Program-made: the position numbers and the translations under genes
DNA from: Methanosarcina flavescens
GTDB lineage: Archaea > Halobacteriota > Methanosarcinia > Methanosarcinales > Methanosarcinaceae
DNA: 64,000 nucleotides
Assembly (NCBI RefSeq): GCF_001304615.2
Contig: NZ_CP032683.1
Location: forward strand, 1-64,000
Reading direction: 5' to 3'
In this document: in pieces, positions 1-64,000 of the stretch
How the letters are laid out: each line of letters starts with the position of its first letter
Position numbering within the stretch: position 1 is the first letter of the stretch
Notes under the pieces: model-generated
Told to the model about the DNA's origin: nothing
Database searches by the model: none
Seen by the model: the letters and a program-made list of their open reading frames with translations, nothing else

Positions 1-233
1 GAAAAAAAGATAGCTGAGAAATAGACAGCAAGAGAAGTCCAACCAAAGAAATAAAAAACAAGGTATAGCTGGAAAAAGGTAAAAAACCCCATTCCTGCAG
101 GAAAAAGTATATATACTGAAAGCATGCCTGCAAAGGCAACACCTGCAGTATAAAGGAGATGTGGAATCAGAGATACAAACGCAAAGAGAAAGAACTGCCA
201 GCTTGTTAGAGTTTCTTTTAAGTTATTTCTCAT
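1..233 (-). CDS. Membrane protein, N-terminal part only (runs off the window)
   Basis: An open minus-strand frame begins at the ATG at 233 and stays open to the window edge, giving 77 residues. It starts MRNNLKETLTSW and then has two or three long hydrophobic stretches rich in Phe, Leu, Val and Tyr, so it is an integral membrane protein. An AT-rich spacer separates it from the divergent taw2 gene. There is a GGA just before the start but no strong ribosome binding site. The family cannot be named from this fragment. Confidence 0.6.
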   Translation of the reverse strand, partial: MRNNLKETLTSWQFFLFAFVSLIPHLLYTAGVAFAGMLSVYILFPAGMGFFTFFQLYLVFYFFGWTSLAVYFSAIFF

Positions 234-573
234 TCCTATTTCTCTATTAATTTTTTTGTTTATATCTATCTATCTATCTATTATTTGACTACTTATAAAT
301 TTAATTGCTGCTCATTAAACCTTAGAAGGCAGGAATTCCCTTCCTCGATATGTTCAGGTTCTCCATCAGTTTGAACTGAATGGTCTGATATATTTTTATA
401 TTTTCAATGTCTTACAGGCTGGTTTAGATAGTTTTTCTACAAATCCCTTTTTGAACTATTCATACTTTTTATTCATGTAATTTTTCAGTATGTAAAGTAC
501 GTCTCAAGTCACCTGATGTTGATTAAACAATTGATTTACAAAAAAGTTCAGACAAAAAACATTAATCCTATGC
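234..573. other. Divergent AT-rich spacer with TATC microsatellite
   Basis: This spacer separates two divergently transcribed genes and has no convincing ORF. It contains a short perfect TATC repeat (about 4.5 units, 263-280) and should hold both promoters. No single TATA box stands out clearly. Confidence 0.5.
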
Positions 574-1623
574 ATGTATCCTAAGATCTCAATGTACGGA
601 GTAATCAGGGTTCCCTCGGAAAAAGGGGAAGAGTTCAGGAAAAAAGCAGTTAAGGAAAAAATTCTGGATACTGCAAGAAAGATCCGAAAACTCCAGACCA
701 AAGAAGGAGTTTTTCTTGAGATCCCTGTCACAGAGGCTGCAGGCGAAAGTATTGAAGGTTTTTCGGTTATTGAACAGGAAAATCCAGAATTTCCTGGAAA
801 GCCCTGCTCCCCCAAAGAATACCTCAAAGATTCTCTTTCCGAAGCCGAACTCGCATGCGTCCCGGCAAGCTGGCAGATTCTGGGAGATGTGGTAATAGTC
901 AGCATACCTGAAACTCTGGAAAATAAAAAAGCAAGGATAGCTGAAGCTCTGCTCTCGATGTATCCCAGGTGCAGAACCGTTGTAAGGGACTTTGGAATCG
1001 AAGGACAGTTCCGCAAGCCAAAAAGAGAACTTCTGCTGGGCAGTGGAACCGAAACTATCCATAAAGAGCACGGCTGCTTTTTTAAGCAGGATGTTACAAA
1101 AGTGATGTACTCCAAAGGCAACCTTGAAGAAAGAAAACGGATGAGCAGGTTAGGGGGAGGGGAAGTTGTAGTGGACATGTTTGCAGGGATAGGGTATTTT
1201 TCAATTCCCATGGCTGTGCATTCCAGGCCGAAGAAAATAATCGGGATTGAAATTAATCCCGAGTCTTTTGCCTACCTGAAAGAAAACATCGGGCTGAATA
1301 AGGTAGAGGAGATCTTTGTCCCTATCTGCGGAGATTGCTCAAAGGCTGCCCCGGAAGGAACAGCTGACCGTGTGCTCATGGGATATGTGGGAACAACACA
1401 TCACTACCTTGAACCGGCAATAAAAGCCCTGAAAAAAAGCGGTGGGATTCTTCATTATCACGAGACAGTCCCGGAACACCTTGCCAGAATCCGCCCTCAG
1501 GAAAGGATAAGGAGAGTTGCATACGCACTTGGAAGGAAAGTAGAGATTCTGGAGACACGCAGGATTAAAAAATACTCTCCAGGCATCCTGCATGTCGTTG
1601 TGGATGCCCGGATATTTGAATGA
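574..1623 (+). CDS. taw2: tRNA(Phe) wyosine-pathway aminocarboxypropyltransferase Taw2-like (Trm5/TYW2 family)
   Basis: 349 aa class I SAM-dependent enzyme. The SAM-binding motif I DMFAGIGYFS lies at about residues 201-210 and motif II GIEINPE near 224-230. The C-terminal segment has GTTHHYL and then HYHE, typical of the TYW2/Taw2 branch. Taw2 moves the 3-amino-3-carboxypropyl group of SAM to C7 of 4-demethylwyosine at position 37 of archaeal tRNA(Phe). The N-terminal ~110 residues are the usual Trm5/TYW2 RNA-binding part. The first Met (574) and an internal Met (592) are both possible starts; neither has a strong ribosome binding site. A Trm5-type m1G37 methyltransferase is the main alternative, but HYHE favours Taw2. 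Confidence 0.8.
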   Translation: MYPKISMYGVIRVPSEKGEEFRKKAVKEKILDTARKIRKLQTKEGVFLEIPVTEAAGESIEGFSVIEQENPEFPGKPCSPKEYLKDSLSEAELACVPASWQILGDVVIVSIPETLENKKARIAEALLSMYPRCRTVVRDFGIEGQFRKPKRELLLGSGTETIHKEHGCFFKQDVTKVMYSKGNLEERKRMSRLGGGEVVVDMFAGIGYFSIPMAVHSRPKKIIGIEINPESFAYLKENIGLNKVEEIFVPICGDCSKAAPEGTADRVLMGYVGTTHHYLEPAIKALKKSGGILHYHETVPEHLARIRPQERIRRVAYALGRKVEILETRRIKKYSPGILHVVVDARIFE

Positions 1624-1675
1624 AAGCTTATTCGCCAAATTAGGCGCCATCAGCTCGTAACTGGCTTTTATCCTC

Positions 1676-2170
1676 TTAAGGCGAACCTGTTCCTATATAC
1701 ACATCCATGTCAACAATTTTCTGGTAAATATTGCGCTTGTGGACAATAGGCCACCAGCCATAGAGAAAAATATATACTGGTTCCCACATGGCAACCCAGC
1801 CGATTATGAGGAGACCTTCGGAAAGCAGGGTGTTCAACAGGCTTTCCTCGAAAGTCGAAAACAGCCGGATTGTAAGAAGGCACAAAAACAGGAAAAAAAG
1901 CGCTATTATAAGATTCTTTCTTCCCCGATGAAAAAGCCTCCTCAGGTCGATTTCAGTAAGGAGTTTCTTGTAAGAAAAGTGGTTTCGGATAGCTTCTTTG
2001 AGGTCAGCTTCGATTTCTGCACTTACTTCTTCAGGAGGAAGATATATCATGATCTCAAGGGGTTTATTCAGAGGAAATTCATCTACAGCATTGTAAATGT
2101 ATTCTTCCGCGTCGGGGTCAAGTTCTTTTTCACGGAATGGAGCAGGGTCAAAGGAATCGAATAACTGCAT
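1676..2170 (-). CDS. Uncharacterised membrane protein with two transmembrane segments
   Basis: 164 aa from the ATG at 2170. The acidic N-terminal half has PDAEEYIYNAVDEFPL and a beta-strand-like EIMIYLPPEEV. A basic patch RRLFHRGRKN follows, then two hydrophobic helices (IALFFLFLCLL and LLIIGWVAMWEPVYIFLYGWW), suggesting a cytoplasmic domain on a two-helix membrane anchor. The frame stays open about 40 codons upstream to a TAA near 2305 and reads as plausible protein, with no ATG, GTG or TTG in that stretch. The real start may therefore be non-canonical, or the gene may have lost its 5-prime end. No family recognised. Confidence 0.6.
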   Translation of the reverse strand: MQLFDSFDPAPFREKELDPDAEEYIYNAVDEFPLNKPLEIMIYLPPEEVSAEIEADLKEAIRNHFSYKKLLTEIDLRRLFHRGRKNLIIALFFLFLCLLTIRLFSTFEESLLNTLLSEGLLIIGWVAMWEPVYIFLYGWWPIVHKRNIYQKIVDMDVYIGTGSP

Positions 2171-2437
2171 TAGGCTATTGAGTTCAAGTTCGATAACAGG
2201 TTTTCCAGCATGTTCCCTGTAAAGAGAAGTGGTCCCTTCCTGTGAGAATTTTTTCCTCCGGTCTCTGTTAATGCGTTTCCCCTCGAAATAGATATTAAAC
2301 TTTTATAAATATAAATTCTCAGATTATCCAGAGGGATTACTCCGCTAAAGTAAGGCCAGGAGCTAAAAGTCGATAGCTTGAAGGCTCTGGGAAGCAGGAA
2401 TTCTCAATGCTGAATTCTGAGGAATTCTCAAGAATTT

Positions 2438-2932
2438 TCAATATTGTGCTGCAGCCTGTTTAATTGCACTGCAGAGTTCTTCGGGTTTACTTGAATTGAT
2501 AATCATTCTTTCTCCCGAGATAAGCTTCAGGATTACAACCGGACTAACTTTTTTGGAAGACTTTGAAGCATCAGATTCTTTTCCTGTAAGAGTGTCACAA
2601 GCCTTAATTTTACACTCTTCCAGTATATAGAAGGGGATCTTCTTGAAGGAAAGATTCAGGGGCACCAGGCGAATGTATATTCCATCACTTCTGACCTCGG
2701 TTATGTGCTTTGTATGGTAATATACAAAAGGAAAAAATAACCCGAAGATAACCCAGAGCATAAACAGGTATGTGCCAGGAACATTCTGGATTCCGATAGG
2801 TTTCCCGAAGACAAGGGTATGGATATGGATATACCAGAGAAGGAGTGCAGGATAAAGGACAGTAACCAGGAAAAAGTTATTGCGCAGATCCTGTACCTCC
2901 CGATAAATCAAGTGTGTTTCCTGCTGTTCCAT
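2438..2932 (-). CDS. Uncharacterised membrane protein with PH-like C-terminal domain
   Basis: 164 aa with the start set at the ATG at 2932, which has an AGGAAGA ribosome binding site. The frame continues upstream to 3007 with a weaker start. After MEQQETHLIYREVQ come two transmembrane helices (about residues 20-45 and 55-75). A soluble domain follows with VRSDGIYIRLVPLN and a later ISGERMIINSSKPEEL, the strand pattern of bacterial and archaeal PH-like membrane proteins that read out a bilayer surface. It shares orientation and general architecture with its downstream neighbour. The function is unknown. Confidence 0.6.
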   Translation of the reverse strand: MEQQETHLIYREVQDLRNNFFLVTVLYPALLLWYIHIHTLVFGKPIGIQNVPGTYLFMLWVIFGLFFPFVYYHTKHITEVRSDGIYIRLVPLNLSFKKIPFYILEECKIKACDTLTGKESDASKSSKKVSPVVILKLISGERMIINSSKPEELCSAIKQAAAQY

Positions 2933-3167
2933 GAAAATCTTCCTAACTTTTCCTATAAAAACTGAGTAGATAAACCTTCCGAAAAATATAAAAATTGTAT
3001 ATAACATTTATTTTAAAATTTTGAAAATATTCATATTTTAATAAAAACTACAAGATATATAAGAAATCAGGAATTTGGTGCAAAGAGTAATCAGAAAATC
3101 TATAAAATGTGCTAAAAAATTCAAAAAAAATTAAGGAAAATAATTTAAGGAAATTGTTTTCAATAAC

Positions 3168-3536
3168 TCAGTAACCCAATCTTTCCATTTCCTTAAGTAT
3201 GGCTGAACTGAAATCTGTGAAACTCTGGATTCCGCCTGTCCAGGCTGCGAGCATCATGGCATCGTTTATCTCGGCTTTTGTAGCTCCGAACTTGTGAAGC
3301 CTTTCCAGGATTTTAACCGCACTCTGGACATTATTGTTGGAGCAGGCTATAGCAAAGACAATGAGATGTTTCTGCTTCGTAGAAATTCCGCCTTCCCTTT
3401 CCTCCCAGACTGCTTTATAAAAGCCTGCTATCCCTTCGGCAAAGTCTTCGTTTATCTTTCCTGCATACACAATAGATCTGGGCAAAAACCCTTTGAGTTC
3501 CTTTATTTCTTTAATTGCCTTCTCCATAATTATCAT
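3168..3536 (-). CDS. Carboxymuconolactone decarboxylase / AhpD-like protein, degenerate redox motif
   Basis: 122 aa all-helical protein of the carboxymuconolactone decarboxylase (CMD) fold. The KQKHLIVFAIACSNN segment followed by VKILERLHKFGATKAEINDAMMLAAW matches the family core. AhpD-type members use a CxxC plus a downstream His as a redox centre. Here only one Cys remains at that position (AIACSNNN), so peroxidase-coupled thiol chemistry is unlikely in the usual form. Starts at 3536 and 3527 are both possible. It may be a non-redox CMD protein or a partner-binding oligomer. Confidence 0.7.
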   Translation of the reverse strand: MIIMEKAIKEIKELKGFLPRSIVYAGKINEDFAEGIAGFYKAVWEEREGGISTKQKHLIVFAIACSNNNVQSAVKILERLHKFGATKAEINDAMMLAAWTGGIQSFTDFSSAILKEMERLGY

Positions 3537-3686
3537 ATGTTATAAGTCAGGATCGGATATAATAGTATCTCATAGTCTAATTAGAAAATTGCAGAGCTGG
3601 GGGAATTAAAAATAAAAAACTCAAAAAAAAAGAATCTCTTTTGTCTGGAGGCATCAGAAGTTCCTGAAAATTTGCTTCGGAGAAAT

Positions 3687-4154
3687 TCAGACTTCCAGTA
3701 CCTCAACCGCCAGGTCAGAGTTAATAATATAATCAAAGTTGATAATCTCATCCCATTTCTGCTGCATGAATGCAGACTGGAAACAGACCCCGACGATTTT
3801 ACCTTTTTCCGAGCCCTCAAGAATTTTCCTGGCGACTTCTTTTGCTTTTTCTGGAGTTATTCCGATCTTTGGCATTGCAAGCCCACCGAGAAGGACAACA
3901 ACGTCGGCATGAGGATCCGTGAGCTTCCCAAGCTGCATGCCTTCATAATCCATAAAGATAGATCTGGCTTTCTCAAAGTCCTGGCTGGAAATGAAAGCAA
4001 GCTCCCGATCCCGTACCACGAAACCGAGAAGTTCGGCAAATGGAGTGCAGAACCCTGGAGTTCCCACAAAAGTAATCCTCCCTGCGCCTTCGACAAGGCT
4101 CCTGAAACTGTTAAGGATGCCTCCTACTCCCTGTGAAGTGTTTATTATCGGCAT
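3687..4154 (-). CDS. DUF2124 family protein
   Basis: 155 aa. The sequence has a Rossmann-like alternation: GAGRITFVGTPGFCTPFAELL, DRELAFIS, HADVVVLLGGLAMPKIG, GKIVGVCFQSAF. It matches my recollection of the DUF2124 proteins conserved in methanogens, whose function is not established. The first Gly-rich turn and the GGLAMP segment could form a ligand pocket. It lies just downstream of mch on the same strand but 347 bp away, so a separate transcript is likely. Confidence 0.65.
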   Translation of the reverse strand: MPIINTSQGVGGILNSFRSLVEGAGRITFVGTPGFCTPFAELLGFVVRDRELAFISSQDFEKARSIFMDYEGMQLGKLTDPHADVVVLLGGLAMPKIGITPEKAKEVARKILEGSEKGKIVGVCFQSAFMQQKWDEIINFDYIINSDLAVEVLEV

Positions 4155-4501
4155 GAAATTCTCTCCTCAAGTTTTAAATAAAATCTATTTTTAGCATTTT
4201 TAAATCATTGTGTATTTATTGTAAGATTGGAGACACTCACTTAAATAAATGATGTTTACACCGTTTTTAAGAAGGAACCGGGTGTAAGGAAAGTACTTGA
4301 TAGGAAAGGGAATAGAAAAAACGAAAAGCAAAATGAGCTGGCAGATTAACATGAAAGAATTAAAAGATAACTAAAAAATAAAACTAAAAAAGATAATGAA
4401 AAGGGACTACCAGAAAAGAGAATTAAAAAGAACTAAAAGAGAGAAAAACGAGAATAAAAACAGGAAAATTAAAAATAAATGGATTGAAGGGCGGTTGCCC
4501 T
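4155..4501. other. Purine-rich spacer downstream of mch
   Basis: No gene is supported here. The stretch 4340-4480 is unusually A/G-rich on the plus strand (T/C-rich on the mch transcript strand), as expected for an archaeal U-rich termination region behind mch. A plus-strand ORF starting at 4396 is mostly Lys/Arg and runs into mch antisense, so it was rejected. Confidence 0.45.
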
Positions 4502-5467
4502 TTAAACCTGCCTTATTCCAAAGGACTGAAGCAGGATTTCCGGATAGAGTCCACCGCTGGAAATTGTTTTCGTGCTCTTAAGGTCGTTCACTGTAAGCCT
4601 TGCAGGGGCGAACATTCCTGCGTCAACTTTAAAGAAATCAAAGTTTGCTTCTTTGAAGGTCTGGTAGAAGGGCTTTCCGAAGTCTCTGGAGGTTTTGGAA
4701 GGCACCTTCTTTACGAATTCCTCAAGGTCAGCCAGTTCCCCATCAAAATGGACTGTGTAATTTGTTTCGCCACAGTAGATCACACAATCATTGGTCGACC
4801 CCATGCACTGCACATCGTTTCCGACAATCGGGGCAACCGGTGCGACTCCGTATCCGCTTTTAATGCAGTTGATATCAAAACCAATGGATTCAAACTTGTG
4901 GATTCCGGTTTCTACAACGCGTGCTGAAATCTGGACAGAACCGGCAATAGAGGCTGTAGGAGCAACGGCAATCATTATATTTTCGGGATCCACGCTGCAG
5001 TGTTTTGCAATATATTCCACAACCTTTTCATCAGGAAGCTTATCGGATTCCATAACCAGGACAGCAGCTTCGTAGTCATCCTCATACCCGATTTCCTCGT
5101 AGAGCTCCTTCGGTTTTAAGCCAAGAGCACGTGCAGGACCTGAACCCATTCCAAAATAATTGCCCACGGAAATTCTCCAGCCTGCATACTGGGAAGCCAT
5201 ACAGGCAATTACAGGATTGTCGGTTGCTACCTGGATGGCAGGCCATTTGAGACCTTTCAGGTCAAAAGTGGTATATTTGAGATCAGCAAGATCAGCCAGG
5301 CAGAGTCTTGCCAGGTACATTCCAGCTTCGTATCCACCCTCGGCTTTAACTCCACAATCGATAACCGTAGCCCCGTTTTCGAGCTTGATCACTTCAGTTT
5401 TCAGGTCTTCGCCCCAGTCGAGCATCTCTTCTATGACGTATGATCCCATTTCATTGACGCTTATCAA
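4502..5467 (-). CDS. mch: Methenyltetrahydromethanopterin cyclohydrolase
   Basis: 321 aa, the full length for Mch. The enzyme interconverts N5-formyl- and N5,N10-methenyl-tetrahydromethanopterin in the cytoplasm, the third C1-carrier step between CO2 and methane. It is recognised by [16 protein letters not shown] at the N-terminus, then [41 protein letters not shown], and [16 protein letters not shown] near residue 220. The start is a TTG at 5467 preceded by an AGGTGAT ribosome binding site. A TATA-like box lies at 5577-5584 and the upstream region is rich in dyads, so regulation probably acts there. Monocistronic by spacing. Confidence 0.95.
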
Positions 5468-5883
5468 TATATCACCTTTACTACTGGCTCCGGATAAACA
5501 GTATTATCCTCACCCTGGAGTTAATTCTCACCTGCTTTTAACAAGCAGGAAGACTGTTTACCGGTCAGAGAATTGCTTATAAAGAACATCGCTTGTGAAG
5601 GATAATACCAATCAGGTGTTTTATCGTTCCTTTGATTGGTATTAATCGGCTCTGTTTACCAGAATGAAATTTCAATCCACCTATCAGAGTTAACAGACAA
5701 GGTTATTTATCCAATAAAAGGATATCCAGTAAATTGGATATATTATCGGATAATATAGTGCCATGTACAAGTTGGTTCTTTCCTCAAATTTCTCTTGCCT
5801 GTGGTTGTTATCCGTATAAGAAGAATCCAATATATAGATACTGTTTTATTATTTTAATTAGAGTATTTTATTATTTCAACATA
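5468..5883 (-). promoter_or_regulatory. mch upstream region with TATA-like box and inverted repeats
   Basis: On the minus strand a TTTATAAG box (5577-5584) would give a ~90-nt leader for mch. Further upstream there is a perfect 12-bp inverted repeat with an 18-nt spacer (5603-5614 and 5633-5644). There is also a TATTATC/GATAATA 7-bp dyad with a 1-nt centre (5741-5755), and an ATATCC/GGATAT pair near 5722-5741. The 12-bp hairpin could instead end the U32 transcript, whose stop is at 5884. Confidence 0.5.
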
Positions 5884-7128
5884 TTATGAAAATCCGGTCA
5901 TTCTTCCGAACTGGCCCGTCAACAGCAAGGCCAATGATATCTCCTTTTTCAACTCTTCAAGAGCCTCGCCTTTTTTCATCAAGGAACGGATTCTCTGCCT
6001 TAAATATGTGGTGTTTCCTTCAATTACTATCTCATCTCCAACCGCAAGCCCTGCCTCAAGGAGTCTGACGGCAGCAGCCTTCTGTTTTGGGTAATAGTTA
6101 TCAATTACTGCAACAGCCCTGCGCTGCTTTTTCGAGGCATTCATATCTTTCTCAGGAGAAAAGCCCTCAAGACCTGGAGCCCCAAAATAGAAACCAGTGG
6201 AAAAGCCCCTGTTATAGACCGAAGCAAGTTCTTTTTTCCAGATTTCTATTTTCTCGGGAGTATAGTTTCCTTCTCTACAGGCATTGATTGCCTCCCTGTA
6301 GCAGCGGGAAACTGTCTCAAGGTAGCTCGGATCCCGCAACCGCCCTTCCACCTTGAAGGCAGTTATGCCAGCTTCAAGAAGTTCGGGTATATGCCCTATC
6401 ATACAAAGGTCTTTTGCACTGAGAAGGTACTTCCCAAAACTTGCTGTAACAAGCCCATTTTCCCCATGAAGTTCCCACTCCCAGCGGCAGGGCTGTGTGC
6501 ATTTCCCGCAGTTTCCAGATTTCCCGAGAGCATAAGCGGAGAGGTGGCATCGGCCTGAGATTGCCATGCACATTGCGCCGTGGACAAAAGTTTCAATTTC
6601 CACATCAGTCCACTGGCTTATATTCCTTATCTCTTCAAGGGAAAGCTCCCTCGAAAGTACAACCCATTCTGCTCCGAGGCTGCGGTAAAAATTTGCAGTT
6701 TCATGGTTGGAAATGTTTGCCTGCGTGGAGATATGGATTTGAAGCCCAGCTTTCCGCGCCCTGAGAATTACAGCCGGATCCCAGGCAATAATTGCGTCAA
6801 CTCCTGCATTTGAAGCTGCAGTTATCACATTCGATGCATCCGCGAGCCTTCCCTCATTTACTGTCGAGTTTACAGCCAGATAAGCCTTGAGCCCCCTGGT
6901 TTTTACCTCAAAAACAAAATCATCAAGAGTCTCCAGAGTAATTTCCTTTGCTTTAGCCCTGAGACTGAGCTTATCGGTTGAAAAGTAAACTGCATCGGCA
7001 TATCGTGAACAGGCTTCAAGCCCTGATAGGTTCCTGACTCCCACAACGAGTTCAGGCATTGAACTTTTAAGCATGAAGACAGAAAATAACCAGCTCTCAT
7101 TAAAAAATATCTCATCACTTCTATGCAT
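5884..7128 (-). CDS. Peptidase U32 family protein
   Basis: 414 aa from the first ATG. The usual family start (PELLAPAG-like) corresponds to MPELVVGVRNLSGLEA, so translation may begin at 7074 or 7059 instead. The TIM-barrel N-terminal part has ADAVYF and DAIIAWDP strands. The U32 signature follows as VHGAMCMAISGRCHLS, then GNCGKCTQPCRW. These give four cysteines, which in U32 relatives such as UbiU/UbiV and RlhA hold an Fe-S cluster or serve in RNA/cofactor hydroxylation. The LLSAKDLCMIGHIPEL and FKVEGRLRDPSYL segments are also typical. The substrate in methanogens is unknown; a true protease role is doubtful. Confidence 0.85.
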   Translation of the reverse strand: MHRSDEIFFNESWLFSVFMLKSSMPELVVGVRNLSGLEACSRYADAVYFSTDKLSLRAKAKEITLETLDDFVFEVKTRGLKAYLAVNSTVNEGRLADASNVITAASNAGVDAIIAWDPAVILRARKAGLQIHISTQANISNHETANFYRSLGAEWVVLSRELSLEEIRNISQWTDVEIETFVHGAMCMAISGRCHLSAYALGKSGNCGKCTQPCRWEWELHGENGLVTASFGKYLLSAKDLCMIGHIPELLEAGITAFKVEGRLRDPSYLETVSRCYREAINACREGNYTPEKIEIWKKELASVYNRGFSTGFYFGAPGLEGFSPEKDMNASKKQRRAVAVIDNYYPKQKAAAVRLLEAGLAVGDEIVIEGNTTYLRQRIRSLMKKGEALEELKKEISLALLLTGQFGRMTGFS

Positions 7129-7198
7129 TATAAAAAATAATACTGAGAAATGTCAACTTTTGGCTATTAGTATGAAGGGATATGGGTTAACGGAAAAC

Positions 7199-7208
7199 TT
7201 TATATAAG
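7199..7208 (+). promoter_or_regulatory. Probable archaeal TATA box
   Basis: CTTTATATAAG lies in an otherwise less AT-extreme stretch, with a purine-rich element (GGAAAA) just upstream as a possible BRE. It would place transcription start near 7230, ahead of the tiny ORF at 7322. The box is nearly palindromic, so it could also serve the minus-strand U32 gene starting at 7128. Confidence 0.4.
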
Positions 7209-7321
7209 TAAAGAGCTATCTCCAAAATGGGGACTAAGGTAAATTCAAAGAATTAGCTTTTGTTAATAAACAAAAGAAAGAATAAATTACTGTTATCATA
7301 ATCGAAGACGGGGGGATAAAA

Positions 7322-7390
7322 ATGGAATACGAGCTCGAAGAAGTTGAGAGAGATTACATAGAATTCAGGAAAGAAATGGGAGAAGAATAA
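7322..7390 (+). CDS. Possible 22-residue acidic peptide ORF
   Basis: This ATG ORF follows a GGGGG ribosome binding site (gggggataaaaATG) and a TATA box ~110 bp upstream. It encodes MEYELEEVERDYIEFRKEMG plus EE, an amphipathic, strongly charged helix. After the TAA the same frame stays open for about 50 codons with basic, protein-like sequence (TLGRRRAVENLVRSGKIKES). It may therefore be a longer gene cut by a nonsense mutation. The good translation signals are the main support; function unknown. Confidence 0.35.
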   Translation: MEYELEEVERDYIEFRKEMGEE

Positions 7391-8196
7391 ACCCTGGGGA
7401 GAAGAAGGGCTGTAGAAAATCTGGTGAGAAGCGGCAAAATTAAAGAAAGTAAATACAATTTTTCAAAAATAAGATTAAGGCAATATCAACACCAGAATAA
7501 CATTTTTTATTTTTTGATTACAGCTAGTTTAAGATTTTAAGAAATTCAGGTTTCACCATGCCACTTTGTAAATACGTTTAAGTATATCCTGCTACAACCT
7601 TCAACCTTTTTCAAGCAGAAGACTGCAGAAAAAGACTTTTTTAGTGCTGCAGTTTCGCTCTAATGTGCAGCCTAATCCCGGAAAATGTTTTTATTCCACT
7701 GTTCAGCCTGGGAGAAACGACTTCAACATCGTCTTTAATAGGGCTCAATGGACAAATTTTTCATAACCAGTTCCCGTTAATTGCTGGCTATTGACACCGT
7801 TTCATAATATCGATGATGGTAATTGCACGTATCCGTTATGCTAGAATCAATAATTCTGCTTACCTGACAGCGCCTCTCTTTTCTTGGGAGAAGCTTTTTC
7901 ATCTGACATTTAAGCTGATAACTGCATTCCTTTTCTTCTAACCTGTGATACAGCACTCCTGATCCTTCCCTATTTTAGATTCACATTTTCAGTCATGTAA
8001 TTGTCCGATTCAGACGAATATATTTCAAAATATATTTGTTATGTTTAATGGAGTTGATAAGAAAAAGGTTCTATGTCAAAAAATAGATAATGAAGAAAAA
8101 TCAATTATGTTTAGGGAAAAACTTATGGGTGTTTTTTACACCTGAACCAATGTTTGAGAATTAATTGCTCAAAAAGGGAAATAAGGGGGAAAAGAT
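7391..8196. other. Spacer without recognisable gene
   Basis: About 800 bp of AT-rich sequence. Apart from the short open continuation behind 7390, I see no ORF, tRNA or repeat that can be supported on either strand. Confidence 0.4.
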
Positions 8197-8361
8197 TTGG
8201 AGAGAAGATCTCAGATATTACTGATTATTGGAGCTTTACTGCTGGTAATGGGTGTGCTCCTTAACTTTACAAGAGATCCACTTTTATTGGGCACAGGAAC
8301 TGTAACTGCACTATTTATGTTTTTGCTTTTCAGGATAGATCCTCTAAGTCCAAACGACTAA
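8197..8361 (+). CDS. Small hydrophobic membrane protein (54 aa)
   Basis: A TTG start at 8197 is preceded by a strong AAGGGGGAAAAGAT ribosome binding site. The product is MERRSQILLIIGALLLVMG, then VLLNFTRDPLLLGTGTV, TALFMFLLFRIDPLSPND. It has a positive N-terminus and two transmembrane helices joined by a short loop, so probably a hairpin in the membrane. Good Shine-Dalgarno spacing and clean membrane-protein composition argue for a real gene even though it is short. No family recognised. Confidence 0.6.
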   Translation: MERRSQILLIIGALLLVMGVLLNFTRDPLLLGTGTVTALFMFLLFRIDPLSPND

Positions 8362-8442
8362 CAAATATAAAAGAAAAGGGAAGAAGAAAAAGGACATCTT
8401 TTCTTCTTTCAGAACTTACTCTTTTACTCTTAATGATTTACC

Positions 8443-8597
8443 TCAAACTCATTTAGTCTGTTTTCTTAATCCTTACTACATTTAGTCTGTTTTCTCAAAC
8501 TCGTTTAATCTATTTTCTTAATCTTACTACATTTAGTCTGTTGTCTCAAATTCGTTTGGTCTGTTTTCTTAACCCTTACCACATTAGCCTGCTTTTC
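8443..8597. repeat. 52-bp imperfect tandem repeat, three units
   Basis: Three consecutive units (about 8443-8494, 8495-8545, 8546-8597) share TCAAACTC, TTTAGTCTGTTTTCTTAA and CTTACTACATTTAGTCTG. Each unit contains two ~26-bp half repeats around TTTAGTCTGTTTTCT. The array is pyrimidine-rich on the plus strand. It lies about 140 bp upstream of the first DUF3160 lipoprotein gene, where it could act in termination of the small gene before it or in regulation. Confidence 0.7.
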
Positions 8598-8737
8598 TTA
8601 ACTCTTACTACAAATTGATTAAAGAATTCTGAATAAGTTAAAATATGTTGTCGAATAACTGTCTAATAAAATTTATTTTCTAAATAACCTGATGCCATAT
8701 ACAGGGCTTCAGATGCAAAAGCGACCGGGATGAGACA

Positions 8738-11119
8738 ATGATATACCGAACAAAGCCAGTTGTAACCCGTTTAATTCTTTTAATCCTTTTAGCTTCCCTC
8801 CTTACAGGAGGGTGCCTGGAGCAGAGTTCCGGGTTGAGCTTTGAAAACAAGTCCGAAATAAAAGAAAGAAATAATCCAAGCGAATTTTCTTCTGTAAGCC
8901 GCCTGATAACCGAAGAAGTAAATCTCTCCGGTTCCGGGACAGAAAACTCCCCTATTGTAGGAAATTACAGGCTTGAAGCCCTCAATATTGAGTTAAAAGC
9001 GCCTTCTTATGAGCTGCCCCTGCACAGGGACGAGGTCTCAAATTATGAAAATTTCTCAGGCAGGATTCCTCTGAATGATTCAGCCCTCAAACTGCTGGAA
9101 AGTAACGGTTTCGTTGTAATCGAAAACCCTTACAATCCAGAAGAAGAGGATATAACCTCGATGTATTCGACCCTCAGGGAAAAAGAGGTCCCTATCTTCA
9201 TTACCACGGACTCCCTGTTGCATCTCTACCATATTCAGTTTGATGAGACTCTTCGCCAGATCGAAGAAAAGGAGTTTTACAATACGCTCTGGGAGACTGA
9301 TTTTGATCTGTTAAATGCTTCTATCGAGAAGTATAATACCGCCTCAGGGGAAGAAAAAGAAGCAGCAAGAAGAAACGCAGCCTACTTTGCTGTAGCCCTG
9401 AGCCTGCTTCAGCCGAAACCCGCACAGGTGCAGGGAGCAGCAGGTACTTTTGGCATTATTGATGAGTCCCTTTTCCCTGCAGGTGCAGAGGAGCAATATC
9501 AGTTTGAAATTCCAGATTTCGTAAAAAAAGAGGTTGAAGCCGAACTTGCCTTGATTGAAGTACATGGAGGTTTTGAGCTTTCTCCCATATTCAATTATAA
9601 GGAAGATTATTCCCAGTATATTCCTAGAGGCCACTATACCAGGTCCGAGAAGCTGCAAAACTATTTCAGGGCTTTTATGTGGCATGGTAGGATGAGCATG
9701 CTCCTGAAGGAAAAATTGATTGAATCCGAAGATCCTGCAAAGGACGCCCGCATCCAGACTATTCAGGCAAGCCTCATCGCTTCAAAGCTCCAGAATGAAC
9801 CTGACCTGCTCGAGAACTGGGACCGGATCTATGGGGTTACAGCTTTTTATGTGGGCTTTTCTGATGACTTTGGCCCATATGAGTATATGGAAGCCATGGA
9901 TTCGGTATTTGGCAGCGGAAAGAGAGTATTTAACGAGGCAACGGTTGAAGAACTGAAAACTACACTTGCTGAGTACCAGGGCCCGAAAATTTATGGCGGC
10001 ACAGGAAACTGTGTTATTGAGCCGCCCTTTACTCCTGAGCAGGCGGACGAATGTCTCGAAAACACTACAGGCTTTCGGTTTATGGGACAGCGCTTTATTC
10101 CGGACTCCTATGTATTCTCAAACCTGGTAGGAGCTTATACAGGGGGATATAAGGGACAATACAATGAAAACGAGTCCCCATTTACTCTTGTAATCTCAAG
10201 AGCCGGAGTGCCTGTTCGCGGCTTCCCTCGCGGGCTTGATGCAATGGCTCTCTTGGGCTCGGAAAGGGCAGTCTACTGGCTCGATGAACTTAACGATTCC
10301 AGTTATGAAAACTACAGTACCCAGTATGGAAAGCTGGATTCAGAATTCTCGAACTTCAGTGCAGCCGAATGGAACAGGAACCTTTACTGGTCCTGGCTCT
10401 ATTCCCTTCAGCCCCTACTGAAAGACTACGGAGAAGGCTATCCGACCTTCATGCAGACCGACGCCTGGCAGGACAAGGAACTGAGCACCTCGCTTGCCTC
10501 GTGGACCGAACTCAGGCACGATACAATTCTTTACTCCAAACAGAGCTACACTATGGTTGATACTGCAATTATGCCTCCTGAAGAAAGACCTGTAGTGGGT
10601 TATGTTGAGCCTGTACCTGATTTCTACGCCCGCTTGCTTGCCTTAACAAAAATGACACACCAGGGCCTGGATGAAATGGGTGTGCTCGATCCTGTTTCAA
10701 AGGCAAGACTTGCAAATCTTGAAGATATCCTGTCAAGGCTTCAGGATATTTCCGAAAAGGAACTCGAAAATGAGGAACTGACAGCCGAAGATTATGAGTT
10801 TATCAAAAACTTCGAGGACCAGCTTGAAGGAACAATAGAAGACGTTGACGAGAAAGCCAGAAAAACTACAGTCGTGGCTGATGTCCATACCGACGCAAAT
10901 ACAGAGACCGTTCTTGAAGAGGGCGTTGGGTATGTTGACATGCTTGTGGTTGCATATAAGCTCCCGGATGGCAGAATCCTTCTAGGAGCCGGGCCCGTTA
11001 TGAGCCATTATGAGTTCAAGCAGCTAGTATCCGAGCGCCTGACCGATGAAAAATGGAGAGAAATGCTTGAGGTAAATCCACCCGAAAGGCCCGAGTGGAC
11101 TTCTACCTACATTTTTTAA
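8738..11119 (+). CDS. DUF3160 lipoprotein, copy 1
   Basis: 793 aa secreted protein. A signal peptide (RLILLILLASLL) ends in the lipobox LTGGC with Cys26 as the likely lipid-modified residue, so it should sit on the outer face of the membrane. The remainder matches the large DUF3160 domain: NPYNPEEEDITSMY, PIFITTDSLLHLYHIQFDE, KDYGEGYPTFMQTDAWQDK, SWTELRHDTILYSKQSY and the C-terminal EMLEVNPPERPEWTSTY. The enzymatic role of DUF3160 is not known. The next gene is a close paralog. Both share the leader AAGCGACnGGGATGA before the start, pointing to duplication including the 5-prime region. Confidence 0.85.
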   Translation: MIYRTKPVVTRLILLILLASLLTGGCLEQSSGLSFENKSEIKERNNPSEFSSVSRLITEEVNLSGSGTENSPIVGNYRLEALNIELKAPSYELPLHRDEVSNYENFSGRIPLNDSALKLLESNGFVVIENPYNPEEEDITSMYSTLREKEVPIFITTDSLLHLYHIQFDETLRQIEEKEFYNTLWETDFDLLNASIEKYNTASGEEKEAARRNAAYFAVALSLLQPKPAQVQGAAGTFGIIDESLFPAGAEEQYQFEIPDFVKKEVEAELALIEVHGGFELSPIFNYKEDYSQYIPRGHYTRSEKLQNYFRAFMWHGRMSMLLKEKLIESEDPAKDARIQTIQASLIASKLQNEPDLLENWDRIYGVTAFYVGFSDDFGPYEYMEAMDSVFGSGKRVFNEATVEELKTTLAEYQGPKIYGGTGNCVIEPPFTPEQADECLENTTGFRFMGQRFIPDSYVFSNLVGAYTGGYKGQYNENESPFTLVISRAGVPVRGFPRGLDAMALLGSERAVYWLDELNDSSYENYSTQYGKLDSEFSNFSAAEWNRNLYWSWLYSLQPLLKDYGEGYPTFMQTDAWQDKELSTSLASWTELRHDTILYSKQSYTMVDTAIMPPEERPVVGYVEPVPDFYARLLALTKMTHQGLDEMGVLDPVSKARLANLEDILSRLQDISEKELENEELTAEDYEFIKNFEDQLEGTIEDVDEKARKTTVVADVHTDANTETVLEEGVGYVDMLVVAYKLPDGRILLGAGPVMSHYEFKQLVSERLTDEKWREMLEVNPPERPEWTSTYIF

Positions 11120-11415
11120 TTCTTATCTCATGTATTTTTTTAATTTTTAATTTTTAATTTTTAATTTTATTTGCATGATTTGTCTGCCTGACTTCAGTTA
11201 ATTTATTTTAGCAGATCCATTTTTAACCGAATTTCGAATAAACTGAAATATTGTAAAAAGTATAGACATGGCAGAAAGATTTTTCAAATGTTCGAACATG
11301 TACAACATTAGGTTACAAAACAGGAATAATCAGAACCTTGATTTCGAAGGTAAAAATCACCTTTTGAGCGAGCAAAGCTCAAATCAGACTGATCCAAAGC
11401 GACTGGGATGAAAGA
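11120..11415 (+). terminator. T-rich termination region between the DUF3160 paralogs
   Basis: Directly after the stop codon the plus strand carries T-runs and four repeats of TTTTTAA (11137-11170), typical of archaeal U-tract termination. The rest of the spacer ends with the leader motif CCAAAGCGACTGGGATGA that is duplicated from upstream of copy 1 (8716-8734). Confidence 0.5.
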
Positions 11416-13791
11416 ATGAAAGAAATAATGAAAAATCGAACTCAGATAACTGTAACACTTTTAATATTTCTTATTTTTTTAGTTTCCCTCTTTATGGGAG
11501 GATGCCTTGAGCAGAGTTCAGGGTTAGGTGGGGAAAATGAAACAATGCAGAAAGAAGAAGCAGATAAAAACAAAGACGACCCTTCAGGTCGCCTCCAAAC
11601 CGAAGCCGTAGATCTTTCCGATATTGAAGCAGGAAATTTATCGCTTTCAGGAAATTACAGGCTTGATGCTCTTGACATAGAACTGAAAGCTCCCCAGTAT
11701 AAACTTCCCCTGCAAGAATCAGATATTGTAAATTATAGAGAATTTTCTCAAAAATTTTTGACAGATGAGGCGGCAATGGAGAAGCTGAAAGAAAACGGGT
11801 TTGTTGTAATTCCCAACCCTTACAATCCGCGAGAAGAAGACATTACTGCTATGTATGACAGGCTTGAAAACGAAGGACAGCAGATTTTTATAACTTCGGA
11901 TACGCTTCTCCACCTCTATCACGTTCAGTTTGACGAGAGTATGAGCCAGGTCGAGCAGAATGAATTATATGGAATTTTGTGGGAACTTGATAAAGCCCTG
12001 CTCGATGCTTCGATAGAAAAATATAATAATGCATCAGGGGAAGAAAAAGAAGCTGCAAAAAGAAACGCAGCCTACTTTGCGGTTGCTTTAAGCCTGCTCC
12101 AGCCCAGGGAAGAACAGATAAAGGAGATAAAGAATCCTTACGACCCTGAGGCAGGAATGTATTTTGACCCTGCAGCAAAGGAAAAATACCAGTTTGAGAT
12201 TCCGGCGTTTGTAGAAGATGACGTCAAAGCCGAACTGTCCCTTATCGAAGCTCACGAAGGCTTTGATCACTCTCCCATTTTCCTTTATAAAGAAGATTAT
12301 TCCCAGTATTTACCCAGGGGACACTATACTCACTCGGAAATTCTGAAGAACTACTTCAAAGCCTTCATATGGCACGGCAGGATGAGCATGCTCCTCAAGG
12401 GTAAATTAATCCCTGCAGAAAACCCGGAAAAAGAAGCCCGCATCCAGACTATCCAAGCAAGCCTGATTACTTCCGAGCTCGAAGACAATCCAGAACTCCT
12501 CAAGAAATGGGAAAGGCTGTATGCGATTACGGCTTTTTATGTTGGAGTTTCGGATGATCTTGGACCATATGAATATATGGAAGCAATGGAATCAGTATTT
12601 GGAAATGGGTCAAAGAATTTTAACGCAACAGCGATGGAAGAGCTAAAAATAGAGCTTGCCGGATATAGGAGCCCTGAGATCTACGGAGGCACAGGAAGTG
12701 GAGATCACGAACCTATTCTAACGGCTGAGCAAGCTGATGAACTTCTTGAGGATACGAAAGGTTTCAGGTTCATGGGGCAGCGTTTTGTTCCGGATTCTTA
12801 TATTTTCTCCAGACTCATCGGCCCCTATACTAAAGAGTACACAGGAAATCCGGAACAGGTGCCTTTTACCTATATTTATTCCGATTACGGAAATAACAGG
12901 GGCTTCCCTCGGGGGCTTGATACCATGGCTCTGCTGGGCTCGGAAAGAGCTGTTTACTGGCTAGATGAGCTGGATGATTCAAGTTACAAAAATTACAGTC
13001 TCAGGTACGGGGAACTGGATTCCGAGTTTTCAAACTTCAGCGCAGCCGACTGGAACAGAAACCTCTACTGGTCCTGGCTTTACTCACTCCAGCCTCTCTT
13101 AAAAGATTACGGTGAAGGCTATCCGACCTTCATGCAGACCGACGCCTGGCAGGACAAGGCAATGAGTACGTCACTGGCTTCCTGGACCGAACTCAGGCAC
13201 GATACTATCCTCTATGCCAAGCAAACCTACGGGATAGCAGATGAGCTTCCAGTGTTTGGAGACAACCCCGCAGGATACGTGGAACCTGTGCCCGAATTTT
13301 ATAACAGACTGCTGGCTCTTATCAGGATGACAGCAGACGGGCTTGAGGAACTGGATACACTCGATGAAGATACAGCAAGGAATTTTGAAAGCCTCGAAAG
13401 TGTGCTGAATAAGCTTATTGAGATTTCCGAAAAAGAACTTAAAAACGAGAAACTGACAGAAGAAGACAAATATTACATCTTCAAGTTTGGAGAAATAATT
13501 AAATTGAGCTCAAGTGCCGATGAAGAAGCCAGGAAAACTACCCTTGTTGCAGATGTCTACACCGAGCCAAATAATGAACTCGTGCTTGAAGAAGGAACAG
13601 GGTATGTGGATATGGTGATTGTGGCTTACAAATTACCTGACGGCAGGATTTTTCTGGCTGCGGGACCGGTTATGAGTTATTATGAATTCAAACAGCCCAC
13701 GTCCGACCGTCTTACCGATGAAAAATGGAGAGAAATGCTTGAGGTAAATCCACCGGAAAGACCCGAGTGGACTTCCACATACATTTCATAA
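11416..13791 (+). CDS. DUF3160 lipoprotein, copy 2
   Basis: 791 aa paralog of the preceding gene, with long identical blocks (for example KDYGEGYPTFMQTDAWQDK and EMLEVNPPERPEWTSTYI). The signal peptide ends at the lipobox FMGGC with Cys30. A second Met at residue 5 may be the true start. Differences concentrate just after the lipidation site and in the middle (residues about 225-245 and 430-470), suggesting that the exposed segments have diverged. Exported lipoprotein with no assigned activity. It converges on aksA, with ~150 bp between stops. Confidence 0.85.
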   Translation: MKEIMKNRTQITVTLLIFLIFLVSLFMGGCLEQSSGLGGENETMQKEEADKNKDDPSGRLQTEAVDLSDIEAGNLSLSGNYRLDALDIELKAPQYKLPLQESDIVNYREFSQKFLTDEAAMEKLKENGFVVIPNPYNPREEDITAMYDRLENEGQQIFITSDTLLHLYHVQFDESMSQVEQNELYGILWELDKALLDASIEKYNNASGEEKEAAKRNAAYFAVALSLLQPREEQIKEIKNPYDPEAGMYFDPAAKEKYQFEIPAFVEDDVKAELSLIEAHEGFDHSPIFLYKEDYSQYLPRGHYTHSEILKNYFKAFIWHGRMSMLLKGKLIPAENPEKEARIQTIQASLITSELEDNPELLKKWERLYAITAFYVGVSDDLGPYEYMEAMESVFGNGSKNFNATAMEELKIELAGYRSPEIYGGTGSGDHEPILTAEQADELLEDTKGFRFMGQRFVPDSYIFSRLIGPYTKEYTGNPEQVPFTYIYSDYGNNRGFPRGLDTMALLGSERAVYWLDELDDSSYKNYSLRYGELDSEFSNFSAADWNRNLYWSWLYSLQPLLKDYGEGYPTFMQTDAWQDKAMSTSLASWTELRHDTILYAKQTYGIADELPVFGDNPAGYVEPVPEFYNRLLALIRMTADGLEELDTLDEDTARNFESLESVLNKLIEISEKELKNEKLTEEDKYYIFKFGEIIKLSSSADEEARKTTLVADVYTEPNNELVLEEGTGYVDMVIVAYKLPDGRIFLAAGPVMSYYEFKQPTSDRLTDEKWREMLEVNPPERPEWTSTYIS

Positions 13792-13945
13792 TAGGTAATA
13801 TGGAATTAAAAAGTGCAGGAAACATAGAAGATGGTATTAAAAATATTACAAAGAAATACTACAAATAACAAAAATTAACTAAAATACGAGAATCAAAAAA
13901 TAAATAAAAGTGCTTAAGGGAGTTTTCAAACGGGTAGGGAAGTTT

Positions 13946-15163
13946 TTAGATCGAAAACTTCTCTTCTCCCTTTTCTGTTGTTTTCGTTTCCTGCCTGACC
14001 TGGGTTATCATCCTTTCAAGCTGGTCCCTGGAGATGCTTTTATTCTTTTCTTCGGTGCAGACCTTTACTTTCTCAATCAGAGCGCAGAGTTCTTCACGCT
14101 CAAGGCAAAGACCTATGCTGTTAATAATGCCTTTTAAGGCTTTTTTGCCGGTGTGTTTCCCGATAACGAGGTTGCGTTTCCCGCCAACCATTTCCGGGGG
14201 GAAGAGTTCATAGGTGAGCGGCTCTTCCAGGATTGCAGCAACGTGAATTCCGGACTCGTGGGTAAAGGCATTTTGTCCGACAACAGCTTTGTTAACCGAG
14301 GGTATAATGCCTGAGTAATCCGAGACCATTCTGGAAAGGGCAGTCAGCCTTGTAGTATCATAGCGATCTATTCCGTACTGCACCCTGAGAGCAACCAGTA
14401 CTTCCTCAAGGGCAGCGTTGCCTGCACGTTCCCCGATTGCATTAACCGTGGTATGGAGCTGTTTTGCCCCGGCTTCGGCAGCAGCAAGAGTATTTGCAGT
14501 AGCCATTCCAAGGTCGTCGTGGCAGTGAATACAGATCGAGGTATTGATCTCTTTGAAAATTTCGCTAACAAGGTAATGGGTCGTTGTAGGGTTCAGGATG
14601 CCAACCGTGTCTGCAAGGCTTACGTACTGCACTTTATATTCGGTTTCAACTTCCTTGAACGCCTGTTTGAGACGGTCAATTGGGGTTCGGCTTGAATCCT
14701 CGGCTGCAAAGCGTATTTTCAATCCGTGATCGGATGCATACTCAATGGTTTCTTTGGCGCAGTGGAGCATTTCCTCAAAGCTTTTGTGGTATTTGTATTT
14801 GAGGTGCAGATCGGACATGGCAATGAAAATGCTCACAATATCTACATCACATTCAAGGGCAGCATCCACGTCTCCTTTTACCGCGCGTGAAAGGCAGCAG
14901 ATTCTCGACTTAAAACCCTGATTTGCGATTTCCTTTACAATTTCCTTTTCTTTTTCCGAAACCACAGGAAATCCAGCTTCTATAATCTCAATGCCCATGG
15001 AATCAAGTTCGCTGGCAATTGCCAGCTTCTGTTCCTTTGTAAATGCAACGCCTGGGGTCTGTTCCCCATCACGGAGAGTCACGTCACAGATCTCGATATC
15101 CAGGGGACGATATTGAATAAAGTCCATAAGATTATTTCTGGAATACTGCTCACTCTCTAACAT
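13946..15163 (-). CDS. aksA: Homocitrate synthase family protein, AksA type (coenzyme B pathway)
   Basis: 405 aa member of the DRE-TIM metallolyase family. TLRDGEQTPGV (29-39) gives the catalytic Arg/Asp, IHCHDDLGMA near 205 gives the metal-binding His pair, and NAIGERAGNAALEE follows. The C-terminus ends soon after the communication domain and lacks the leucine-binding regulatory domain of 2-isopropylmalate synthase, as in AksA. AksA condenses acetyl-CoA with 2-oxoglutarate and longer 2-oxoacids towards 2-oxosuberate, a precursor of coenzyme B. The start at 15163 has a GGAAG ribosome binding site. Citramalate synthase or NifV are less likely alternatives. Confidence 0.8.
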   Translation of the reverse strand: MLESEQYSRNNLMDFIQYRPLDIEICDVTLRDGEQTPGVAFTKEQKLAIASELDSMGIEIIEAGFPVVSEKEKEIVKEIANQGFKSRICCLSRAVKGDVDAALECDVDIVSIFIAMSDLHLKYKYHKSFEEMLHCAKETIEYASDHGLKIRFAAEDSSRTPIDRLKQAFKEVETEYKVQYVSLADTVGILNPTTTHYLVSEIFKEINTSICIHCHDDLGMATANTLAAAEAGAKQLHTTVNAIGERAGNAALEEVLVALRVQYGIDRYDTTRLTALSRMVSDYSGIIPSVNKAVVGQNAFTHESGIHVAAILEEPLTYELFPPEMVGGKRNLVIGKHTGKKALKGIINSIGLCLEREELCALIEKVKVCTEEKNKSISRDQLERMITQVRQETKTTEKGEEKFSI

Positions 15164-15633
15164 GGTTACTGCTTCCTTTAGTTCTCATTATAGTGAGGAT
15201 TTTTGATTATTTTTAATGATATACAGGTAATGTAGCCAGAAACTGACTCAAAGGCTTGAATAAGGAGGTACCAGGGTTCAAACGCCCCTAAAAGTCAGAA
15301 AATCTAGTATCTCGTCAAAATTAAGCATAGCTTTACCTTCATATGTATAAATGTTTTCCTCGGAGGAAAAGAATTTCCGGCAACAGCTTCTCGAAAGAGT
15401 AGATCAAAATTAGCTAAAAATCGACATCTACCCCTGATCGGGAGACTTAAGTCAATAGGTGTTATAAAAAGATTCAAAAGTGCTTATACCAGTGAAAAAA
15501 TCTAGAGTATTGAGAAAACTCAAGCTTTAAATAAAAGACTCTTTCAGGAGGCAGATAAAGCATCTCTATTAACAAATTAAAATCCTTCGATGGTAGTGGG
15601 TAAAGGTTTTTTCAAGCAGAGGCAAAGGCTTTC
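15164..15633. other. Spacer upstream of aksA
   Basis: 470 bp with no supportable ORF or RNA gene. A GGTTCAAAC sequence near 15275 recalls a tRNA T-loop, but no acceptor or anticodon stem fits. The aksA promoter should lie at the left end of this spacer. Confidence 0.4.
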
Positions 15634-16461
15634 TCATGTAAGCTTCCTCTGAACCCTTTCATAAAAGCAGGTATCGGAAATCTTTACAAAGCGGGCTGGA
15701 AACTTGGACTTTTTAAGTTTGACAATATCATCAGGCTTTATCCGATAGGATTTCTGCCCGTCAGTTGCAATGACAGCCTCCTTTTTCGGAGCCGTTAACT
15801 TTATTGTGATCTCGCTGTCCGACGGGATAACCCAGGGTCTTGAAGAGAGCTTAAAAGGGGCGACAGGAACAACTACTATCGCACTTACCCTGGGGCTTAT
15901 AATGGGTCCGCCTGCGCTCATTGCATAAGCAGTGGAGCCAGTCGGGGTTGCAAAGACAACACCATCCGCGCGCATCGAATCAAGAAGGCAGTCCCCTACA
16001 TAAACCTCAAACTGGATAATCTTTGCGGGCTTTGCAGACATTACCGCAATCTCATTCGTTGCGGTATCAAGCATTTCCCCATTAAGGAATACATCAACCC
16101 TCATCCTTTCGATATATGAAAAACCGTAAAGCACTTCTTCTATGGTTTCAAGGGCATCTTCTGGCTCGACGTCAACAAGAAAACCGAGGGTACCCATATT
16201 AATTCCAAGTATAGGGAGAGGATCTTTCATCTTGGCAATGTTCCGGAGGACCGTGCCGTCACCTCCTACACTGATAATGAGTTCTACCCCCTCTTCCCTC
16301 ATTCTCTCAACCGGAACCCCTTCTATCCCGAGCACCTCAGCCGTGGGGGTGGCAACGAAAATTTTAACACTGGAGCTGAATCGTGCGAGGATTTCCCGGA
16401 CCATTCGAATTACTTCAGGTCTATCACAGCGTGAAGAGATTCCTATCTTCTTTATTGCCAA
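15634..16461 (-). CDS. nadK: NAD kinase
   Basis: 275 aa ATP-NAD kinase that phosphorylates NAD+ to NADP+. The GGDGT motif lies at residues 66-70, with the family NE/D element (TATNEIAVMSA) near 133 and the glycine-rich ADGVVFATPTGSTAYAMSAGGP segment following. The start is a TTG at 16461 set one base after the stop codon of the upstream phosphatase gene. The ribosome binding site GGGGGA lies inside that gene's last codons, so the two are translationally coupled. In several archaea these two activities are fused or adjacent. Confidence 0.93.
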   Translation of the reverse strand: MAIKKIGISSRCDRPEVIRMVREILARFSSSVKIFVATPTAEVLGIEGVPVERMREEGVELIISVGGDGTVLRNIAKMKDPLPILGINMGTLGFLVDVEPEDALETIEEVLYGFSYIERMRVDVFLNGEMLDTATNEIAVMSAKPAKIIQFEVYVGDCLLDSMRADGVVFATPTGSTAYAMSAGGPIISPRVSAIVVVPVAPFKLSSRPWVIPSDSEITIKLTAPKKEAVIATDGQKSYRIKPDDIVKLKKSKFPARFVKISDTCFYERVQRKLT

Positions 16462-16462
16462 T

Positions 16463-17269
16463 TTATTCCCCCGAGAGCAGCTTTAGTATTTTTTCATGTA
16501 CGCGCCCATTGGATGCGACCATTTCCAATCTGGCGGTGACATTATCAGGAAGCCTCAGAGTTTTTCCATATCCATCTGTAACACGCCCACCTGCCTCCTT
16601 CAGAATCAGTTGCCCTGCTGCCACGTCAGTTACACGCAAAGCTCTCCTGACATCCACAAAAGCATCAAGCCGGCCTGAAGCTACATAACACAGCTCAAGC
16701 GCTACACTTCCAAGTAACCTGACCCTACGGACACTACTGTAGATCTTACGGGTCCTAGCCACATTTTGCCGGTAGCCGTACATGCTTACGCACAGCTCCC
16801 TCAGTTCCGAGTTAACGGACGCCCTGATCTTTTTTCCATTAAGGTAGGCTCCTTTCCCGGCGTCTGCATAGTATTCCTCAGGCAGAGCAAGGCTACTCAC
16901 ATAACCGAATCTCAAATTCGACAGGTCGTAGGAAGAGACTGCCAGGGAGAGACTGTAAAAAGGAATTCCCACATAGGAATTGTAGGTGCCATCAAGTGGG
17001 TCAAGAATAATAGAAAATTCCGGGGAGTCCCCGAGAATAAGTTCGCCAAGTTCCTCACTGATAATTCTCATGGACCTGCCGTCGTTTTTAAGAACTTCAA
17101 CAATAGCATCCTCTGCTGCACGGTCTATTCTGGAAGTCGGGGTTCCATCGGCTCCCATACCAACAAAGCTACCCGCTTCATCCGTCCCCTTGAGATCTGC
17201 AATGGAGTCGGAAGTGGCTTTAAAAGCCTCCCGACATAGTTTCAAAAATCCTGAGTCTGCTGAATTCAT
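16463..17269 (-). CDS. suhB: Archaeal fructose-1,6-bisphosphatase / inositol monophosphatase
   Basis: 268 aa Li-sensitive phosphatase family protein. The metal ligands are seen as EE in IISEELGEL (about 72-73), LDPLDGTYNS (89-98) and DVAAGQLILKEAGGRV near 213-228. Archaeal members hydrolyse both fructose-1,6-bisphosphate and myo-inositol-1-phosphate, serving gluconeogenesis and inositol synthesis. It is the first gene of a two-gene operon with nadK, with stop and start one base apart. Gap, another gluconeogenic enzyme, is upstream on the same strand. Confidence 0.88.
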   Translation of the reverse strand: MNSADSGFLKLCREAFKATSDSIADLKGTDEAGSFVGMGADGTPTSRIDRAAEDAIVEVLKNDGRSMRIISEELGELILGDSPEFSIILDPLDGTYNSYVGIPFYSLSLAVSSYDLSNLRFGYVSSLALPEEYYADAGKGAYLNGKKIRASVNSELRELCVSMYGYRQNVARTRKIYSSVRRVRLLGSVALELCYVASGRLDAFVDVRRALRVTDVAAGQLILKEAGGRVTDGYGKTLRLPDNVTARLEMVASNGRVHEKILKLLSGE

Positions 17270-17446
17270 ATGGATCGTTTTTTTAATTAAACCAGATTTT
17301 GTTATCAGATATGGAATTATCAGAATTCACAAATCCGGTCTTTTGTGTTTCAGAATTCCCTGGATAAAATATCCGACTTAAAAGCCGGACTCCGGTCATT
17401 CAAATTAAACTCCGGAGTCCTGAAGGCTTCAGACTTCTACAGAGCT

Positions 17447-18454
17447 TTATAGCCCTAAGGCTTTATTTGTCTTCTCAATTGACTTTGCACCATCGCTTTC
17501 AAGTTCCATCATAGCCCTTATAGCATCTACGTTTTCCGGGGTTACAATCGATTCCTGATGGACAGCCTGGAAGAAGTAAAGCTCATTTTCGGTTACAGTT
17601 ATAGATTCAGGCCAAATGCAGTTTTCCCACATATCGTTTCTTGGGCGTCCTATGTCCCGCGCAAACTCTATTATTTCCGCTGTTGACGATATTCCCTGCC
17701 CTACGAAAAGAATTCTCGACTGGGAACCCAGGATGTTCTTAATGTCTTCTGCCGTACAATCGGTATTGACCTCCATATTTACTGTGTGTACATGCATCAG
17801 AGTTGTCGGAATCTTCAAGGCTGCACTTGTAATGTTGATGTTTGGAAGTACACTCCTTACATCAGGACCATGGTGGGATGGAAGCCTGGCGGGGTCCGGT
17901 ACAATTGCGTTAATTGGTCCTTTCTTTACATCGTTAGGGTCTGTTGCCCTTCTTGCGAGAATTGCCCTGACCTTTTTTACCCCCAGTTCTTTGTCTATAG
18001 GGTAGATGACCCTACAAAGGGCTGTAGTGTTGCATGAGACAACCCTTACCAGGTCACGACCTACGGCTTGCTCGTAGTTGCAAACCGCATTAAATGAGAA
18101 ACCTGCGATAGGGTGACTCTCTCCACCCTGCCAGATTGCCTTTACCCCGGCCTTTTCATACATTGGCTTATTTTTTTCCCCGACTCCCCCTGGCGTACAA
18201 TCCACAACAAGATCAGCCTTTTCTACCATTTCTTCAATTGTCCCAGCGGCAGGCACACCTGCTTTCTCAAAAGCTTCAAGATTTGCAGCCGGAGCGTAGA
18301 TCTCATATCCAAGCTGATGCGCCACTGCAGCTTCATAGTTCGGCCTTGTTTTGGAAACTCCAATAACTTCCATATCGTCCTGAGCCTGCACGGCATCTGC
18401 AACTCTTTTTCCTATAGTTCCATAACCATTTACTGCGATTTTTGCTTTAGCCAT
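17447..18454 (-). CDS. gap: Glyceraldehyde-3-phosphate dehydrogenase, archaeal type II
   Basis: 335 aa, the normal length of archaeal GAPDH. The nucleotide-binding GYGTIGKRVAD is at 10-20, the catalytic cysteine is Cys141 in VSCNTT, and the catalytic-domain HTVNMEV segment is present. The enzyme oxidises glyceraldehyde-3-phosphate to 1,3-bisphosphoglycerate, and in methanogens it runs mainly in the gluconeogenic direction. The start at 18454 has an AGGATA ribosome binding site. It lies 177 bp upstream of the FBPase/nadK pair, so co-transcription is possible but not shown. Confidence 0.95.
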   Translation of the reverse strand: MAKAKIAVNGYGTIGKRVADAVQAQDDMEVIGVSKTRPNYEAAVAHQLGYEIYAPAANLEAFEKAGVPAAGTIEEMVEKADLVVDCTPGGVGEKNKPMYEKAGVKAIWQGGESHPIAGFSFNAVCNYEQAVGRDLVRVVSCNTTALCRVIYPIDKELGVKKVRAILARRATDPNDVKKGPINAIVPDPARLPSHHGPDVRSVLPNINITSAALKIPTTLMHVHTVNMEVNTDCTAEDIKNILGSQSRILFVGQGISSTAEIIEFARDIGRPRNDMWENCIWPESITVTENELYFFQAVHQESIVTPENVDAIRAMMELESDGAKSIEKTNKALGL

Positions 18455-19512
18455 TTATATCCTATCCTGTTTAGTCCTCTTCTACCCAACTCGAGATATA
18501 GCCTAAGTCATTGAAAATTAAATTATTTCCGGATCCAATTCGGATAACGGATTATATGTTCAGAGTGTAGGTGTAAATTTAAAGTGTATTCACAGGTTAT
18601 AACTTTTTCATTATTTTTAGCTTGTTTGTTGCAAACTGTCCGACATATGGTCCAGGATACATTTTAGCTAAACTTTTTTAAATGCCCAGACTTAAACCTG
18701 AACCTGGTATCTTAGATTACATTGAGGTTATAGGTAAGCACAGATAAATGCTTTTCCCGAGAAGATTTTATTGATTAAGGAAATTAGAAGAGACGTTTAA
18801 AGCTTCAAGAGCTTAAAGCTCCTTTTTCTATAGTTATGCCAGAAAATTCAGTAGCAATGAAATTTTAACTGATTGATTCTGGTCACTATGTTCTGAGAAC
18901 AAACATAAACTTTTAGTAGAAGATCTATGCGTCCTTCATGTGAATTCCTCATCCATAGATCATTATTGAACCAAATCTCGCAGTACCCACTTTTGTCAAA
19001 TAACTGCAAACATTGCAGTACTGTATCTCATTATCAGGATAAAAATTTCAGTCCAGAGTGGCATTTTGGATGTGTTTTTAGATGTTTCATGAATTAACCC
19101 CTTAAATTTATTATAATTTGGTAAAGAATTTTCAAAAGGAGTGCAAGAGAAACCCAGAGGTACTATACTTACTGTATCCTCCAAAACAGTATTTTCGAAT
19201 TTATGTTCCCCAAGCATATCGATTCAAGGAAGAATCGGCAACCTCAGGAAACCCTGTATTTTTGAGGATACCCTTCTCTATTTCCCAACTCCAGCACATA
19301 GTAATAACATAACTGTATTAAATAAATTATATTAAATATTTTATCAAAGCAAAAAATTATTTAAAGTAAAAATTTCAAGCATATATAGCCTTTTTCCAGG
19401 TAGTATTTACTTACCTAAACTAAAAAACAGCAGTTTTAAACTGTTATTCCGGATAGCAAAGGATAAAATGAGTTTTATATCCAAAAGGAGAAGTAAAACA
19501 AAAAATAAAAAT
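18455..19512. other. Long spacer upstream of gap
   Basis: About 1,060 bp without a convincing gene. Frames at 18996-19217 (minus) and 19118-19335 (plus) overlap each other and lack ribosome binding sites and conserved features. A compact GAGCTT/AAGCTC palindrome (18809-18821) followed by CTTTTT resembles a plus-strand terminator hairpin. The gap promoter should lie in the left 100 bp. Confidence 0.4.
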
Positions 19513-19701
19513 TCAATTTGCAAGAATAATAGCTTCTCCGCGTGAGAAGTTAATTTCTTTAATTGAGCCACCAACGGTCATTTTGTCGCCAAGGATCCCG
19601 GTAAGCTCGATTGAGTCACCCTCGACTATGATCTTTGCTACAGAATCCATGATTCTCTCACGCTCATCTCCACGAAGTAAAAATACATTGAGTTCACACA
19701 T
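19513..19701 (-). CDS. CooT-family small nickel-binding-like protein
   Basis: 62 aa. It begins MCELNVFL and continues with VAKIIVEGDSIELTGILGD and a C-terminal GEAIILAN, the beta-rich pattern of the CooT family. In the characterised CooT, Cys2 near the N-terminus takes part in Ni(II) binding, and that residue is present here. CooT assists nickel delivery to CO dehydrogenase. Methanosarcina relies on Ni-CODH/ACS, so a role in nickel handling is plausible but inferred. A GGGTGA ribosome binding site precedes the ATG. Confidence 0.75.
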   Translation of the reverse strand: MCELNVFLLRGDERERIMDSVAKIIVEGDSIELTGILGDKMTVGGSIKEINFSRGEAIILAN

Positions 19702-19884
19702 TTTTGTTTCACCCTACAAACCTATTTCTTTTATTCAATTTTACTGATCTTATCCAGTATAAGGTATATTTTATACACGGATAAGCGTTCTGCTATAAGC
19801 CAAAGTATTTTGCACTATCCACAGCAATAAACATTAGTGAATCTTAGAGATAAGAAGCTTCCGAAAATCTATCAGGAAAAAGCT

Positions 19885-20766
19885 TCAGGGATAGTTCATC
19901 AGTTTTGCAACGGAAAGGCCCTGCTCAAGCCCGAGGTCATCTGCCACGCATTCGCATTTCGTAAGAAGCATATAAGCAATAGGCCCGAAGTTGTGCTCGG
20001 AAAGAGTCTCGTAATTTGCCATGCCCTTACTGATAATAAGAGTTGAATTCTTCATGGCTTCGAGCAGTTCAGGCGGAGCCTCCTCGATCAGGACACCCAC
20101 GGCATTCGAGCCGGTAGTCATGATTCGGTCAACTTTTTTATCAATCTCGAACTCTTTTATCTCCTCGAGGGTTACATCTGTGAGAATCGGTCCACCCCTG
20201 ACTACGAGTGTAAGCTTCCCACCGAGTTTTTTGATGATGTCAAAAACAAGCGCATCAAAGAAAATTTCTCCGCAATTATCAGCAATGTAAACGACATCCT
20301 GCAGGAGCCCGAGCATTTTAGGGGTATCATCCACATCAAGCCCGTGCTCGAAATATTTTTTAAAAGTTGCTTCAAATTTATCCTCACTGGCATCAAAACC
20401 CATAATTCCGAAATCAAAATAATTTGCAACCACTGATGCCAGCACTGCTCGCCTGAAAAGTTCCCCGTCATCAGGATTATTCTCATAAATTTTCTCTTTT
20501 GCTACAGGCAGGACTTTCAGTGCAGCCTGGTTGATAAGCTTCTTAGTTACCGCATAAGGGTCCTTGTCTTCCAGTACCTCATAGCATTTCCTGTGAACTT
20601 TGGTAGCTACGGAGGCAGACACAGCCTCAGGATCGTAATGCCTGGTCAAAACTTTAAGACATTCCTGAATTGTCTTGCTTATAAGGTCTTCATCATCTGT
20701 AGAAAGCCTGGACTGGAAGTGAACTCTTGAAAGCAAGCAGTAGGTACAGCGGGGGTTCATTTTCAT
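19885..20766 (-). CDS. DUF89 / ARMT1-like damage-control phosphatase family protein
   Basis: 293 aa from the ATG at 20766 (MKMNPRCTYCLLSR). An open frame continues upstream, but that extension is poorly protein-like. The N-terminal CxxC (PRCTYC) is typical of archaeal DUF89 proteins. The active-site blocks IADNCGEIFFD (metal-binding Asp/Asn), VVRGGPILTDVT and an SNAVG segment follow. Members are metal-dependent phosphatases thought to destroy damaged phosphometabolites; the archaeal substrate is unknown. A weak AGGAAA ribosome binding site supports the start chosen. Confidence 0.82.
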   Translation of the reverse strand: MKMNPRCTYCLLSRVHFQSRLSTDDEDLISKTIQECLKVLTRHYDPEAVSASVATKVHRKCYEVLEDKDPYAVTKKLINQAALKVLPVAKEKIYENNPDDGELFRRAVLASVVANYFDFGIMGFDASEDKFEATFKKYFEHGLDVDDTPKMLGLLQDVVYIADNCGEIFFDALVFDIIKKLGGKLTLVVRGGPILTDVTLEEIKEFEIDKKVDRIMTTGSNAVGVLIEEAPPELLEAMKNSTLIISKGMANYETLSEHNFGPIAYMLLTKCECVADDLGLEQGLSVAKLMNYP

Positions 20767-20889
20767 AGGGACATTTCCTGTTTTTTGATTCGGGGATAGG
20801 TTTTGCCAGAATGTTATTAATATTTGCGGCAAATATAATAAAAGTTTACTCTTCCTGATAGAACAAATGTTTAAAAGGTTAACTATAAT

Positions 20890-20951
20890 GGCCTGAAATA
20901 GCAAGAACAGGACTGAAATAACAAGAATAGGATTGAAATAGTAAGAGTCAG
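20890..20951. repeat. 20-bp tandem repeat, about three units
   Basis: Near-identical 20-bp units built on GACTGAAATAACAAGAATAG follow one another in the spacer between the minus-strand DUF89 gene and the plus-strand ectoenzyme gene. It lies in a divergent promoter region. Confidence 0.7.
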
Positions 20952-21050
20952 GACTGAAGCATGCCTATTAGAGAGTTATTCTCAGAAATGTCCCCAAATC
21001 AGATCTTCAAAAGATAAGCTCTTTATAGCTTAAAAATAAAATAATTTACA

Positions 21051-22607
21051 ATGATACCGATAATTCATGTTTCCAGGGCTTTTCCAATTCTGTTTTTTCT
21101 TGCAATGCTTTCTGTTTTTTTTAATTCTCCAGACGTTGCCTCTGCACTTACCGAAGTGGAGGTAAATCCCGTTAATACACCTCAGGGCGCAGTCGTGTTA
21201 ATTGTGGATGGTCTGAGTGCACCTTTCATCTATCCCGAGCTTACGCCATATGCACTTGACGGCACACCGCTTGAAAAAGCCGAACTTGAAAATCTGCCGG
21301 AAATAAGTAAAGAAAGTGCTAGGCTTCTGGAGTTCCGTGCTCCTCAGACCTTTACCGAAGGAGGGCACTCAGTCCTTGTCACGGGAAATCCGGGTGCGGA
21401 CAGTGAACTTGTAAGCTTCAAAGATGCAACCGTTTTCGATATTCTGCACAGGGAAGGTTATCTCTGTATTGGGGTTATGGAAAAAGGGGATTCATGGTCG
21501 ATCTGTGACGAGCAGGATGTCATTCTCAGGGATGAAAATAACTCGATAAAGAACATGAAAATCGTTCTTGAGCAGCCCGAGCGTTCCAATAGTGCTCCTG
21601 ATCTGCCTGAAGGGCTCTTACGGGTTATGGAAGAGGCAGCTGACAGAGCTCCCGGCTATATCGTGTCAAAAGAAACAAGGGATAAATACAGCGGATATAA
21701 CAGGTGGGGAATCGATACTGCATGCGAGATTATTGAATACATGTCCATAAATAGTCCAGAGCAAAAATATCTGCTTACTGTCAATGTGGGAGCTATAGAT
21801 TCTAGTGGACATTACAGGGATAATTATGGATATATAGATTGTATAGAGTGCCTTGATTCCGAGCTTCCCAGACTTTATAAACTCTGCAAAAAGAATAACC
21901 TTGCTTTTGTTCTGACATCAGACCATGGAATGAGCTTTTCCAAAGCTGATTCAAAAGGAGGCCACCAGTCCGAAAAATTCTCAGTGACTGATGAAGCACA
22001 ACTCGTTCCCCTGATAATTCATGCTCAGGATGTTGAAACTGGAATTCTCACGGAGGAATACGGGCAGGATGACTTTGCTCCGACGCTGCTTGGAATTCTT
22101 GATATTCCCGACAAGCCGAGATTTGCGGAAGGGAATCAGATCCTGCTCACAGACCATGTAAACCTGAAAGTGGAACTCCCGGAAAAAGGTTCTGCTGAAC
22201 TCCAGAAAGACGGAAATGTTATAGCCACCCTGAAAAACGATAACGAATTTGTTTTCCTTGGACTTGAGCCGGGAAGTACCTGTACGGTCAGGGCTGCACT
22301 TGACTCCGGAAAAAGCCTTGAAGAACAGGAGAAAAAGCTCACTCTTAAGACGGATGCGGTAATTGAATTCACAGAAAGAGGCTTGAAAAGTGACAAAAAA
22401 GGTGTGCGAGATAGAGAGTCTGACGCAAATACCATAAAAGACTCCACCTCTTCGGCAAGTTTTGCTAAAGGAAAATCAGGAACGTCAGATTCGGGCTTAA
22501 CGCCTCTAATAGGGTACTTTGTTATAGGATTGGTCAATCTTGTGGGACTTGTGTTTATTGCAAAAATCCTGAAAAAATCCCAGAATACCGAAGAAGAGGA
22601 AAAATAA
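21051..22607 (+). CDS. Exported alkaline-phosphatase/sulfatase-fold protein with C-terminal membrane anchor
   Basis: 518 aa. A signal peptide (about 1-32) is followed by the alkaline phosphatase superfamily core: VVLIVDGLSAPFIYPEL with metal-binding Asp, TFTEGGHSVLVTGNPG with Thr/Ser in the nucleophile region, VNVGAIDSSGHY, LTSDHGMS and GGHQSE. The spacing resembles the phosphopentomutase/phosphodiesterase branch more than arylsulfatases, and there is no CxPSR sulfatase motif. A beta-rich carboxypeptidase-regulatory-like segment (residues ~375-445), a Ser-rich linker and a transmembrane helix (YFVIGLVNLVGLVFIAKIL) follow. It is therefore an externally facing membrane-anchored hydrolase, substrate unknown. 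Confidence 0.75.
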   Translation: MIPIIHVSRAFPILFFLAMLSVFFNSPDVASALTEVEVNPVNTPQGAVVLIVDGLSAPFIYPELTPYALDGTPLEKAELENLPEISKESARLLEFRAPQTFTEGGHSVLVTGNPGADSELVSFKDATVFDILHREGYLCIGVMEKGDSWSICDEQDVILRDENNSIKNMKIVLEQPERSNSAPDLPEGLLRVMEEAADRAPGYIVSKETRDKYSGYNRWGIDTACEIIEYMSINSPEQKYLLTVNVGAIDSSGHYRDNYGYIDCIECLDSELPRLYKLCKKNNLAFVLTSDHGMSFSKADSKGGHQSEKFSVTDEAQLVPLIIHAQDVETGILTEEYGQDDFAPTLLGILDIPDKPRFAEGNQILLTDHVNLKVELPEKGSAELQKDGNVIATLKNDNEFVFLGLEPGSTCTVRAALDSGKSLEEQEKKLTLKTDAVIEFTERGLKSDKKGVRDRESDANTIKDSTSSASFAKGKSGTSDSGLTPLIGYFVIGLVNLVGLVFIAKILKKSQNTEEEEK

Positions 22608-22659
22608 GATTAGTGGATTTAATAGAACCAATGTTCTAGCTCAATCGAAACCGTTGAGC

Positions 22660-22812
22660 TGCAACCCTTTTACGAAAAGGCTTGACCGAAACCGTTGCAC
22701 CGGTCGATCACGCCGCTATGCCGGTTTTTGATCAAACTTTTTCTGAAAAAGTTTGCGCTCAAGTAGTTTTTTGAAAAGGGTTGCGCTCATCCAGTTTTTT
22801 TAAAAAAGGTTT
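22660..22812. repeat. Dispersed intergenic hairpin repeat, copy 1
   Basis: This copy carries GTTTTTGATCAAAC, a 10-bp perfect hairpin (AAACTTTTTC, 1-nt loop, GAAAAAGTTT; 22734-22754), then TTGCGCTCAAG and a T-run. The same sequence recurs at 23535-23600. Such GATCAAAC...AAGTTTGCGCTCAAG elements look like a dispersed repeat of this genome, between convergent genes here. Confidence 0.6.
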
Positions 22813-22814
22813 GG

Positions 22815-23072
22815 TTACATGTCGTATACATTCCCAAAAGCTTCCCTGTAAGTGACATCAACATCTTCCACATGAGCAAACATGGGCCCCTTCCGGAGTT
22901 CTTTTATAAAGAGTTCCAGGGCTTCGGGTTTGCCTTCTGCAATGACAAAAACCTTGCCGTCCCTTAAATTTATGGGATTGGATTTCACGCCCAGACGCTC
23001 GCCAGCATTTCTTGCAAATCTTCGGAAACCCACGCCCTGCACCCTTCCGGATACAAGGATTTCCGCCCTCAC
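22815..23072 (-). CDS. acyP: Acylphosphatase
   Basis: 85 aa when started at the GTG at 23072, which has a GGAGAG ribosome binding site. The frame extends to a GTG at 23090. The signature GRVQGVGFRRFA carries the catalytic Arg17, and Asn35 in INLRDGKV is the second catalytic residue. The enzyme hydrolyses acyl phosphates such as acetyl phosphate or 1,3-bisphosphoglycerate in the cytoplasm. The usual GWVRN motif is changed to KSNPIN, but the Asn and DG are kept. No obvious operon partner. Confidence 0.88.
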   Translation of the reverse strand: MRAEILVSGRVQGVGFRRFARNAGERLGVKSNPINLRDGKVFVIAEGKPEALELFIKELRKGPMFAHVEDVDVTYREAFGNVYDM

Positions 23073-23157
23073 AGTCTCTCCAGATGTCACAAATGGCTAT
23101 TTCAAATAACCTCGATTTATAGTTATTGTTAGTTCTGGGAGCAAAGTCAGCAGAAAG

Positions 23158-23340
23158 TTAGAAATTCAGGTTATATATGTTCAGCTTGACCAGAATGGCA
23201 ATAGTGAAAATATTCAATACCAAAAAAATAATAATCGGCATTGCCATGTCTGCCAGCATGTGCATCCACGTTTTTTCGATCTTTTTATCCCAGGCAGCGA
23301 AATATTCCTGATTCTCACGTTTTGCAGGTTTAGATTGCAT
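23158..23340 (-). CDS. Small single-pass membrane protein
   Basis: 60 aa from the ATG at 23340, which has a GGGGAAAAAAG ribosome binding site; an upstream in-frame start is less likely. A charged N-terminal half (KPAKRENQEYFAAWDKKIEK) precedes one transmembrane helix (MAMPIIIFLVLNIFTIAILV) and a short external tail. Unknown family. Its size and topology suggest an accessory or regulatory membrane peptide, but no partner is visible. Confidence 0.6.
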   Translation of the reverse strand: MQSKPAKRENQEYFAAWDKKIEKTWMHMLADMAMPIIIFLVLNIFTIAILVKLNIYNLNF

Positions 23341-23906
23341 CTTTTTTCCCCAATTTCCGGGCACATTCTGTTTATTTAACCCGGAATTGCTCCGTGATAA
23401 AACCAGCAAACAATGCTGTTTACTAGTTAATGCGAGTCATTAAACCATCCATGTTATATAAAGGTAAAGAAACTGGTTTCAATCCGTTGTAGATGAAAGG
23501 CTTGCGTTGCGCCGCTTGACCACGTCAACAACGCCGTTTTTGATCAAACCTTTTCTCAATAAGTTTGCGATCAAGCTCTTTTTTAAAAAGGCTTGGTTTA
23601 ATAACGGATAGCGTTGGAATCGTACCTTGTGCCCGCTCTTTTTTCATTTTTAATTTTATTTTAATGAAAAGGATTGAAATCTGTGTTTCGGGTCGCTTTT
23701 TTATACCAATAGATTTCTATTATTATGCGAACTTGCCTTTATGTTATATGCAAGTTTGCCTTTATGTTATTTATTTATCCGAATATTTTTCAATTTATAT
23801 AAATTTTGTAAAATGTGATTCAAATAAAAAAGTTTAATTATGTAAGTAAGCAGGAATATTAACATTTTTCATATGAAAAATAAAAGGAAGATATCGGAGC
23901 AGGAAA
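23341..23906. other. Spacer with repeat copy and gene relic
   Basis: It holds a second copy of the GATCAAAC-type dispersed repeat (about 23535-23600) and a relic of a small-protein gene (23598-23700). The rest is AT-rich with no ORF of merit. A short direct duplication (TTGCCTTTATGTTAT) occurs near 23733-23771. Confidence 0.6.
23598..23700 (-). pseudogene. Relic of a paralog of the 71-aa protein at 25116
   Basis: The minus strand reads KNEKRAGTRYDSNAIRY followed by a stop. It aligns with the C-terminus of the intact gene at 25116-25331 (EEKRTGTRYGSNPIRY, stop), and the DNA is clearly homologous over ~45 bp. Upstream, GAAACACAG matches the HETQ codons, but indels and a stop break the frame. 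It shows that this small-protein family was duplicated locally and one copy decayed. Confidence 0.65.
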
Positions 23907-24794
23907 ATGAAAACCAATAGAGGATTATATTCACTAATTTTATCATCAACAGCACTGGTTTTATTTTTAATCCTCGTTTCGCCTACAGCATCAGCAAACT
24001 CGCCCACGGTTACTGAGACCCAGATAACCAGCAGTGGATCAGCTTCTTGTCCTGTAATCTGGGAAGACAGGATATTGTGGGAGGACGGACGAAACGGGGG
24101 TTCCGACATTTACATGTATAATCTTTCAACTGACACAGAAACCAGGATAACTACCAACGGAAAAGCATTCGATCCCAGAACATGTGGTAATAAGATAGTA
24201 TGGAGGGATCAGCGCAATTTGGGTCTGGACGGCTTACTATATGGAGATATCTACATGTTTGACCTCTCCACATACAATGAAACTCAAATTACCAATGGTG
24301 GACTGGTCTGGAGGTCCCCTGCTATTTACGATGACAGAATAGTTTACTCGAAAGCTGAAGACATGTATATGTACGATCTGGATATTTATGTGTACAATCT
24401 CTCCACATCCACGGAAACTCGGATCACCACCTGCGGAAACGCTTACTATCCTGCAATTTATGAAAACAAAATTGTATGGGCAGATCAGCGCAGTGGAGGT
24501 TCTGACATTTATATGGGTACTATTAGCTGCCCAACCGTTGTTAGCTACCCACCCGTTGCTGCTTTTTATGCATGTCCTATCTCTGGAAAAGCGCCACTAA
24601 AGGTAAAATTCAAAGATAAGAGTACAGGATCACCCTCCTCATGGTACTGGAATTTTGGCGATAAATGCACTTCAACAGCTCAGAATCCGACACATAAATA
24701 CAATAAAGCTGGAAAGTATACTGTTAGTTTAACTGTTGAAAACGCTGACGGTAGCGATACTAAAAAGATATGTAATTATATTAAAGTTAGATAA
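23907..24794 (+). CDS. Surface protein: TolB-like beta-propeller blades plus PKD domain
   Basis: 295 aa. A signal peptide (1-30, cleaved after SPTASA) is followed by four blade-like repeats with W-x-D and DIYMYNLSTxTETRIT motifs (about 35-210). A PKD domain follows (about 212-295: PVAAFYACPISGKAPLKVKF, WYWNFGD, NPTHKYNKAGKYTVSLTV). This architecture is common among Methanosarcina extracellular and S-layer-associated proteins and points to adhesion or glycan contact. No C-terminal anchor is visible, so it may be released or bound non-covalently. A GGAGCAGGAAA ribosome binding site precedes the ATG. Confidence 0.85.
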   Translation: MKTNRGLYSLILSSTALVLFLILVSPTASANSPTVTETQITSSGSASCPVIWEDRILWEDGRNGGSDIYMYNLSTDTETRITTNGKAFDPRTCGNKIVWRDQRNLGLDGLLYGDIYMFDLSTYNETQITNGGLVWRSPAIYDDRIVYSKAEDMYMYDLDIYVYNLSTSTETRITTCGNAYYPAIYENKIVWADQRSGGSDIYMGTISCPTVVSYPPVAAFYACPISGKAPLKVKFKDKSTGSPSSWYWNFGDKCTSTAQNPTHKYNKAGKYTVSLTVENADGSDTKKICNYIKVR

Positions 24795-25115
24795 ATCAAC
24801 TTTCTAAATGAGCCCTGCGCATGAGTTTTTGATCAATCTGAAAAAACCGATCTCGAAAACACGAGTATCTATTTTGTACTAAGTAGAATAAAGAAAATTA
24901 TACTGTATAGGGTTGTCAATAACCCATCTGCAAAATCCGACAATTAGTGATCAAAACATTCAAATTTGGATATGAAAGGACATAAAAAATAGAGAAAAAG
25001 GCCTTAAAAAATTAACTGATTCATACCCGTTGAATGAGTACGAGGGCAAGGCCTCCACCAAATAACTTTTATATTTTTATCAGCATTTTTTTCAAATCAG
25101 ATCTCAATTGTAGGG
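24795..25115. other. Spacer between convergent genes
   Basis: 321 bp between two converging genes. No ORF or RNA gene is supported. The sequence is AT-rich, with a purine-rich stretch 24975-25010. Confidence 0.4.
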
Positions 25116-25331
25116 TTAGTAACGGATCGGGTTAGAACCATACCTTGTGCCCGTTCGTTTTTCCTCTTTTACCTGTGTTTCATGGGGCGCAGTTGCACCA
25201 GCTGTTTTTTCTTCTACCTTTATTTTATGCCACCCACGCGAACTTTCTTTGCGACGCCTGACCTGTTTTACAACATAAGCGGTTCCTAATGCTGCTACAC
25301 CATAACCAACAATTTTCATTAATTTACTCAC
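25116..25331 (-). CDS. Small basic protein with N-terminal hydrophobic helix
   Basis: 71 aa with a GTG start at 25331 and GGGGTAG upstream. The N-terminal IVGYGVAALGTAYVVKQVRRR is a short glycine-rich membrane helix followed by positive charges. A polar, charged tail ends GTRYGSNPIRY. A decayed copy of the 3-prime end lies at 23598-23700, so the family is duplicated in this genome. Unknown function; possibly a membrane-associated small protein. Confidence 0.55.
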   Translation of the reverse strand: MSKLMKIVGYGVAALGTAYVVKQVRRRKESSRGWHKIKVEEKTAGATAPHETQVKEEKRTGTRYGSNPIRY

Positions 25332-25572
25332 AATTATCTACCCCGGTCTATTATTGTACCTTATAGTTTATGAAGATACGCAAACAGGTAGAATCGTTGA
25401 TATACGTTGATAGGAGGCTGAGAGTATTACCTGCAAATCTACTCTGGCGGCAGTTTAACATTTGTAATTTCGCCAGTATTCGGGCTGAATTTTATGCCTT
25501 TATCCTGACTCTGATTTTACCGACAGTAAACGAGCGTGGATAAAAAAGAACGAAATAAATAACGGTGAGCCT

Positions 25573-25803
25573 TCATCCTTCATCCCGGGCGTACATGCAG
25601 GCAGGGCAGCGAGGATTTCTCTCAGCGGGAATCTTAAGAACCGTGGAGAAAGCCAGATCATAAATTGTTCTCTCGCCGGCTGCCGGATCCCCCAGTTGCA
25701 TCAGATTCAGGATAGCTGCTGCTGCAATAGCGGTTCCAACCAGACAGGTAGTCACTCCCATAACAAGCGTGATATCGGGCTCAGGAATTGGTCTGGATTT
25801 CAT
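25573..25803 (-). pseudogene. C-terminal fragment of a ThiF/MoeB/HesA-family protein
   Basis: 76 aa. TTCLVGTAIAAAAILNLMQLG, then GERTIYDLAFSTVLKIPAERNPRCPAC, matches the C-terminus of E1-like ThiF/MoeB proteins, including the last zinc-binding CxxC (CPAC). The adenylation domain with its GxGxxG and catalytic residues, and the first CxxC, are missing. The upstream DNA is repeats rather than coding. It is either a gene relic or a very short stand-alone fragment; a relic is more likely. Confidence 0.65.
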
Positions 25804-25850
25804 AATAAGAATTAGCTGTTAGATTTCACAGTAAGAATATAGCTGTTAGT

Positions 25851-25914
25851 GAACAACCTGATTTAGGAACAATCTGATTTAGGAACAACCTGATTTAGAA
25901 ACATCCGGATTCAG
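25851..25914. repeat. 16-bp tandem repeat, four units
   Basis: Units of GAACAACCTGATTTAG at 25851, 25867, 25883 and a diverged fourth at 25899. A shorter duplicated TAGCTGTTAG lies just before (25814 and 25840). The array sits just upstream of the truncated ThiF relic, at the point where homology to the family stops. Confidence 0.75.
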
Positions 25915-26181
25915 GAAAGTAAGGTAATTCTGACATAGAATTTCCAAAACTGGATGTTTAAAATTGTTAAATTCCCAGTTCAAAATGCGTAAATCTGTTA
26001 TAGTCTTCAGCAGACCAGAGAACTATTTGTCAGAAAGGACAAAAAGAGGAATTAAAACGGGAAATTAATGAAGAGTTTTTGAAAGTTTCCTATGGAGAAT
26101 GAAAGGTAGGGGCAAACTAAAGCCCATGCTTGTTAACTCATAACACATGGGTTTTCAATACCTTAACCGGTAATTGATTCG
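25915..26181. other. Spacer, no gene seen
   Basis: AT-rich sequence between the tandem repeat and the small zinc-binding protein. Nothing supportable on either strand. Confidence 0.35.
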
Positions 26182-26385
26182 TTACCATGCTACCCTGTAT
26201 CCAAAAACTGTTTCCTGACATCCCTGGCACAGCCCGGAACGCTCGAATTCTTTAATAAACGTCTCATTTTTGAATTCTTCTGTATTTACTCTATCCGCAC
26301 ATAGGGGACATTTACACTCTGTAACTATCGAAACTTCTCGTCCAAAACCTAATGATTTAAGAAATTTCTTTTTTTCTATGTTCAT
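26182..26385 (-). CDS. Small protein with two CxxC pairs (probable zinc binder)
   Basis: 67 aa from the ATG at 26385, which follows an AAGGG ribosome binding site; an upstream TTG at 26394 is in frame. Two cysteine pairs, CKCPLC and CQGC, about 30 residues apart, suggest a zinc-ribbon-like or treble-clef site. The intervening VNTEEFKNETFIKEFERSG is helical and charged. No family recognised; a small regulatory or nucleic-acid-binding protein is possible. Confidence 0.6.
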   Translation of the reverse strand: MNIEKKKFLKSLGFGREVSIVTECKCPLCADRVNTEEFKNETFIKEFERSGLCQGCQETVFGYRVAW

Positions 26386-27024
26386 GTCTATCAACCCTTA
26401 TGAATCCCATAATTCAGCATATCACCTTCATAGAACCTCCTGAAAAATAAGAGCAAAACACAGGTAGTTCTATTTTCTCAGCCTAAATGCTAGATACTCT
26501 GCTCATCTGTATCAACAAACGATTATAACTGCCATATTACAGTTAATGCTTGAATTTCCTGCTTAGGAGAACTTTGTTCTCGAATTTATAATATAAAAGA
26601 GCAGATCCTTGTGCTATAACACTTTCTTGTTGGATCTTATCTGAGTATACGATAATTAATGGACATCAAATATAAATCTATTGATTTTTTATAACCTTGT
26701 TATAATATTCAAATTATCTCTTAAAGTACATGATATAAATTGATACTTTTATGGGCAATTGTTTTGAATATCCTGATAGATCTATGTTGCCTAAAAGAGA
26801 CAGTTATCAAAAAAATAAACATCTCGCTCTTGATGGCGATTGTAATGGCTGAGATGTGTTCCGCTGCGTTTCCAATAATTTCCACGAAAATCATACCAAT
26901 AAACAGCTCTGTCCAACCGGGGCTTTAGCCAAAGATTCTATGGAAATTCGCGCCAGAAAGCTTAAGACCAGTCCTGTTAAGGTAGTTGGCGATAAGGTTA
27001 TTGCTCACTGCATCGACTAAGGCC
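26386..27024. other. Spacer with possible coding scraps
   Basis: About 640 bp. A plus-strand frame 26740-26928 is hydrophobic but has no ribosome binding site. A 26-codon frame at 26940-27020 (MEIRARKLKTSPVKVVGDKV, IAHCID) reads as protein-like and may be the tail of a lost gene. Neither is strong enough to call as a gene. Confidence 0.35.
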
Positions 27025-28083
27025 TTATTTTTTCAAGCCTTTTATCAATTCTGCGATTTCACCCACAAATTCCAGGCCTGCGTTTCTCCCGGTCCCGGAA
27101 TAGATATGCTCCATGCAAGAACCTTTTTTCTTTAATAGAGTTACATCTATACTGGAGCGTAATGACTCCTTGACCTTAGCAGACATTTCTCCCATTCTTG
27201 GTGCAGGGAGTTCGACGCCTTCCGACCTGTCCGCATCAATGTCGAGTATGTATGCCTTACTTTCCAGCCTGATCCGGATATTATCGCGGGTCACATCAAG
27301 CCCGGTGACCTTTGCCCCTGAATACGTCGTAAATCTGTACAATTTTTTCTCATATAAGAAGCCGAAGATGTAACCTGTAAAATAACTGCCGAGCCAGGGT
27401 ATCTTCGCGATCGAACCAGAGAGTGAAATACCTTCCTGATCGAAGTGGTTGGTTTGCATCCATATCCAGGAAGATGGCATTGAAATGCCCCAATCCTTCT
27501 CAATATAGCCCCTGCCGCCCTTGAAATCTGTCCTTATCCCGTCAGCCTCGATAAACCCTTCAATGGTATGATCCATACTCAGTATGCCGTGATAGCATTC
27601 CATCCCCGGCACGAACGCATACCAGCCCATTACCCCAGGGGAGAGCAATTTTACGGGCCAGGGATATATATCTTTGAAATTCATGCGAGCAGTGACAGGG
27701 TCTTCACCATGCATGAGGTTAAGCCTCATCTCGTCAAGGCTGAAAAAAGATCCACCAATAGTAAGCTCGAACTTTTTATCGCTCGCACTAAACTCATTAA
27801 GTGGGTATCTGAAATAACGCATTCGTTGAGCTCTGGCATCCAAGAACATAACAAAAGCATGGGAATTCGAAGGGTTTTCGGGGAGGGAGACGCCTGGAAT
27901 GACAGTATAAGCATGCTTCTCGCTGCGATCTACTATCTTAAAATACCAGCCTTCAAAAAAATTCTTCTTTTTCCTTCGTCCATGAAATATTTCCGGCTTC
28001 CAGGTATTGAGCATCCTATATGGGAGGATGGTCTCGTTTAAAATCATATGCATAATCCTGTTTCGCCCACGTGAAAAAGCCAT
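27025..28083 (-). CDS. Tocopherol cyclase-like family protein
   Basis: 352 aa. Family features are FFEGWYFKIVD near residue 38, HAFVMFLDA, WPVKLLSPGVMGWYAFVPGMECYHGILSMDH (about 140-170) and GGRGYIEKDWGISMPSSWIWMQTNHF (about 190-215). The plant homologue cyclises a phytyl-quinol to tocopherol. Methanogens make methanophenazine and prenylated lipids but no tocopherol, so the archaeal role is unknown; a prenyl-ring cyclisation is an inference. It is the last gene of a three-gene operon, 17 bp behind the unknown 28101 gene and led by a small zinc ribbon. Confidence 0.8.
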   Translation of the reverse strand: MAFSRGRNRIMHMILNETILPYRMLNTWKPEIFHGRRKKKNFFEGWYFKIVDRSEKHAYTVIPGVSLPENPSNSHAFVMFLDARAQRMRYFRYPLNEFSASDKKFELTIGGSFFSLDEMRLNLMHGEDPVTARMNFKDIYPWPVKLLSPGVMGWYAFVPGMECYHGILSMDHTIEGFIEADGIRTDFKGGRGYIEKDWGISMPSSWIWMQTNHFDQEGISLSGSIAKIPWLGSYFTGYIFGFLYEKKLYRFTTYSGAKVTGLDVTRDNIRIRLESKAYILDIDADRSEGVELPAPRMGEMSAKVKESLRSSIDVTLLKKKGSCMEHIYSGTGRNAGLEFVGEIAELIKGLKK

Positions 28084-28100
28084 TGTGAAGGCAAAACCGA

Positions 28101-28586
28101 TTAGATGTCAAAGTTAATCTTCAATACCTCACATTGAGGCAAATTTTCAATATGCACTCCCTCAGGTGTTCCTGTTATCTCAAGCCCGTCAAATTCATTT
28201 GAACCGCATAACACATCCTGATTGGGATGCGTACCTGGTGTGATATTGCAGCTCAAAACAGTCTTTCCACCGGCTGATACCACAATTGGAAGTCTCGGGG
28301 ATGCAGGGTGATTTTTTGGAAGGACTATTAATGGGGACCGGATTTCCCGAACCATGAAGAGCACGCATTTAAGCCCTTTTTCGGTCTTCTCGCCCACAGA
28401 CAGCGCAGAAGCAACAATCAGGTCATGGGGTTCCAGTCCAAGTACAATTTCTTCATTCTCGGTTTCCAGAAAGAACTGTCCGTTCGGACCTGCTTTCACA
28501 ATAGCCACTATTCCTGCCGTGCCGCGCAGGAGAAGCATCTCATTTTCCCTGAGTGAAATGTCTTTAGGAGAAGCCAATTCTTCCAT
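28101..28586 (-). CDS. Uncharacterised beta-rich protein in the tocopherol-cyclase-like operon
   Basis: 161 aa from the ATG at 28586; a TTG at 28601 is an alternative. The sequence alternates short strands: ENEMLLLRGTAGIVAIVKAG, ENEEIVLGLEPHDLIVASALS, RLPIVVSAGGKTVLSCNITPG. No transmembrane helix or enzyme motif is visible. It lies 28 bp after the zinc-ribbon gene and 17 bp before the cyclase-like gene, so all three should be co-transcribed and may act on one substrate. Family not recognised. Confidence 0.6.
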   Translation of the reverse strand: MEELASPKDISLRENEMLLLRGTAGIVAIVKAGPNGQFFLETENEEIVLGLEPHDLIVASALSVGEKTEKGLKCVLFMVREIRSPLIVLPKNHPASPRLPIVVSAGGKTVLSCNITPGTHPNQDVLCGSNEFDGLEITGTPEGVHIENLPQCEVLKINFDI

Positions 28587-28614
28587 ATTAAAAATTAGCA
28601 ACTGAGACTGATGA

Positions 28615-28767
28615 TCAGGATTCTGTTACATTACTGGACTGGCAGGAAGGACACTTCACATTCTTACCAATACCTTTGAACTTATTTCCACAGTCCTTGC
28701 ATTCATAACTTTTAACCGGCAGCTTTCCTTCCATATCGATATCAAATGAGTCTCCAACACTACACAT
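28615..28767 (-). CDS. Small zinc-ribbon protein (50 aa)
   Basis: MCSVGDSFDIDMEGKLPVKS opens the protein. A YECKDCGNKF knuckle, KCPSCQSSNVTES and a stop follow. Two CxxC knuckles 18 residues apart form a classic FmdB/rubredoxin-like zinc ribbon. The ATG at 28767 has an AGGTGA ribosome binding site 5-6 nt upstream, and a TATA box lies ~40 bp further up. It is the first gene of the operon with the 28101 and tocopherol-cyclase-like genes. It could be a metal or electron-transfer accessory, or a regulator of this operon. Confidence 0.72.
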   Translation of the reverse strand: MCSVGDSFDIDMEGKLPVKSYECKDCGNKFKGIGKNVKCPSCQSSNVTES

Positions 28768-28802
28768 GATTGTCACCTAATAATTTCATCAAGGGATCCC
28801 TG

Positions 28803-28813
28803 AATTATATAAC
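28803..28813 (-). promoter_or_regulatory. TATA box for the zinc-ribbon/cyclase operon
   Basis: The minus strand reads GGTTATATAATTC. Transcription would start about 25 bp downstream, near 28783, leaving a short leader that just holds the AGGTGA ribosome binding site before the ATG at 28767. No competing box is seen nearby. Confidence 0.5.
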
Positions 28814-28815
28814 CC

Positions 28816-29147
28816 ACATATTAGTACTCATATTTCTCCAATTAAAACCTTTCCATATCTATTACTCTCTGACACGTATGAATGCGGTTTTCCTATCAGG
28901 GCAACCGTTTCCTCAAACCTGAAAGAACTTAAAAATAGAGCTTACATGCCTGATAAATTTCTTCTTTTAATAAATATTCCATGAGAAGGAAAATCAAAAT
29001 ATAGTGGAATACTCCGCTTTTCAGGTTAATTCGCAAAGTTAATGTTATATTATCAAGCTAAGATTCTAAAAATATTCATACACATACTAAACTTATTTGG
29101 TCCAGTTGTTAAGATATATAATCAAGTTTTTCTAAATATAGAAAATA
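28816..29147. other. Divergent promoter spacer
   Basis: AT-rich spacer between the minus-strand zinc-ribbon operon and the plus-strand PKD gene. No ORF of merit; one short open plus frame at 29042 runs into the PKD gene in another frame. Confidence 0.35.
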
Positions 29148-29864
29148 ATGAAACGAATAGCCATTTTCTTTGTAATAGCTTTACTGGTATTGATGCCATA
29201 TTCTGCAATGGCAAGCGCTCCAAGTGTATCGTGCAAAGGAGGTACATGTAGTAATCTGAAGATTACCAAGGTTAATATAAGCAATGCAGTAAGCAAAACT
29301 GTACCGGCTAAGATTGGGTTCACAGGCTATATATCAGGTCCTGTTAAACTTGTCCAGTATACGGTAATCGATCCGAAAACTGGAAAGGTCGTCGGTTCAA
29401 CAAGCGCCTACTGTTCGAAATGCACGACTAAAGGGATCTGCTCCTGCTCGTGTATAATAAAACAGGCTGGAACCTTTGATGTAAAGATAACTGCATACGG
29501 TTCTGGGAACTGTTGTGTGAGTACGGTTAAAAAGGCAGCCATTACAATAGGATCTGCAAAAGCACCTTCAAATGACCCTGCAAAAGCACCTTCAAATGAC
29601 CCTGCAAAAGCACCTTCAAATGACCCTGCGAAATTCGTTCCAGGTTTCAAATCCGTAGTCTCAGGAAAGAAAGTAACCTTTAAAGACACGACATCAGGTG
29701 TTGAACCTGTAAGATGGGACTGGAACTTCGGTGACGGCTACCGATCAAATGCACAGAATCCGACTCATACATATAAAAAGGCAGGAACTTATACAGTTTG
29801 CTTGACTGTATACGCTAATAATAACAATTACAAACTTGTCTGTAATAAAGTAGTTGTTAAATAA
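29148..29864 (+). CDS. Secreted PKD-domain protein with APSNDPAK linker repeats
   Basis: 238 aa. A signal peptide (1-24, ending AMASA) is followed by a beta-rich domain with many cysteines (CKGGTCSNLKI, YCSKCTTKGICSCSCII, GNCCVS), probably disulfide or metal-stabilised (about 25-138). A linker of three AKAPSNDP repeats follows, then a PKD domain (about 160-238: WDWNFGDGYRSNAQNPTHTY, KKAGTYTV). It should be an extracellular structural or adhesive protein. The PKD part resembles that of the 23907 gene. No membrane anchor. The ribosome binding site is weak. Confidence 0.78.
   Translation: MKRIAIFFVIALLVLMPYSAMASAPSVSCKGGTCSNLKITKVNISNAVSKTVPAKIGFTGYISGPVKLVQYTVIDPKTGKVVGSTSAYCSKCTTKGICSCSCIIKQAGTFDVKITAYGSGNCCVSTVKKAAITIGSAKAPSNDPAKAPSNDPAKAPSNDPAKFVPGFKSVVSGKKVTFKDTTSGVEPVRWDWNFGDGYRSNAQNPTHTYKKAGTYTVCLTVYANNNNYKLVCNKVVVK
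29556..29627 (+). repeat. Perfect 24-bp coding tandem repeat, three units
   Basis: Three identical 24-bp units encode the AKAPSNDP linker of the PKD protein. Perfect identity at DNA level implies recent expansion, and copy number could vary between strains, changing linker length. Confidence 0.85.
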
Positions 29865-29957
29865 TAAGGGAAAACCCCTTCCTATTTTTAATCAAATTTT
29901 GCCTCGCTCATCACAGAACCAGTTCACAGAAACTATTCAGCAAGGTTAACATTTAAG

Positions 29958-30446
29958 TTAATATGAATTTTTCTTTTTCCCTTGCAGGTATGATCTCAAT
30001 TTTACTAAAGTTTCTGTTCCACGCCTGTATAGTGCTTTGATATTTTCCTGGTATACAAAAGCTATCGGCATCAAGAGTAACGGCACAGCTGCCGCTGTTT
30101 TAACCCCTTCCGGAACTGGCAGCGCGGCTATAAGACTCGCTCCGGTAGCCCCATAAAGAGGCACTATAGGAAATAGCATGCCCAGGCCTAATGTTCTTCT
30201 GAAATGTATGCCTAATTTTGCAGCCAGGAAACCATTAGATCCTATGACTACACCAATGCCTATACTTGGCCCAATAGTCTGAAAAGGATTATATGATGGT
30301 CCAATATAGAGTCCTAGATCAACACCAAAAACGGAAACAAGGCCATTGAATTGATTCCTTTCCTGACTAGAGTTTCCCCCAAGACCTGATACAACTATGC
30401 CTATGTCCAATTGCAGAGGCCCTCTTCCTGCTCTCCTCCCATCCAT
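29958..30446 (-). CDS. Uncharacterised glycine-rich membrane protein
   Basis: 162 aa. Glycine-rich amphipathic stretches (GLYIGPSYNPFQTIG, SIGIGVVIGSNGFLAAK) precede two or three hydrophobic helices (LGLGMLFPIVPLYGATGASLIAALPVP and VKTAAAVPLLLMPIAFVY). A basic C-terminal tail LRSYLQGKKKNSY follows. The ATG at 30446 is preceded by GGGGAAG at a long spacing. No family recognised. It is an isolated gene between the PKD gene and the GH130 operon. Confidence 0.5.
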   Translation of the reverse strand: MDGRRAGRGPLQLDIGIVVSGLGGNSSQERNQFNGLVSVFGVDLGLYIGPSYNPFQTIGPSIGIGVVIGSNGFLAAKLGIHFRRTLGLGMLFPIVPLYGATGASLIAALPVPEGVKTAAAVPLLLMPIAFVYQENIKALYRRGTETLVKLRSYLQGKKKNSY

Positions 30447-30695
30447 TATATCATTACTTCCCCAGGTGATAGATTTACTTCTCTTAAGCCAGAAATTACC
30501 TATCTTGCTGTTTTATCAGACGTTTACGACCTTATTTTCAGATTAACACATCCGATAAGTAAACTAACTCCTCGATCAAAAATTCTGAAAGTAACCTTTT
30601 TCAGGATCTTCAAAAATAATCAGAGTGTCTGACTACACATTTCTCTTTCTCATGCCATTAAACTTCTCACTATTTCCTTCAAACCATCTGCAATA

Positions 30696-31658
30696 TTAAT
30701 CAGGACACTGTTCCTCAGGGCATCCGCGGATATACTCCATTATATCTTTCAATTTTGCAGTAGCCAGTGATACCGAAGTATCAGCAGCTCCGTAATAAAT
30801 GCGGAGTTCGTCACCTACCACAACCCATCCGCAGGGAAAAACAACATCGTTGACATCTCCACTGCGTTCGTATGGCTCCTTGGGTCCAAAAACCCAGCCT
30901 TCCGACCTGTGTAGCACTTTGGTGGGATCCTCAAGATCAAGAAGAGCCAGTCCGAGCCGGTAGCTTAATTTCGGGGTCGTCTGGCGTACCCCATGGTACA
31001 TAATTAACCACCCTTCAGGCGTATAGAGGGGCTGCGGCGACAGACCGATCTTGTAAGCATCCCACCATCCGCCTTCCCTGGCATACAGAAGCACATCATG
31101 CCTTTCCCATGATTTCATATCCGGGGAAAAGGAAATCCAGATATTTGCTTTCAAAGTGTGAACGGTAGGCGCAGGTCTGTGCAGCATTGCCCACATCCCG
31201 TTAAATCTTACAGGGAAAACTGCGGCGTCTTTATTATCAGGCGGCATTACGGGTCCTATTCGTTCAAAATTACGGAAATCTTCGGTAAATGCAATCGCTG
31301 GTAAAGGGCCAGAATCTGAAAAAGCCACATATACTATTGCCCACTTTTTCAGTTCATCTATGTAAGTTATGCGCGGATCCTCAACACCGTATATTTCCTC
31401 AGGATAATTTACAGGATCCGGAAAAAAGGTTGGCTTACTATCGATTTCCCATCCATCAATCCCATTCTCACTCGTGGCGACCGTAAAGTGAGAAAATCCC
31501 CTGTGGTCTTCAACCCTGACCAGTAGCAGAATTTTACCATCAACTATCGCGGCTGCAGGATTAAATACTGAATTGGCTCGATAAGGCCAATCTGCAACTG
31601 TAAGTATAGGATTTTTCCTGTGCCGTATAAATAGCTCCCCATGATCTTTCCAGACCAT
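30696..31658 (-). CDS. GH130 family glycosidase/phosphorylase
   Basis: 320 aa five-bladed beta-propeller enzyme. The family block GVEDPRI carries the conserved acid (Asp94). RHRKNPIL near the N-terminus and WDAYKIGLSPQPLYTPEGWLIMYHGV near 200-225 fit GH130. Known members phosphorolyse or hydrolyse beta-1,2- or beta-1,4-mannosides. The start at 31658 has a GGAGG ribosome binding site 7 nt upstream. It lies 50 bp behind the debranching-enzyme gene, so the pair probably works on one storage or surface glycan. The exact linkage cannot be told from sequence alone. Confidence 0.85.
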   Translation of the reverse strand: MVWKDHGELFIRHRKNPILTVADWPYRANSVFNPAAAIVDGKILLLVRVEDHRGFSHFTVATSENGIDGWEIDSKPTFFPDPVNYPEEIYGVEDPRITYIDELKKWAIVYVAFSDSGPLPAIAFTEDFRNFERIGPVMPPDNKDAAVFPVRFNGMWAMLHRPAPTVHTLKANIWISFSPDMKSWERHDVLLYAREGGWWDAYKIGLSPQPLYTPEGWLIMYHGVRQTTPKLSYRLGLALLDLEDPTKVLHRSEGWVFGPKEPYERSGDVNDVVFPCGWVVVGDELRIYYGAADTSVSLATAKLKDIMEYIRGCPEEQCPD

Positions 31659-31708
31659 ATCATTCCTCCATTCCTTTTTCAGATCGTTATTTCAGTAATA
31701 ATTTCTTT

Positions 31709-33688
31709 TTAAGGCTTGATTCCAAGTACATCTTCTACATAAGCTCTTAAAATCTCTGCAATACTCCATGCCTGTGCAATGGTACCTCCTGGAGAGTGCG
31801 GGTAATCTCCATCAAACACCTCAGATATGGTGCCAATGCCTGCGGTTTCGAGATGCTCGTCAAAACCCTCAAGGAGGGTCTTCATGGATTCGATATGGTT
31901 GTTCGAATAGCCGTGAACCTTCAAATAGGCTTTCACATAGGATCCGAGGAGCCAGGGCCAGACCGTCCCGTTATGATAAGCCGTATCCCTGTTAATGGCA
32001 TCCCCGCGGTACTGACCTTTATATAAGGGGTGGTCACATGAAAGGCTTCTTAGCCCGAAGGGTGTAAGAAGATCCTTTTCAACTCTATCCACTATGGCTC
32101 TTTCTTTCTCAGGGGAAAGCATGGTATAGGGAAGTGACACAACAAAAATTTGATTCGGTCGGATTGCAGGGTCTTTAGCCTCATTTCCTGCTTCGTCCCA
32201 GTATATAAGGTCAAAGAGGCAGTTAGTCTCAGGGTTCCAGAAAGCATTCTCAAAGTTTGAGACTACCCCAGCTGCGAGATTCTCGTATTTGGAGACATCT
32301 TCGCCAAGGAGAGTGCCCAGGTAGGAAGTTGTCTTCAGGGCATTGTACCAGAGAGCGTTCACCTCACAGGCTTTACCTGCTCTTGGGGTCACCGCCCATT
32401 CCCCGATTTTTGCATCCATCCAGGTCAGTTGAGGTCCCTGCCGAATAAGGTAATCAGAATCCATGCCTATTCCAAAATCTGTGCCACTAGAATAACAGGC
32501 TATAATCTCCTCTACGGAATCCCAGACATCAGAGAGGAAAAGGAAATCCTGCGTATAAGCAAAATACTGGTCCAGGGCATGAATAAACCAGAGAGAAGCA
32601 TCCACTGTATTGTAAACTGGATCTCCTCCGAAAGCCGGGAAAGTATTGGGAATCAGGCCTCTCCGGCAGTATCTGGCAAAATTGATAAGAGTGGACCTTG
32701 CCTCCTCGAAGCGGTAGGGAATTAAAAGCAAGCCGGGCAAGGAAATCATGGCATCTCTCCCCCAGTCCGAATACCAGTGATATCCTGCAATCACGGTATT
32801 TTCACCTGTAACACGGTTTTTTACCACAAAAGTGTCGGTTGCCTTGAGAAGCTTGAGAGCGAAGGGATCTTTAATCTTCGAGTCGAGTACCAGAAGGTTC
32901 TGCCGGTTTGCTTCCCTTAAGTAGAGTTTATCAACCTTCTCAAGTGTTAGAGAAGAAATATCTCCTGTCGAAGCTGCTATAAAAAAACGGGAAGTTCCCT
33001 TTTCGAGCTTGCTCTCAAAATAACCAGGATTGAAATTATCTTCCTGGAAATTAAGCCCACGTCTTTTCTCAGTGTCATACTCCAGGTTATAGTACCATAC
33101 TGGCTCGGGATGATACTGGAGATTGGACGAAATCGAGAAAGTGAAACCAGTAGAGCTTGCAAGATGTACTCCCGTAGGTCCGGGTCTTTGGAAGAAAGAA
33201 AGGTATCCTGAACGGGCAGTAAGGTTAAAATCTCTTGAGCTTACCAGAGGAAAGATTCTGAGTAAAGCCCCTTCTCTTTGAGATGTAATATCATAGACAA
33301 CAAAAGTAGTATTACTATTATGGACCATGAAAACTTTTTTCTTTACAGTAAAATCTCCGGCCTGGTAAACCCAGAGAGGAAATGGGTTACGATTAAACTC
33401 AACTAGATGTTTGAAACCCTCAGGGAAAATTTTTTCGGGGTACTTATGGACCGCGAGCTGATAAAGTTCTCCATTAATGGAAATTTCCTCATCAAGGGAA
33501 GAAAGTATTAAAAGTCTCCCAGGAGAATTCTCTGGAGTTGCTACAAGCAACCCGTGGTAAGTTCTTGTCGCTGCTCCGATAATTGTGGAGGAAGCGTATC
33601 CTCCAAGCCCGTTTCCTATGATCCATTCCCTTTTTGTTCCCTCTTCGTATGTTGAGAGAAAATCTATTCCAAACCTGCCCCCATTCAT
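31709..33688 (-). CDS. Glycogen debranching enzyme-like protein (amylo-alpha-1,6-glucosidase, GH133)
   Basis: 659 aa. The N-terminal domain begins REWIIGNGLGGYASSTIIGAATRTYHGLLVAT, the hallmark of the archaeal/bacterial GDE N-terminal region. A C-terminal (alpha/alpha)6 barrel holds AGYHWYSDWGRDAMISLPGL (about 315-335), NTVDASLWFIHALDQY, DAKIGEWAVTPRAGKACEVNALW and NGTVWPWLLG. It removes alpha-1,6 branch glucose units from glycogen in the cytoplasm. It is the first gene of an operon with the GH130 enzyme. The start at 33688 has little ribosome-binding signal, so a leaderless transcript is possible. Confidence 0.85.
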   Translation of the reverse strand: MNGGRFGIDFLSTYEEGTKREWIIGNGLGGYASSTIIGAATRTYHGLLVATPENSPGRLLILSSLDEEISINGELYQLAVHKYPEKIFPEGFKHLVEFNRNPFPLWVYQAGDFTVKKKVFMVHNSNTTFVVYDITSQREGALLRIFPLVSSRDFNLTARSGYLSFFQRPGPTGVHLASSTGFTFSISSNLQYHPEPVWYYNLEYDTEKRRGLNFQEDNFNPGYFESKLEKGTSRFFIAASTGDISSLTLEKVDKLYLREANRQNLLVLDSKIKDPFALKLLKATDTFVVKNRVTGENTVIAGYHWYSDWGRDAMISLPGLLLIPYRFEEARSTLINFARYCRRGLIPNTFPAFGGDPVYNTVDASLWFIHALDQYFAYTQDFLFLSDVWDSVEEIIACYSSGTDFGIGMDSDYLIRQGPQLTWMDAKIGEWAVTPRAGKACEVNALWYNALKTTSYLGTLLGEDVSKYENLAAGVVSNFENAFWNPETNCLFDLIYWDEAGNEAKDPAIRPNQIFVVSLPYTMLSPEKERAIVDRVEKDLLTPFGLRSLSCDHPLYKGQYRGDAINRDTAYHNGTVWPWLLGSYVKAYLKVHGYSNNHIESMKTLLEGFDEHLETAGIGTISEVFDGDYPHSPGGTIAQAWSIAEILRAYVEDVLGIKP

Positions 33689-34348
33689 ATATATTTGATT
33701 AGTGTTGATTTATTAAATACCTGTACGTTTAGAAAAAAAGCAATTACTACTGAAGTTACTCACCTATCTTCATCTATGCATTACGCTGTCTGAAACATTT
33801 GATCCTCAATTCCTGTGGTGGTTTTGCTGCCTCAACCGCCTGCAAATCGAAACGAACCTTGGGTGACATTCCTGTGAGAGTTCGCAGATAGGAGTTCTAC
33901 CCTGTTTGCTTATGTTTTTCAAAAACGTTCTGATCGTTGGCTTGAGCAGGAGCCTATCCGAAGAATACTTTTTCGAACCAGATTATTATTTAGGGAATAT
34001 TACTGAAACACCTCTTATCGAGCTTGTCGCCTCCGAGAAACAGTTAAAAAGAGTCACAGCCAGACAGTTTGCTGCCCCATTCGCTTTTATAATAATAAAT
34101 ACATAAAAGAATAATTATATTTAAACATTATCAAGCACCGATGCACTTGCAAAGGGGATATGCTCGAATCGATTAGGGGAGTTATCAGTCTGGCGTGATA
34201 GAGAACAAATTACAGTGCCTGGAATGCTGCACTTTCTCATGCTGGAAACCAAAATGTAACCGTCTTCCTGTATTCTAAAATAGAATTCCTAAACCGCCTT
34301 TTTAACGGAAAATCTCGAGATTACAATAATAGGTAAGGAGTGATCTTT
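33689..34348. other. Spacer holding an anSME relic and a recurring promoter element
   Basis: 660 bp between the divergent debranching-enzyme and LURP-one genes. It contains a decayed sulfatase-maturase fragment (about 33955-34040) and ACATAAAAGAATAATTATAT (34101-34120), which recurs upstream of the 45829 gene. The remainder shows no gene. Confidence 0.6.
33955..34040 (+). pseudogene. Relic of an anaerobic sulfatase-maturating enzyme gene
   Basis: The plus frame reads FFEPDYYLGNITETPLIELV followed by ASEKQ. It matches the SPASM-domain stretch of the intact maturase at 40693 (FVEPDYLLGNIMEKEISELA, ASEKQ). Only this ~25-residue block is left. The radical SAM core with CxxxCxxC and the C-terminal cysteines are gone. 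It lies upstream of a LURP-one gene, as the intact maturase cluster does, so it marks a decayed duplicate of the cassette. Confidence 0.75.
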
Positions 34349-34873
34349 GTGAAATTATTTGGGGGTCGCGAGGATAATCAAGAAGCGAAAGGACACGTCT
34401 ATAGAATGAATGAGAAACTCATTTCCATCGGAGATGACTACTGGATAGAAGATGAAACTGGAGAGCGAGCTTTCTATGTTGATGGAAAGGTTCTCCGAAT
34501 TCGCAACACCCTGATTTTCAAAGACCTGCGAGGAAATGACTTATATAAAATTACAGAAAAACTGCTCCGTATCAGGGATACTATGGAAATCAAAAGGGCA
34601 GATGACAGCCTGGCTGCAACAGTCAAAAAAGATCTCATTAATATTCTGCGGGATAAGTGGAAAGTTGAAATTTCTGATGGACCAGATATGGAAATTCATG
34701 GCAACATTCTGGATCACGAATATGAGATTGAGTCTGAAGGAAGGAAAATTGCAGAAGTCTCAAAAAAGTGGTTCCGCCTACGGGATACCTATGGAGTTAA
34801 GATTGAGCCCGGGCAGGATAATGCACTCGTCTTGGCGATTGCGGCTGCACTTGACCAGATGGCACATGATTGA
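34349..34873 (+). CDS. LURP-one-related (tubby-like fold) protein, copy 1
   Basis: 174 aa from the GTG at 34349, placed 8 nt after an AAGGAG ribosome binding site; an upstream in-frame GTG lies inside that site. The LURP1-like pattern of repeated strands is clear: YRMNEKLISIGDDYWIEDE, AFYVDGKVLRIRNTLIF, YKITEKLLRIRDTMEI, then DHEYEIESEGRKIAEVSKKWF and RDTYGVKI. The fold is a 12-stranded barrel around a helix, related to phospholipid scramblases and Tubby, and may bind membrane lipid. A close paralog is at 44707. It is probably co-transcribed with the transporter 19 bp downstream. Confidence 0.85.
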   Translation: MKLFGGREDNQEAKGHVYRMNEKLISIGDDYWIEDETGERAFYVDGKVLRIRNTLIFKDLRGNDLYKITEKLLRIRDTMEIKRADDSLAATVKKDLINILRDKWKVEISDGPDMEIHGNILDHEYEIESEGRKIAEVSKKWFRLRDTYGVKIEPGQDNALVLAIAAALDQMAHD

Positions 34874-34891
34874 TAAAAAGGGGTTAGAAAC

Positions 34892-35776
34892 GTGGTTGAA
34901 ATTGAAGCTTTTACAAGCCTTTTCCAAACCACTGGTTATATTGCTGCAATAGTCTTTGTGCTGGCAAGCACATTTTCAGCTGGAATTTCTCTTACGATTC
35001 AGCAGATTCTTGATCCATTGCATAACATAAAGCTGGTACTTCTCGCGCTTGTAGCAAATTTTATATTTGTACCTGCGCTTGCACTGGTCTTGCTGTACGT
35101 ATTCTCACTTCCACGACCACTGGCAATCGGACTTTTTATTCTCGGTACCGTTGCAGGGTCTCCTTTCGTCCTGAAGCTCACGCAGGCAGCCAGAGGAGAT
35201 GTTGCTCTTGCAGCAGGGCTGATGATACTCCTGATGGTTGTAACAGTTATTTATTTGCCTGTCGTTCTCCCGATATTTTTCCCCGGAATCGAGGCAAGTG
35301 CCTGGGATCTTATTAGATCTACGGCTGAGATAATACTTATCCCGCTGGCGCTTGGTCTACTGGTCCGTACCAGGTATGAAGAACTGGCAGAGGAACTGCG
35401 CCCTTTTATTAATGAAGTGAGTAACCTTGCCTTCCTCGTTCTGATCATATCCTACATCCTAGCTTACTTACCTTCCATGCTGCGTATTATCACTGAAACC
35501 TATACACTCTTTGCCGGGGTTATACTTACAATTGGGTCATATGCACTTGGCTATTTTCTGGGAGATCCTGATAGATCACACAAGCAGGCGTTAGGCTTCG
35601 GAACTGCCCAGCGTAATATCTCGGTAGCACTGGCAATTGCAGGTTTAAATTTCGGAGATCCTTATGTTACAATCATGATCTTTTTCATATCAATTGTTGC
35701 TGTTATATTGCTGATGTTTTTTGCACAGGAAATTGGTTATCATCACAAAAAGGGAGAAGAAGCTCACCTGGGATGA
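34892..35776 (+). CDS. Bile acid:sodium symporter (BASS) family transporter
   Basis: 294 aa with about nine or ten transmembrane helices. Family markers are LALVANFIFVPALALVLLYVF, GTVAGSPFVLKLTQAARGDVALA (about 90-112) and LGFGTAQRNISVALAIAG (about 237-255), the unwound-helix region that forms the Na+ and substrate site. BASS proteins import organic anions such as sulfated steroids or pyruvate, or export organic acids. Next to a sulfatase cassette, transport of a sulfated organic anion is an attractive inference. The GTG start at 34892 has GGGG upstream, and the gap to the LURP-one gene is 18 bp. Confidence 0.8.
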   Translation: MVEIEAFTSLFQTTGYIAAIVFVLASTFSAGISLTIQQILDPLHNIKLVLLALVANFIFVPALALVLLYVFSLPRPLAIGLFILGTVAGSPFVLKLTQAARGDVALAAGLMILLMVVTVIYLPVVLPIFFPGIEASAWDLIRSTAEIILIPLALGLLVRTRYEELAEELRPFINEVSNLAFLVLIISYILAYLPSMLRIITETYTLFAGVILTIGSYALGYFLGDPDRSHKQALGFGTAQRNISVALAIAGLNFGDPYVTIMIFFISIVAVILLMFFAQEIGYHHKKGEEAHLG

Positions 35777-36211
35777 GAAGTAACTTCCTGAACAATAGCT
35801 TTGAAAAAGATTACAGGTACTCTTGCTCGAATTTCTAGAGTCAGGAATGAATCTCAAAGTCAGGTGCTGGATAGAGAACTATGTAGATCTCTGGGTTTCA
35901 CTGGATCAGCTTAACACGGCTATTTACAAATGCAGATATTGAATTGTCGGCTTACAATATCGTTGTTGGTTCTACTGGTCCGGAGATCGGATCTATAGTA
36001 TCTAATTGCCGCAAAAATTCCAGGACTAAATAACTTTGCTTCAATAAGCGAATTCAATAAATTTAGGTCAGTAAACTATCAAAAGTAAAATATTATGTAT
36101 AAAATAATATACATGACAATATAATATGATCTTAAATTGCGAGTTCTGGGGAGATCTCGCAGTTCTATAAAGTGGGAATTTAGCAATACCAGGACACCAG
36201 GAGGGGGACAG
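35777..36211 (+). promoter_or_regulatory. Leader region of the first sulfatase gene with repeated motifs
   Basis: No ORF. A TCAGGA...CTCAAAGTCAGGTGCTGGATAGA block (35843-35883) is homologous to one at 40298-40335. Nearer the gene, an AATATAATATG TATA-like box (36117-36127) is followed by CTGGGGAGATCT (36146-36157), which resembles the promoter-leader elements ahead of the maturase (40467) and the 45829 gene (45316). A GTATA/TATAC dyad lies at about 36096-36111. Confidence 0.55.
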
Positions 36212-38569
36212 ATGTCACTGAAAGAATATAAGCCCGGATCTCCTTTTAAAGGGAAAATAGGGCGAACGATAGATGAATCAGAACCCGCCTGGCCAGCACA
36301 GCGGCGAGCAAAAGATGGCGCACCCAATGTGCTGTTCATTGTGCTGGACGACGTAGGTTTTGGACAACTCGGTTGCTACGGCAGCCCTATTCACACACCA
36401 AATCTGGATAGCCTGGCTGAGGGAGGTCTTCTCTATACCAATATGCACACGACTCCACTGTGCTCTCCATCGCGCGCGTGCATACTTACCGGAAGAAATC
36501 ACCATTCAAATAACATGGCCGCCGTAGCCGATAATTCAACAGGCTTTCCCGGTTATAACGGGTATATACCTTTTGAAAACGGTTTTTTGTCGGAAATACT
36601 TCTGGAACATGGATACAATACCTATGCTCTTGGTAAATGGCATTTAACACCTTTAGAGCAGATCTCGGCAATAGGACCTTACGATCGCTGGCCCCTGGGG
36701 AGAGGATTCGAACGCTTTTACGGATTTATGGGAGGGGATACGAATCAGTATTATCCCGAGCTGGTTTATGACAATCACTATATAATTGATCTCCCCAAGA
36801 CTCCCGAAGAAGGCTATACCCTGAATGAGGATCTGGCTGATAGGGCTATCCAGTTCATTGCTGATACCAAGCAGATTGACCCAAACAAGCCCTTTTTCCT
36901 GTATTACTGCCCTGGAGCCATGCATGCTCCTCATCATGTTCCTAGAGAATGGGCAAATAAGTATAAAGGCAAGTTTGATGATGGCTGGGAAGCTTATCGG
37001 GAAAAGACCTTCGCACGGCAGAAAGAACTGGGTGTTATCCCGAAAAATGCCAGATTATCCCCTCATGATCCTGATGTCCCGCACTGGGACGAATGCTCTC
37101 CTGATGAAAAGAAGATCTACTCTCGAATGATGGAGGTTTATGCCGGATTCCTGGAGCAGACTGACTACCATATAGGCAGGATAATACGGTTCCTGAAAGA
37201 AGCTGGTGAATTTGAGAACACCCTGATAATGGTGATTTCAGACAATGGAGCCAGTGCCGAAGGCGGTTCCTCGGGGACAATCAACGAGAACCAGTTCTTC
37301 AACAATGTGCCTGGTCTGATAGAGGAGAGCCTTGAATACCTGGATAAACTGGGAGGTCCAGAGACCTTCAGTCACTATGCCTGGGGTTGGGCATGGGCTG
37401 GGGATACACCCTTCCGCCGCTGGAAACGAGAGACTTATCGCGGTGGTGTCAGTGCTCCCTTTATTGTCCACTGGCCCAGGGGAATAAAAACCAGAGGCGA
37501 GATTAGAAACCAGTATGCCCATGCTATCGATATGGTACCAACAGTCCTGGATTGCCTGGGAATAGAGCCACCGCTATCTATTAAGGGAATAACTCAATCA
37601 GCTATTGAAGGAGTAAGTTTTGCACATACCTTCGACAATGCCGATGCACCTACCAAACACCACACCCAGTACTTCGAAATGATAGGAAATCGTGCTCTGT
37701 ATCACAATGGCTGGCGCGCCGTATGTCCATGGCCCGGGCCTTCATTTGCTGAAGCAGAACATGCTTTTGGTTCGCCTATCACGGCAGATATGCTGGTCGA
37801 GCTGGATGCAAAAGGCTGGGAGCTTTACCACGTGGATAAAGACTGGACAGAGACCGAGAATGTGGCAGAGGAAAACCGGTCCAGATTGATCGAGATGATC
37901 GCCATCTGGTATACAGAAGCCGGAAAATATAATGTGCTGCCCATCGATAGCCGTATGGTGCAGCGCCTTAAAGAAGAACGCCCTTCCGCTGCACCTGATA
38001 GATCGGTTTACACATATTATCCCGGGACTGAGCCGGTTATCTTGAGTGCGGCAGTTAATGTGCTCAACCGCTCACATGTTATTACTGCTCATGTAGATAT
38101 TCCGAAAGGAGGGGCTGAGGGGGTTCTGCTAGCCAATGGCACTGTCGGCGGAGGCTATTCATTTTATATGAAAGACGGAAAGCTGCACTATGTATACAAT
38201 TATGTAGCCAGGAGTCTTCATCATCTTGAATCTTCGGAGAACGTCCCGGAGGGACGGCATCAACTAAGCTTCGAATTCGAAGTGACAGGTAAGCCAAATC
38301 TTGCCAGAGGTGAAGGCGCGCCAGGTACAGCTCAACTCTTTATAGACGGAAAATCAGCTGCCAGGGCTGATATACCTGTAACGATACCAATTACCCTTGG
38401 AATAACCAGCGGGCTCACCTGTGGTTCAGCTCCTGCATCTCCAATTACACCTGACTACAAGCCTCCCTTCAAGTTCACAGGCAAGATATTTAAGGTGACT
38501 GTGGATGTAAGTGGCAAGTTACACGAAGATAAGGAAGCTGAGATGCGTATGATCATGGCGCGGCAATAA
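36212..38569 (+). CDS. Sulfatase (arylsulfatase family), Cys-type
   Basis: 785 aa from the ATG at 36212, which has a GGAGGGGG ribosome binding site; the frame is open further upstream. Metal-binding VLDDVGFG (44-51) and the activation motif CSPSR with Cys84 (84-88, then ACILTGR) mark a Cys-type sulfatase. Cys84 must be oxidised to formylglycine to be active. Other conserved blocks are ALGKWHL, HAPHHVPREW, ISDNGAS and KRETYRGGVSAPFIVHWPRG. A C-terminal beta-sandwich (~610-785) is added. No signal peptide, so a cytoplasmic enzyme on imported sulfate esters is suggested. The maturase at 40693 is the obvious activator. Confidence 0.9.
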   Translation: MSLKEYKPGSPFKGKIGRTIDESEPAWPAQRRAKDGAPNVLFIVLDDVGFGQLGCYGSPIHTPNLDSLAEGGLLYTNMHTTPLCSPSRACILTGRNHHSNNMAAVADNSTGFPGYNGYIPFENGFLSEILLEHGYNTYALGKWHLTPLEQISAIGPYDRWPLGRGFERFYGFMGGDTNQYYPELVYDNHYIIDLPKTPEEGYTLNEDLADRAIQFIADTKQIDPNKPFFLYYCPGAMHAPHHVPREWANKYKGKFDDGWEAYREKTFARQKELGVIPKNARLSPHDPDVPHWDECSPDEKKIYSRMMEVYAGFLEQTDYHIGRIIRFLKEAGEFENTLIMVISDNGASAEGGSSGTINENQFFNNVPGLIEESLEYLDKLGGPETFSHYAWGWAWAGDTPFRRWKRETYRGGVSAPFIVHWPRGIKTRGEIRNQYAHAIDMVPTVLDCLGIEPPLSIKGITQSAIEGVSFAHTFDNADAPTKHHTQYFEMIGNRALYHNGWRAVCPWPGPSFAEAEHAFGSPITADMLVELDAKGWELYHVDKDWTETENVAEENRSRLIEMIAIWYTEAGKYNVLPIDSRMVQRLKEERPSAAPDRSVYTYYPGTEPVILSAAVNVLNRSHVITAHVDIPKGGAEGVLLANGTVGGGYSFYMKDGKLHYVYNYVARSLHHLESSENVPEGRHQLSFEFEVTGKPNLARGEGAPGTAQLFIDGKSAARADIPVTIPITLGITSGLTCGSAPASPITPDYKPPFKFTGKIFKVTVDVSGKLHEDKEAEMRMIMARQ

Positions 38570-39165
38570 ACAGATACATCTGCAAATCAACAGATCACAC
38601 CTCTTAAGGTCTAGACCACAAGCATAGAGAATTCCAGAAATATTGAAGATAAAAGCGGATAGTCAGATTAATGAGACCAGCTTAACACGTCAACAACTAT
38701 TTAAAAATCATTTAATTCGTTTTCTTTATCAAATCTTATTTACAATATTATGCAGGTTGGTTTATATATTTTTGGACTTACATACCTTTACGGCACAATA
38801 TTGAAAATGCTTTTTTAACTGCAGAGTTCTCGTTAAAGGGAGGGAAAACCAGGGTATATCGAGAAGGTGCAGGCAGTTCATATGATAACTGCTGCCCTGG
38901 AACGGCACAGCGAGAGCTGGACAGCAGGGCGGAATTGTTGGGGGAAGATTAACTGAATGAAGTAGCATATTGAATCAGTCGTGAATAAAAGGATGATCAG
39001 GCTAATTGACCTGCTGTTCATATGGAAAGACGAAGAAGGGAACATTGAGTCTATTAAAACCGCTTAGCTGGGCGAAGTTCCATATAAAAATCTGGCACTG
39101 AAACCTTTGCTCCGAATTAATATGGAAGAAAATTAGCACCAGGGGAAAGATCTGGAGATATAAAC
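38570..39165. other. Spacer after the first sulfatase gene
   Basis: About 600 bp without a clear gene. A 24-codon plus frame at 38992-39066 (MIRLIDLLFIWKDEEGNIES) reads like protein but has stops on both sides and no ribosome binding site. It is possibly a remnant. Confidence 0.4.
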
Positions 39166-40224
39166 ATGAATACAGATACCATTTCAACGCCGGCTAAAAT
39201 TCTGATTTACAGCACTGCTGCAGTTATCCTTACACTGGGTATGAAGGCAATCTCAGACATATTAGTGCCGGTTTTTTTTGCGCTTTTTGCCTTTTTGATC
39301 TTTTCTCCCCTTGTCCACTGGCTCATGAGGAGAGGAGTCCCGGGAAAGATCAGCGTTTTTCTTGTGATCCTGCTTTTCATTTTTGTTTTTTTTGGAACTG
39401 CAATCCTCTTTGCAAACTCTTTACTCCAGCTAAGCGGCAGGATTCCAAGCTATGAGAATCAGTTGCAGAATATACTGGACAGTGTCTCAAGATATTTGCC
39501 TGAAGCGGGGGTAACGGTAGAATCAGCCCTCCAAGATATTGCAGCATTTGCTTTCGGCGTTTCTACGGACATTATTTCAGGAGCTTTAAGCGCCGGATCA
39601 ACACTTATGCTCATCTTTATCACGACAACATTTTTACTTCTGGATGCTGCAGGTGCTCCAAAAAGAGTGCAAAGAGAAAATGAAGATCAGCCAATACATA
39701 TTTTGCGGTTTACCGAACTGAGCAAGACCGTCGTAAATTACATGCTCCTGCGGACTGAGACCAATCTGGTCGGAGGCATTGGAGTTGCCATACTTTTCCT
39801 TCTTGGAGGCATAGATTTTGCTGTTCTATGGGGCCTCCTGTTCTTCCTGTTCGGTTATATCCCTTTCCTGGGCTTTTATCTGGCAACTATTCCACCTATG
39901 CTCCTTGCCCTGTTCGAATACGGGCTTATAGGGGCACTGGGTGTCCTTATCGGCGTCACTATTATCAATGCGCTTGTAGAAAATGTCGTTTTCCCGTCTA
40001 TTGCAGGAAAAGGCCTTAAATTATCTCCGACGCTTGTGTTTCTTTCTTTATTTTACTGGTCTTACGTACTCGGGACAGCAGGTGCGCTGATTGCCGTACC
40101 CCTTACAATAGTTGTGAAAATAATTCTGGAGAGTTCTGAGGAGACACGCCTTATAGCCAAACTGATGGAATCAAGCGGGGATAGGGGACAGGATGAGGAA
40201 AAGATTGTAGAAAACTCATCTTGA
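39166..40224 (+). CDS. AI-2E/PerM family transporter, copy 1
   Basis: 352 aa with about seven or eight transmembrane helices: an N-terminal pair (about 11-60), one near 62-90, a soluble loop ~90-140, then four or five C-terminal helices. The family block YIPFLGFYLATIPPMLLALFEYG (about 232-255) and VENVVFPSIAGKGLKLSPTLVFLSLFYWSYVLG are present. Relatives include TqsA, PerM and Na+/H+ antiporters of this superfamily, so the substrate is open. A near paralog is at 45829. GGGGAAAG and GGAG lie ahead of the ATG. Confidence 0.85.
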   Translation: MNTDTISTPAKILIYSTAAVILTLGMKAISDILVPVFFALFAFLIFSPLVHWLMRRGVPGKISVFLVILLFIFVFFGTAILFANSLLQLSGRIPSYENQLQNILDSVSRYLPEAGVTVESALQDIAAFAFGVSTDIISGALSAGSTLMLIFITTTFLLLDAAGAPKRVQRENEDQPIHILRFTELSKTVVNYMLLRTETNLVGGIGVAILFLLGGIDFAVLWGLLFFLFGYIPFLGFYLATIPPMLLALFEYGLIGALGVLIGVTIINALVENVVFPSIAGKGLKLSPTLVFLSLFYWSYVLGTAGALIAVPLTIVVKIILESSEETRLIAKLMESSGDRGQDEEKIVENSS

Positions 40225-40692
40225 AGTCTAAAGGCCTGTCATTTCAAAACCAGTTAACAGCAACGACAGCTTATTCTTTCCTCTGTCCTACAAATCAGGA
40301 GTAAAGCTCAGAGCCAGGTTATGGATAGAAATACACATAACCAGAATTTTACATAAGTTTAAATTTTTAGTAAATAAACCTGCTTCGCAGACCCGATAAA
40401 TTAATCAATACGCATAAAATTTTATATATAAAAGAGCAATTATATAAATGAATTGTTGAACGGGGACCTGGGGAAATCTCAAAGGTTCAGCTGGGGGTTA
40501 GCAGATTAATATTAACCGGTAGATACCTGGTAAACGGTTCTACAATAACACATCTGACGAATCTCAGAATCCAGGTTGAAATCGACAGTATTCAAAAAAA
40601 GCAATTTTAAGTAATTAATATAGTTCTCTATAGCGCAGTCTGTGGAAAAAAGTGGAAGAACTGCCTAATAGCAATCCTATAAGGGAGTTAGA
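40225..40692 (+). promoter_or_regulatory. Maturase leader containing the long duplicated promoter element
   Basis: 40398-40606 is homologous to 45239-45453. Shared blocks are CCGATAAA..TAATCAA..GCATAAAA, AATTATATAAA (TATA box, 40439-40449), TTGAAC, CCTGGGGAAATCT, AGGTTCAG, and ATCTCAG.ATCCAGGTTGAAATCGA.AGTATT.AAAAAA. An earlier block (40298-40335) matches upstream of the first sulfatase. It probably holds the maturase/sulfatase operon promoter and a conserved ~200-nt leader. Confidence 0.6.
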
Positions 40693-41991
40693 ATGACACA
40701 AAACTATCTACCTCCTCGAATCCATGTGCTGGCAAAACCGACCGGTTCAATATGCAACCTGGCCTGTGCCTATTGTTATTTTTTGGATAAAAAGGCTCTT
40801 TATCCAGGTAGCAAGTTCTGCATGTCAGACGAAGTGCTGGAGAATTACATCCGTCAGCTCATCACAGCCCACCGCAGCCCGCAGGTAACCGTTGCCTGGC
40901 AGGGAGGTGAACCTACCCTGATGGGAATAGACTTTTACCGGCGTGCCATCGAACTGCAGGAAAAGTACAGAAAACCGGGCGTGAATTTTGAGAACACGAT
41001 GCAGACCAACGGCACGTTGCTGGACGACGAATGGTGCCAGTTTTTTAAGGAAAACAATTTTCTCATAGGGATCAGTATCGATGGTCCGCGTGAACTGCAT
41101 GATATCTACCGGGTGGACAAAAAAGGGGAGGGGAGCTTTGACCGGGCCATGCGAGGGCTGCGCCTCCTACAAAAGCACGGAGTGGAATACAACGTCCTGA
41201 CAACAGTAAACAGGATAAATGCCGATCATCCTCTGGAGGTCTACCACTTCCTGCGAGATGAAGCAGGGGTAGACTGGATTCAGTTTATTCCGGTTGTAGA
41301 GAGGATCAATGAGGAAGGATACACCCTTTACCAGAAAGGAGATACTGTCTCAGACCGCTCGGTGCAACCAGAACAGTTTGGGAGCTTCCTTAGCCGCATT
41401 TTTGACGAGTGGGTGAGAAATGATGTGGGAAAACTCTTTGTGCAGACTTTTGAGGCTTCTGCACGAAGATGGCTGGGGCTGCCCTCAGGCATGTGCGTTC
41501 TTGAAGAAACATGCGGAGCTGGGCTTGCTCTGGAGCACAATGGGGATCTCTACTCATGCGACCATTTTGTAGAGCCTGACTACCTGCTTGGCAATATTAT
41601 GGAGAAAGAGATCTCTGAACTTGCTGCTTCGGAAAAGCAATACAGGTTTGGACAGGATAAACGTAATACTCTACCAAAGGTATGCTGTGAATGCGATGTG
41701 CTTTTCGCCTGCCAGGGAGAATGTCCAAAGAATCGTTTTCTTGCCACCTCTACCGGGGAACCTGGCCTGAACTACCTTTGTAAGGGCTGGAAAGCTTTCT
41801 TCCATCATATCGATTTTCCTATGAAGCTCATGGCAGGTTTGATACGCCAGGGGTATCCGGCTTCTGAAGTTATGAGAGTTATTGCCCTGGAAGAAGCCTT
41901 TGCGCAGACCGGACGCAATGAGCCCTGCCCCTGCGGAAGCGGGAAAAAGTTCAAACGCTGTCACGGTCAGGGAAAAAGTGGACAGAAATAA
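40693..41991 (+). CDS. Anaerobic sulfatase-maturating enzyme (radical SAM, SPASM, SEC-C tail)
   Basis: 432 aa. Radical SAM motif C21-x3-C25-x2-C28 (ICNLACAYCYF), then VAWQGGEPTLMG (~75-86), MQTNGTLLDDEW and GISIDGP. The SPASM domain, which holds two auxiliary 4Fe-4S clusters, shows MCVLEETCGAGLALE, DLYSCDHFVEPDY, CCECDVLFACQGECPKNR and a final YLCKGW. It oxidises the active-site Cys or Ser of sulfatases to formylglycine without O2. A C-terminal SEC-C zinc motif (EPCPCGSGKKFKRCHG) is an extra, perhaps for ribosome or substrate docking. The start has a GGGAG ribosome binding site. It lies 21 bp ahead of the second sulfatase, so an operon. Confidence 0.92.
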   Translation: MTQNYLPPRIHVLAKPTGSICNLACAYCYFLDKKALYPGSKFCMSDEVLENYIRQLITAHRSPQVTVAWQGGEPTLMGIDFYRRAIELQEKYRKPGVNFENTMQTNGTLLDDEWCQFFKENNFLIGISIDGPRELHDIYRVDKKGEGSFDRAMRGLRLLQKHGVEYNVLTTVNRINADHPLEVYHFLRDEAGVDWIQFIPVVERINEEGYTLYQKGDTVSDRSVQPEQFGSFLSRIFDEWVRNDVGKLFVQTFEASARRWLGLPSGMCVLEETCGAGLALEHNGDLYSCDHFVEPDYLLGNIMEKEISELAASEKQYRFGQDKRNTLPKVCCECDVLFACQGECPKNRFLATSTGEPGLNYLCKGWKAFFHHIDFPMKLMAGLIRQGYPASEVMRVIALEEAFAQTGRNEPCPCGSGKKFKRCHGQGKSGQK

Positions 41992-42012
41992 GACTTAATG
42001 GGGAATAGGGAA

Positions 42013-43467
42013 ATGACAGAAAAGAAACCAAACATACTGGTCATCTGGGGAGATGACATTGGCATTAGCAACCTCAGTTGCTACAGCGACGGTCTGATGG
42101 GCTACAGAACACCGAACATTGACCGGATAGCTAACGAAGGTATCAGGTTTACGGATTCTTACGGGGAGCAGAGCTGTACTGCCGGGAGAGCTGCTTTCAT
42201 CACAGGACAGAGCGTCTTCCGTACAGGGTTGAGCAAGGTGGGAATGCCAGGAGCCAAAGTAGGAATTCAGCCTGAAGACCCTACAATCGCCGAACTGCTG
42301 AAACCGCTGGGTTATGCTACTGGTCAGTTTGGAAAGAACCATCTCGGGGATCTGGACGAATACTTGCCTACCAACCATGGTTTTGACGAATTCTTTGGCA
42401 ACCTTTATCATTTGAATGCTGAAGAGGAACCTGAATTACGCGATTATCCGCCTGAGAAAGACTTTCCTAATTTCCGGAAGAACTTTGGTCCCAGGGGTGT
42501 AATCCATAGCTATGCCGACGGTCGCATCGAGGATACTGGCCCGTTGACCAGAAAAAGAATGGAAGAAGTAGACCAGGAATTTCTGGATGCAGCCATCGAT
42601 TTTATCAAACGCCAGCATGAGGCGGAAAAGCCTTTCTTCGTCTGGTTCAACACTACAAAGATGCATTTCAGGACTCACATCCCGGAAAGAATACGGGGAC
42701 AGTCGGGGCGCTGGCAATCCGCGTACCATGACGCCATGATTGAGCACGATCGGCAGGTAGGCGTGCTTCTCGACCTGCTGGACGAAATAGGCATTGCGGA
42801 TGATACTATTGTTATCTACAGCACGGACAACGGACCACATATGAACTCCTGGCCCGATGCAGCCATGACCCCATTCCGTAACGAGAAAAACTCCTGCTGG
42901 GAGGGAGCTTTCCGTGTTCCTGAGGTAATGCGCTGGCCTGGCAAGATCCCCGCAGGCACAATTTCTAACGAGATTGTGAGCCATCTTGATTGGCTGCCCA
43001 CTTTACTTGAAGCAACAGGAGAACCGAATATTAAGGAAAAACTCAAAAAAGGTCACAAAGCAGGAGATAAAACTTTCAAGGTACATCTTGACGGTTATAA
43101 TCTTCTTCCCTACCTGACCGGGAAAGAAAAAAAATCTCCACGTACTGAGTTCTTTTACTTCTCCGACGATGGAGACCTGGTAGCTCTCAGGTACGATAAC
43201 TGGAAAATGGTCTTTATGGAGCAGCGCGCCATCGGCACGCTCCAGGTCTGGGCTGAACCTTTTGTCCCGCTGCGCATACCAAAGATATTCAACCTGCGTA
43301 CCGATCCTTATGAAAGGGCGGATCAGACATCAAATACCTATTATGACTGGCTTCTAGACCATGCCTTCCTGCTGGTGCCTGCCCAGAGTGTCGTTGGTGA
43401 TTTCTGGCAACGTTTAAAGAATTCCCTCCGCGCCAGAGAGCGGCTAGCTTTACCGTTGATCGGGTAA
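42013..43467 (+). CDS. Sulfatase (arylsulfatase family), Cys-type, operon partner of the maturase
   Basis: 484 aa from the ATG at 42013, which follows GGGGAATAGGGAA; an in-frame ATG at 41998 lacks a ribosome binding site. Metal-binding VIWGDDIGI (10-18) and the activation motif CTAGR with Cys55 (then AAFITGQ) are present. QFGKNHLGD, FVWFNTTKMHF, IYSTDNGPH and NEKNSCWEGAFRVPEVMRWPGKI complete the active site. It lacks the C-terminal sandwich of the first sulfatase. No signal peptide, so presumably cytoplasmic. The 21-bp gap to the maturase implies co-expression and activation in place. Confidence 0.92.
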   Translation: MTEKKPNILVIWGDDIGISNLSCYSDGLMGYRTPNIDRIANEGIRFTDSYGEQSCTAGRAAFITGQSVFRTGLSKVGMPGAKVGIQPEDPTIAELLKPLGYATGQFGKNHLGDLDEYLPTNHGFDEFFGNLYHLNAEEEPELRDYPPEKDFPNFRKNFGPRGVIHSYADGRIEDTGPLTRKRMEEVDQEFLDAAIDFIKRQHEAEKPFFVWFNTTKMHFRTHIPERIRGQSGRWQSAYHDAMIEHDRQVGVLLDLLDEIGIADDTIVIYSTDNGPHMNSWPDAAMTPFRNEKNSCWEGAFRVPEVMRWPGKIPAGTISNEIVSHLDWLPTLLEATGEPNIKEKLKKGHKAGDKTFKVHLDGYNLLPYLTGKEKKSPRTEFFYFSDDGDLVALRYDNWKMVFMEQRAIGTLQVWAEPFVPLRIPKIFNLRTDPYERADQTSNTYYDWLLDHAFLLVPAQSVVGDFWQRLKNSLRARERLALPLIG

Positions 43468-43633
43468 TGGAAAAGCTCTTGCATGGAATCGGGAGCACCT
43501 GAGGTTGAAGTCCTCTATCTGGAACATTCTACTCCTTCAAGGTAATGCTCAGCAGTATGGGTAGACTGTTCCTATATGGAACCAAATTGCATCAGTGGAT
43601 TTTATAATTTCACCTGAAACAAAGTAAGAGGAA

Positions 43634-44556
43634 TTGATAATATCCGGGATTCTCTTATTATGGAATGAAACGCCAGCTAAGAAAGCAATCATCAGTTATG
43701 TAAACGCCATCACGAATCCTGAGAGCGCTGATTTTGTGCCAGAAACCGAGAGAATTGCCATCCTGGACAACGATGGAACCATGTGGGTGGAGAAGCCTGT
43801 CTATGTTCAGGTTTTCTTTGTCATAGACCGGCTGAAACAGCTGGCTGAGGCAGACCCTGCGCTTCTGGACCAGCCAAACTTTAAAGCAGCGGCAACGGGC
43901 GACTTGACCTACTTTTTCAGGTTTGATCCCCATGCTGGCGGCGATGTTAAGTTACTGATGCAGATGGTCTTTGATTCTCACGCCGGCATGTCTCAGGACG
44001 ATTTCATGCTTATGGCTAAAGAGTTCCTGGAGACTGCCAAACATCCCCGTTTTGGCATGCTGTACAAAGATCTGACGTACAAGCCTATGGTTGAGCTTGT
44101 GCACTACCTGGGCGATAGCGGCTTTAAAGTCTTCCTAGCATCTGGGGGCGGCATGAGCTTTATGCGTGCGGTCTCGGAGGAGATCTACAACATCCCAAGA
44201 GAGCGAGTTATCGGCAGCAACATCTCATTGAGACCCGGATGACTGATGAGGGACCGGTGATTTTCCGCAGGAGAGGTCTGGTCGATCCAATCGACGACGG
44301 AGCAGGAAAGCCGGTCAATATCGAACTGCATATTGGCCGCAAGCCCATCCTGGCTGCTGGCAATTCGGATGGAGATCTGCACATGCTGTGGCTGGCACAG
44401 AAAAGTGGTTACCGCTCTCTATCTTTGCTGCTCCGCCATGATGATGCAGAGTGCGAGTACGCCTACAACGAGGGAAGCGAGAAGACGCTGCAGATGGCAA
44501 AGGAACGGGGCTGGGTTGTGGTCAGCATGAAGGATGATTGGAAGACTGTGTTCTGA
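43634..44556 (+). pseudogene. HAD-family phosphatase, split by a frameshift
   Basis: Two overlapping frames together make one HAD hydrolase of ~305 aa. The first (43634-44242, TTG start after AGAGGAA) has motif I ILDNDGTMW, ADxT-like YKPMVELVHYLG and motif II VFLASGGG, and ends prematurely after SNISLRPG. The second frame (entered at about 44222-44230) continues TRMTDEGPVIF, AAGNSDGDLHML (motif IV acid pair) and a normal C-terminus. A single missing T in the TCATTGAG stretch would explain it. It is either a recent pseudogene, a sequencing error, or a recoding event. HAD genes of this type often accompany sulfatases, so the context fits. Confidence 0.85.
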
Positions 44557-44706
44557 GATATTACATCTCAATGCTCAAGAAGGCGCAAGGCATGAAAATC
44601 ACAAGAAACAGGATGAAAGGGACTACAATCCTCCTCTGGTCTATAACGAAATAAATAGAACTGCAAGGTAGGTAAGTGAATTTAGTAAACAAAGGGAGTG
44701 ATTTTG

Positions 44707-45234
44707 ATGAGGCGAATCATGGGCGGTCTCAGGGGCCGTGGAGAAGAAAGCATACAACGCTACAAAATGCACGAAAAACTCGTTACCATCGGAGACGACT
44801 ACTGGATAGAAAATGAAGCTGGGGAGCAGGCATTCTATGTTGATGGTAAAGCTCTCCGGATTCGCGACACTCTGATCATCAAAGATGTGCAGGGAAATGA
44901 ATTGTATAAACTCAAGGAGAAGCTTCTCAGGATAAAGGATACGATGGACATCGAGGATGGGGATGGAAAAACAGCCGCAACAATTAAAAAAGCCCTGATT
45001 ACACCTCTCCGAGACCGATTTAAAGTTGAAGTCTCAAATGGGCCTGAAATGGATATTCAGGGAAATATTCTGGATCACGAGTATAAGATTGAGTCTGAAG
45101 GGAGGAAGATTGCAGAAGTCTCAAAAAAGTGGTTCCGCCTACGGGATACCTATGGAGTGGAGGTTTCCCCAAGACAGGACGCTGCCCTGATCCTGGCAAT
45201 TGCTGCAGCACTTGACCAGATGGTGCATGACTGA
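44707..45234 (+). CDS. LURP-one-related (tubby-like fold) protein, copy 2
   Basis: 175 aa from the ATG at 44707, 8 nt after GGGAG, matching the start geometry of copy 1. It has the same strand repeats: YKMHEKLVTIGDDYWIENE, AFYVDGKALRIRDTLII, LLRIKDTMDI, GNILDHEYKIESEGRKIAEV and SKKWFRLRDTYGVEV. The block from NILDHEY to DTYG is almost identical to copy 1 at DNA level, implying duplication or gene conversion. Likely cytoplasmic or membrane-binding; function unknown. It lies 150 bp after the broken HAD gene. Confidence 0.85.
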   Translation: MRRIMGGLRGRGEESIQRYKMHEKLVTIGDDYWIENEAGEQAFYVDGKALRIRDTLIIKDVQGNELYKLKEKLLRIKDTMDIEDGDGKTAATIKKALITPLRDRFKVEVSNGPEMDIQGNILDHEYKIESEGRKIAEVSKKWFRLRDTYGVEVSPRQDAALILAIAAALDQMVHD

Positions 45235-45828
45235 AAAGGATCCGATAAAACTAATCAACATGCATAAAAACACATAAAAGAATAATTATATAAAGTAAAT
45301 TATTGAACATCGAGCCTGGAGAGATCTTGAAGGTTCAGTAGAAGTAGACAGTACAAAAGTTAACCTGTAAATGCATGCAAGCAGTTTTGGTAATGAAAGA
45401 GACATTTGACATATCTCAGCATCCAGGTTAAAATCGATAGTATTGAAAAAAAGGGTACTTCTCGGTTAATCAGTTGATATTTTGAAATTCCTGTAGTTTA
45501 CCACCTCTGTTAATTTCCGATGAGCCAGAGTTTACCAGTTGTAATCACACATTATCCCTTACCTATCCCTGACAACCGGAACCCAGAAAATGTATTGTTT
45601 ATACTATTTTTACTAATTTTTCTCTATTTTGAACTCATACCTGAGAGCTTTGATGGAATGAGATGAATGGCAAAGGTGAGAGTATGCCAGAATACCTTGA
45701 GGACAGTTAAAGAAGCGTGGGAAAAGCTTAGAGCCCATGACGATAAGGAAAACTCAAAACTCTTGGAATATTTTTTTATACTATTAACCGAATGCTATTA
45801 ATGGATATGAAGGTATTCGGGGGCGTAA
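45235..45828 (+). promoter_or_regulatory. Second copy of the long duplicated leader element
   Basis: 45239-45453 is homologous to 40398-40606 ahead of the maturase. It includes ACATAAAAGAATAATTATAT (45272-45291, identical to 34101-34120), the TATA box, TTGAACATCGAGCCTGGAGAGATCT and CATCCAGGTTAAAATCGA. It lies ~380 bp from the next gene start. The interval 45455-45828 has no ORF beyond a short frame at 45684-45800. Confidence 0.6.
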
Positions 45829-46872
45829 ATGAATACAGATAAAACCAGTATGGATAATTACCCATTGCCTGCCAGAATTCTGCTTTATAGCACAGCAGTG
45901 GTTATCCTGACAATCGGGATGAGGGAGATTTCAGGTATACTTGTGCCTGTTTTTTTCTCAATTTTTGCCTTTCTGATCTTTGCTCCTCTTGTCAACTGGT
46001 TCGAGAGAAGGAATGTGCCTGGCACAATAAGTATAGGTCTGGTGATTGCATTCTTTATAATTATTGCTACGAGCACAGTTCTTCTTGTTGCAGGGTCCCT
46101 GCTTCAGCTCAGCGAGCAGATTCCAGACTATCAAACCCAATTTCTGAATTTCATCCAGAGTTTTGAACCCTATATGCCTGTATCCTATGAGTCATCCTTT
46201 GAAGAAATTCTGCGTGATATAGCGATATTTTTACTTGGTCTGACTGCAGGAATTCTTACGGGTGCTCTGAATGCTGGCACAACAATATCTCTTATTATTA
46301 TTACCACAACATTTTTACTTCTGGATGCTGCAGGCGCTCTGAGAAGGATACAAAGGAGAGCTGTAACTCAACAAATCCTGATTTTACGGGTTATCGAACT
46401 TGGCAAAGAAATAGTGAATTATATTCTTATCAGGACCGAAATCAATCTTATTGCAGGCATTGGAACTACCATACTTCTCCTTATTGGAAGAATCGATTTT
46501 GCAATTCTCTGGGGTTTTCTGACCTTCCTGTTTGGTTATATTCCATTTCTCGGTTTTATTCTGGCAGCTTTTCCTCCTGTACTGCTTGCGCTATTCAAAT
46601 ACGGGCCTCTTGGAGCGCTTATAATCCTCGCTGGAGTCTGGCTTATAAACGAGTTCGTAGAAAGTGTAGTGTTCCCATCATTTGCAGGAAAGAGCCTTAA
46701 ATTATCCACGTCGATCGTGTTTCTCTCTTTACTGTACTGGTCTTTTGTGCTGGGTCCTCCAGGTGCACTTATAGCCGTACCTCTTACCATGGTTGTTAAA
46801 ATGATCCTGGAAAGTGACGATAATACACTCTGGATGGCAGAAATAATGGAATCGGGTGAAAGTAAAGAATAA
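45829..46872 (+). CDS. AI-2E/PerM family transporter, copy 2
   Basis: 347 aa paralog of the 39166 gene, with the same topology and blocks: PARILLYSTAVVILTIGMREIS, TTFLLLDAAGALRRIQRR, FGYIPFLGFILAAFPPVLLALFKYG and ESVVFPSFAGKSLKLSTSIVF. The LSEQIP loop (~90-140) is the most diverged part. With copy 1 it brackets the maturase-sulfatase-HAD-LURP block, consistent with duplication. The start is preceded by GGGGGCG. Substrate unknown; an export or ion-coupled role is possible. Confidence 0.85.
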   Translation: MNTDKTSMDNYPLPARILLYSTAVVILTIGMREISGILVPVFFSIFAFLIFAPLVNWFERRNVPGTISIGLVIAFFIIIATSTVLLVAGSLLQLSEQIPDYQTQFLNFIQSFEPYMPVSYESSFEEILRDIAIFLLGLTAGILTGALNAGTTISLIIITTTFLLLDAAGALRRIQRRAVTQQILILRVIELGKEIVNYILIRTEINLIAGIGTTILLLIGRIDFAILWGFLTFLFGYIPFLGFILAAFPPVLLALFKYGPLGALIILAGVWLINEFVESVVFPSFAGKSLKLSTSIVFLSLLYWSFVLGPPGALIAVPLTMVVKMILESDDNTLWMAEIMESGESKE

Positions 46873-47231
46873 AACCAGGAAAAAACAGGCAGGAGCTCTT
46901 TTTTAAAATTACGGGAAGCTACCTTAAAGAGCCGTAGACCCTGGAATGGTATAATCAGGTTTGCTAGAGAATTCACTCTCCGGGCACAATTTAATTTTTT
47001 CAAAGTTAATCGCCGTAAAACGGTGTTGCAATAGTAAATTATATAAACAATATAATTATAATAAGGTCGTTATGAACTGACAGTCACAAAACTGTCAGTC
47101 AAACAGGAAAACAATGATACTTGATATAAAGAAAGAGACGAAGGCTGAATAAAACAATCAGATTCACATTCCGACTGCAACCCGTAAGCAATAGATTTAC
47201 GTCATAAATAAAAATAAGGAGTGGTGTATTT
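46873..47231. other. Spacer with hairpin ahead of the YqhA-like gene
   Basis: Contains AATTATATAAACAATAT (about 47037-47053), resembling the TATA boxes of the sulfatase cassette, and a perfect 9-bp hairpin at 47076-47099. No ORF supported. Confidence 0.5.
47076..47099. promoter_or_regulatory. Perfect 9-bp inverted repeat (ACTGACAGT)
   Basis: ACTGACAGT, a 6-nt loop CACAAA, then ACTGTCAGT. It lies ~25 bp downstream of the TATA-like box, so at the likely transcription start or in the leader of the YqhA-like gene. An operator or an mRNA hairpin are both possible. Confidence 0.55.
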
Positions 47232-47738
47232 ATGGTCAAACCAGTTAAGTGTGTTGCAGAAAAAATAGGTAAATTTGTTGCTGGGATGCGGTTCTTCGTA
47301 CTTGTTCCGATCATCGGGCTGGCTATCGCGGCTGTTGTGCTGTTTGTCAAAGGTAGCATAGAACTCTTCTATTTCATAAACGAACTGATTTACGGAATAG
47401 AGAGAACAGAAATAGAGATAAGTATCATTGTTGAAATAGTAGAGATTGTTCATCTCTTCCTGGTAGGCACAGTGCTCTTTATCACATCACTTGGGTTTTA
47501 TGAATTGCTTATTCAGCCTCTTGCTTTATCTCCATGGCTGCAAACACATAACATTGAAGAACTGGAGTTAAACCTTGTAGGGCTCACTATTGTCGTGGTC
47601 GCAGTAAATTTCTTAAGTGTTATATTTGATAAAAATGATAGTAACCTTGCTGTTTACGGGCTAGGCTATGCCCTGCCCATTGCAGCTCTGGCTTATTTCA
47701 TGAAAGTGCGTTCAGGCATAGCTAAGCAGACTAGCTAA
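47232..47738 (+). CDS. YqhA / UPF0114 family membrane protein
   Basis: 168 aa with four transmembrane helices: RFFVLVPIIGLAIAAVVLFV, a long hydrophobic pair around IVEIVEIVHLFLVGTVLFITSLGFYELLI, VGLTIVVVAVNFLSVIF and YALPIAALAYFM. The E-rich helix followed by LFITSLGFYEL is the UPF0114 hallmark. Family function is not established. An AAGGAG ribosome binding site lies 11 nt before the ATG. It closes the duplicated accessory cassette. Confidence 0.8.
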   Translation: MVKPVKCVAEKIGKFVAGMRFFVLVPIIGLAIAAVVLFVKGSIELFYFINELIYGIERTEIEISIIVEIVEIVHLFLVGTVLFITSLGFYELLIQPLALSPWLQTHNIEELELNLVGLTIVVVAVNFLSVIFDKNDSNLAVYGLGYALPIAALAYFMKVRSGIAKQTS

Positions 47739-48120
47739 GTAGAGGAATGTCTGAAAGCTACAGGAGAAATAGTTCAAGGAGAAATAGTTCAGGCGGATAG
47801 TGATTCAGGTACCTATAAAAAATAAAGATTGAAAGCGGGTTCATTGATAATTTCCATTCCCTTTATCTGCTTCTATTTTTTGCTGCTTATTTCTCTGGCG
47901 GGCAAATTTTCAGCAAACTTTAATAAATTTCTTACTTACAAATTACTTACAAATAAACCTTCCAATTAAAGGAGTGTAAGCCTTCTTTTTCAGAAAAACA
48001 GTTTGATTCTCTTTTTCAGTACAGTCTTCAGTATGGTTTTTTTAAATAATCAGGAGATAGCAAATGTTGGTCGTGAAACCGAGTTGAGGGTGAGAGAACA
48101 GCTTAGAACTGAATGAGGAT
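47739..48120. other. Spacer with a short direct repeat
   Basis: Two perfect 15-bp tandem copies of AGGAGAAATAGTTCA at 47762-47776 and 47777-47791. Otherwise AT-rich between two converging genes, with T-runs that may terminate the YqhA transcript (47875-47890). Confidence 0.5.
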
Positions 48121-49644
48121 TTAACAACGGTAACTACTTAGAAGGTTCTCCAGGAAAATCCAGACTTTTTCGATAGAAGGGATGAAGATTCTTTCTGAAG
48201 GGCAATGAGGGTCTTTAATCGTCGGTCCGAAAGAAATCATTTCCATCCCTTCGTGTACCGAACCAATTATTCCACACTCAAGCCCTGCATGAATCACTTT
48301 AACTTCAGGTTCTTTTCCAAAAACTCTGCTATAAACCTGCCTGCACTTCATAAGCAGTTCGGATTCAAGATCGGGCTCCCAGGCGGGATATCCGGGCTCA
48401 TGTTCAATCCAGGCGCCTGCGAGCTTTGCCACAGCTTCCACCTTTCCGGTAATTTCAGCCAGCCTGAGATTACTGGAACTGCGCTGGCTTGATACTATCA
48501 TTATCTCATTTTCAGTTGTCCGTACCGTTGCGAGGTTGTTTGAGGTTTCGACAAGCCCCGGGATATTCTCCGACATCCTGTAAACCCCATGCGGCAATCC
48601 CAGGAGCAGCTGTATCAGCTTTTCTTCGGTACCTGCTGACAGAATCCGGATGTTGGGTGCTTCCTCTTCAGGTCTCTTATCCCCTGCAACTTCAAAAATT
48701 ATTTCCCTGCCAATTTTTTCAAGGCTCAGGATAAGTCCTGGATCGGTCTTTGCATATTCAGCCTGGAATGTCTTTTTCAGAGCTGAAACAGCTTCTCCTG
48801 CCTGTTCGAGCTTATCCCTGCGGAGTGCGATAAAGGCTTCGGCAGTGCTGGGGATTGCGTTATGGACACTGCCGCCGTTTATCAGAATAAGCTTTAAATT
48901 TCCCGCTCCCAGCCTGTCCCTGAGCCCTGATAGTGCCAGGGAGAGTAATTGTATACCATTTGCACGCTGCTTATCGATCTCAACCCCAGAATGCCCGCCT
49001 TCCAGCCCTTCAACCGAGAGCCTGAAAAGCCCGAATGAACTTTCCTCTTTAAAGTCAAGGAGTTCCCACTCTACAGGGAGTGTAATCAATGAATTCTGTC
49101 CGCCTGCACACCCGATTACGAAAACGCCTTCATCCTCGGAGTCAAGGTTCAGAAGCACCTTTCCTTCAAAGAAAGAAGCCTCAAGCCCTTTCGCTCCTGT
49201 CAACCCTGTCTCCTCGTCTACCGTAAAAAGCAGTTCAAGTGGCGGATGTCCAATTTCTCCTTTCTTCCCTGCCTCTGCCAGCACCAGCCCGATAGCAAGC
49301 GCAATCCCATTATCTGCACCTATGGAAGTCCCGTCTCCCCGCAGCCAGTCCCCGTCACAAACGCATCTGATAGGGTCTTTTGAAAAGTCGTGCCTGCAAT
49401 CCCTGGATTTCTCGCAGACCATATCCATATGCCCCTGCAGGATGATTGTGGGAGAGTTCTCATATCCTGACGTTGCAGGAATTTTGATAAGTACATTGTT
49501 TAAAGAATCGGCTTTTACCTCAAAGCCTCTTGACCTGCCCCATTCCTGCAGCCAGAGGGAAATCTGTGCTTCGTTTTTTGAGCGCCTCGGGATTTTATTG
49601 ATTTCTTCAAAGACTTCAAGTACCTGTTTAGTTTTCGGGTGCAT
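48121..49644 (-). CDS. pepD: Aminoacyl-histidine dipeptidase-like M20C peptidase (PepD family)
   Basis: 507 aa from the ATG at 49644; a TTG at 49653 is in frame. The metal ligands are seen as GHMDMVCE (His72, Asp74), GADNGIALAI (~115), DEETGLTGAKGL (~143), LDSEDE and a late HAGLECG. LRGDGTSIGADNG and GGHSGVEID are typical of PepD. It is a cytoplasmic di-zinc peptidase that splits Xaa-His and related dipeptides. No ribosome binding site is evident, as for several archaeal leaderless genes. Isolated gene. Confidence 0.9.
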   Translation of the reverse strand: MHPKTKQVLEVFEEINKIPRRSKNEAQISLWLQEWGRSRGFEVKADSLNNVLIKIPATSGYENSPTIILQGHMDMVCEKSRDCRHDFSKDPIRCVCDGDWLRGDGTSIGADNGIALAIGLVLAEAGKKGEIGHPPLELLFTVDEETGLTGAKGLEASFFEGKVLLNLDSEDEGVFVIGCAGGQNSLITLPVEWELLDFKEESSFGLFRLSVEGLEGGHSGVEIDKQRANGIQLLSLALSGLRDRLGAGNLKLILINGGSVHNAIPSTAEAFIALRRDKLEQAGEAVSALKKTFQAEYAKTDPGLILSLEKIGREIIFEVAGDKRPEEEAPNIRILSAGTEEKLIQLLLGLPHGVYRMSENIPGLVETSNNLATVRTTENEIMIVSSQRSSSNLRLAEITGKVEAVAKLAGAWIEHEPGYPAWEPDLESELLMKCRQVYSRVFGKEPEVKVIHAGLECGIIGSVHEGMEMISFGPTIKDPHCPSERIFIPSIEKVWIFLENLLSSYRC

Positions 49645-49968
49645 AGGGATCAATTTTATTTTCGGGTTGTTTTTCAGCGGTAGTTAGAGGTAATTATCAG
49701 TTTAGTTTACTGCACCACATATTTTTATAATTTATTGAAATCTGTCATGAAGCTTGGATAGGTTTGAACGATATTTCAGAGCTATATTATCTATCTGGTT
49801 TTCAGAATTCTATTGAGTCATTCCGTTCATTTTGAGGCTGTTGAAGGACGTAAACCTGAAACTGCCCGAATCTTTATCCAGCTTAACACTTTTCAGATAA
49901 TTTCTTAATTTAAGAGTTGAATAAGTTCTTTGTAGAAATCCAAACTTAGCTAATATACTGGGGATACC
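49645..49968. other. Divergent spacer
   Basis: 324 bp between the minus-strand dipeptidase and the plus-strand YbjQ-like gene. No ORF or RNA seen. AT-rich near 49715-49735, where the dipeptidase promoter would be expected. Confidence 0.35.
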
Positions 49969-50331
49969 ATGACCAACGATATCATTATTGTAAGTACACC
50001 GTACTTACCAGGTTACAAAATCACAAAGACAATTGGATTTACGTGGGGCTTAATCGTGAGGAGCCGTGGGCTCGGGCGAAACATAACTGCTGGACTACGG
50101 TCAATTATCGGCGGCGAGATCCACGAGTATACAGAACTCCTGAACCAGTCCCGTGAACAGGCACTTGACCGATTAAAGGAACATGCAAAAGCCCTTGGGG
50201 CGAACGCAGTAATAAACGTACAGTTTGATTCTTCAGAGATGGGTCAGGCAATGACCGAGCTGCTCGCATATGGTACAGCGGTCGTGGTTGAGAAGGAAGA
50301 AACTCAAGCAAATCCAGTGCGGCTCAGTTGA
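49969..50331 (+). CDS. YbjQ / heavy-metal-binding-domain (DUF74) family protein
   Basis: 120 aa. The family pattern is complete: IIIVSTPYLPGYKITKTIGFTWG, VRSRGLGRNITAGLRSIIGGEIHEYTELL, REQALDRLKEHAKALGANAVINVQFDSS and a C-terminal YGTAVVVE. YbjQ proteins form pentameric rings; a metal-binding role was proposed but is unproven. The divergent spacer upstream should hold its promoter. Overlapping antisense ORFs are shadows. Confidence 0.88.
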   Translation: MTNDIIIVSTPYLPGYKITKTIGFTWGLIVRSRGLGRNITAGLRSIIGGEIHEYTELLNQSREQALDRLKEHAKALGANAVINVQFDSSEMGQAMTELLAYGTAVVVEKEETQANPVRLS

Positions 50332-50389
50332 GGAATAGTAAGTAATATAATATCAGTTATCGTTAACCGATAGTTGGAGATAATCCACT

Positions 50390-51793
50390 TCAGGTTAACT
50401 GCTCAATAATGTCTTCCCTGTCTTTGAGTAGTAAATAACCTTTAATTTTGTTAGCTAATCTTTTTGGAAGCTCGGATAATTTGCTAATATTTTTTCCTTT
50501 TATTCTCTGTAAGTCTTCTTTAAGTTCAGCGTAAGAAATTTCCTGTAAAGGAATTGTTGTTATAAGCTTTCCGCCTGTTCCTGCAATTTCAATTCCTGAA
50601 GAAATCTTAATTTCTTGTTTTATTCTAGGACTTAAGCTAATACTTATATCGTTCATTTCTTGAGAAAGATTATCTAATTTAGCCTCTATGTTTTGACCTA
50701 TTTCGTTAATATTTTCAACAATAGGATCTACTGCAACCACATTGACTGTAGGTATTAGCCCAATAACAGTAGATAGAGTTCTATACTGCTTTGTAAGGTC
50801 TTTCTCAAACTTCATGTACTCAATCATATCAAGAATTTCTTTGTTTTCGGTATTATGAGGAATTTTTGATTTAAGAACAGTAACAAGATTATTTACACAC
50901 CAACTCATTTCTTCATGGCTACTTATTTCCCATTTTTGAACTTCTTTATTGACAGCACATGCAATTTCTTTGGTAGCAGTTCCTTGAGATTCCTGACACG
51001 CTTTCTTTGCTTTTTCCTGTATTTCTTCGAGAAGCTTTTTTAGATGCCTATCCAAAATGGGTAGCCTTTTTCTCAGAACTTCTGTTGCAAACGGTGCTTT
51101 TTCGTCAGTATATCTCATTATTTCTGAGACGCTGTCACAATATTTCCTGTAGAAATAAAGCTCTACTTTTTTTGCCTTTAAATCCAAGTTTTCTAGATTG
51201 TGAACTTCTTTTAATGCTTCTGCGAGGTTTTGAACAGCTTCAGAGAGTAGTTCTTTGCTCTCTGAGCCTTTAATTGCAGATTTAGCTTCTTCCAGATATC
51301 TGTTCACTTCTTCTCTAGCTTCCTGTTTTTTAAAAATTACTGTATAGAATGAGCGATAAAAAAGAAGACAAAATTGAGCAGGATTATAGTACTTTGCTTC
51401 CTTTGATGCAATTTCGAAAAATTCAATTGCATTTTCTAATTCTCTCTTGTAATCTTCATCTGTTTCTGCCTGTGATGCCATGAATATTGAGACTCTTGCA
51501 AGAGAATAATTTGAGGAGGATCTCACAGACCTGTCTTCATCACTAGTCAGTCTATGCAAATAATCCCATGCCTGTTGCTTATCTGGCACATGAGAAAAAG
51601 CAGAACCAAGAGCAAGGGCAGCACTGGATCTTACATCAATGTCTTCATCACTAGTTAGTCTATGTAAATCATCCCATGCTTGTTGCTTATCTGGCATGAA
51701 TGAGAATAAATTCTCTAATTGCTCTAACGCATGTATGCGCTCTTTTGGATCCTTGCTTAGGCATTGATTATGGATATTATTCTGGTCGACCAA
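50390..51793 (-). CDS. HEAT-repeat protein with coiled-coil C-terminal region
   Basis: 467 aa from a TTG at 51793. The N-terminus has two 31-residue HEAT-like repeats, PDKQQAWDDLHRLTSDEDID and PDKQQAWDYLHRLTSDEDRS, each followed by VRSS. A helical region (FEIASKEAKYYNPAQFCLLFYRSFYTV) recalls Methanosarcina proteins that follow HEAT repeats with TPR-like helices. Residues ~225-400 are rich in coiled-coil heptads. No transmembrane segment. Likely a scaffold or regulator with protein-protein contacts. The start is uncertain, since the frame is open another 13 codons without a good start codon. Confidence 0.7.
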   Translation of the reverse strand: MVDQNNIHNQCLSKDPKERIHALEQLENLFSFMPDKQQAWDDLHRLTSDEDIDVRSSAALALGSAFSHVPDKQQAWDYLHRLTSDEDRSVRSSSNYSLARVSIFMASQAETDEDYKRELENAIEFFEIASKEAKYYNPAQFCLLFYRSFYTVIFKKQEAREEVNRYLEEAKSAIKGSESKELLSEAVQNLAEALKEVHNLENLDLKAKKVELYFYRKYCDSVSEIMRYTDEKAPFATEVLRKRLPILDRHLKKLLEEIQEKAKKACQESQGTATKEIACAVNKEVQKWEISSHEEMSWCVNNLVTVLKSKIPHNTENKEILDMIEYMKFEKDLTKQYRTLSTVIGLIPTVNVVAVDPIVENINEIGQNIEAKLDNLSQEMNDISISLSPRIKQEIKISSGIEIAGTGGKLITTIPLQEISYAELKEDLQRIKGKNISKLSELPKRLANKIKGYLLLKDREDIIEQLT

Positions 51794-52118
51794 CTGCCAA
51801 ACACCATAAAATTCTATAGGAACTGGTATTTAAAAAACTTTCTTTTTGTTTTGCGAGAATAAATAACATAGATTGTTTTGCTTTAAAACAGGAATGTATA
51901 AATTTGAAAGTCATTAGGCAGAAATAGCGTTTCAAGAATGAGTCTGATGAAGTGAGCTGGATTAAAAATAGACTAAATAATCACTTAAATTAAAAAATAT
52001 ATGCTTTAATTAATTTAAATTAAATAATGGGCGTAGAGTAACGCCCTTTATTCTAGAATAAAACGACTTTTCTGTGCCTGAAGTTAAAATGTGCCTTAAA
52101 AAGCCCTGAAAGATTATA
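51794..52118. other. AT-rich spacer with terminator hairpin
   Basis: Intergenic between two minus-strand genes. It holds the hairpin at 52029-52046 and runs of TTTAATTAA (51990-52025). No ORF. Confidence 0.45.
52029..52046 (-). terminator. Terminator-like hairpin behind the ferritin-like gene
   Basis: GGGCGT, a 6-nt loop, then ACGCCC, flanked by AT-rich sequence. On the minus strand it lies ~73 bp after the stop codon of the 52119 gene and is followed by ATTATTTAATTT, which fits transcription termination there. Confidence 0.55.
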
Positions 52119-53378
52119 TCAGAGAGGTGGCATCGCCCTTCCTCTTTGTGAAGACATTACGCTCTCTGTGCGCTCGGATAGCTGATTCTTAAACTTCTGG
52201 ATATTTCTAGCCTGATCCCGCTGAGCCAGTTCGCTGCTTGCTTTGCCGACTACTTCTTCACTTGGCACGCCAGCACTGTTAACCTTCCACTGGAACTTAT
52301 AGCTGGACCACTTATCTGCCAGTTCACTGAGCCGCTTGTATTCCATGCCATCCGGCATGATGTCAAGCTGCTCATCAATTACCTTGTTTACGTATTCTTT
52401 ATTCGGCTCGAAAACAACCAGAGGTTCGATAACATCAGCCTTTACGACTTCACTAATATCTCGGCCTTCATATTTTTCAAGGAGGTGGGCGCAGCTTTCG
52501 AAGTGTGAAATCTCCATTTTTGCAAAATTTTCCCAGATGGCTTTTATCCTGGGATCGGTTTCGGTCTGTGCGCAGGAGAAATAAATATATGCCTCACAGA
52601 GCTGCATGAGCGCAGCTTTCTCGAGCATTGTTTCTCGCGGGTCGCCAAGCAGCCCGTACTGGGTCACGTGCTCCTCTTCAACATCGGCAATCTCGGAGTA
52701 AAGCTGCCTTGCGAGTTCGTCCGAATACATATTTCCGTGAGTTTTATAGAAAAGCTCAGTCTGCTGCTCGCCTGCAACTATGGTGAGATAATTCATTTTG
52801 GTTTTAATGTCGGCTGTGTCCTTATCGTAATGCTTGCGCATGTTGTCGTTAGGATGGCGGTGGTGACCAACTGTCGGTCTTCCAGGTTTTACCTCGGTCT
52901 TGCCCTGAACAATAAACTCAGGGTCGCCGCCTTCCAGATAATCATAAAGGCAGCTGTATCGGTAAAGATGGTCGAAGTCTTCAAGCAGGGCGAAGTCCAG
53001 GGTTTGCTTTACATATGGATCAGGCTCGTTTTTAGCAAGGTTTGCAGTAAGATCAACAGCTACCTGTTCATAACCAAGTGTAGTCTCTATAACACTCTGA
53101 TTAGCCGGATTTAACCAGTCAACCGTCTGCTGCTGCATGGAGTCCACACGCCTAATTGCTGCCATCTTGCGTTTAATTTCCGGCTCTTCAATCATGCGCT
53201 CCATCGCATGAGACATAAGGATTGAAGCACTCTCAATCCCATTCATTAGAATTACCCGGGTTCGGGTGTACGCATCGACCGATTTCTTATCATAAGAAGG
53301 TTGAACTATTTCCTTCCAGTTCATGAACTGCTCTTCTATCGGAATACTATCCATTTCAAAAGGTCTGAATTGTGCCAT
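52119..53378 (-). CDS. Ferritin-like domain protein, function unknown
   Basis: 419 aa from the ATG at 53378, which has a GGGGGAAATAGTA ribosome binding site. The helical core shows carboxylate/His clusters compatible with a diiron four-helix bundle: TLGYEQVAVDLTANLAKNEP, LLEDFDHLYRYS, GEQQTELFYKTHGNMY, ADVEEEHVTQYG and KMEISHFESC. About 30 C-terminal residues are polar and disordered. It is much longer than rubrerythrin. Metal binding is inferred from the E/H spacing only; a redox or oxidative-stress role is possible. Confidence 0.6.
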   Translation of the reverse strand: MAQFRPFEMDSIPIEEQFMNWKEIVQPSYDKKSVDAYTRTRVILMNGIESASILMSHAMERMIEEPEIKRKMAAIRRVDSMQQQTVDWLNPANQSVIETTLGYEQVAVDLTANLAKNEPDPYVKQTLDFALLEDFDHLYRYSCLYDYLEGGDPEFIVQGKTEVKPGRPTVGHHRHPNDNMRKHYDKDTADIKTKMNYLTIVAGEQQTELFYKTHGNMYSDELARQLYSEIADVEEEHVTQYGLLGDPRETMLEKAALMQLCEAYIYFSCAQTETDPRIKAIWENFAKMEISHFESCAHLLEKYEGRDISEVVKADVIEPLVVFEPNKEYVNKVIDEQLDIMPDGMEYKRLSELADKWSSYKFQWKVNSAGVPSEEVVGKASSELAQRDQARNIQKFKNQLSERTESVMSSQRGRAMPPL

Positions 53379-53921
53379 TACTATTTCCCCCATGTTTTAA
53401 CAGTTCCTGCCCTTTACATATTCGGAATAAGAAACAATTCCGACTGCCCTATGCAGTATAATACAAAGAGCCAGACTGTCCATTTTTGCAATAGATGTCT
53501 TTTCAGCAGAGTACCCCATGTATCTGCAATGTATCCCCTTAAGCTTTAATTACCAGGCTGCAGACCGGATGGCTTGCAGCTAATTTTTCATTTTTAATTT
53601 CCTTTTTTAATTTATAATAATAGGTATTTATAAACCTGTCATATATAAAAACTAATCATATATAAAGTTTGAAATAAGAGAATTAGATTCAATATAAAAA
53701 TAATAGTCGAAGCAGTCGAAAACTCTAACATTAATAACATCAATACGATAAAAAAGGGTATATAATATTGAGCATTAATCTCAGCTTAAGTAAGAATACA
53801 TAATATAAGTATTAGTTTTAGCCTGTAAAAATGATTTCCAGCCTGGCAGTTCTAATCGTAAAAGCTTTTTCAGGCAGGAAACCTGGCAAAATAAATCTGA
53901 GGGGCAGGGGGTAAATTCAGG
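53379..53921. other. AT-rich divergent spacer
   Basis: About 540 bp, very AT-rich from 53585 to 53830, with several possible TATA boxes (for example TATTTATAAACC near 53625). No ORF or RNA gene supported. Confidence 0.4.
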
Positions 53922-55025
53922 ATGCCAGATACTTCGGATATGTTGATTTTCTGGTCTGTAGTTATGCTGCGTTTCTTTATTCCGCTCTTTATTCCAATAT
54001 ACCCTCTTCCAGCGGTAATAGCTTGCCTTATTCTTGATATGGTAGACCAGACGATCTTCCAGCTGTTCACTAGCCTGCCCCTTGAAGGCTACCAGAGCTA
54101 TGATAAGGCTCTTGACAATTATTACCTGGCTATAACCTACCTTTCAACCATGCGAAACTGGTCAAATCTCTTCGCTTTTAAGATAAGCCGTTTCCTTTTC
54201 TATTACAGGCTGGTTGGTGCAGCTCTTTTCGAGCTGACGCATTTGCGAGGGTTATTATTTATCTTTCCAAACACTTTCGAATACTTCTTTATCTTCTATG
54301 AGGCAATCCGTCTGAAATGGAATCCGATAGTGCTTACAAAAAATAAACTGATCACTGCTACGGCACTTATCTGGATCTTTATCAAACTGCCGCAAGAATA
54401 CTGGATCCATATCGCTCAGCTGGATACGACGGACTGGATTCGGGCAAACCCCTCAAACGCATTAATTCTTATCGGATGGGCTTTATTCCTGCTTGGCATG
54501 GCATGGTTGCTGCTGCGGGACCTGCCTCCCATGAAATCAGGGCTCTCATTTGCAGCCGATCCTGTCCCTGTAATCCAGAGGGAAAGGTTTGAACAGGAGA
54601 CAAAAATCAGTTTTCCAGCGGTTAATTCCTCAAAAAAATTCTTCGATAACGCTCTGTTTGAGAAAATAATGCTGGTATCACTCCTCAGCATAATTTTTGC
54701 CCAAATACTTCCCGGGGTGAGGTCAACAAATCTTCAGCTTGCGATAGGTATGGCCATCCTGATAATAATAAACACAGCATTGAGCCACTGGTTTGCAAGG
54801 CGTGGAACTCACTGGAGATCTATTATCCAGGAATTTATAGCCATGTCCATGGTGAACCTCGGCATAATTCTTTTATTCGATTTCCTGCTGCCCAGATACG
54901 ACGGTTCGATCAACCTTTTTAGCACACTCTTCTTCGTCCTCCTCCTGACACTTAATGTGACGCTCTATGACAGGTATCGAACAATGCATGTAAGGAGCCA
55001 GGAAGCAGTTGATTCAGGAAAGTAA
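53922..55025 (+). CDS. Polytopic membrane protein of unknown function, tandem copy 1
   Basis: 367 aa with about eight transmembrane helices. Conserved soluble or loop motifs shared with copy 2 are LDMVDQTIFQ, YDKALDNYYLAITYLSTMRNWSN, NTFEYFFIFYEAIRLKWNP, KLPQEYWIHIAQLDTTDW and LLRDLPPM, then SHWFARRGTHWRSIIQEFIAMS. The acidic/aromatic motifs within membrane regions could line a channel or active site. The ATG at 53922 follows GAGGGGCAGGGGG. No family recognised. Confidence 0.7.
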   Translation: MPDTSDMLIFWSVVMLRFFIPLFIPIYPLPAVIACLILDMVDQTIFQLFTSLPLEGYQSYDKALDNYYLAITYLSTMRNWSNLFAFKISRFLFYYRLVGAALFELTHLRGLLFIFPNTFEYFFIFYEAIRLKWNPIVLTKNKLITATALIWIFIKLPQEYWIHIAQLDTTDWIRANPSNALILIGWALFLLGMAWLLLRDLPPMKSGLSFAADPVPVIQRERFEQETKISFPAVNSSKKFFDNALFEKIMLVSLLSIIFAQILPGVRSTNLQLAIGMAILIIINTALSHWFARRGTHWRSIIQEFIAMSMVNLGIILLFDFLLPRYDGSINLFSTLFFVLLLTLNVTLYDRYRTMHVRSQEAVDSGK

Positions 55026-55067
55026 AAACATTTGAGAGGTTTCGTGAGAAATAGAAGTGAGAAATGT

Positions 55068-55101
55068 GAACTACTGCTAAGTTAGAACTACTGCTAAGTT
55101 A
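55068..55101. repeat. Perfect 17-bp tandem duplication
   Basis: GAACTACTGCTAAGTTA occurs twice in a row (55068-55084, 55085-55101) in the spacer between the two paralogous membrane-protein genes. Confidence 0.75.
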
Positions 55102-55282
55102 ATATTTACCAGCTTCGCATTCAATGAGCTAAAGATTCAGGGTTTTACACTTCTTCCTATAAATGCCGAATGATATAAATTGGTAAAAGTTCTCTGGTAT
55201 ATTTTGAAAGCAGGTTTTCAAGCCGGATAGGATGTGACTATAACCGATCCGGTTGAGTGCCGGGAAAGGAGGCAGACTCATA

Positions 55283-56416
55283 ATGCCGGAGACATCGGAT
55301 CTGTTTATATTCTGGGCTGTAGTCGCGGCTCGTTTTTTGATACCGCTTACCATTCCCAGCTATCCGCTTCCAGGCATTATACTTTCCTTAGTCCTCGACA
55401 TGGTAGACCAGACATTGTTTCAGGAGTTTACTAACCTGCCTCTGGTAGACTACCAGGAATATGATAAGGCTCTGGATATATATTATCTGGCAATTACCTA
55501 TCTTTCAACTCTTAGAAACTGGTCAAACTTCTTCGCCTTTGAAGCAGGCCGCTTCCTTTTTTACTACAGGCTGATAGGCGTAGCCATTTTTGAGATAACA
55601 CACCTGCGTCTGCTATTGCTTATTTTTTCCAATGTCTTTGAGTACTTCTTCATTTTCTATGAGCTTGTCCGCCTGAAATGGGATCCTAAGGTACTTACAA
55701 AAGACAGGTTGATCACCGCTACGGCTTTTATCTGGATCTTCGCCAAATTGCCTCAGGAATACTGGATTCACATTGCTCAGATGGACACGACTGACTGGAT
55801 TCAGGCGAACCCCTCAAATGTGATAATCCTGATCGCCTGGGCTGCTCTCCTTATCTTCCTTGGCTGGTGGCTTTTACGAGACCTGCCCCCTATGCGGCCC
55901 GGCTTAATATTTGCAGCCAGTTACAAACAATTCTCTTTTTACAGCCTGCATGCAAGGAACATCAGGGACAATTATACAAGCCAGAGATTTTTCGACGACT
56001 TCCTGCATTATGAACTGTTCGAAAAAATTGTGCTTGTTTCCCTGTTAAGCACAATTTTTGCCCAGATCCTTCCCGAAGTCCGTGCAAGCAGCTTTCAGGT
56101 TGCAATCGGCTTATCGATTCTTATTATAATAAATACCGAACTCAGTCAGTGGTTTGCCAGGCGTGGAACTCACTGGAAATCAATAATTCAGGAGTTCATA
56201 GTAATGTCTGCCGTAAACTTTGGGATCGTGCTTGCCTACGACTTCCTGATAACAAGGTTCGATGGTTCGATCAACCTTCTCGATACTTTATTCTTCATCC
56301 TGCTCCTGACCCTGAATGTCACTCTATATGACAGATACCGACGGTGGCAGATATGGAATCAGGCAGAAACGGATGTTTTTGCGGATCAAAATAAACAAAT
56401 AGAAGATGCAGACTAA
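55283..56416 (+). CDS. Polytopic membrane protein of unknown function, tandem copy 2
   Basis: 377 aa from the ATG at 55283, 10 nt after a GGAGG ribosome binding site; the frame is open upstream. It is a close paralog of the preceding gene with the same helices and motifs (LDMVDQTLFQ, YDKALDIYYLAITYLSTLRNWSN, KLPQEYWIHIAQMDTTDW, QWFARRGTHWKSIIQEF). The two differ mainly in the loop after LLRDLPPM, which is ~15 residues longer here and carries YKQFSFYSLHARNIRDN. The tandem pair may form a hetero-oligomer. Function unknown. Confidence 0.7.
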   Translation: MPETSDLFIFWAVVAARFLIPLTIPSYPLPGIILSLVLDMVDQTLFQEFTNLPLVDYQEYDKALDIYYLAITYLSTLRNWSNFFAFEAGRFLFYYRLIGVAIFEITHLRLLLLIFSNVFEYFFIFYELVRLKWDPKVLTKDRLITATAFIWIFAKLPQEYWIHIAQMDTTDWIQANPSNVIILIAWAALLIFLGWWLLRDLPPMRPGLIFAASYKQFSFYSLHARNIRDNYTSQRFFDDFLHYELFEKIVLVSLLSTIFAQILPEVRASSFQVAIGLSILIIINTELSQWFARRGTHWKSIIQEFIVMSAVNFGIVLAYDFLITRFDGSINLLDTLFFILLLTLNVTLYDRYRRWQIWNQAETDVFADQNKQIEDAD

Positions 56417-56504
56417 AATTTAAACAAACTTAATCAACGCAATAACCATGTTAAATACTGACTTGGAACAATTGTCCAGAGGATAAAAATCGGTGTTGGG
56501 AAAG

Positions 56505-56735
56505 CTCAAAGTATTTTTTTCCTGCCGACGGTCTGCTTAAATCTACCCCGAACACGTTTGTTAAAATAAAGTTAAAAAAGTGAAATTGAAAACCCGTGAT
56601 TTTTGCAGATTTAGAAGGGGCACTTTGCAGGGCTTTTTTTTTGCTCGAAGTGATCTTTTCCTTTGGGGAGGGTTTTTCTGATTGGAAGTGAATTTCTCTT
56701 CACGTTCAACTAAGTTTTAATATATTTCTCCAACT
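56505..56735. repeat. ~200-bp defence-island repeat, copy A
   Basis: This copy carries TTCCTGCCGACGGTCTGCTTAAATC, GTGAAATTGAAAACCC, AGAAGGGGCACTTTGCAGGGC plus a T-run, and TCGAAGTGATCTTTTCCTTTGGGGAGGG, ending GTGAATTTCTCTTCACG. The start of a further partial copy (TTTTAATATATTTCTCC) follows at 56716. It lies directly upstream of the TumE-type pair. Confidence 0.75.
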
Positions 56736-56852
56736 GAAGGTTTGCTTTAATCTCTTAAAACTATTTTTGCAAATGTGGTGGAAAAGACAAATTCTATGAG
56801 TATACAAATACATTTAAGATTGGAGAGACAAAATGCTAGTTAGGTGATACTA

Positions 56853-57164
56853 TTGGGAGAAGCTATTGAGTACGTAAAAATTCCTCGTAAAATCTTTGAA
56901 CCTATAAGTGACATGGTGAAAGTAGGCCTATATAAAGACGAACAGGAGGCATTAAAGCAACTTGTGCATGACCAAGCTGAACAAAAGATCGATTACTATG
57001 GTAAAAAGGTAGCTGAAATGGAGAAGAAGTACGGTATGGACTTTCCTGCTTTTGAAAAAAGAATCCAATCGAGAGTAGAGGAAGAAAACTTTGAAGAGTG
57101 GGATGATTTCATAATCTGGGAAAGCTATGTCACAGCATTACGATATTGGGAAAAGTTCTTATGA
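56853..57164 (+). CDS. Antitoxin-like partner of the TumE-family toxin
   Basis: 103 aa from a TTG at 56853, which has AGGTGA 5 nt upstream; a GTG at 56844 overlaps that site. The N-terminal YVKIPRKIFEPISDMVKVGLYKDEQEALKQLV resembles a short DNA-binding/ribbon-helix region as found in antitoxins. The C-terminal half is a charged helix (KKVAEMEKKYGMDFPAFEKR) suited to toxin binding. Its stop overlaps the next start by ATGA, the tight coupling typical of toxin-antitoxin pairs. The family name is uncertain. Confidence 0.6.
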   Translation: MGEAIEYVKIPRKIFEPISDMVKVGLYKDEQEALKQLVHDQAEQKIDYYGKKVAEMEKKYGMDFPAFEKRIQSRVEEENFEEWDDFIIWESYVTALRYWEKFL

Positions 57165-57520
57165 CTATAAGCAAAATTGTTTCTGCTCTTTCATCCAGTG
57201 AGATTGTACTTGAATTAAAAGTTCTCAAAGCAATAGTTGAACCTCCTGTCCAGGTTTTAAAAGCAAGAGCAACTCTCAAAGATGGCTACCTATTGGAGAT
57301 TAGTGAGAGTGTGGGACCCGATTTCAGACGATATTCTTATCACCTGCAAAAAGAGGATGCAATGATAAAACGTTGGGATAATTCTCCACACTGGAAAAAT
57401 TTAAAAACGTTCCCTTATCATATCCATAAAGGAAATGAAGCAGAACCCAGAGAATCTCCCGAAGTATTTATAGAAGATGTTCTCCGTGAGGTGAAGAAAC
57501 TACTGAGTTCGAATCCATGA
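57161..57520 (+). CDS. TumE / DUF6516-family toxin-like protein
   Basis: 119 aa from the ATG at 57161, overlapping the previous stop as ATGA. The family-like motifs LKDGYLLEISESVGPDFRRYSYHLQ, RWDNSPHW and KTFPYHIHKG (about residues 45-100) match the DUF6516/TumE pattern: a D-G-Y strand, Y-S-Y-H, and W-D-N followed by a His-rich PYHIHK. In TumA/TumE-type modules this protein is the toxin and the gene before it the antitoxin. The target is not deducible. Flanked on both sides by copies of the ~200-bp repeat. Confidence 0.65.
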   Translation: MTISKIVSALSSSEIVLELKVLKAIVEPPVQVLKARATLKDGYLLEISESVGPDFRRYSYHLQKEDAMIKRWDNSPHWKNLKTFPYHIHKGNEAEPRESPEVFIEDVLREVKKLLSSNP

Positions 57521-57629
57521 TTCTCATCATTTTTCATTAGTGTACATTTGAAATCCATTTTAGAAAAGTCTAGGTCTAAGTTACCTCTTTTTGATCTTCC
57601 TTGTGAGCAATTCCACTAATTTTACCTGT

Positions 57630-57810
57630 TCAGTTTTGATATATATTTTCCTGCCAGCGGCCTGCTTAAATCTTCCTCGAATACGCTTGTTAAGATAAAG
57701 TTACGAAAAGAGAAATTGAAAAACCCTGATTTGTATCTTTATAAGGGGCACTTTGCAGGGCTTCTTTAGATTAAGCGATTCTTTTTCCTCTTGAGAGGAA
57801 TTTTTCTAAA
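57630..57810. repeat. ~200-bp defence-island repeat, copy B
   Basis: TTCCTGCCAGCGGCCTGCTTAAATC, CGAATACGCTTGTTAAGATAAAG, TATCTTTATAAGGGGCACTTTGCAGGGC and TTTAGATTAAG. It lies between the TumE-type pair and the broken hepT and abuts the hepT 3-prime end. Confidence 0.75.
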
Positions 57811-58162
57811 TCATATTTCATCCAATATGCGTTTGATATCAGGTTTTGCTTCTGGAATACCCTCTTTAACGGATAACCAGACTACCTTCAGATTTACTCC
57901 AAAATAAGCGTGAATCAGTTTGTCTCATATCCCTGCCAGGTCTTTCCACGGAACAAAAGGATATTTTTCACGCACATCATATGGAATATTCTTTGCCGCT
58001 TCGCCAATGATTTCCAGAGCTCTGATTACTGCAAACTGTGTTTTGCGGTCTTCGGTAAACTCTTCAAATGTCCAGCCACTAACAAATTCTTCTGCTGCTT
58101 CCATTGCGTCATAAATATCCTGAATATAGTCCTTTGCTTCGCGAATATCGATCCCTCTTCAA
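57811..58162 (-). pseudogene. hepT: HepT-type toxin gene, inactivated
   Basis: The minus strand encodes a HEPN protein of the HepT family: AKDYIQDIYDAMEAAEEFV, RKTQFAVIRALEIIGEAAKNI, KYPFVPWKDLAG and KLIHAYFGVNLKVVW. Two lesions are visible. An extra CGAT just after MKRD shifts the frame. A TGA replaces the codon for the catalytic Arg of the R-x4-H-x-Y motif (reads AGI, stop, DKLIHAY). The TTG start at 58162 overlaps the mntA stop by TTGA, the expected operon geometry. The toxin RNase should be dead. Confidence 0.85.
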
Positions 58163-58461
58163 ACAGCTTCAACTTCACTCAGGATGTGTTTGCCTATGTT
58201 CGGCTTTAAAGCGTCTTTCATAACCAGATCTACTTTGATTCCCAGAGCTTCCGAAAGATAGTTTTCAAGGTTGACAAATTTAAAAATTGTAGGAGTTTTG
58301 GTGAACTCAACAAGTATATCCAGATCACTTCCAGGTTTCTGTTCTCCTCTTATGTAAGACCCAAAAATCCCAAGGTAACTGACATGATATTTTTCTTTAA
58401 GCTCAGGGAGCATTTCATGGAGTTTCCGGATATAGATTTCAGCTTCTCGGTTTTCCGGCAT
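58159..58461 (-). CDS. mntA: MntA-type nucleotidyltransferase antitoxin
   Basis: 100 aa minimal nucleotidyltransferase. The motif GSYIRGEQKPGSDLDILVEF gives G34-S35 and the metal-binding Asp46 and Asp48. MntA adenylylates the active-site Tyr of HepT and so silences it. All visible catalytic residues are intact although the partner toxin is broken. The start at 58461 is preceded by CTGAAAAA with a weak ribosome binding site. It may now be a free enzyme or a relic awaiting loss. Confidence 0.85.
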   Translation of the reverse strand: MPENREAEIYIRKLHEMLPELKEKYHVSYLGIFGSYIRGEQKPGSDLDILVEFTKTPTIFKFVNLENYLSEALGIKVDLVMKDALKPNIGKHILSEVEAV

Positions 58462-58549
58462 TTTTTCAGGCTCTGTTTAATCTCTTTTTGATATGTTATA
58501 GTATTCTGTGGTTGTAGTATTTATAATTACTAAGGAAAGGTGAAATCTT

Positions 58550-58750
58550 TTTCACGTCCAATTCAGTTTAATATATTTCTCCTGCCAGCAGTCTGCTTGA
58601 ATTTCCCCGGAATATGTTCTTAAATCAAAGTGAGATTAAAAAGCTGTGATTTGCAGTTTTAGAAGGAGCTTTTTGCAGGGCTTTTTTTGCTCGAAGTGAT
58701 CTTTCCCTTTTGGGGAGGGATTATCGGATTCAAGTTATATTTTTTAAGTG
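58550..58750. repeat. ~200-bp defence-island repeat, copy C
   Basis: TTTAATATATTTCTCCTGCCAGCAGTCTGCTTGAAT, AGAAGGAGCTTTTTGCAGGGC with a T-run, TCGAAGTGATCTTTCCCTTTTGGGGAGGG. It follows the 5-prime end of mntA. Its second half matches copy A best. Confidence 0.75.
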
Positions 58751-58804
58751 AATTATGGATCAAGAAAAGCTGTCGAAACTGGACCGCCAAGATCGGAAAA
58801 AATT

Positions 58805-59015
58805 TTCCTGTTTCCAGTTCAGTTGAAATATGTTTTTCCTGCCGGCGGTCTGCTTAAATCTAACTCGAATACGCTCGTTAAGATGATGTTGAAAAAAGTG
58901 ACATTGAAAAACCCCTGATTTTGTATCTTTATAAGGGGCATTTTGAAGGGCTTTTTTAGATCGAGGGGATTTTTTTACTTTGGAAGGGATCTTCTGATTG
59001 AAAGTGAGCTTCTCT
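58805..59015. repeat. ~200-bp defence-island repeat, copy D
   Basis: TTCCTGCCGGCGGTCTGCTTAAATC, CGAATACGCTCGTTAAGAT, TATCTTTATAAGGGGCATTTTGAAGGGC, TTAGATCGAGG, ending GAAAGTGAGCTTCTCTTCG. A minus-strand frame of 87 codons (58760-59023) crosses this copy but is not conserved in the others. Confidence 0.75.
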
Positions 59016-59017
59016 TC

Positions 59018-59215
59018 GTTCATTTAAGTTGAAATATATTTCTCATGAGGCGGTCTGCTGGAATCTTCCCCTAATACATTTGTGAAGGTAAAATTAAGAA
59101 AAGCGAAACGAAAACCCGTGTTTTTTTATGTTTATAAAGGGGCACTTTGCAGGGCTTCCTTTAGATAAAACGTTTCTTCTTCATCTTGGGAGATTTTCTG
59201 ATTTTATTGAAATTA
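59018..59215. repeat. ~200-bp defence-island repeat, copy E
   Basis: TTGAAATATATTTCTCATGAGGCGGTCTGCTGGAATC, GAAAACCCGTG, TATAAAGGGGCACTTTGCAGGGCTTCCTTTAGAT. It is directly adjacent to copy D and ends ~100 bp before the large helicase-nuclease gene. Confidence 0.72.
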
Positions 59216-59317
59216 AGAAGATTTTTATTATAAGAAATTGTATGAAAAAGGCAGATTTGTTAATAGTTCCTTCTTTCTCATTATAGATTTTCAAATTTAG
59301 ATACTGGCAGTGTTAAT

Positions 59318-62300
59318 ATGGCGAATATAGAAAAAGAATTAGATCTCTTGCGTCAAAATCTTTTAGATCTTTCTCTAAGAAATAACTTAGTCAACTATAG
59401 GGTATCAAAAAGTCAAACTTTACCGATAATAGATGAACATCCTCGTGAAATTTACAATATATTTGTCCTTCAAGAAAAGTCGATGAAGTTTTTACCAGCT
59501 AAAAATCAGGATTCTAACACATTAAAAACTGATTCTGAGGCAGTTGATAATGCAGATATTAAATGGGCTCCAATAATTAATGAGGATGAAGAGCCAGAGA
59601 ATTATTTTGACAATTACCTTAATACTCCTTATGAACCTGAAGAGCTTGAAAAACGTCTATTCTACATAGCTAATAAAGCTAATTCAGTATTTGAAGAACA
59701 AGGATATCCAGTACTATATCTTGCCCTTGGTTTTCTAAATTGGACAGAGAGCAAAGATTCAAATATCATTCATAAAGCTCCCCTAATTCTTGTTCCAGTC
59801 GAACTTAAACGTCCGGGAGTCGGACGTAAATTTACGCTAAAATGGACTGGAGATGATATTTTTACGTCAATTACCTTGCAGGCAAAACTTGCCGAACAAG
59901 GTGTTGAGCTCCCAGAGTTTGAAATGCCTGATGAAAAAACTGGTATTGATGTATATTTTCAGTCCGTTGTAAATGCTATATCAGAAAAGGAAAACTGGAA
60001 AGTACTCAGTGAGATTTCACTTGATTTTTTCAATTTTAAAAAATTCGTTATGTACAAAGACTTGGATCCTGCGGCGTGGCATGGAGATTTATCTCCTGCA
60101 AATCATCCTCTTATGGAACAAATTTTTAACCCAAAATCAGATCCAAGGAATCTACAGAGTTTCTCTGAAAACGATGTCGATATAAAACTTTCTGCAAAAG
60201 ATACTTATCATATTATGGATGCGGATTCTTCTCAAATCGCAGTTATCGAAGATGTGAAAGCTGGAAAGAATCTCGTTGTTGAAGGACCTCCAGGAACTGG
60301 AAAATCTCAGACAATCGCTAATATCATTGCAGAATTACTGGTACAGGGAAAAAGTGTACTGTTTATTAGTGAAAAAATGGCAGCCTTACAGGTTGTGAAA
60401 ACTCGAATTGATAATACAGGCTTAGGTGATTTATGTCTGGAGATTCATAGTAATAAAGCAAAGAAAAAAGAGGTATTGGTTGAGCTTGAACGCACTTTAA
60501 ACAAGCCTCCAATAAAACCAGTAAATATTGATCAAGAGATTAACAAACTAGAACAATTAAAATCAGAATTAAATGAGTATGCAAAGGCCCTTCATGAACC
60601 TATTGGAAGACGTGGTATTTCTTTATATAATTTATATGGTTTAAGAGAAGAAGTTCGACTTTATTTTATTAAAATGAGTAGATCAATGCCAAGAATTGAG
60701 TTTCCCAATCCAAATGAATGGAATAATGATCAATGGGATAAGGCAATTTTAACACTTGAAAAGTTGACCTCATTATTACCTTCTATAAAAACAGTATTAT
60801 TCAATCCTTGGAGAGGTTGCGAACCCGACGACCTTTTGCATTCTGACATTGAAGAATTTAATAAATTAATTAATGAGACTTTGCGATCGATCACTGATAT
60901 AGAATCTTCAATTAAAAAAATAGTGAATCTTACTGGAGCCGATACTCCTTTGTCAGAATCTCAACTTATCCATTTAATTGATGCTGCTAAAATTGTTGTC
61001 TCGATGCCTCAGATAGATGAAGAGGTTCTAAAAAATCCAGAATGGAACTCTACAAATAAAGATGCAGAGGAACTCATAGCAAAATTAGGGAAATATCAAG
61101 AGCTAAACTCAATTGTCCAAGAGAAATTTAAAAGTTCTATATTAGAGTTTGATATTTCTTCTTTTAAATCATTGTCCTCAAAGTTTCTAAAATTTTTAAG
61201 TCCAAAATATAAAAGGACTAAACGGGAAATCCAAAGTTATTATAATTCAAAGCCTCCTTCTGATGATATTAAAATCTTAGAAGACTTACATTATGTATCT
61301 GAATTGAGGTTGACAACTGAGGAGTTTAAAAGCCTACAATCAAAAGGGAAAAAATTCTTTGGAATTTATTGGAATAATGAAAAAACTGACCCTAGATCAT
61401 TGGAAGATCTCAGTAAAGATATTATTTCATTTAGAAAATGTGTATTAAAAGGCACACTTTCAGAAAATGCCTGTGAGGTTATAAGCAAAGGATCTAATAG
61501 AGAAGATTTAAATTTGGCTATTAATAGAATACAACAGATAAATGCTAAATTGGTAGATCAGCAAAATTCATTGTTTAAATTAATCAACCCAAACTTTGAA
61601 ACCGTATTTGGAAAAAGTTTTGATGACGTTACATTTGAAGACTTAACAAATAAATTAAACTCGTGGAAGTACGAGAAGTCGTCGCTTATCTTATGGAGTC
61701 ATTTCATCAATCACAAAAAACAATGTTTACATACCGTTGCAGCACCGTTAATCCACTTAATTGAGAACGATGAAATTGTTGCAGAAGATCTTGTGTATGC
61801 ATTCAAAGGTAACTATGTAGATAGTTTGATGAGAATTATTTTTCGAGAAAAAAAGTTTCTTCCTGAATTTGTTAAAGAACTTCAGGATAATAAAATTAAC
61901 AAGTTCAAAGAGATTGATAAAAGAGTTATTTACTTAAATCGTCAACGTATTGCATACGAAGCATACTGTCATAGACCTAATTTATCTTCTGGGGCTTCAA
62001 AAGATTCTGAAGCTGGCATCCTCTTAAAAGAGTTTACTCGAAAGCGTGGGCACCTACCAATTAGAAAACTCATGACTAAAGCTGGAGGCTTAATCCAGAA
62101 AATAAAGCCCTGTTTTATGATGAGTCCTCTCTCAGTTGCTCAGTACCTTGACCCAAGCACAACAAAATTTGATGTAATTATTTTTGATGAAGCCAGTCAA
62201 GTTAAACCTGAAGATGCAATTGGAGCTTTATTACGTGGAAATCAGGCTGTTGTAATGGGAGATTCTCGTCAGCTTCCCCCAACAAGCTTCTTTGATCATG

Positions 62301-64000
62301 TTGCTGATACGTTAGATCTTGATCCGGATGAGGACTCAAATTATAAAGATACGGAAAGTATTCTTAATATGTGTAAGAGGAGTTTTCCCTCAAAATCACT
62401 TCTCTGGCACTATCGAAGTAGGCATGAATCTTTAATTGCAGTTTCTAATCATGAATTTTATGATAATCGCCTATACATTTATCCCTCTCCTATGCATGAT
62501 AGTGAAAATCTTGGATTAAAATTAATACATCTTCCTGAAACCGTATACGACAGAGGTAAAACCGGTACAAATCTTGGAGAGGCGCGTGCAGTTGCAGAAT
62601 CGGTTCTTGATCATTACAGGCGTTTTCCATCTAAAAGTATTGGCGTGGGGACTTTCAATACCAAACAACAGCAAGCGATAATAGAGCAAATAGATTTGCT
62701 CTTACGTCGGAACCCTGAAATAGAACAATTCTTCACAAATGAAAAAGGGGAGAATTTCTTTGTTAAAAACATTGAGACTATTCAGGGAGACGAAAGGGAT
62801 ATCATTTTCATAAGTATAGGTTTTGGGTTTGATTCATACCACAAGTTGTCCCGCAGTTTCGGCGCTCTTAATCAGGAAGGCGGAGAAAGAAGACTTAATG
62901 TTTTAATTAGCAGAGCACGTGAAAAGTGTATTGTTTTCTCGAATTTTACAGCAAAAGATCTAAATATTGATGGAAGTGCTTCAGTTGGTTTGAAAGCCCT
63001 AAAAACTTTTCTTGAATATGCAGAAACTAAAAATCTCAATCCAATATCTGGACCTGGCGAAGATAGCGATTCACCATTTGAGGATTCCGTGTACGAATTC
63101 CTGAGAGACAATGGATATGAAGTTCATAAACAGGTTGGATGTGCTGCCTATAGAATTGATCTTGCAATTGTAGATCAGCGTAATCATGGACGTTATCTCA
63201 TTGGAATTGAATGTGATGGTGCACAGTATCATTCTTCACCTGTTGCACGCGATCGTGATAGATTGCGCCAACAAAGATTGGAAGAACTTGGATGGAAAAT
63301 TTACAGGATATGGTCAACAGACTGGTATCGTCATCCAGTAGAAAGTGGGAAAAAGCTATTGGAAGCTATAGAAAACACAAAACTAAGCAAAATGGCTGAA
63401 AAAAGTAGTCAAAAAAATAATTCGGTGACTTATCAGGATAAGATCAGGAATAATGAGAAAACCAATGTGATCAATTGTTTTACATCGCAGAATGAAACAT
63501 TAGGAAAACCTCAAAATGAAATTCAAGAATATAAAATTTGTCCATTGACCGACATTTCAAAAGATTTTTCTGAATTATATGAGTTTCAATTAGAAGAAAT
63601 AATTACAAAGATTGTCAAGTTTGAGGGACCAATCCATTCAGATGAGCTAATTCAACGCATAAAAGTGCACTTTAGAATTGCACGTGTTGGAAACGTAATA
63701 AAAAACAAGATTCAAAGTGCAATTAAATCTGCGGAGAAATCAAAAAAGATATTAGTTAGAGATGATTTTCTTTGGCCAGATTTTGAACCTGATAGTTTAT
63801 TGAGAAAACGTTGCGGAGACACATCAGTAAAAATTGAGTGGATTTGTGATGAGGAAATAACTCAAGCTGTATTTTTTGTCCTTCATAACCAATATTCTAC
63901 TGCTCAGGAGGATCTCATAGTACAGACTGCACGATTCCTTGGGATTAAAGTTATACGAAAAAATGCTAAAGATAAAATCAACAATATAATTGAATCCTTA
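59318..64000 (+). CDS. Hhe-like defence protein: DUF4011, SF1 helicase, Vsr/REase-like nuclease, DUF3320 (3-prime end cut by the window)
   Basis: The frame opens at the ATG at 59318 and stays open to the window end (1,561 codons so far). The N-terminal ~290 residues (ELDLLRQNLLDLSLRNNLVNY, YLALGFLNW) match DUF4011. A superfamily 1 helicase follows: Walker A GPPGTGKSQT (323-332), FDEASQVKPEDA (Walker B, Asp957-Glu958), GDSRQLPPT, a late TIQGDERD and LISRAREKC. A nuclease domain of the Vsr/REase fold comes next (RIDLAI, IECDGAQYH ~1298-1306, WKIYRIWSTDWYRHP). A DUF3320-like segment ends the visible part (FEGPIHSDELIQRIKVHF). This architecture is that of the Hhe anti-phage system. It acts on DNA, alone as far as can be seen. 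Confidence 0.85.
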   Translation, partial: MANIEKELDLLRQNLLDLSLRNNLVNYRVSKSQTLPIIDEHPREIYNIFVLQEKSMKFLPAKNQDSNTLKTDSEAVDNADIKWAPIINEDEEPENYFDNYLNTPYEPEELEKRLFYIANKANSVFEEQGYPVLYLALGFLNWTESKDSNIIHKAPLILVPVELKRPGVGRKFTLKWTGDDIFTSITLQAKLAEQGVELPEFEMPDEKTGIDVYFQSVVNAISEKENWKVLSEISLDFFNFKKFVMYKDLDPAAWHGDLSPANHPLMEQIFNPKSDPRNLQSFSENDVDIKLSAKDTYHIMDADSSQIAVIEDVKAGKNLVVEGPPGTGKSQTIANIIAELLVQGKSVLFISEKMAALQVVKTRIDNTGLGDLCLEIHSNKAKKKEVLVELERTLNKPPIKPVNIDQEINKLEQLKSELNEYAKALHEPIGRRGISLYNLYGLREEVRLYFIKMSRSMPRIEFPNPNEWNNDQWDKAILTLEKLTSLLPSIKTVLFNPWRGCEPDDLLHSDIEEFNKLINETLRSITDIESSIKKIVNLTGADTPLSESQLIHLIDAAKIVVSMPQIDEEVLKNPEWNSTNKDAEELIAKLGKYQELNSIVQEKFKSSILEFDISSFKSLSSKFLKFLSPKYKRTKREIQSYYNSKPPSDDIKILEDLHYVSELRLTTEEFKSLQSKGKKFFGIYWNNEKTDPRSLEDLSKDIISFRKCVLKGTLSENACEVISKGSNREDLNLAINRIQQINAKLVDQQNSLFKLINPNFETVFGKSFDDVTFEDLTNKLNSWKYEKSSLILWSHFINHKKQCLHTVAAPLIHLIENDEIVAEDLVYAFKGNYVDSLMRIIFREKKFLPEFVKELQDNKINKFKEIDKRVIYLNRQRIAYEAYCHRPNLSSGASKDSEAGILLKEFTRKRGHLPIRKLMTKAGGLIQKIKPCFMMSPLSVAQYLDPSTTKFDVIIFDEASQVKPEDAIGALLRGNQAVVMGDSRQLPPTSFFDHVADTLDLDPDEDSNYKDTESILNMCKRSFPSKSLLWHYRSRHESLIAVSNHEFYDNRLYIYPSPMHDSENLGLKLIHLPETVYDRGKTGTNLGEARAVAESVLDHYRRFPSKSIGVGTFNTKQQQAIIEQIDLLLRRNPEIEQFFTNEKGENFFVKNIETIQGDERDIIFISIGFGFDSYHKLSRSFGALNQEGGERRLNVLISRAREKCIVFSNFTAKDLNIDGSASVGLKALKTFLEYAETKNLNPISGPGEDSDSPFEDSVYEFLRDNGYEVHKQVGCAAYRIDLAIVDQRNHGRYLIGIECDGAQYHSSPVARDRDRLRQQRLEELGWKIYRIWSTDWYRHPVESGKKLLEAIENTKLSKMAEKSSQKNNSVTYQDKIRNNEKTNVINCFTSQNETLGKPQNEIQEYKICPLTDISKDFSELYEFQLEEIITKIVKFEGPIHSDELIQRIKVHFRIARVGNVIKNKIQSAIKSAEKSKKILVRDDFLWPDFEPDSLLRKRCGDTSVKIEWICDEEITQAVFFVLHNQYSTAQEDLIVQTARFLGIKVIRKNAKDKINNIIESL

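Follow-up and report, generated by a model that had tools for sequence, protein, structure and literature searches.

Maturases in the Methanosarcinaceae

Among the loci compared, the closest relative of the sequence described here is an intact anaerobic sulfatase maturase, MAT2, located at positions 46496-47764 of JAENYU010000007.1 in G037, a metagenome-assembled genome from another genus of the Methanosarcinaceae. Its intact frame of 433 residues carries radical SAM, SPASM, and SEC-C domains and scores 508.4 bits against TIGR03942. MAT2 surfaced only through a family-wide search (111 genomes, E up to 1e-60), in which G037 alone had a complete second maturase; it shares 65% identity with MAT1, the intact maturase of the DNA under study. 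An intact MAT2 close in sequence to the relic is known from this one metagenome-assembled genome. In a class-wide search (237 genomes), two maturases each were found in G189 and G191, which belong to another family.

MAT2 of G037 stands at the head of a module with the order MAT2-LURP-SBF-AI2E, i.e., it is followed by genes for a LURP-one-related protein (LURP), a bile acid:sodium symporter family protein (SBF), and an AI-2E family transporter (AI2E). No relatives of SulfA or SulfB, the two sulfatases of the cassette described below, were found in a 20-kb stretch around it; a gene lying 2 kb upstream reaches 21.7 bits with the Pfam Sulfatase model, whose cut-off is 25, and scores higher with Metalloenzyme. 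MAT2 may be linked to sulfatases encoded elsewhere or to some other substrate. In G035, from the same genus as G037, a 20-kb stretch holds LURP-SBF-AI2E without MAT2 or any trace of it.

Within Methanosarcina, MAT1-type matches at E 1e-60 or better are present in 20 of the 30 genus genomes, and five of the ten others are less than 90% complete. Two of the 20 have a broken MAT1, split into two frames in G008 and carrying an internal deletion in G020. Outside the 20, G013 has a stub resembling MAT1 residues 9-40 (L164 545-661, G013:C7) in front of a full-length SulfB match and LURP2; here the sulfatase is kept and the maturase is lost at this place. A further maturase relic, in two frames and 36-38% identical to MAT1, was observed at L165 2348-2759 (G023:C89) in a genome without a MAT1-type match. 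Maturase loss or damage is common in the genus. The broken maturases of G013, G020, and G008 share deletion or frameshift damage with the relic reported below but, unlike it, are remnants of MAT1 itself. We found no literature on this relic, as judged by titles and abstract openings.

The interval upstream of LURP1

The DNA analyzed (the window) comprises the first 64,000 nucleotides of the genome's single contig, which measures 3.28 Mb. The genes of its cassette all lie on the plus strand. LURP1 (34340-34873; PF04525) is followed by SBF1 (34892-35776; PF01758), the sulfatase gene SulfA (36137-38569; PF00884), and AI2Ea (39166-40224; PF01594). Beyond these stands the intact maturase MAT1 (40693-41991; TIGR03942, 506.6 bits; cut-off, 349.45), followed by a second sulfatase gene, SulfB (41998-43467; PF00884), a HAD-like gene (43634-44556), LURP2 (44698-45234; PF04525), and AI2Eb (45829-46872; PF01594). 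The HAD-like gene occupies two frames here and one open frame in the sister genome G028, whose copy scores 23.8 against the Pfam HAD cut-off of 27. The frame is broken at ~44228, where a run of T is one base shorter than in G028, G006, and G001, reflecting either decay or a sequencing error.

Some 650 bases without a clear gene lie between LURP1 and the divergently oriented glycogen debranching enzyme gene (31709-33688, minus strand). In this interval, the plus-strand frame at 33963-34049 translates into 29 residues, EYFFEPDYYLGNITETPLIELVASEKQLK, of which 17 are identical to MAT1 residues 290-318 in the SPASM region (tblastn in the 64-kb window, E 1.7e-5). By tblastn and HMM, the piece corresponds to residues 289-317 of the intact G037 protein. 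It is on the same strand as MAT1, 6.6 kb apart. A maturase HMM built from 96 maturases scored the relic frame at 20.6 bits (33963-34061; 19.6 bits in a differently cut scan), against a best score of 6.7 bits among 12,000 frames from 2,000 Markov-shuffled sequences. When the whole genome was searched with the 29-residue piece at E up to 1, two places were returned, the relic itself and MAT1. Across the 29 further genus genomes, the same search matched MAT1-type genes (best E, 1.5e-6) and gave four further matches at E > 0.2. No plasmid relatives were found.

An earlier note on this DNA had drawn attention to a match of ~25 residues to the SPASM region of the intact maturase at 33955-34040, on the same strand and upstream of a LURP-one gene, and had taken it for the relic of a second sulfatase maturase, the intact one being followed by a sulfatase, a HAD gene, and a further LURP-one gene. 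Much of this is borne out: the SPASM-region match is real, its strand and the gene orders are as described, and both the HMM score and the pieces found at the same spot in G028 (see below) identify it as the relic of a second anaerobic sulfatase maturase. The frame, however, starts at 33963, the one starting at 33955 containing a stop and being ruled out.

No further maturase pieces were found by HMM beside the relic in the interval, and the same model showed the radical SAM domain with its cluster cysteines to be absent from all six frames of 33690-34345. The SPASM cysteines are missing as well, the relic piece being devoid of any cysteine. The fragment itself is functionless, and no coding product is supported by the evidence.

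The bases preceding the relic derive from another gene. At 33801-33949, the minus strand retains the N-terminal part of an alpha/beta hydrolase (Abhydrolase_3), as determined by blastn, tblastn, and the Pfam assignment of the intact G004 copy. A gene of this type adjoins the debranching-enzyme gene in several other Methanosarcina genomes. The hydrolase relic is 72% identical to G009 over 151 nt and 76% identical to G020 over 126 nt (blastn), and its portion at 33875-33949 matches G020 in 16 of 25 residues (tblastn, E 4e-8). An insertion-sequence origin for 33801-33950, a guess from one translation, was discarded, since the stretch is the antisense of the hydrolase gene. On the other side, a spacer (34051-34311, plus strand) extends from the maturase relic toward LURP1; apart from G028 (see below), 28 genus genomes were searched, and none has a match that spans it. 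The possibility that the spacer holds an RNA gene was also rejected: an Rfam scan of 33600-46000 gave a single match (E 0.44), which did not reach its gathering score.

The sister genome G028, whose MAT1 is 96% identical to that of the window, shares the flanks of the interval (33690-33795 at 91% and the spacer, 34051-34311, at 87%), whereas the middle differs and measures 216 bp. Inside or at the edge of this middle are two collinear maturase pieces in one frame, scoring 16.1 bits (model positions 195-239) and 8.0 bits (model positions 421-444, SEC-C motif); the second falls short of E 0.05 in a larger scan. They correspond to MAT2 residues ~195-227 and ~412-430 and match intact MAT2 in 22 of 33 (E 4e-11) and 14 of 19 (E 2e-7) residues, these E values being for a small target. 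LURP1 has been mostly lost in G028, where stretches resembling residues 57-72 and 142-176 are left side by side. Since different parts of one gene are kept in the window genome and in G028, a second maturase once stood at this site in their ancestor. The differing pieces in the two sister species also indicate that the gene eroded separately in each.

Lineage of the relic

Direct comparisons place the relic nearer to MAT2 than to MAT1. Its translation is identical to G037 MAT2 in 24 of 29 residues (tblastn with a two-sequence target, E 2.9e-13), and the segment 33967-34049 matches the MAT2 gene at the nucleotide level (blastn, 73% over 83 nt, E 1e-8), whereas blastn against MAT1 gave no match over the piece, the identity being 55% across 87 aligned nucleotides. 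Among 178 loci, G037 MAT2 gave the highest score with each of the three pieces, i.e., the relic (24/29) and the two pieces from G028 (20/26 and 14/19). For the first G028 piece, another locus, L109, ties with MAT2 in residues (20/26 each; 41.2 bits for L109 versus 41.6 for MAT2). If G037 is left out of the ranking, Methanosarcina and Chloroflexota maturases come out at about the same distance from the pieces.

The distribution of changes along the codons points in the same direction. Differences at codon positions 1, 2, and 3 number 6, 0, and 18 between the relic and MAT2, and 7, 8, and 24 between the relic and MAT1. When MAT1 was subjected to neutral change to the same nucleotide distance, a mean of 7.3 of the 29 residues were kept, and 17 or more were retained in 0 of 20,000 draws. 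Together, the codon pattern and this random-change simulation indicate that the relic diverged from MAT1 as a working gene, under selection, before breaking. G037 MAT2 is like the relic not only in its residues but also in its setting, heading LURP-SBF-AI2E as the relic precedes LURP1-SBF1; it differs in having its full 433-residue frame where the window keeps 29 codons. MAT1, although of the same family and on the same strand as the relic, belongs to a clade separate from that of MAT2 and shows the third-position divergence just described.

For the phylogenetic analysis, 134 maturases were reduced to 100 rows by removing eight rows with long branches (L100, L104, L109, L112, L119, L120, L123, and L136) and 26 whose 320-residue core was identical. 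In the resulting quick tree, MAT2 (L177, grouped with L095 at 99) falls outside the MAT1 clade, and bacterial rows separate the two; the quick trees are without bootstrap. Taken by itself, the window piece is too short for such trees, and the relic was entered as a composite row joining the pieces of the two genomes, together with 49 rows hand-picked from the 100; the groups were defined only once the pieces had been compared. The composite relic grouped with L177 and L095 with an SH-aLRT of 95.9 (49 other rows) and of 99.3 (57 other rows). The larger set restores the eight long rows, since L109 matches one G028 piece in as many residues as MAT2 does. Constraining the relic to group with ten MAT1 rows was rejected in the 49-row set (p-AU 0.032) and not rejected in the 57-row set (p-AU 0.141); with thirteen MAT1 rows, Methanolobus being added, the p-AU was 0.005 (49 rows). 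The loss of this rejection in the larger set slightly lowered our confidence in a MAT2 origin and slightly raised the standing of a duplication. The trees favor the MAT2 line and by themselves do not exclude MAT1; the case for MAT2 is carried by the direct matches and the codon pattern.

We thus consider it very probable that the relic is the dead remnant of MAT2, a second maturase that preceded LURP1-SBF1 in the common ancestor of G028 and this species and that belonged to a line separate from MAT1. While working, MAT2 would, going by the family model, have made formylglycine in sulfatases, as is expected of MAT1, and it was probably redundant beside MAT1 and became dispensable. At least three deletions would then have collapsed the interval, removing the body of the hydrolase gene, the segment from the hydrolase start to MAT2 residue ~288, and that from MAT2 residue ~318 to the stop. 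Other deletions in G028 would have left the two pieces retained there, with LURP1 decaying too.

The earlier note had explained the relic differently, by a segmental duplication of the intact cassette (MAT1 through LURP2 to AI2Eb) followed by decay of the copied maturase. The paired AI-2E genes and shared leader on which it relied do exist (see below): LURP1/LURP2, AI2Ea/AI2Eb, and the leader are paired at 68 to 77% nucleotide identity, and both modules read maturase-LURP-SBF-AI2E if the SBF2 gene of the sister genomes is counted. Membership of the relic in the MAT1 clade is, moreover, not rejected by the 57-row tree test. The relic, however, is nearest to the MAT2 line, has most of its differences from MAT1 at third codon positions, keeps more residues than any simulated neutral decay of MAT1, and groups as a composite with MAT2 in the best trees. 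Alignment of 33690-34345 with 40690-44700 at the nucleotide level, the comparison proposed in that note, yielded nothing beyond chance, namely three matches (E 3.9 each) that lie on the opposite strand and outside the piece. The refuting observation named there, a better match of the fragment to a different SPASM protein family, holds as regards lineage, which is that of MAT2, but not as regards family, MAT2 being also TIGR03942. Duplication of the intact cassette is accordingly an improbable origin for the relic.

A scenario that refines the MAT2 origin is that a LURP-SBF-AI2E module including MAT2 was copied within the family, and that MAT1, arriving by separate transfer, joined the other copy. 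The splitting of the two maturase lines by bacterial rows in the tree and the module order common to the relic and intact MAT2 are consistent with such a history; it is nevertheless doubtful, because the genes next to G037 MAT2 have closer relatives than LURP1 and SBF1 and because eight other Methanosarcina have a LURP gene at the place without MAT2. Two further readings dispense with a remnant of MAT2. The open frame over the relic spans 79 codons between stops and runs into the spacer, as might be expected if a small protein were expressed from it, but it joins antisense hydrolase DNA, relic, and spacer and is not kept in G028, making this very improbable. Chance resemblance in an intergenic stretch, which the shortness of the piece (29 residues) and the lack of another maturase piece in the window interval might suggest, has a negligible probability in view of the HMM score relative to the shuffled frames, the G028 pieces at the same spot, and the residue identity with an intact maturase.

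Paired modules and their surroundings

The MAT2-LURP-SBF-AI2E order of G037 compares with relic, LURP1, SBF1, SulfA, and AI2Ea in the window, and the second module of G028 has the order MAT1-SulfB-HAD-LURP2-SBF2-AI2Eb. The LURP and SBF genes on the MAT2 side in G037 are 77% identical to window LURP2 and 84% identical to G028 SBF2, versus 62% to LURP1 and 46% to SBF1; this greater nearness to LURP2 and SBF2 argues against plain orthology with the whole module at the relic. In the window, LURP1 and LURP2 are 67% identical in amino acids (74% in nucleotides over 531 and 77% over 480), and AI2Ea and AI2Eb are 59.5% identical over 351 amino acids (68% in nucleotides over 994). SBF1 and SBF2, the latter present only in sister genomes, are 46-48% identical. 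Two maturase-LURP-SBF-AI2E modules thus once stood side by side, which lends a measure of support to the paired segments of the earlier note; the pairs are old, however, and the maturases heading them appear to belong to different lines.

Two irregularities were observed in the second module of G028. SBF2 (L138 3641-4401) matches in two overlapping pieces, and the gene may be broken. The alignment of MAT1 (L029) shows an in-frame TAG at residue 431 of 432, which may be a stop or a residue; the genus Methanosarcina reads TAG as pyrrolysine.

The stretches around the debranching-enzyme gene were compared in ten other Methanosarcina genomes besides G028. LURP comes after an iron alcohol dehydrogenase gene in eight of them (G001, G004, G006, G012, G013, G017, G019, and G027) and after a remnant of that gene in G009; in G005 the dehydrogenase gene is present and no LURP gene was found within the stretch. 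The HMM revealed no maturase trace at the relic's place in any of the ten.

These data suggest that methanogens of this family carried two sulfatase maturase lines, which were lost repeatedly. It is conceivable, if unlikely, that two separate maturases were independently joined to one LURP-one/bile-acid-symporter-like/AI-2E-like module in the Methanosarcinaceae, MAT2 of G037 having no clear sulfatase within ~8-10 kb to either side, and that the module would be the working partner of the maturase, e.g., in the uptake or sensing of sulfated compounds, rather than a passenger. The apparently recurring maturase-LURP-SBF-AI2E order offers a clue to what archaeal LURP-one proteins do. The case also illustrates that an 87-base fragment is traceable to a gene lineage when a sister species keeps complementary pieces and another genus the intact gene. 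For the genome itself, the relic is a case of ordinary gene decay, familiar in kind; its record is unusually clear and its origin slightly surprising.

A leader of ~215 nt is common to the regions upstream of MAT1 and of AI2Eb (40390-40601 versus 45239-45453, 72% identity over 221 aligned columns). A 20-nt core of this leader, ACATAAAAGAATAATTATAT, is also present in the spacer between the relic and LURP1 (34101-34120, plus strand) as a leader- or promoter-like element identical to 45272-45291. With up to two mismatches, the element has two sites in the whole genome, both in the cassette, against one for a reversed-pattern control. The core and the leader possibly form a common promoter or operator. 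Similar elements are present in the cassettes of several other Methanosarcina genomes.
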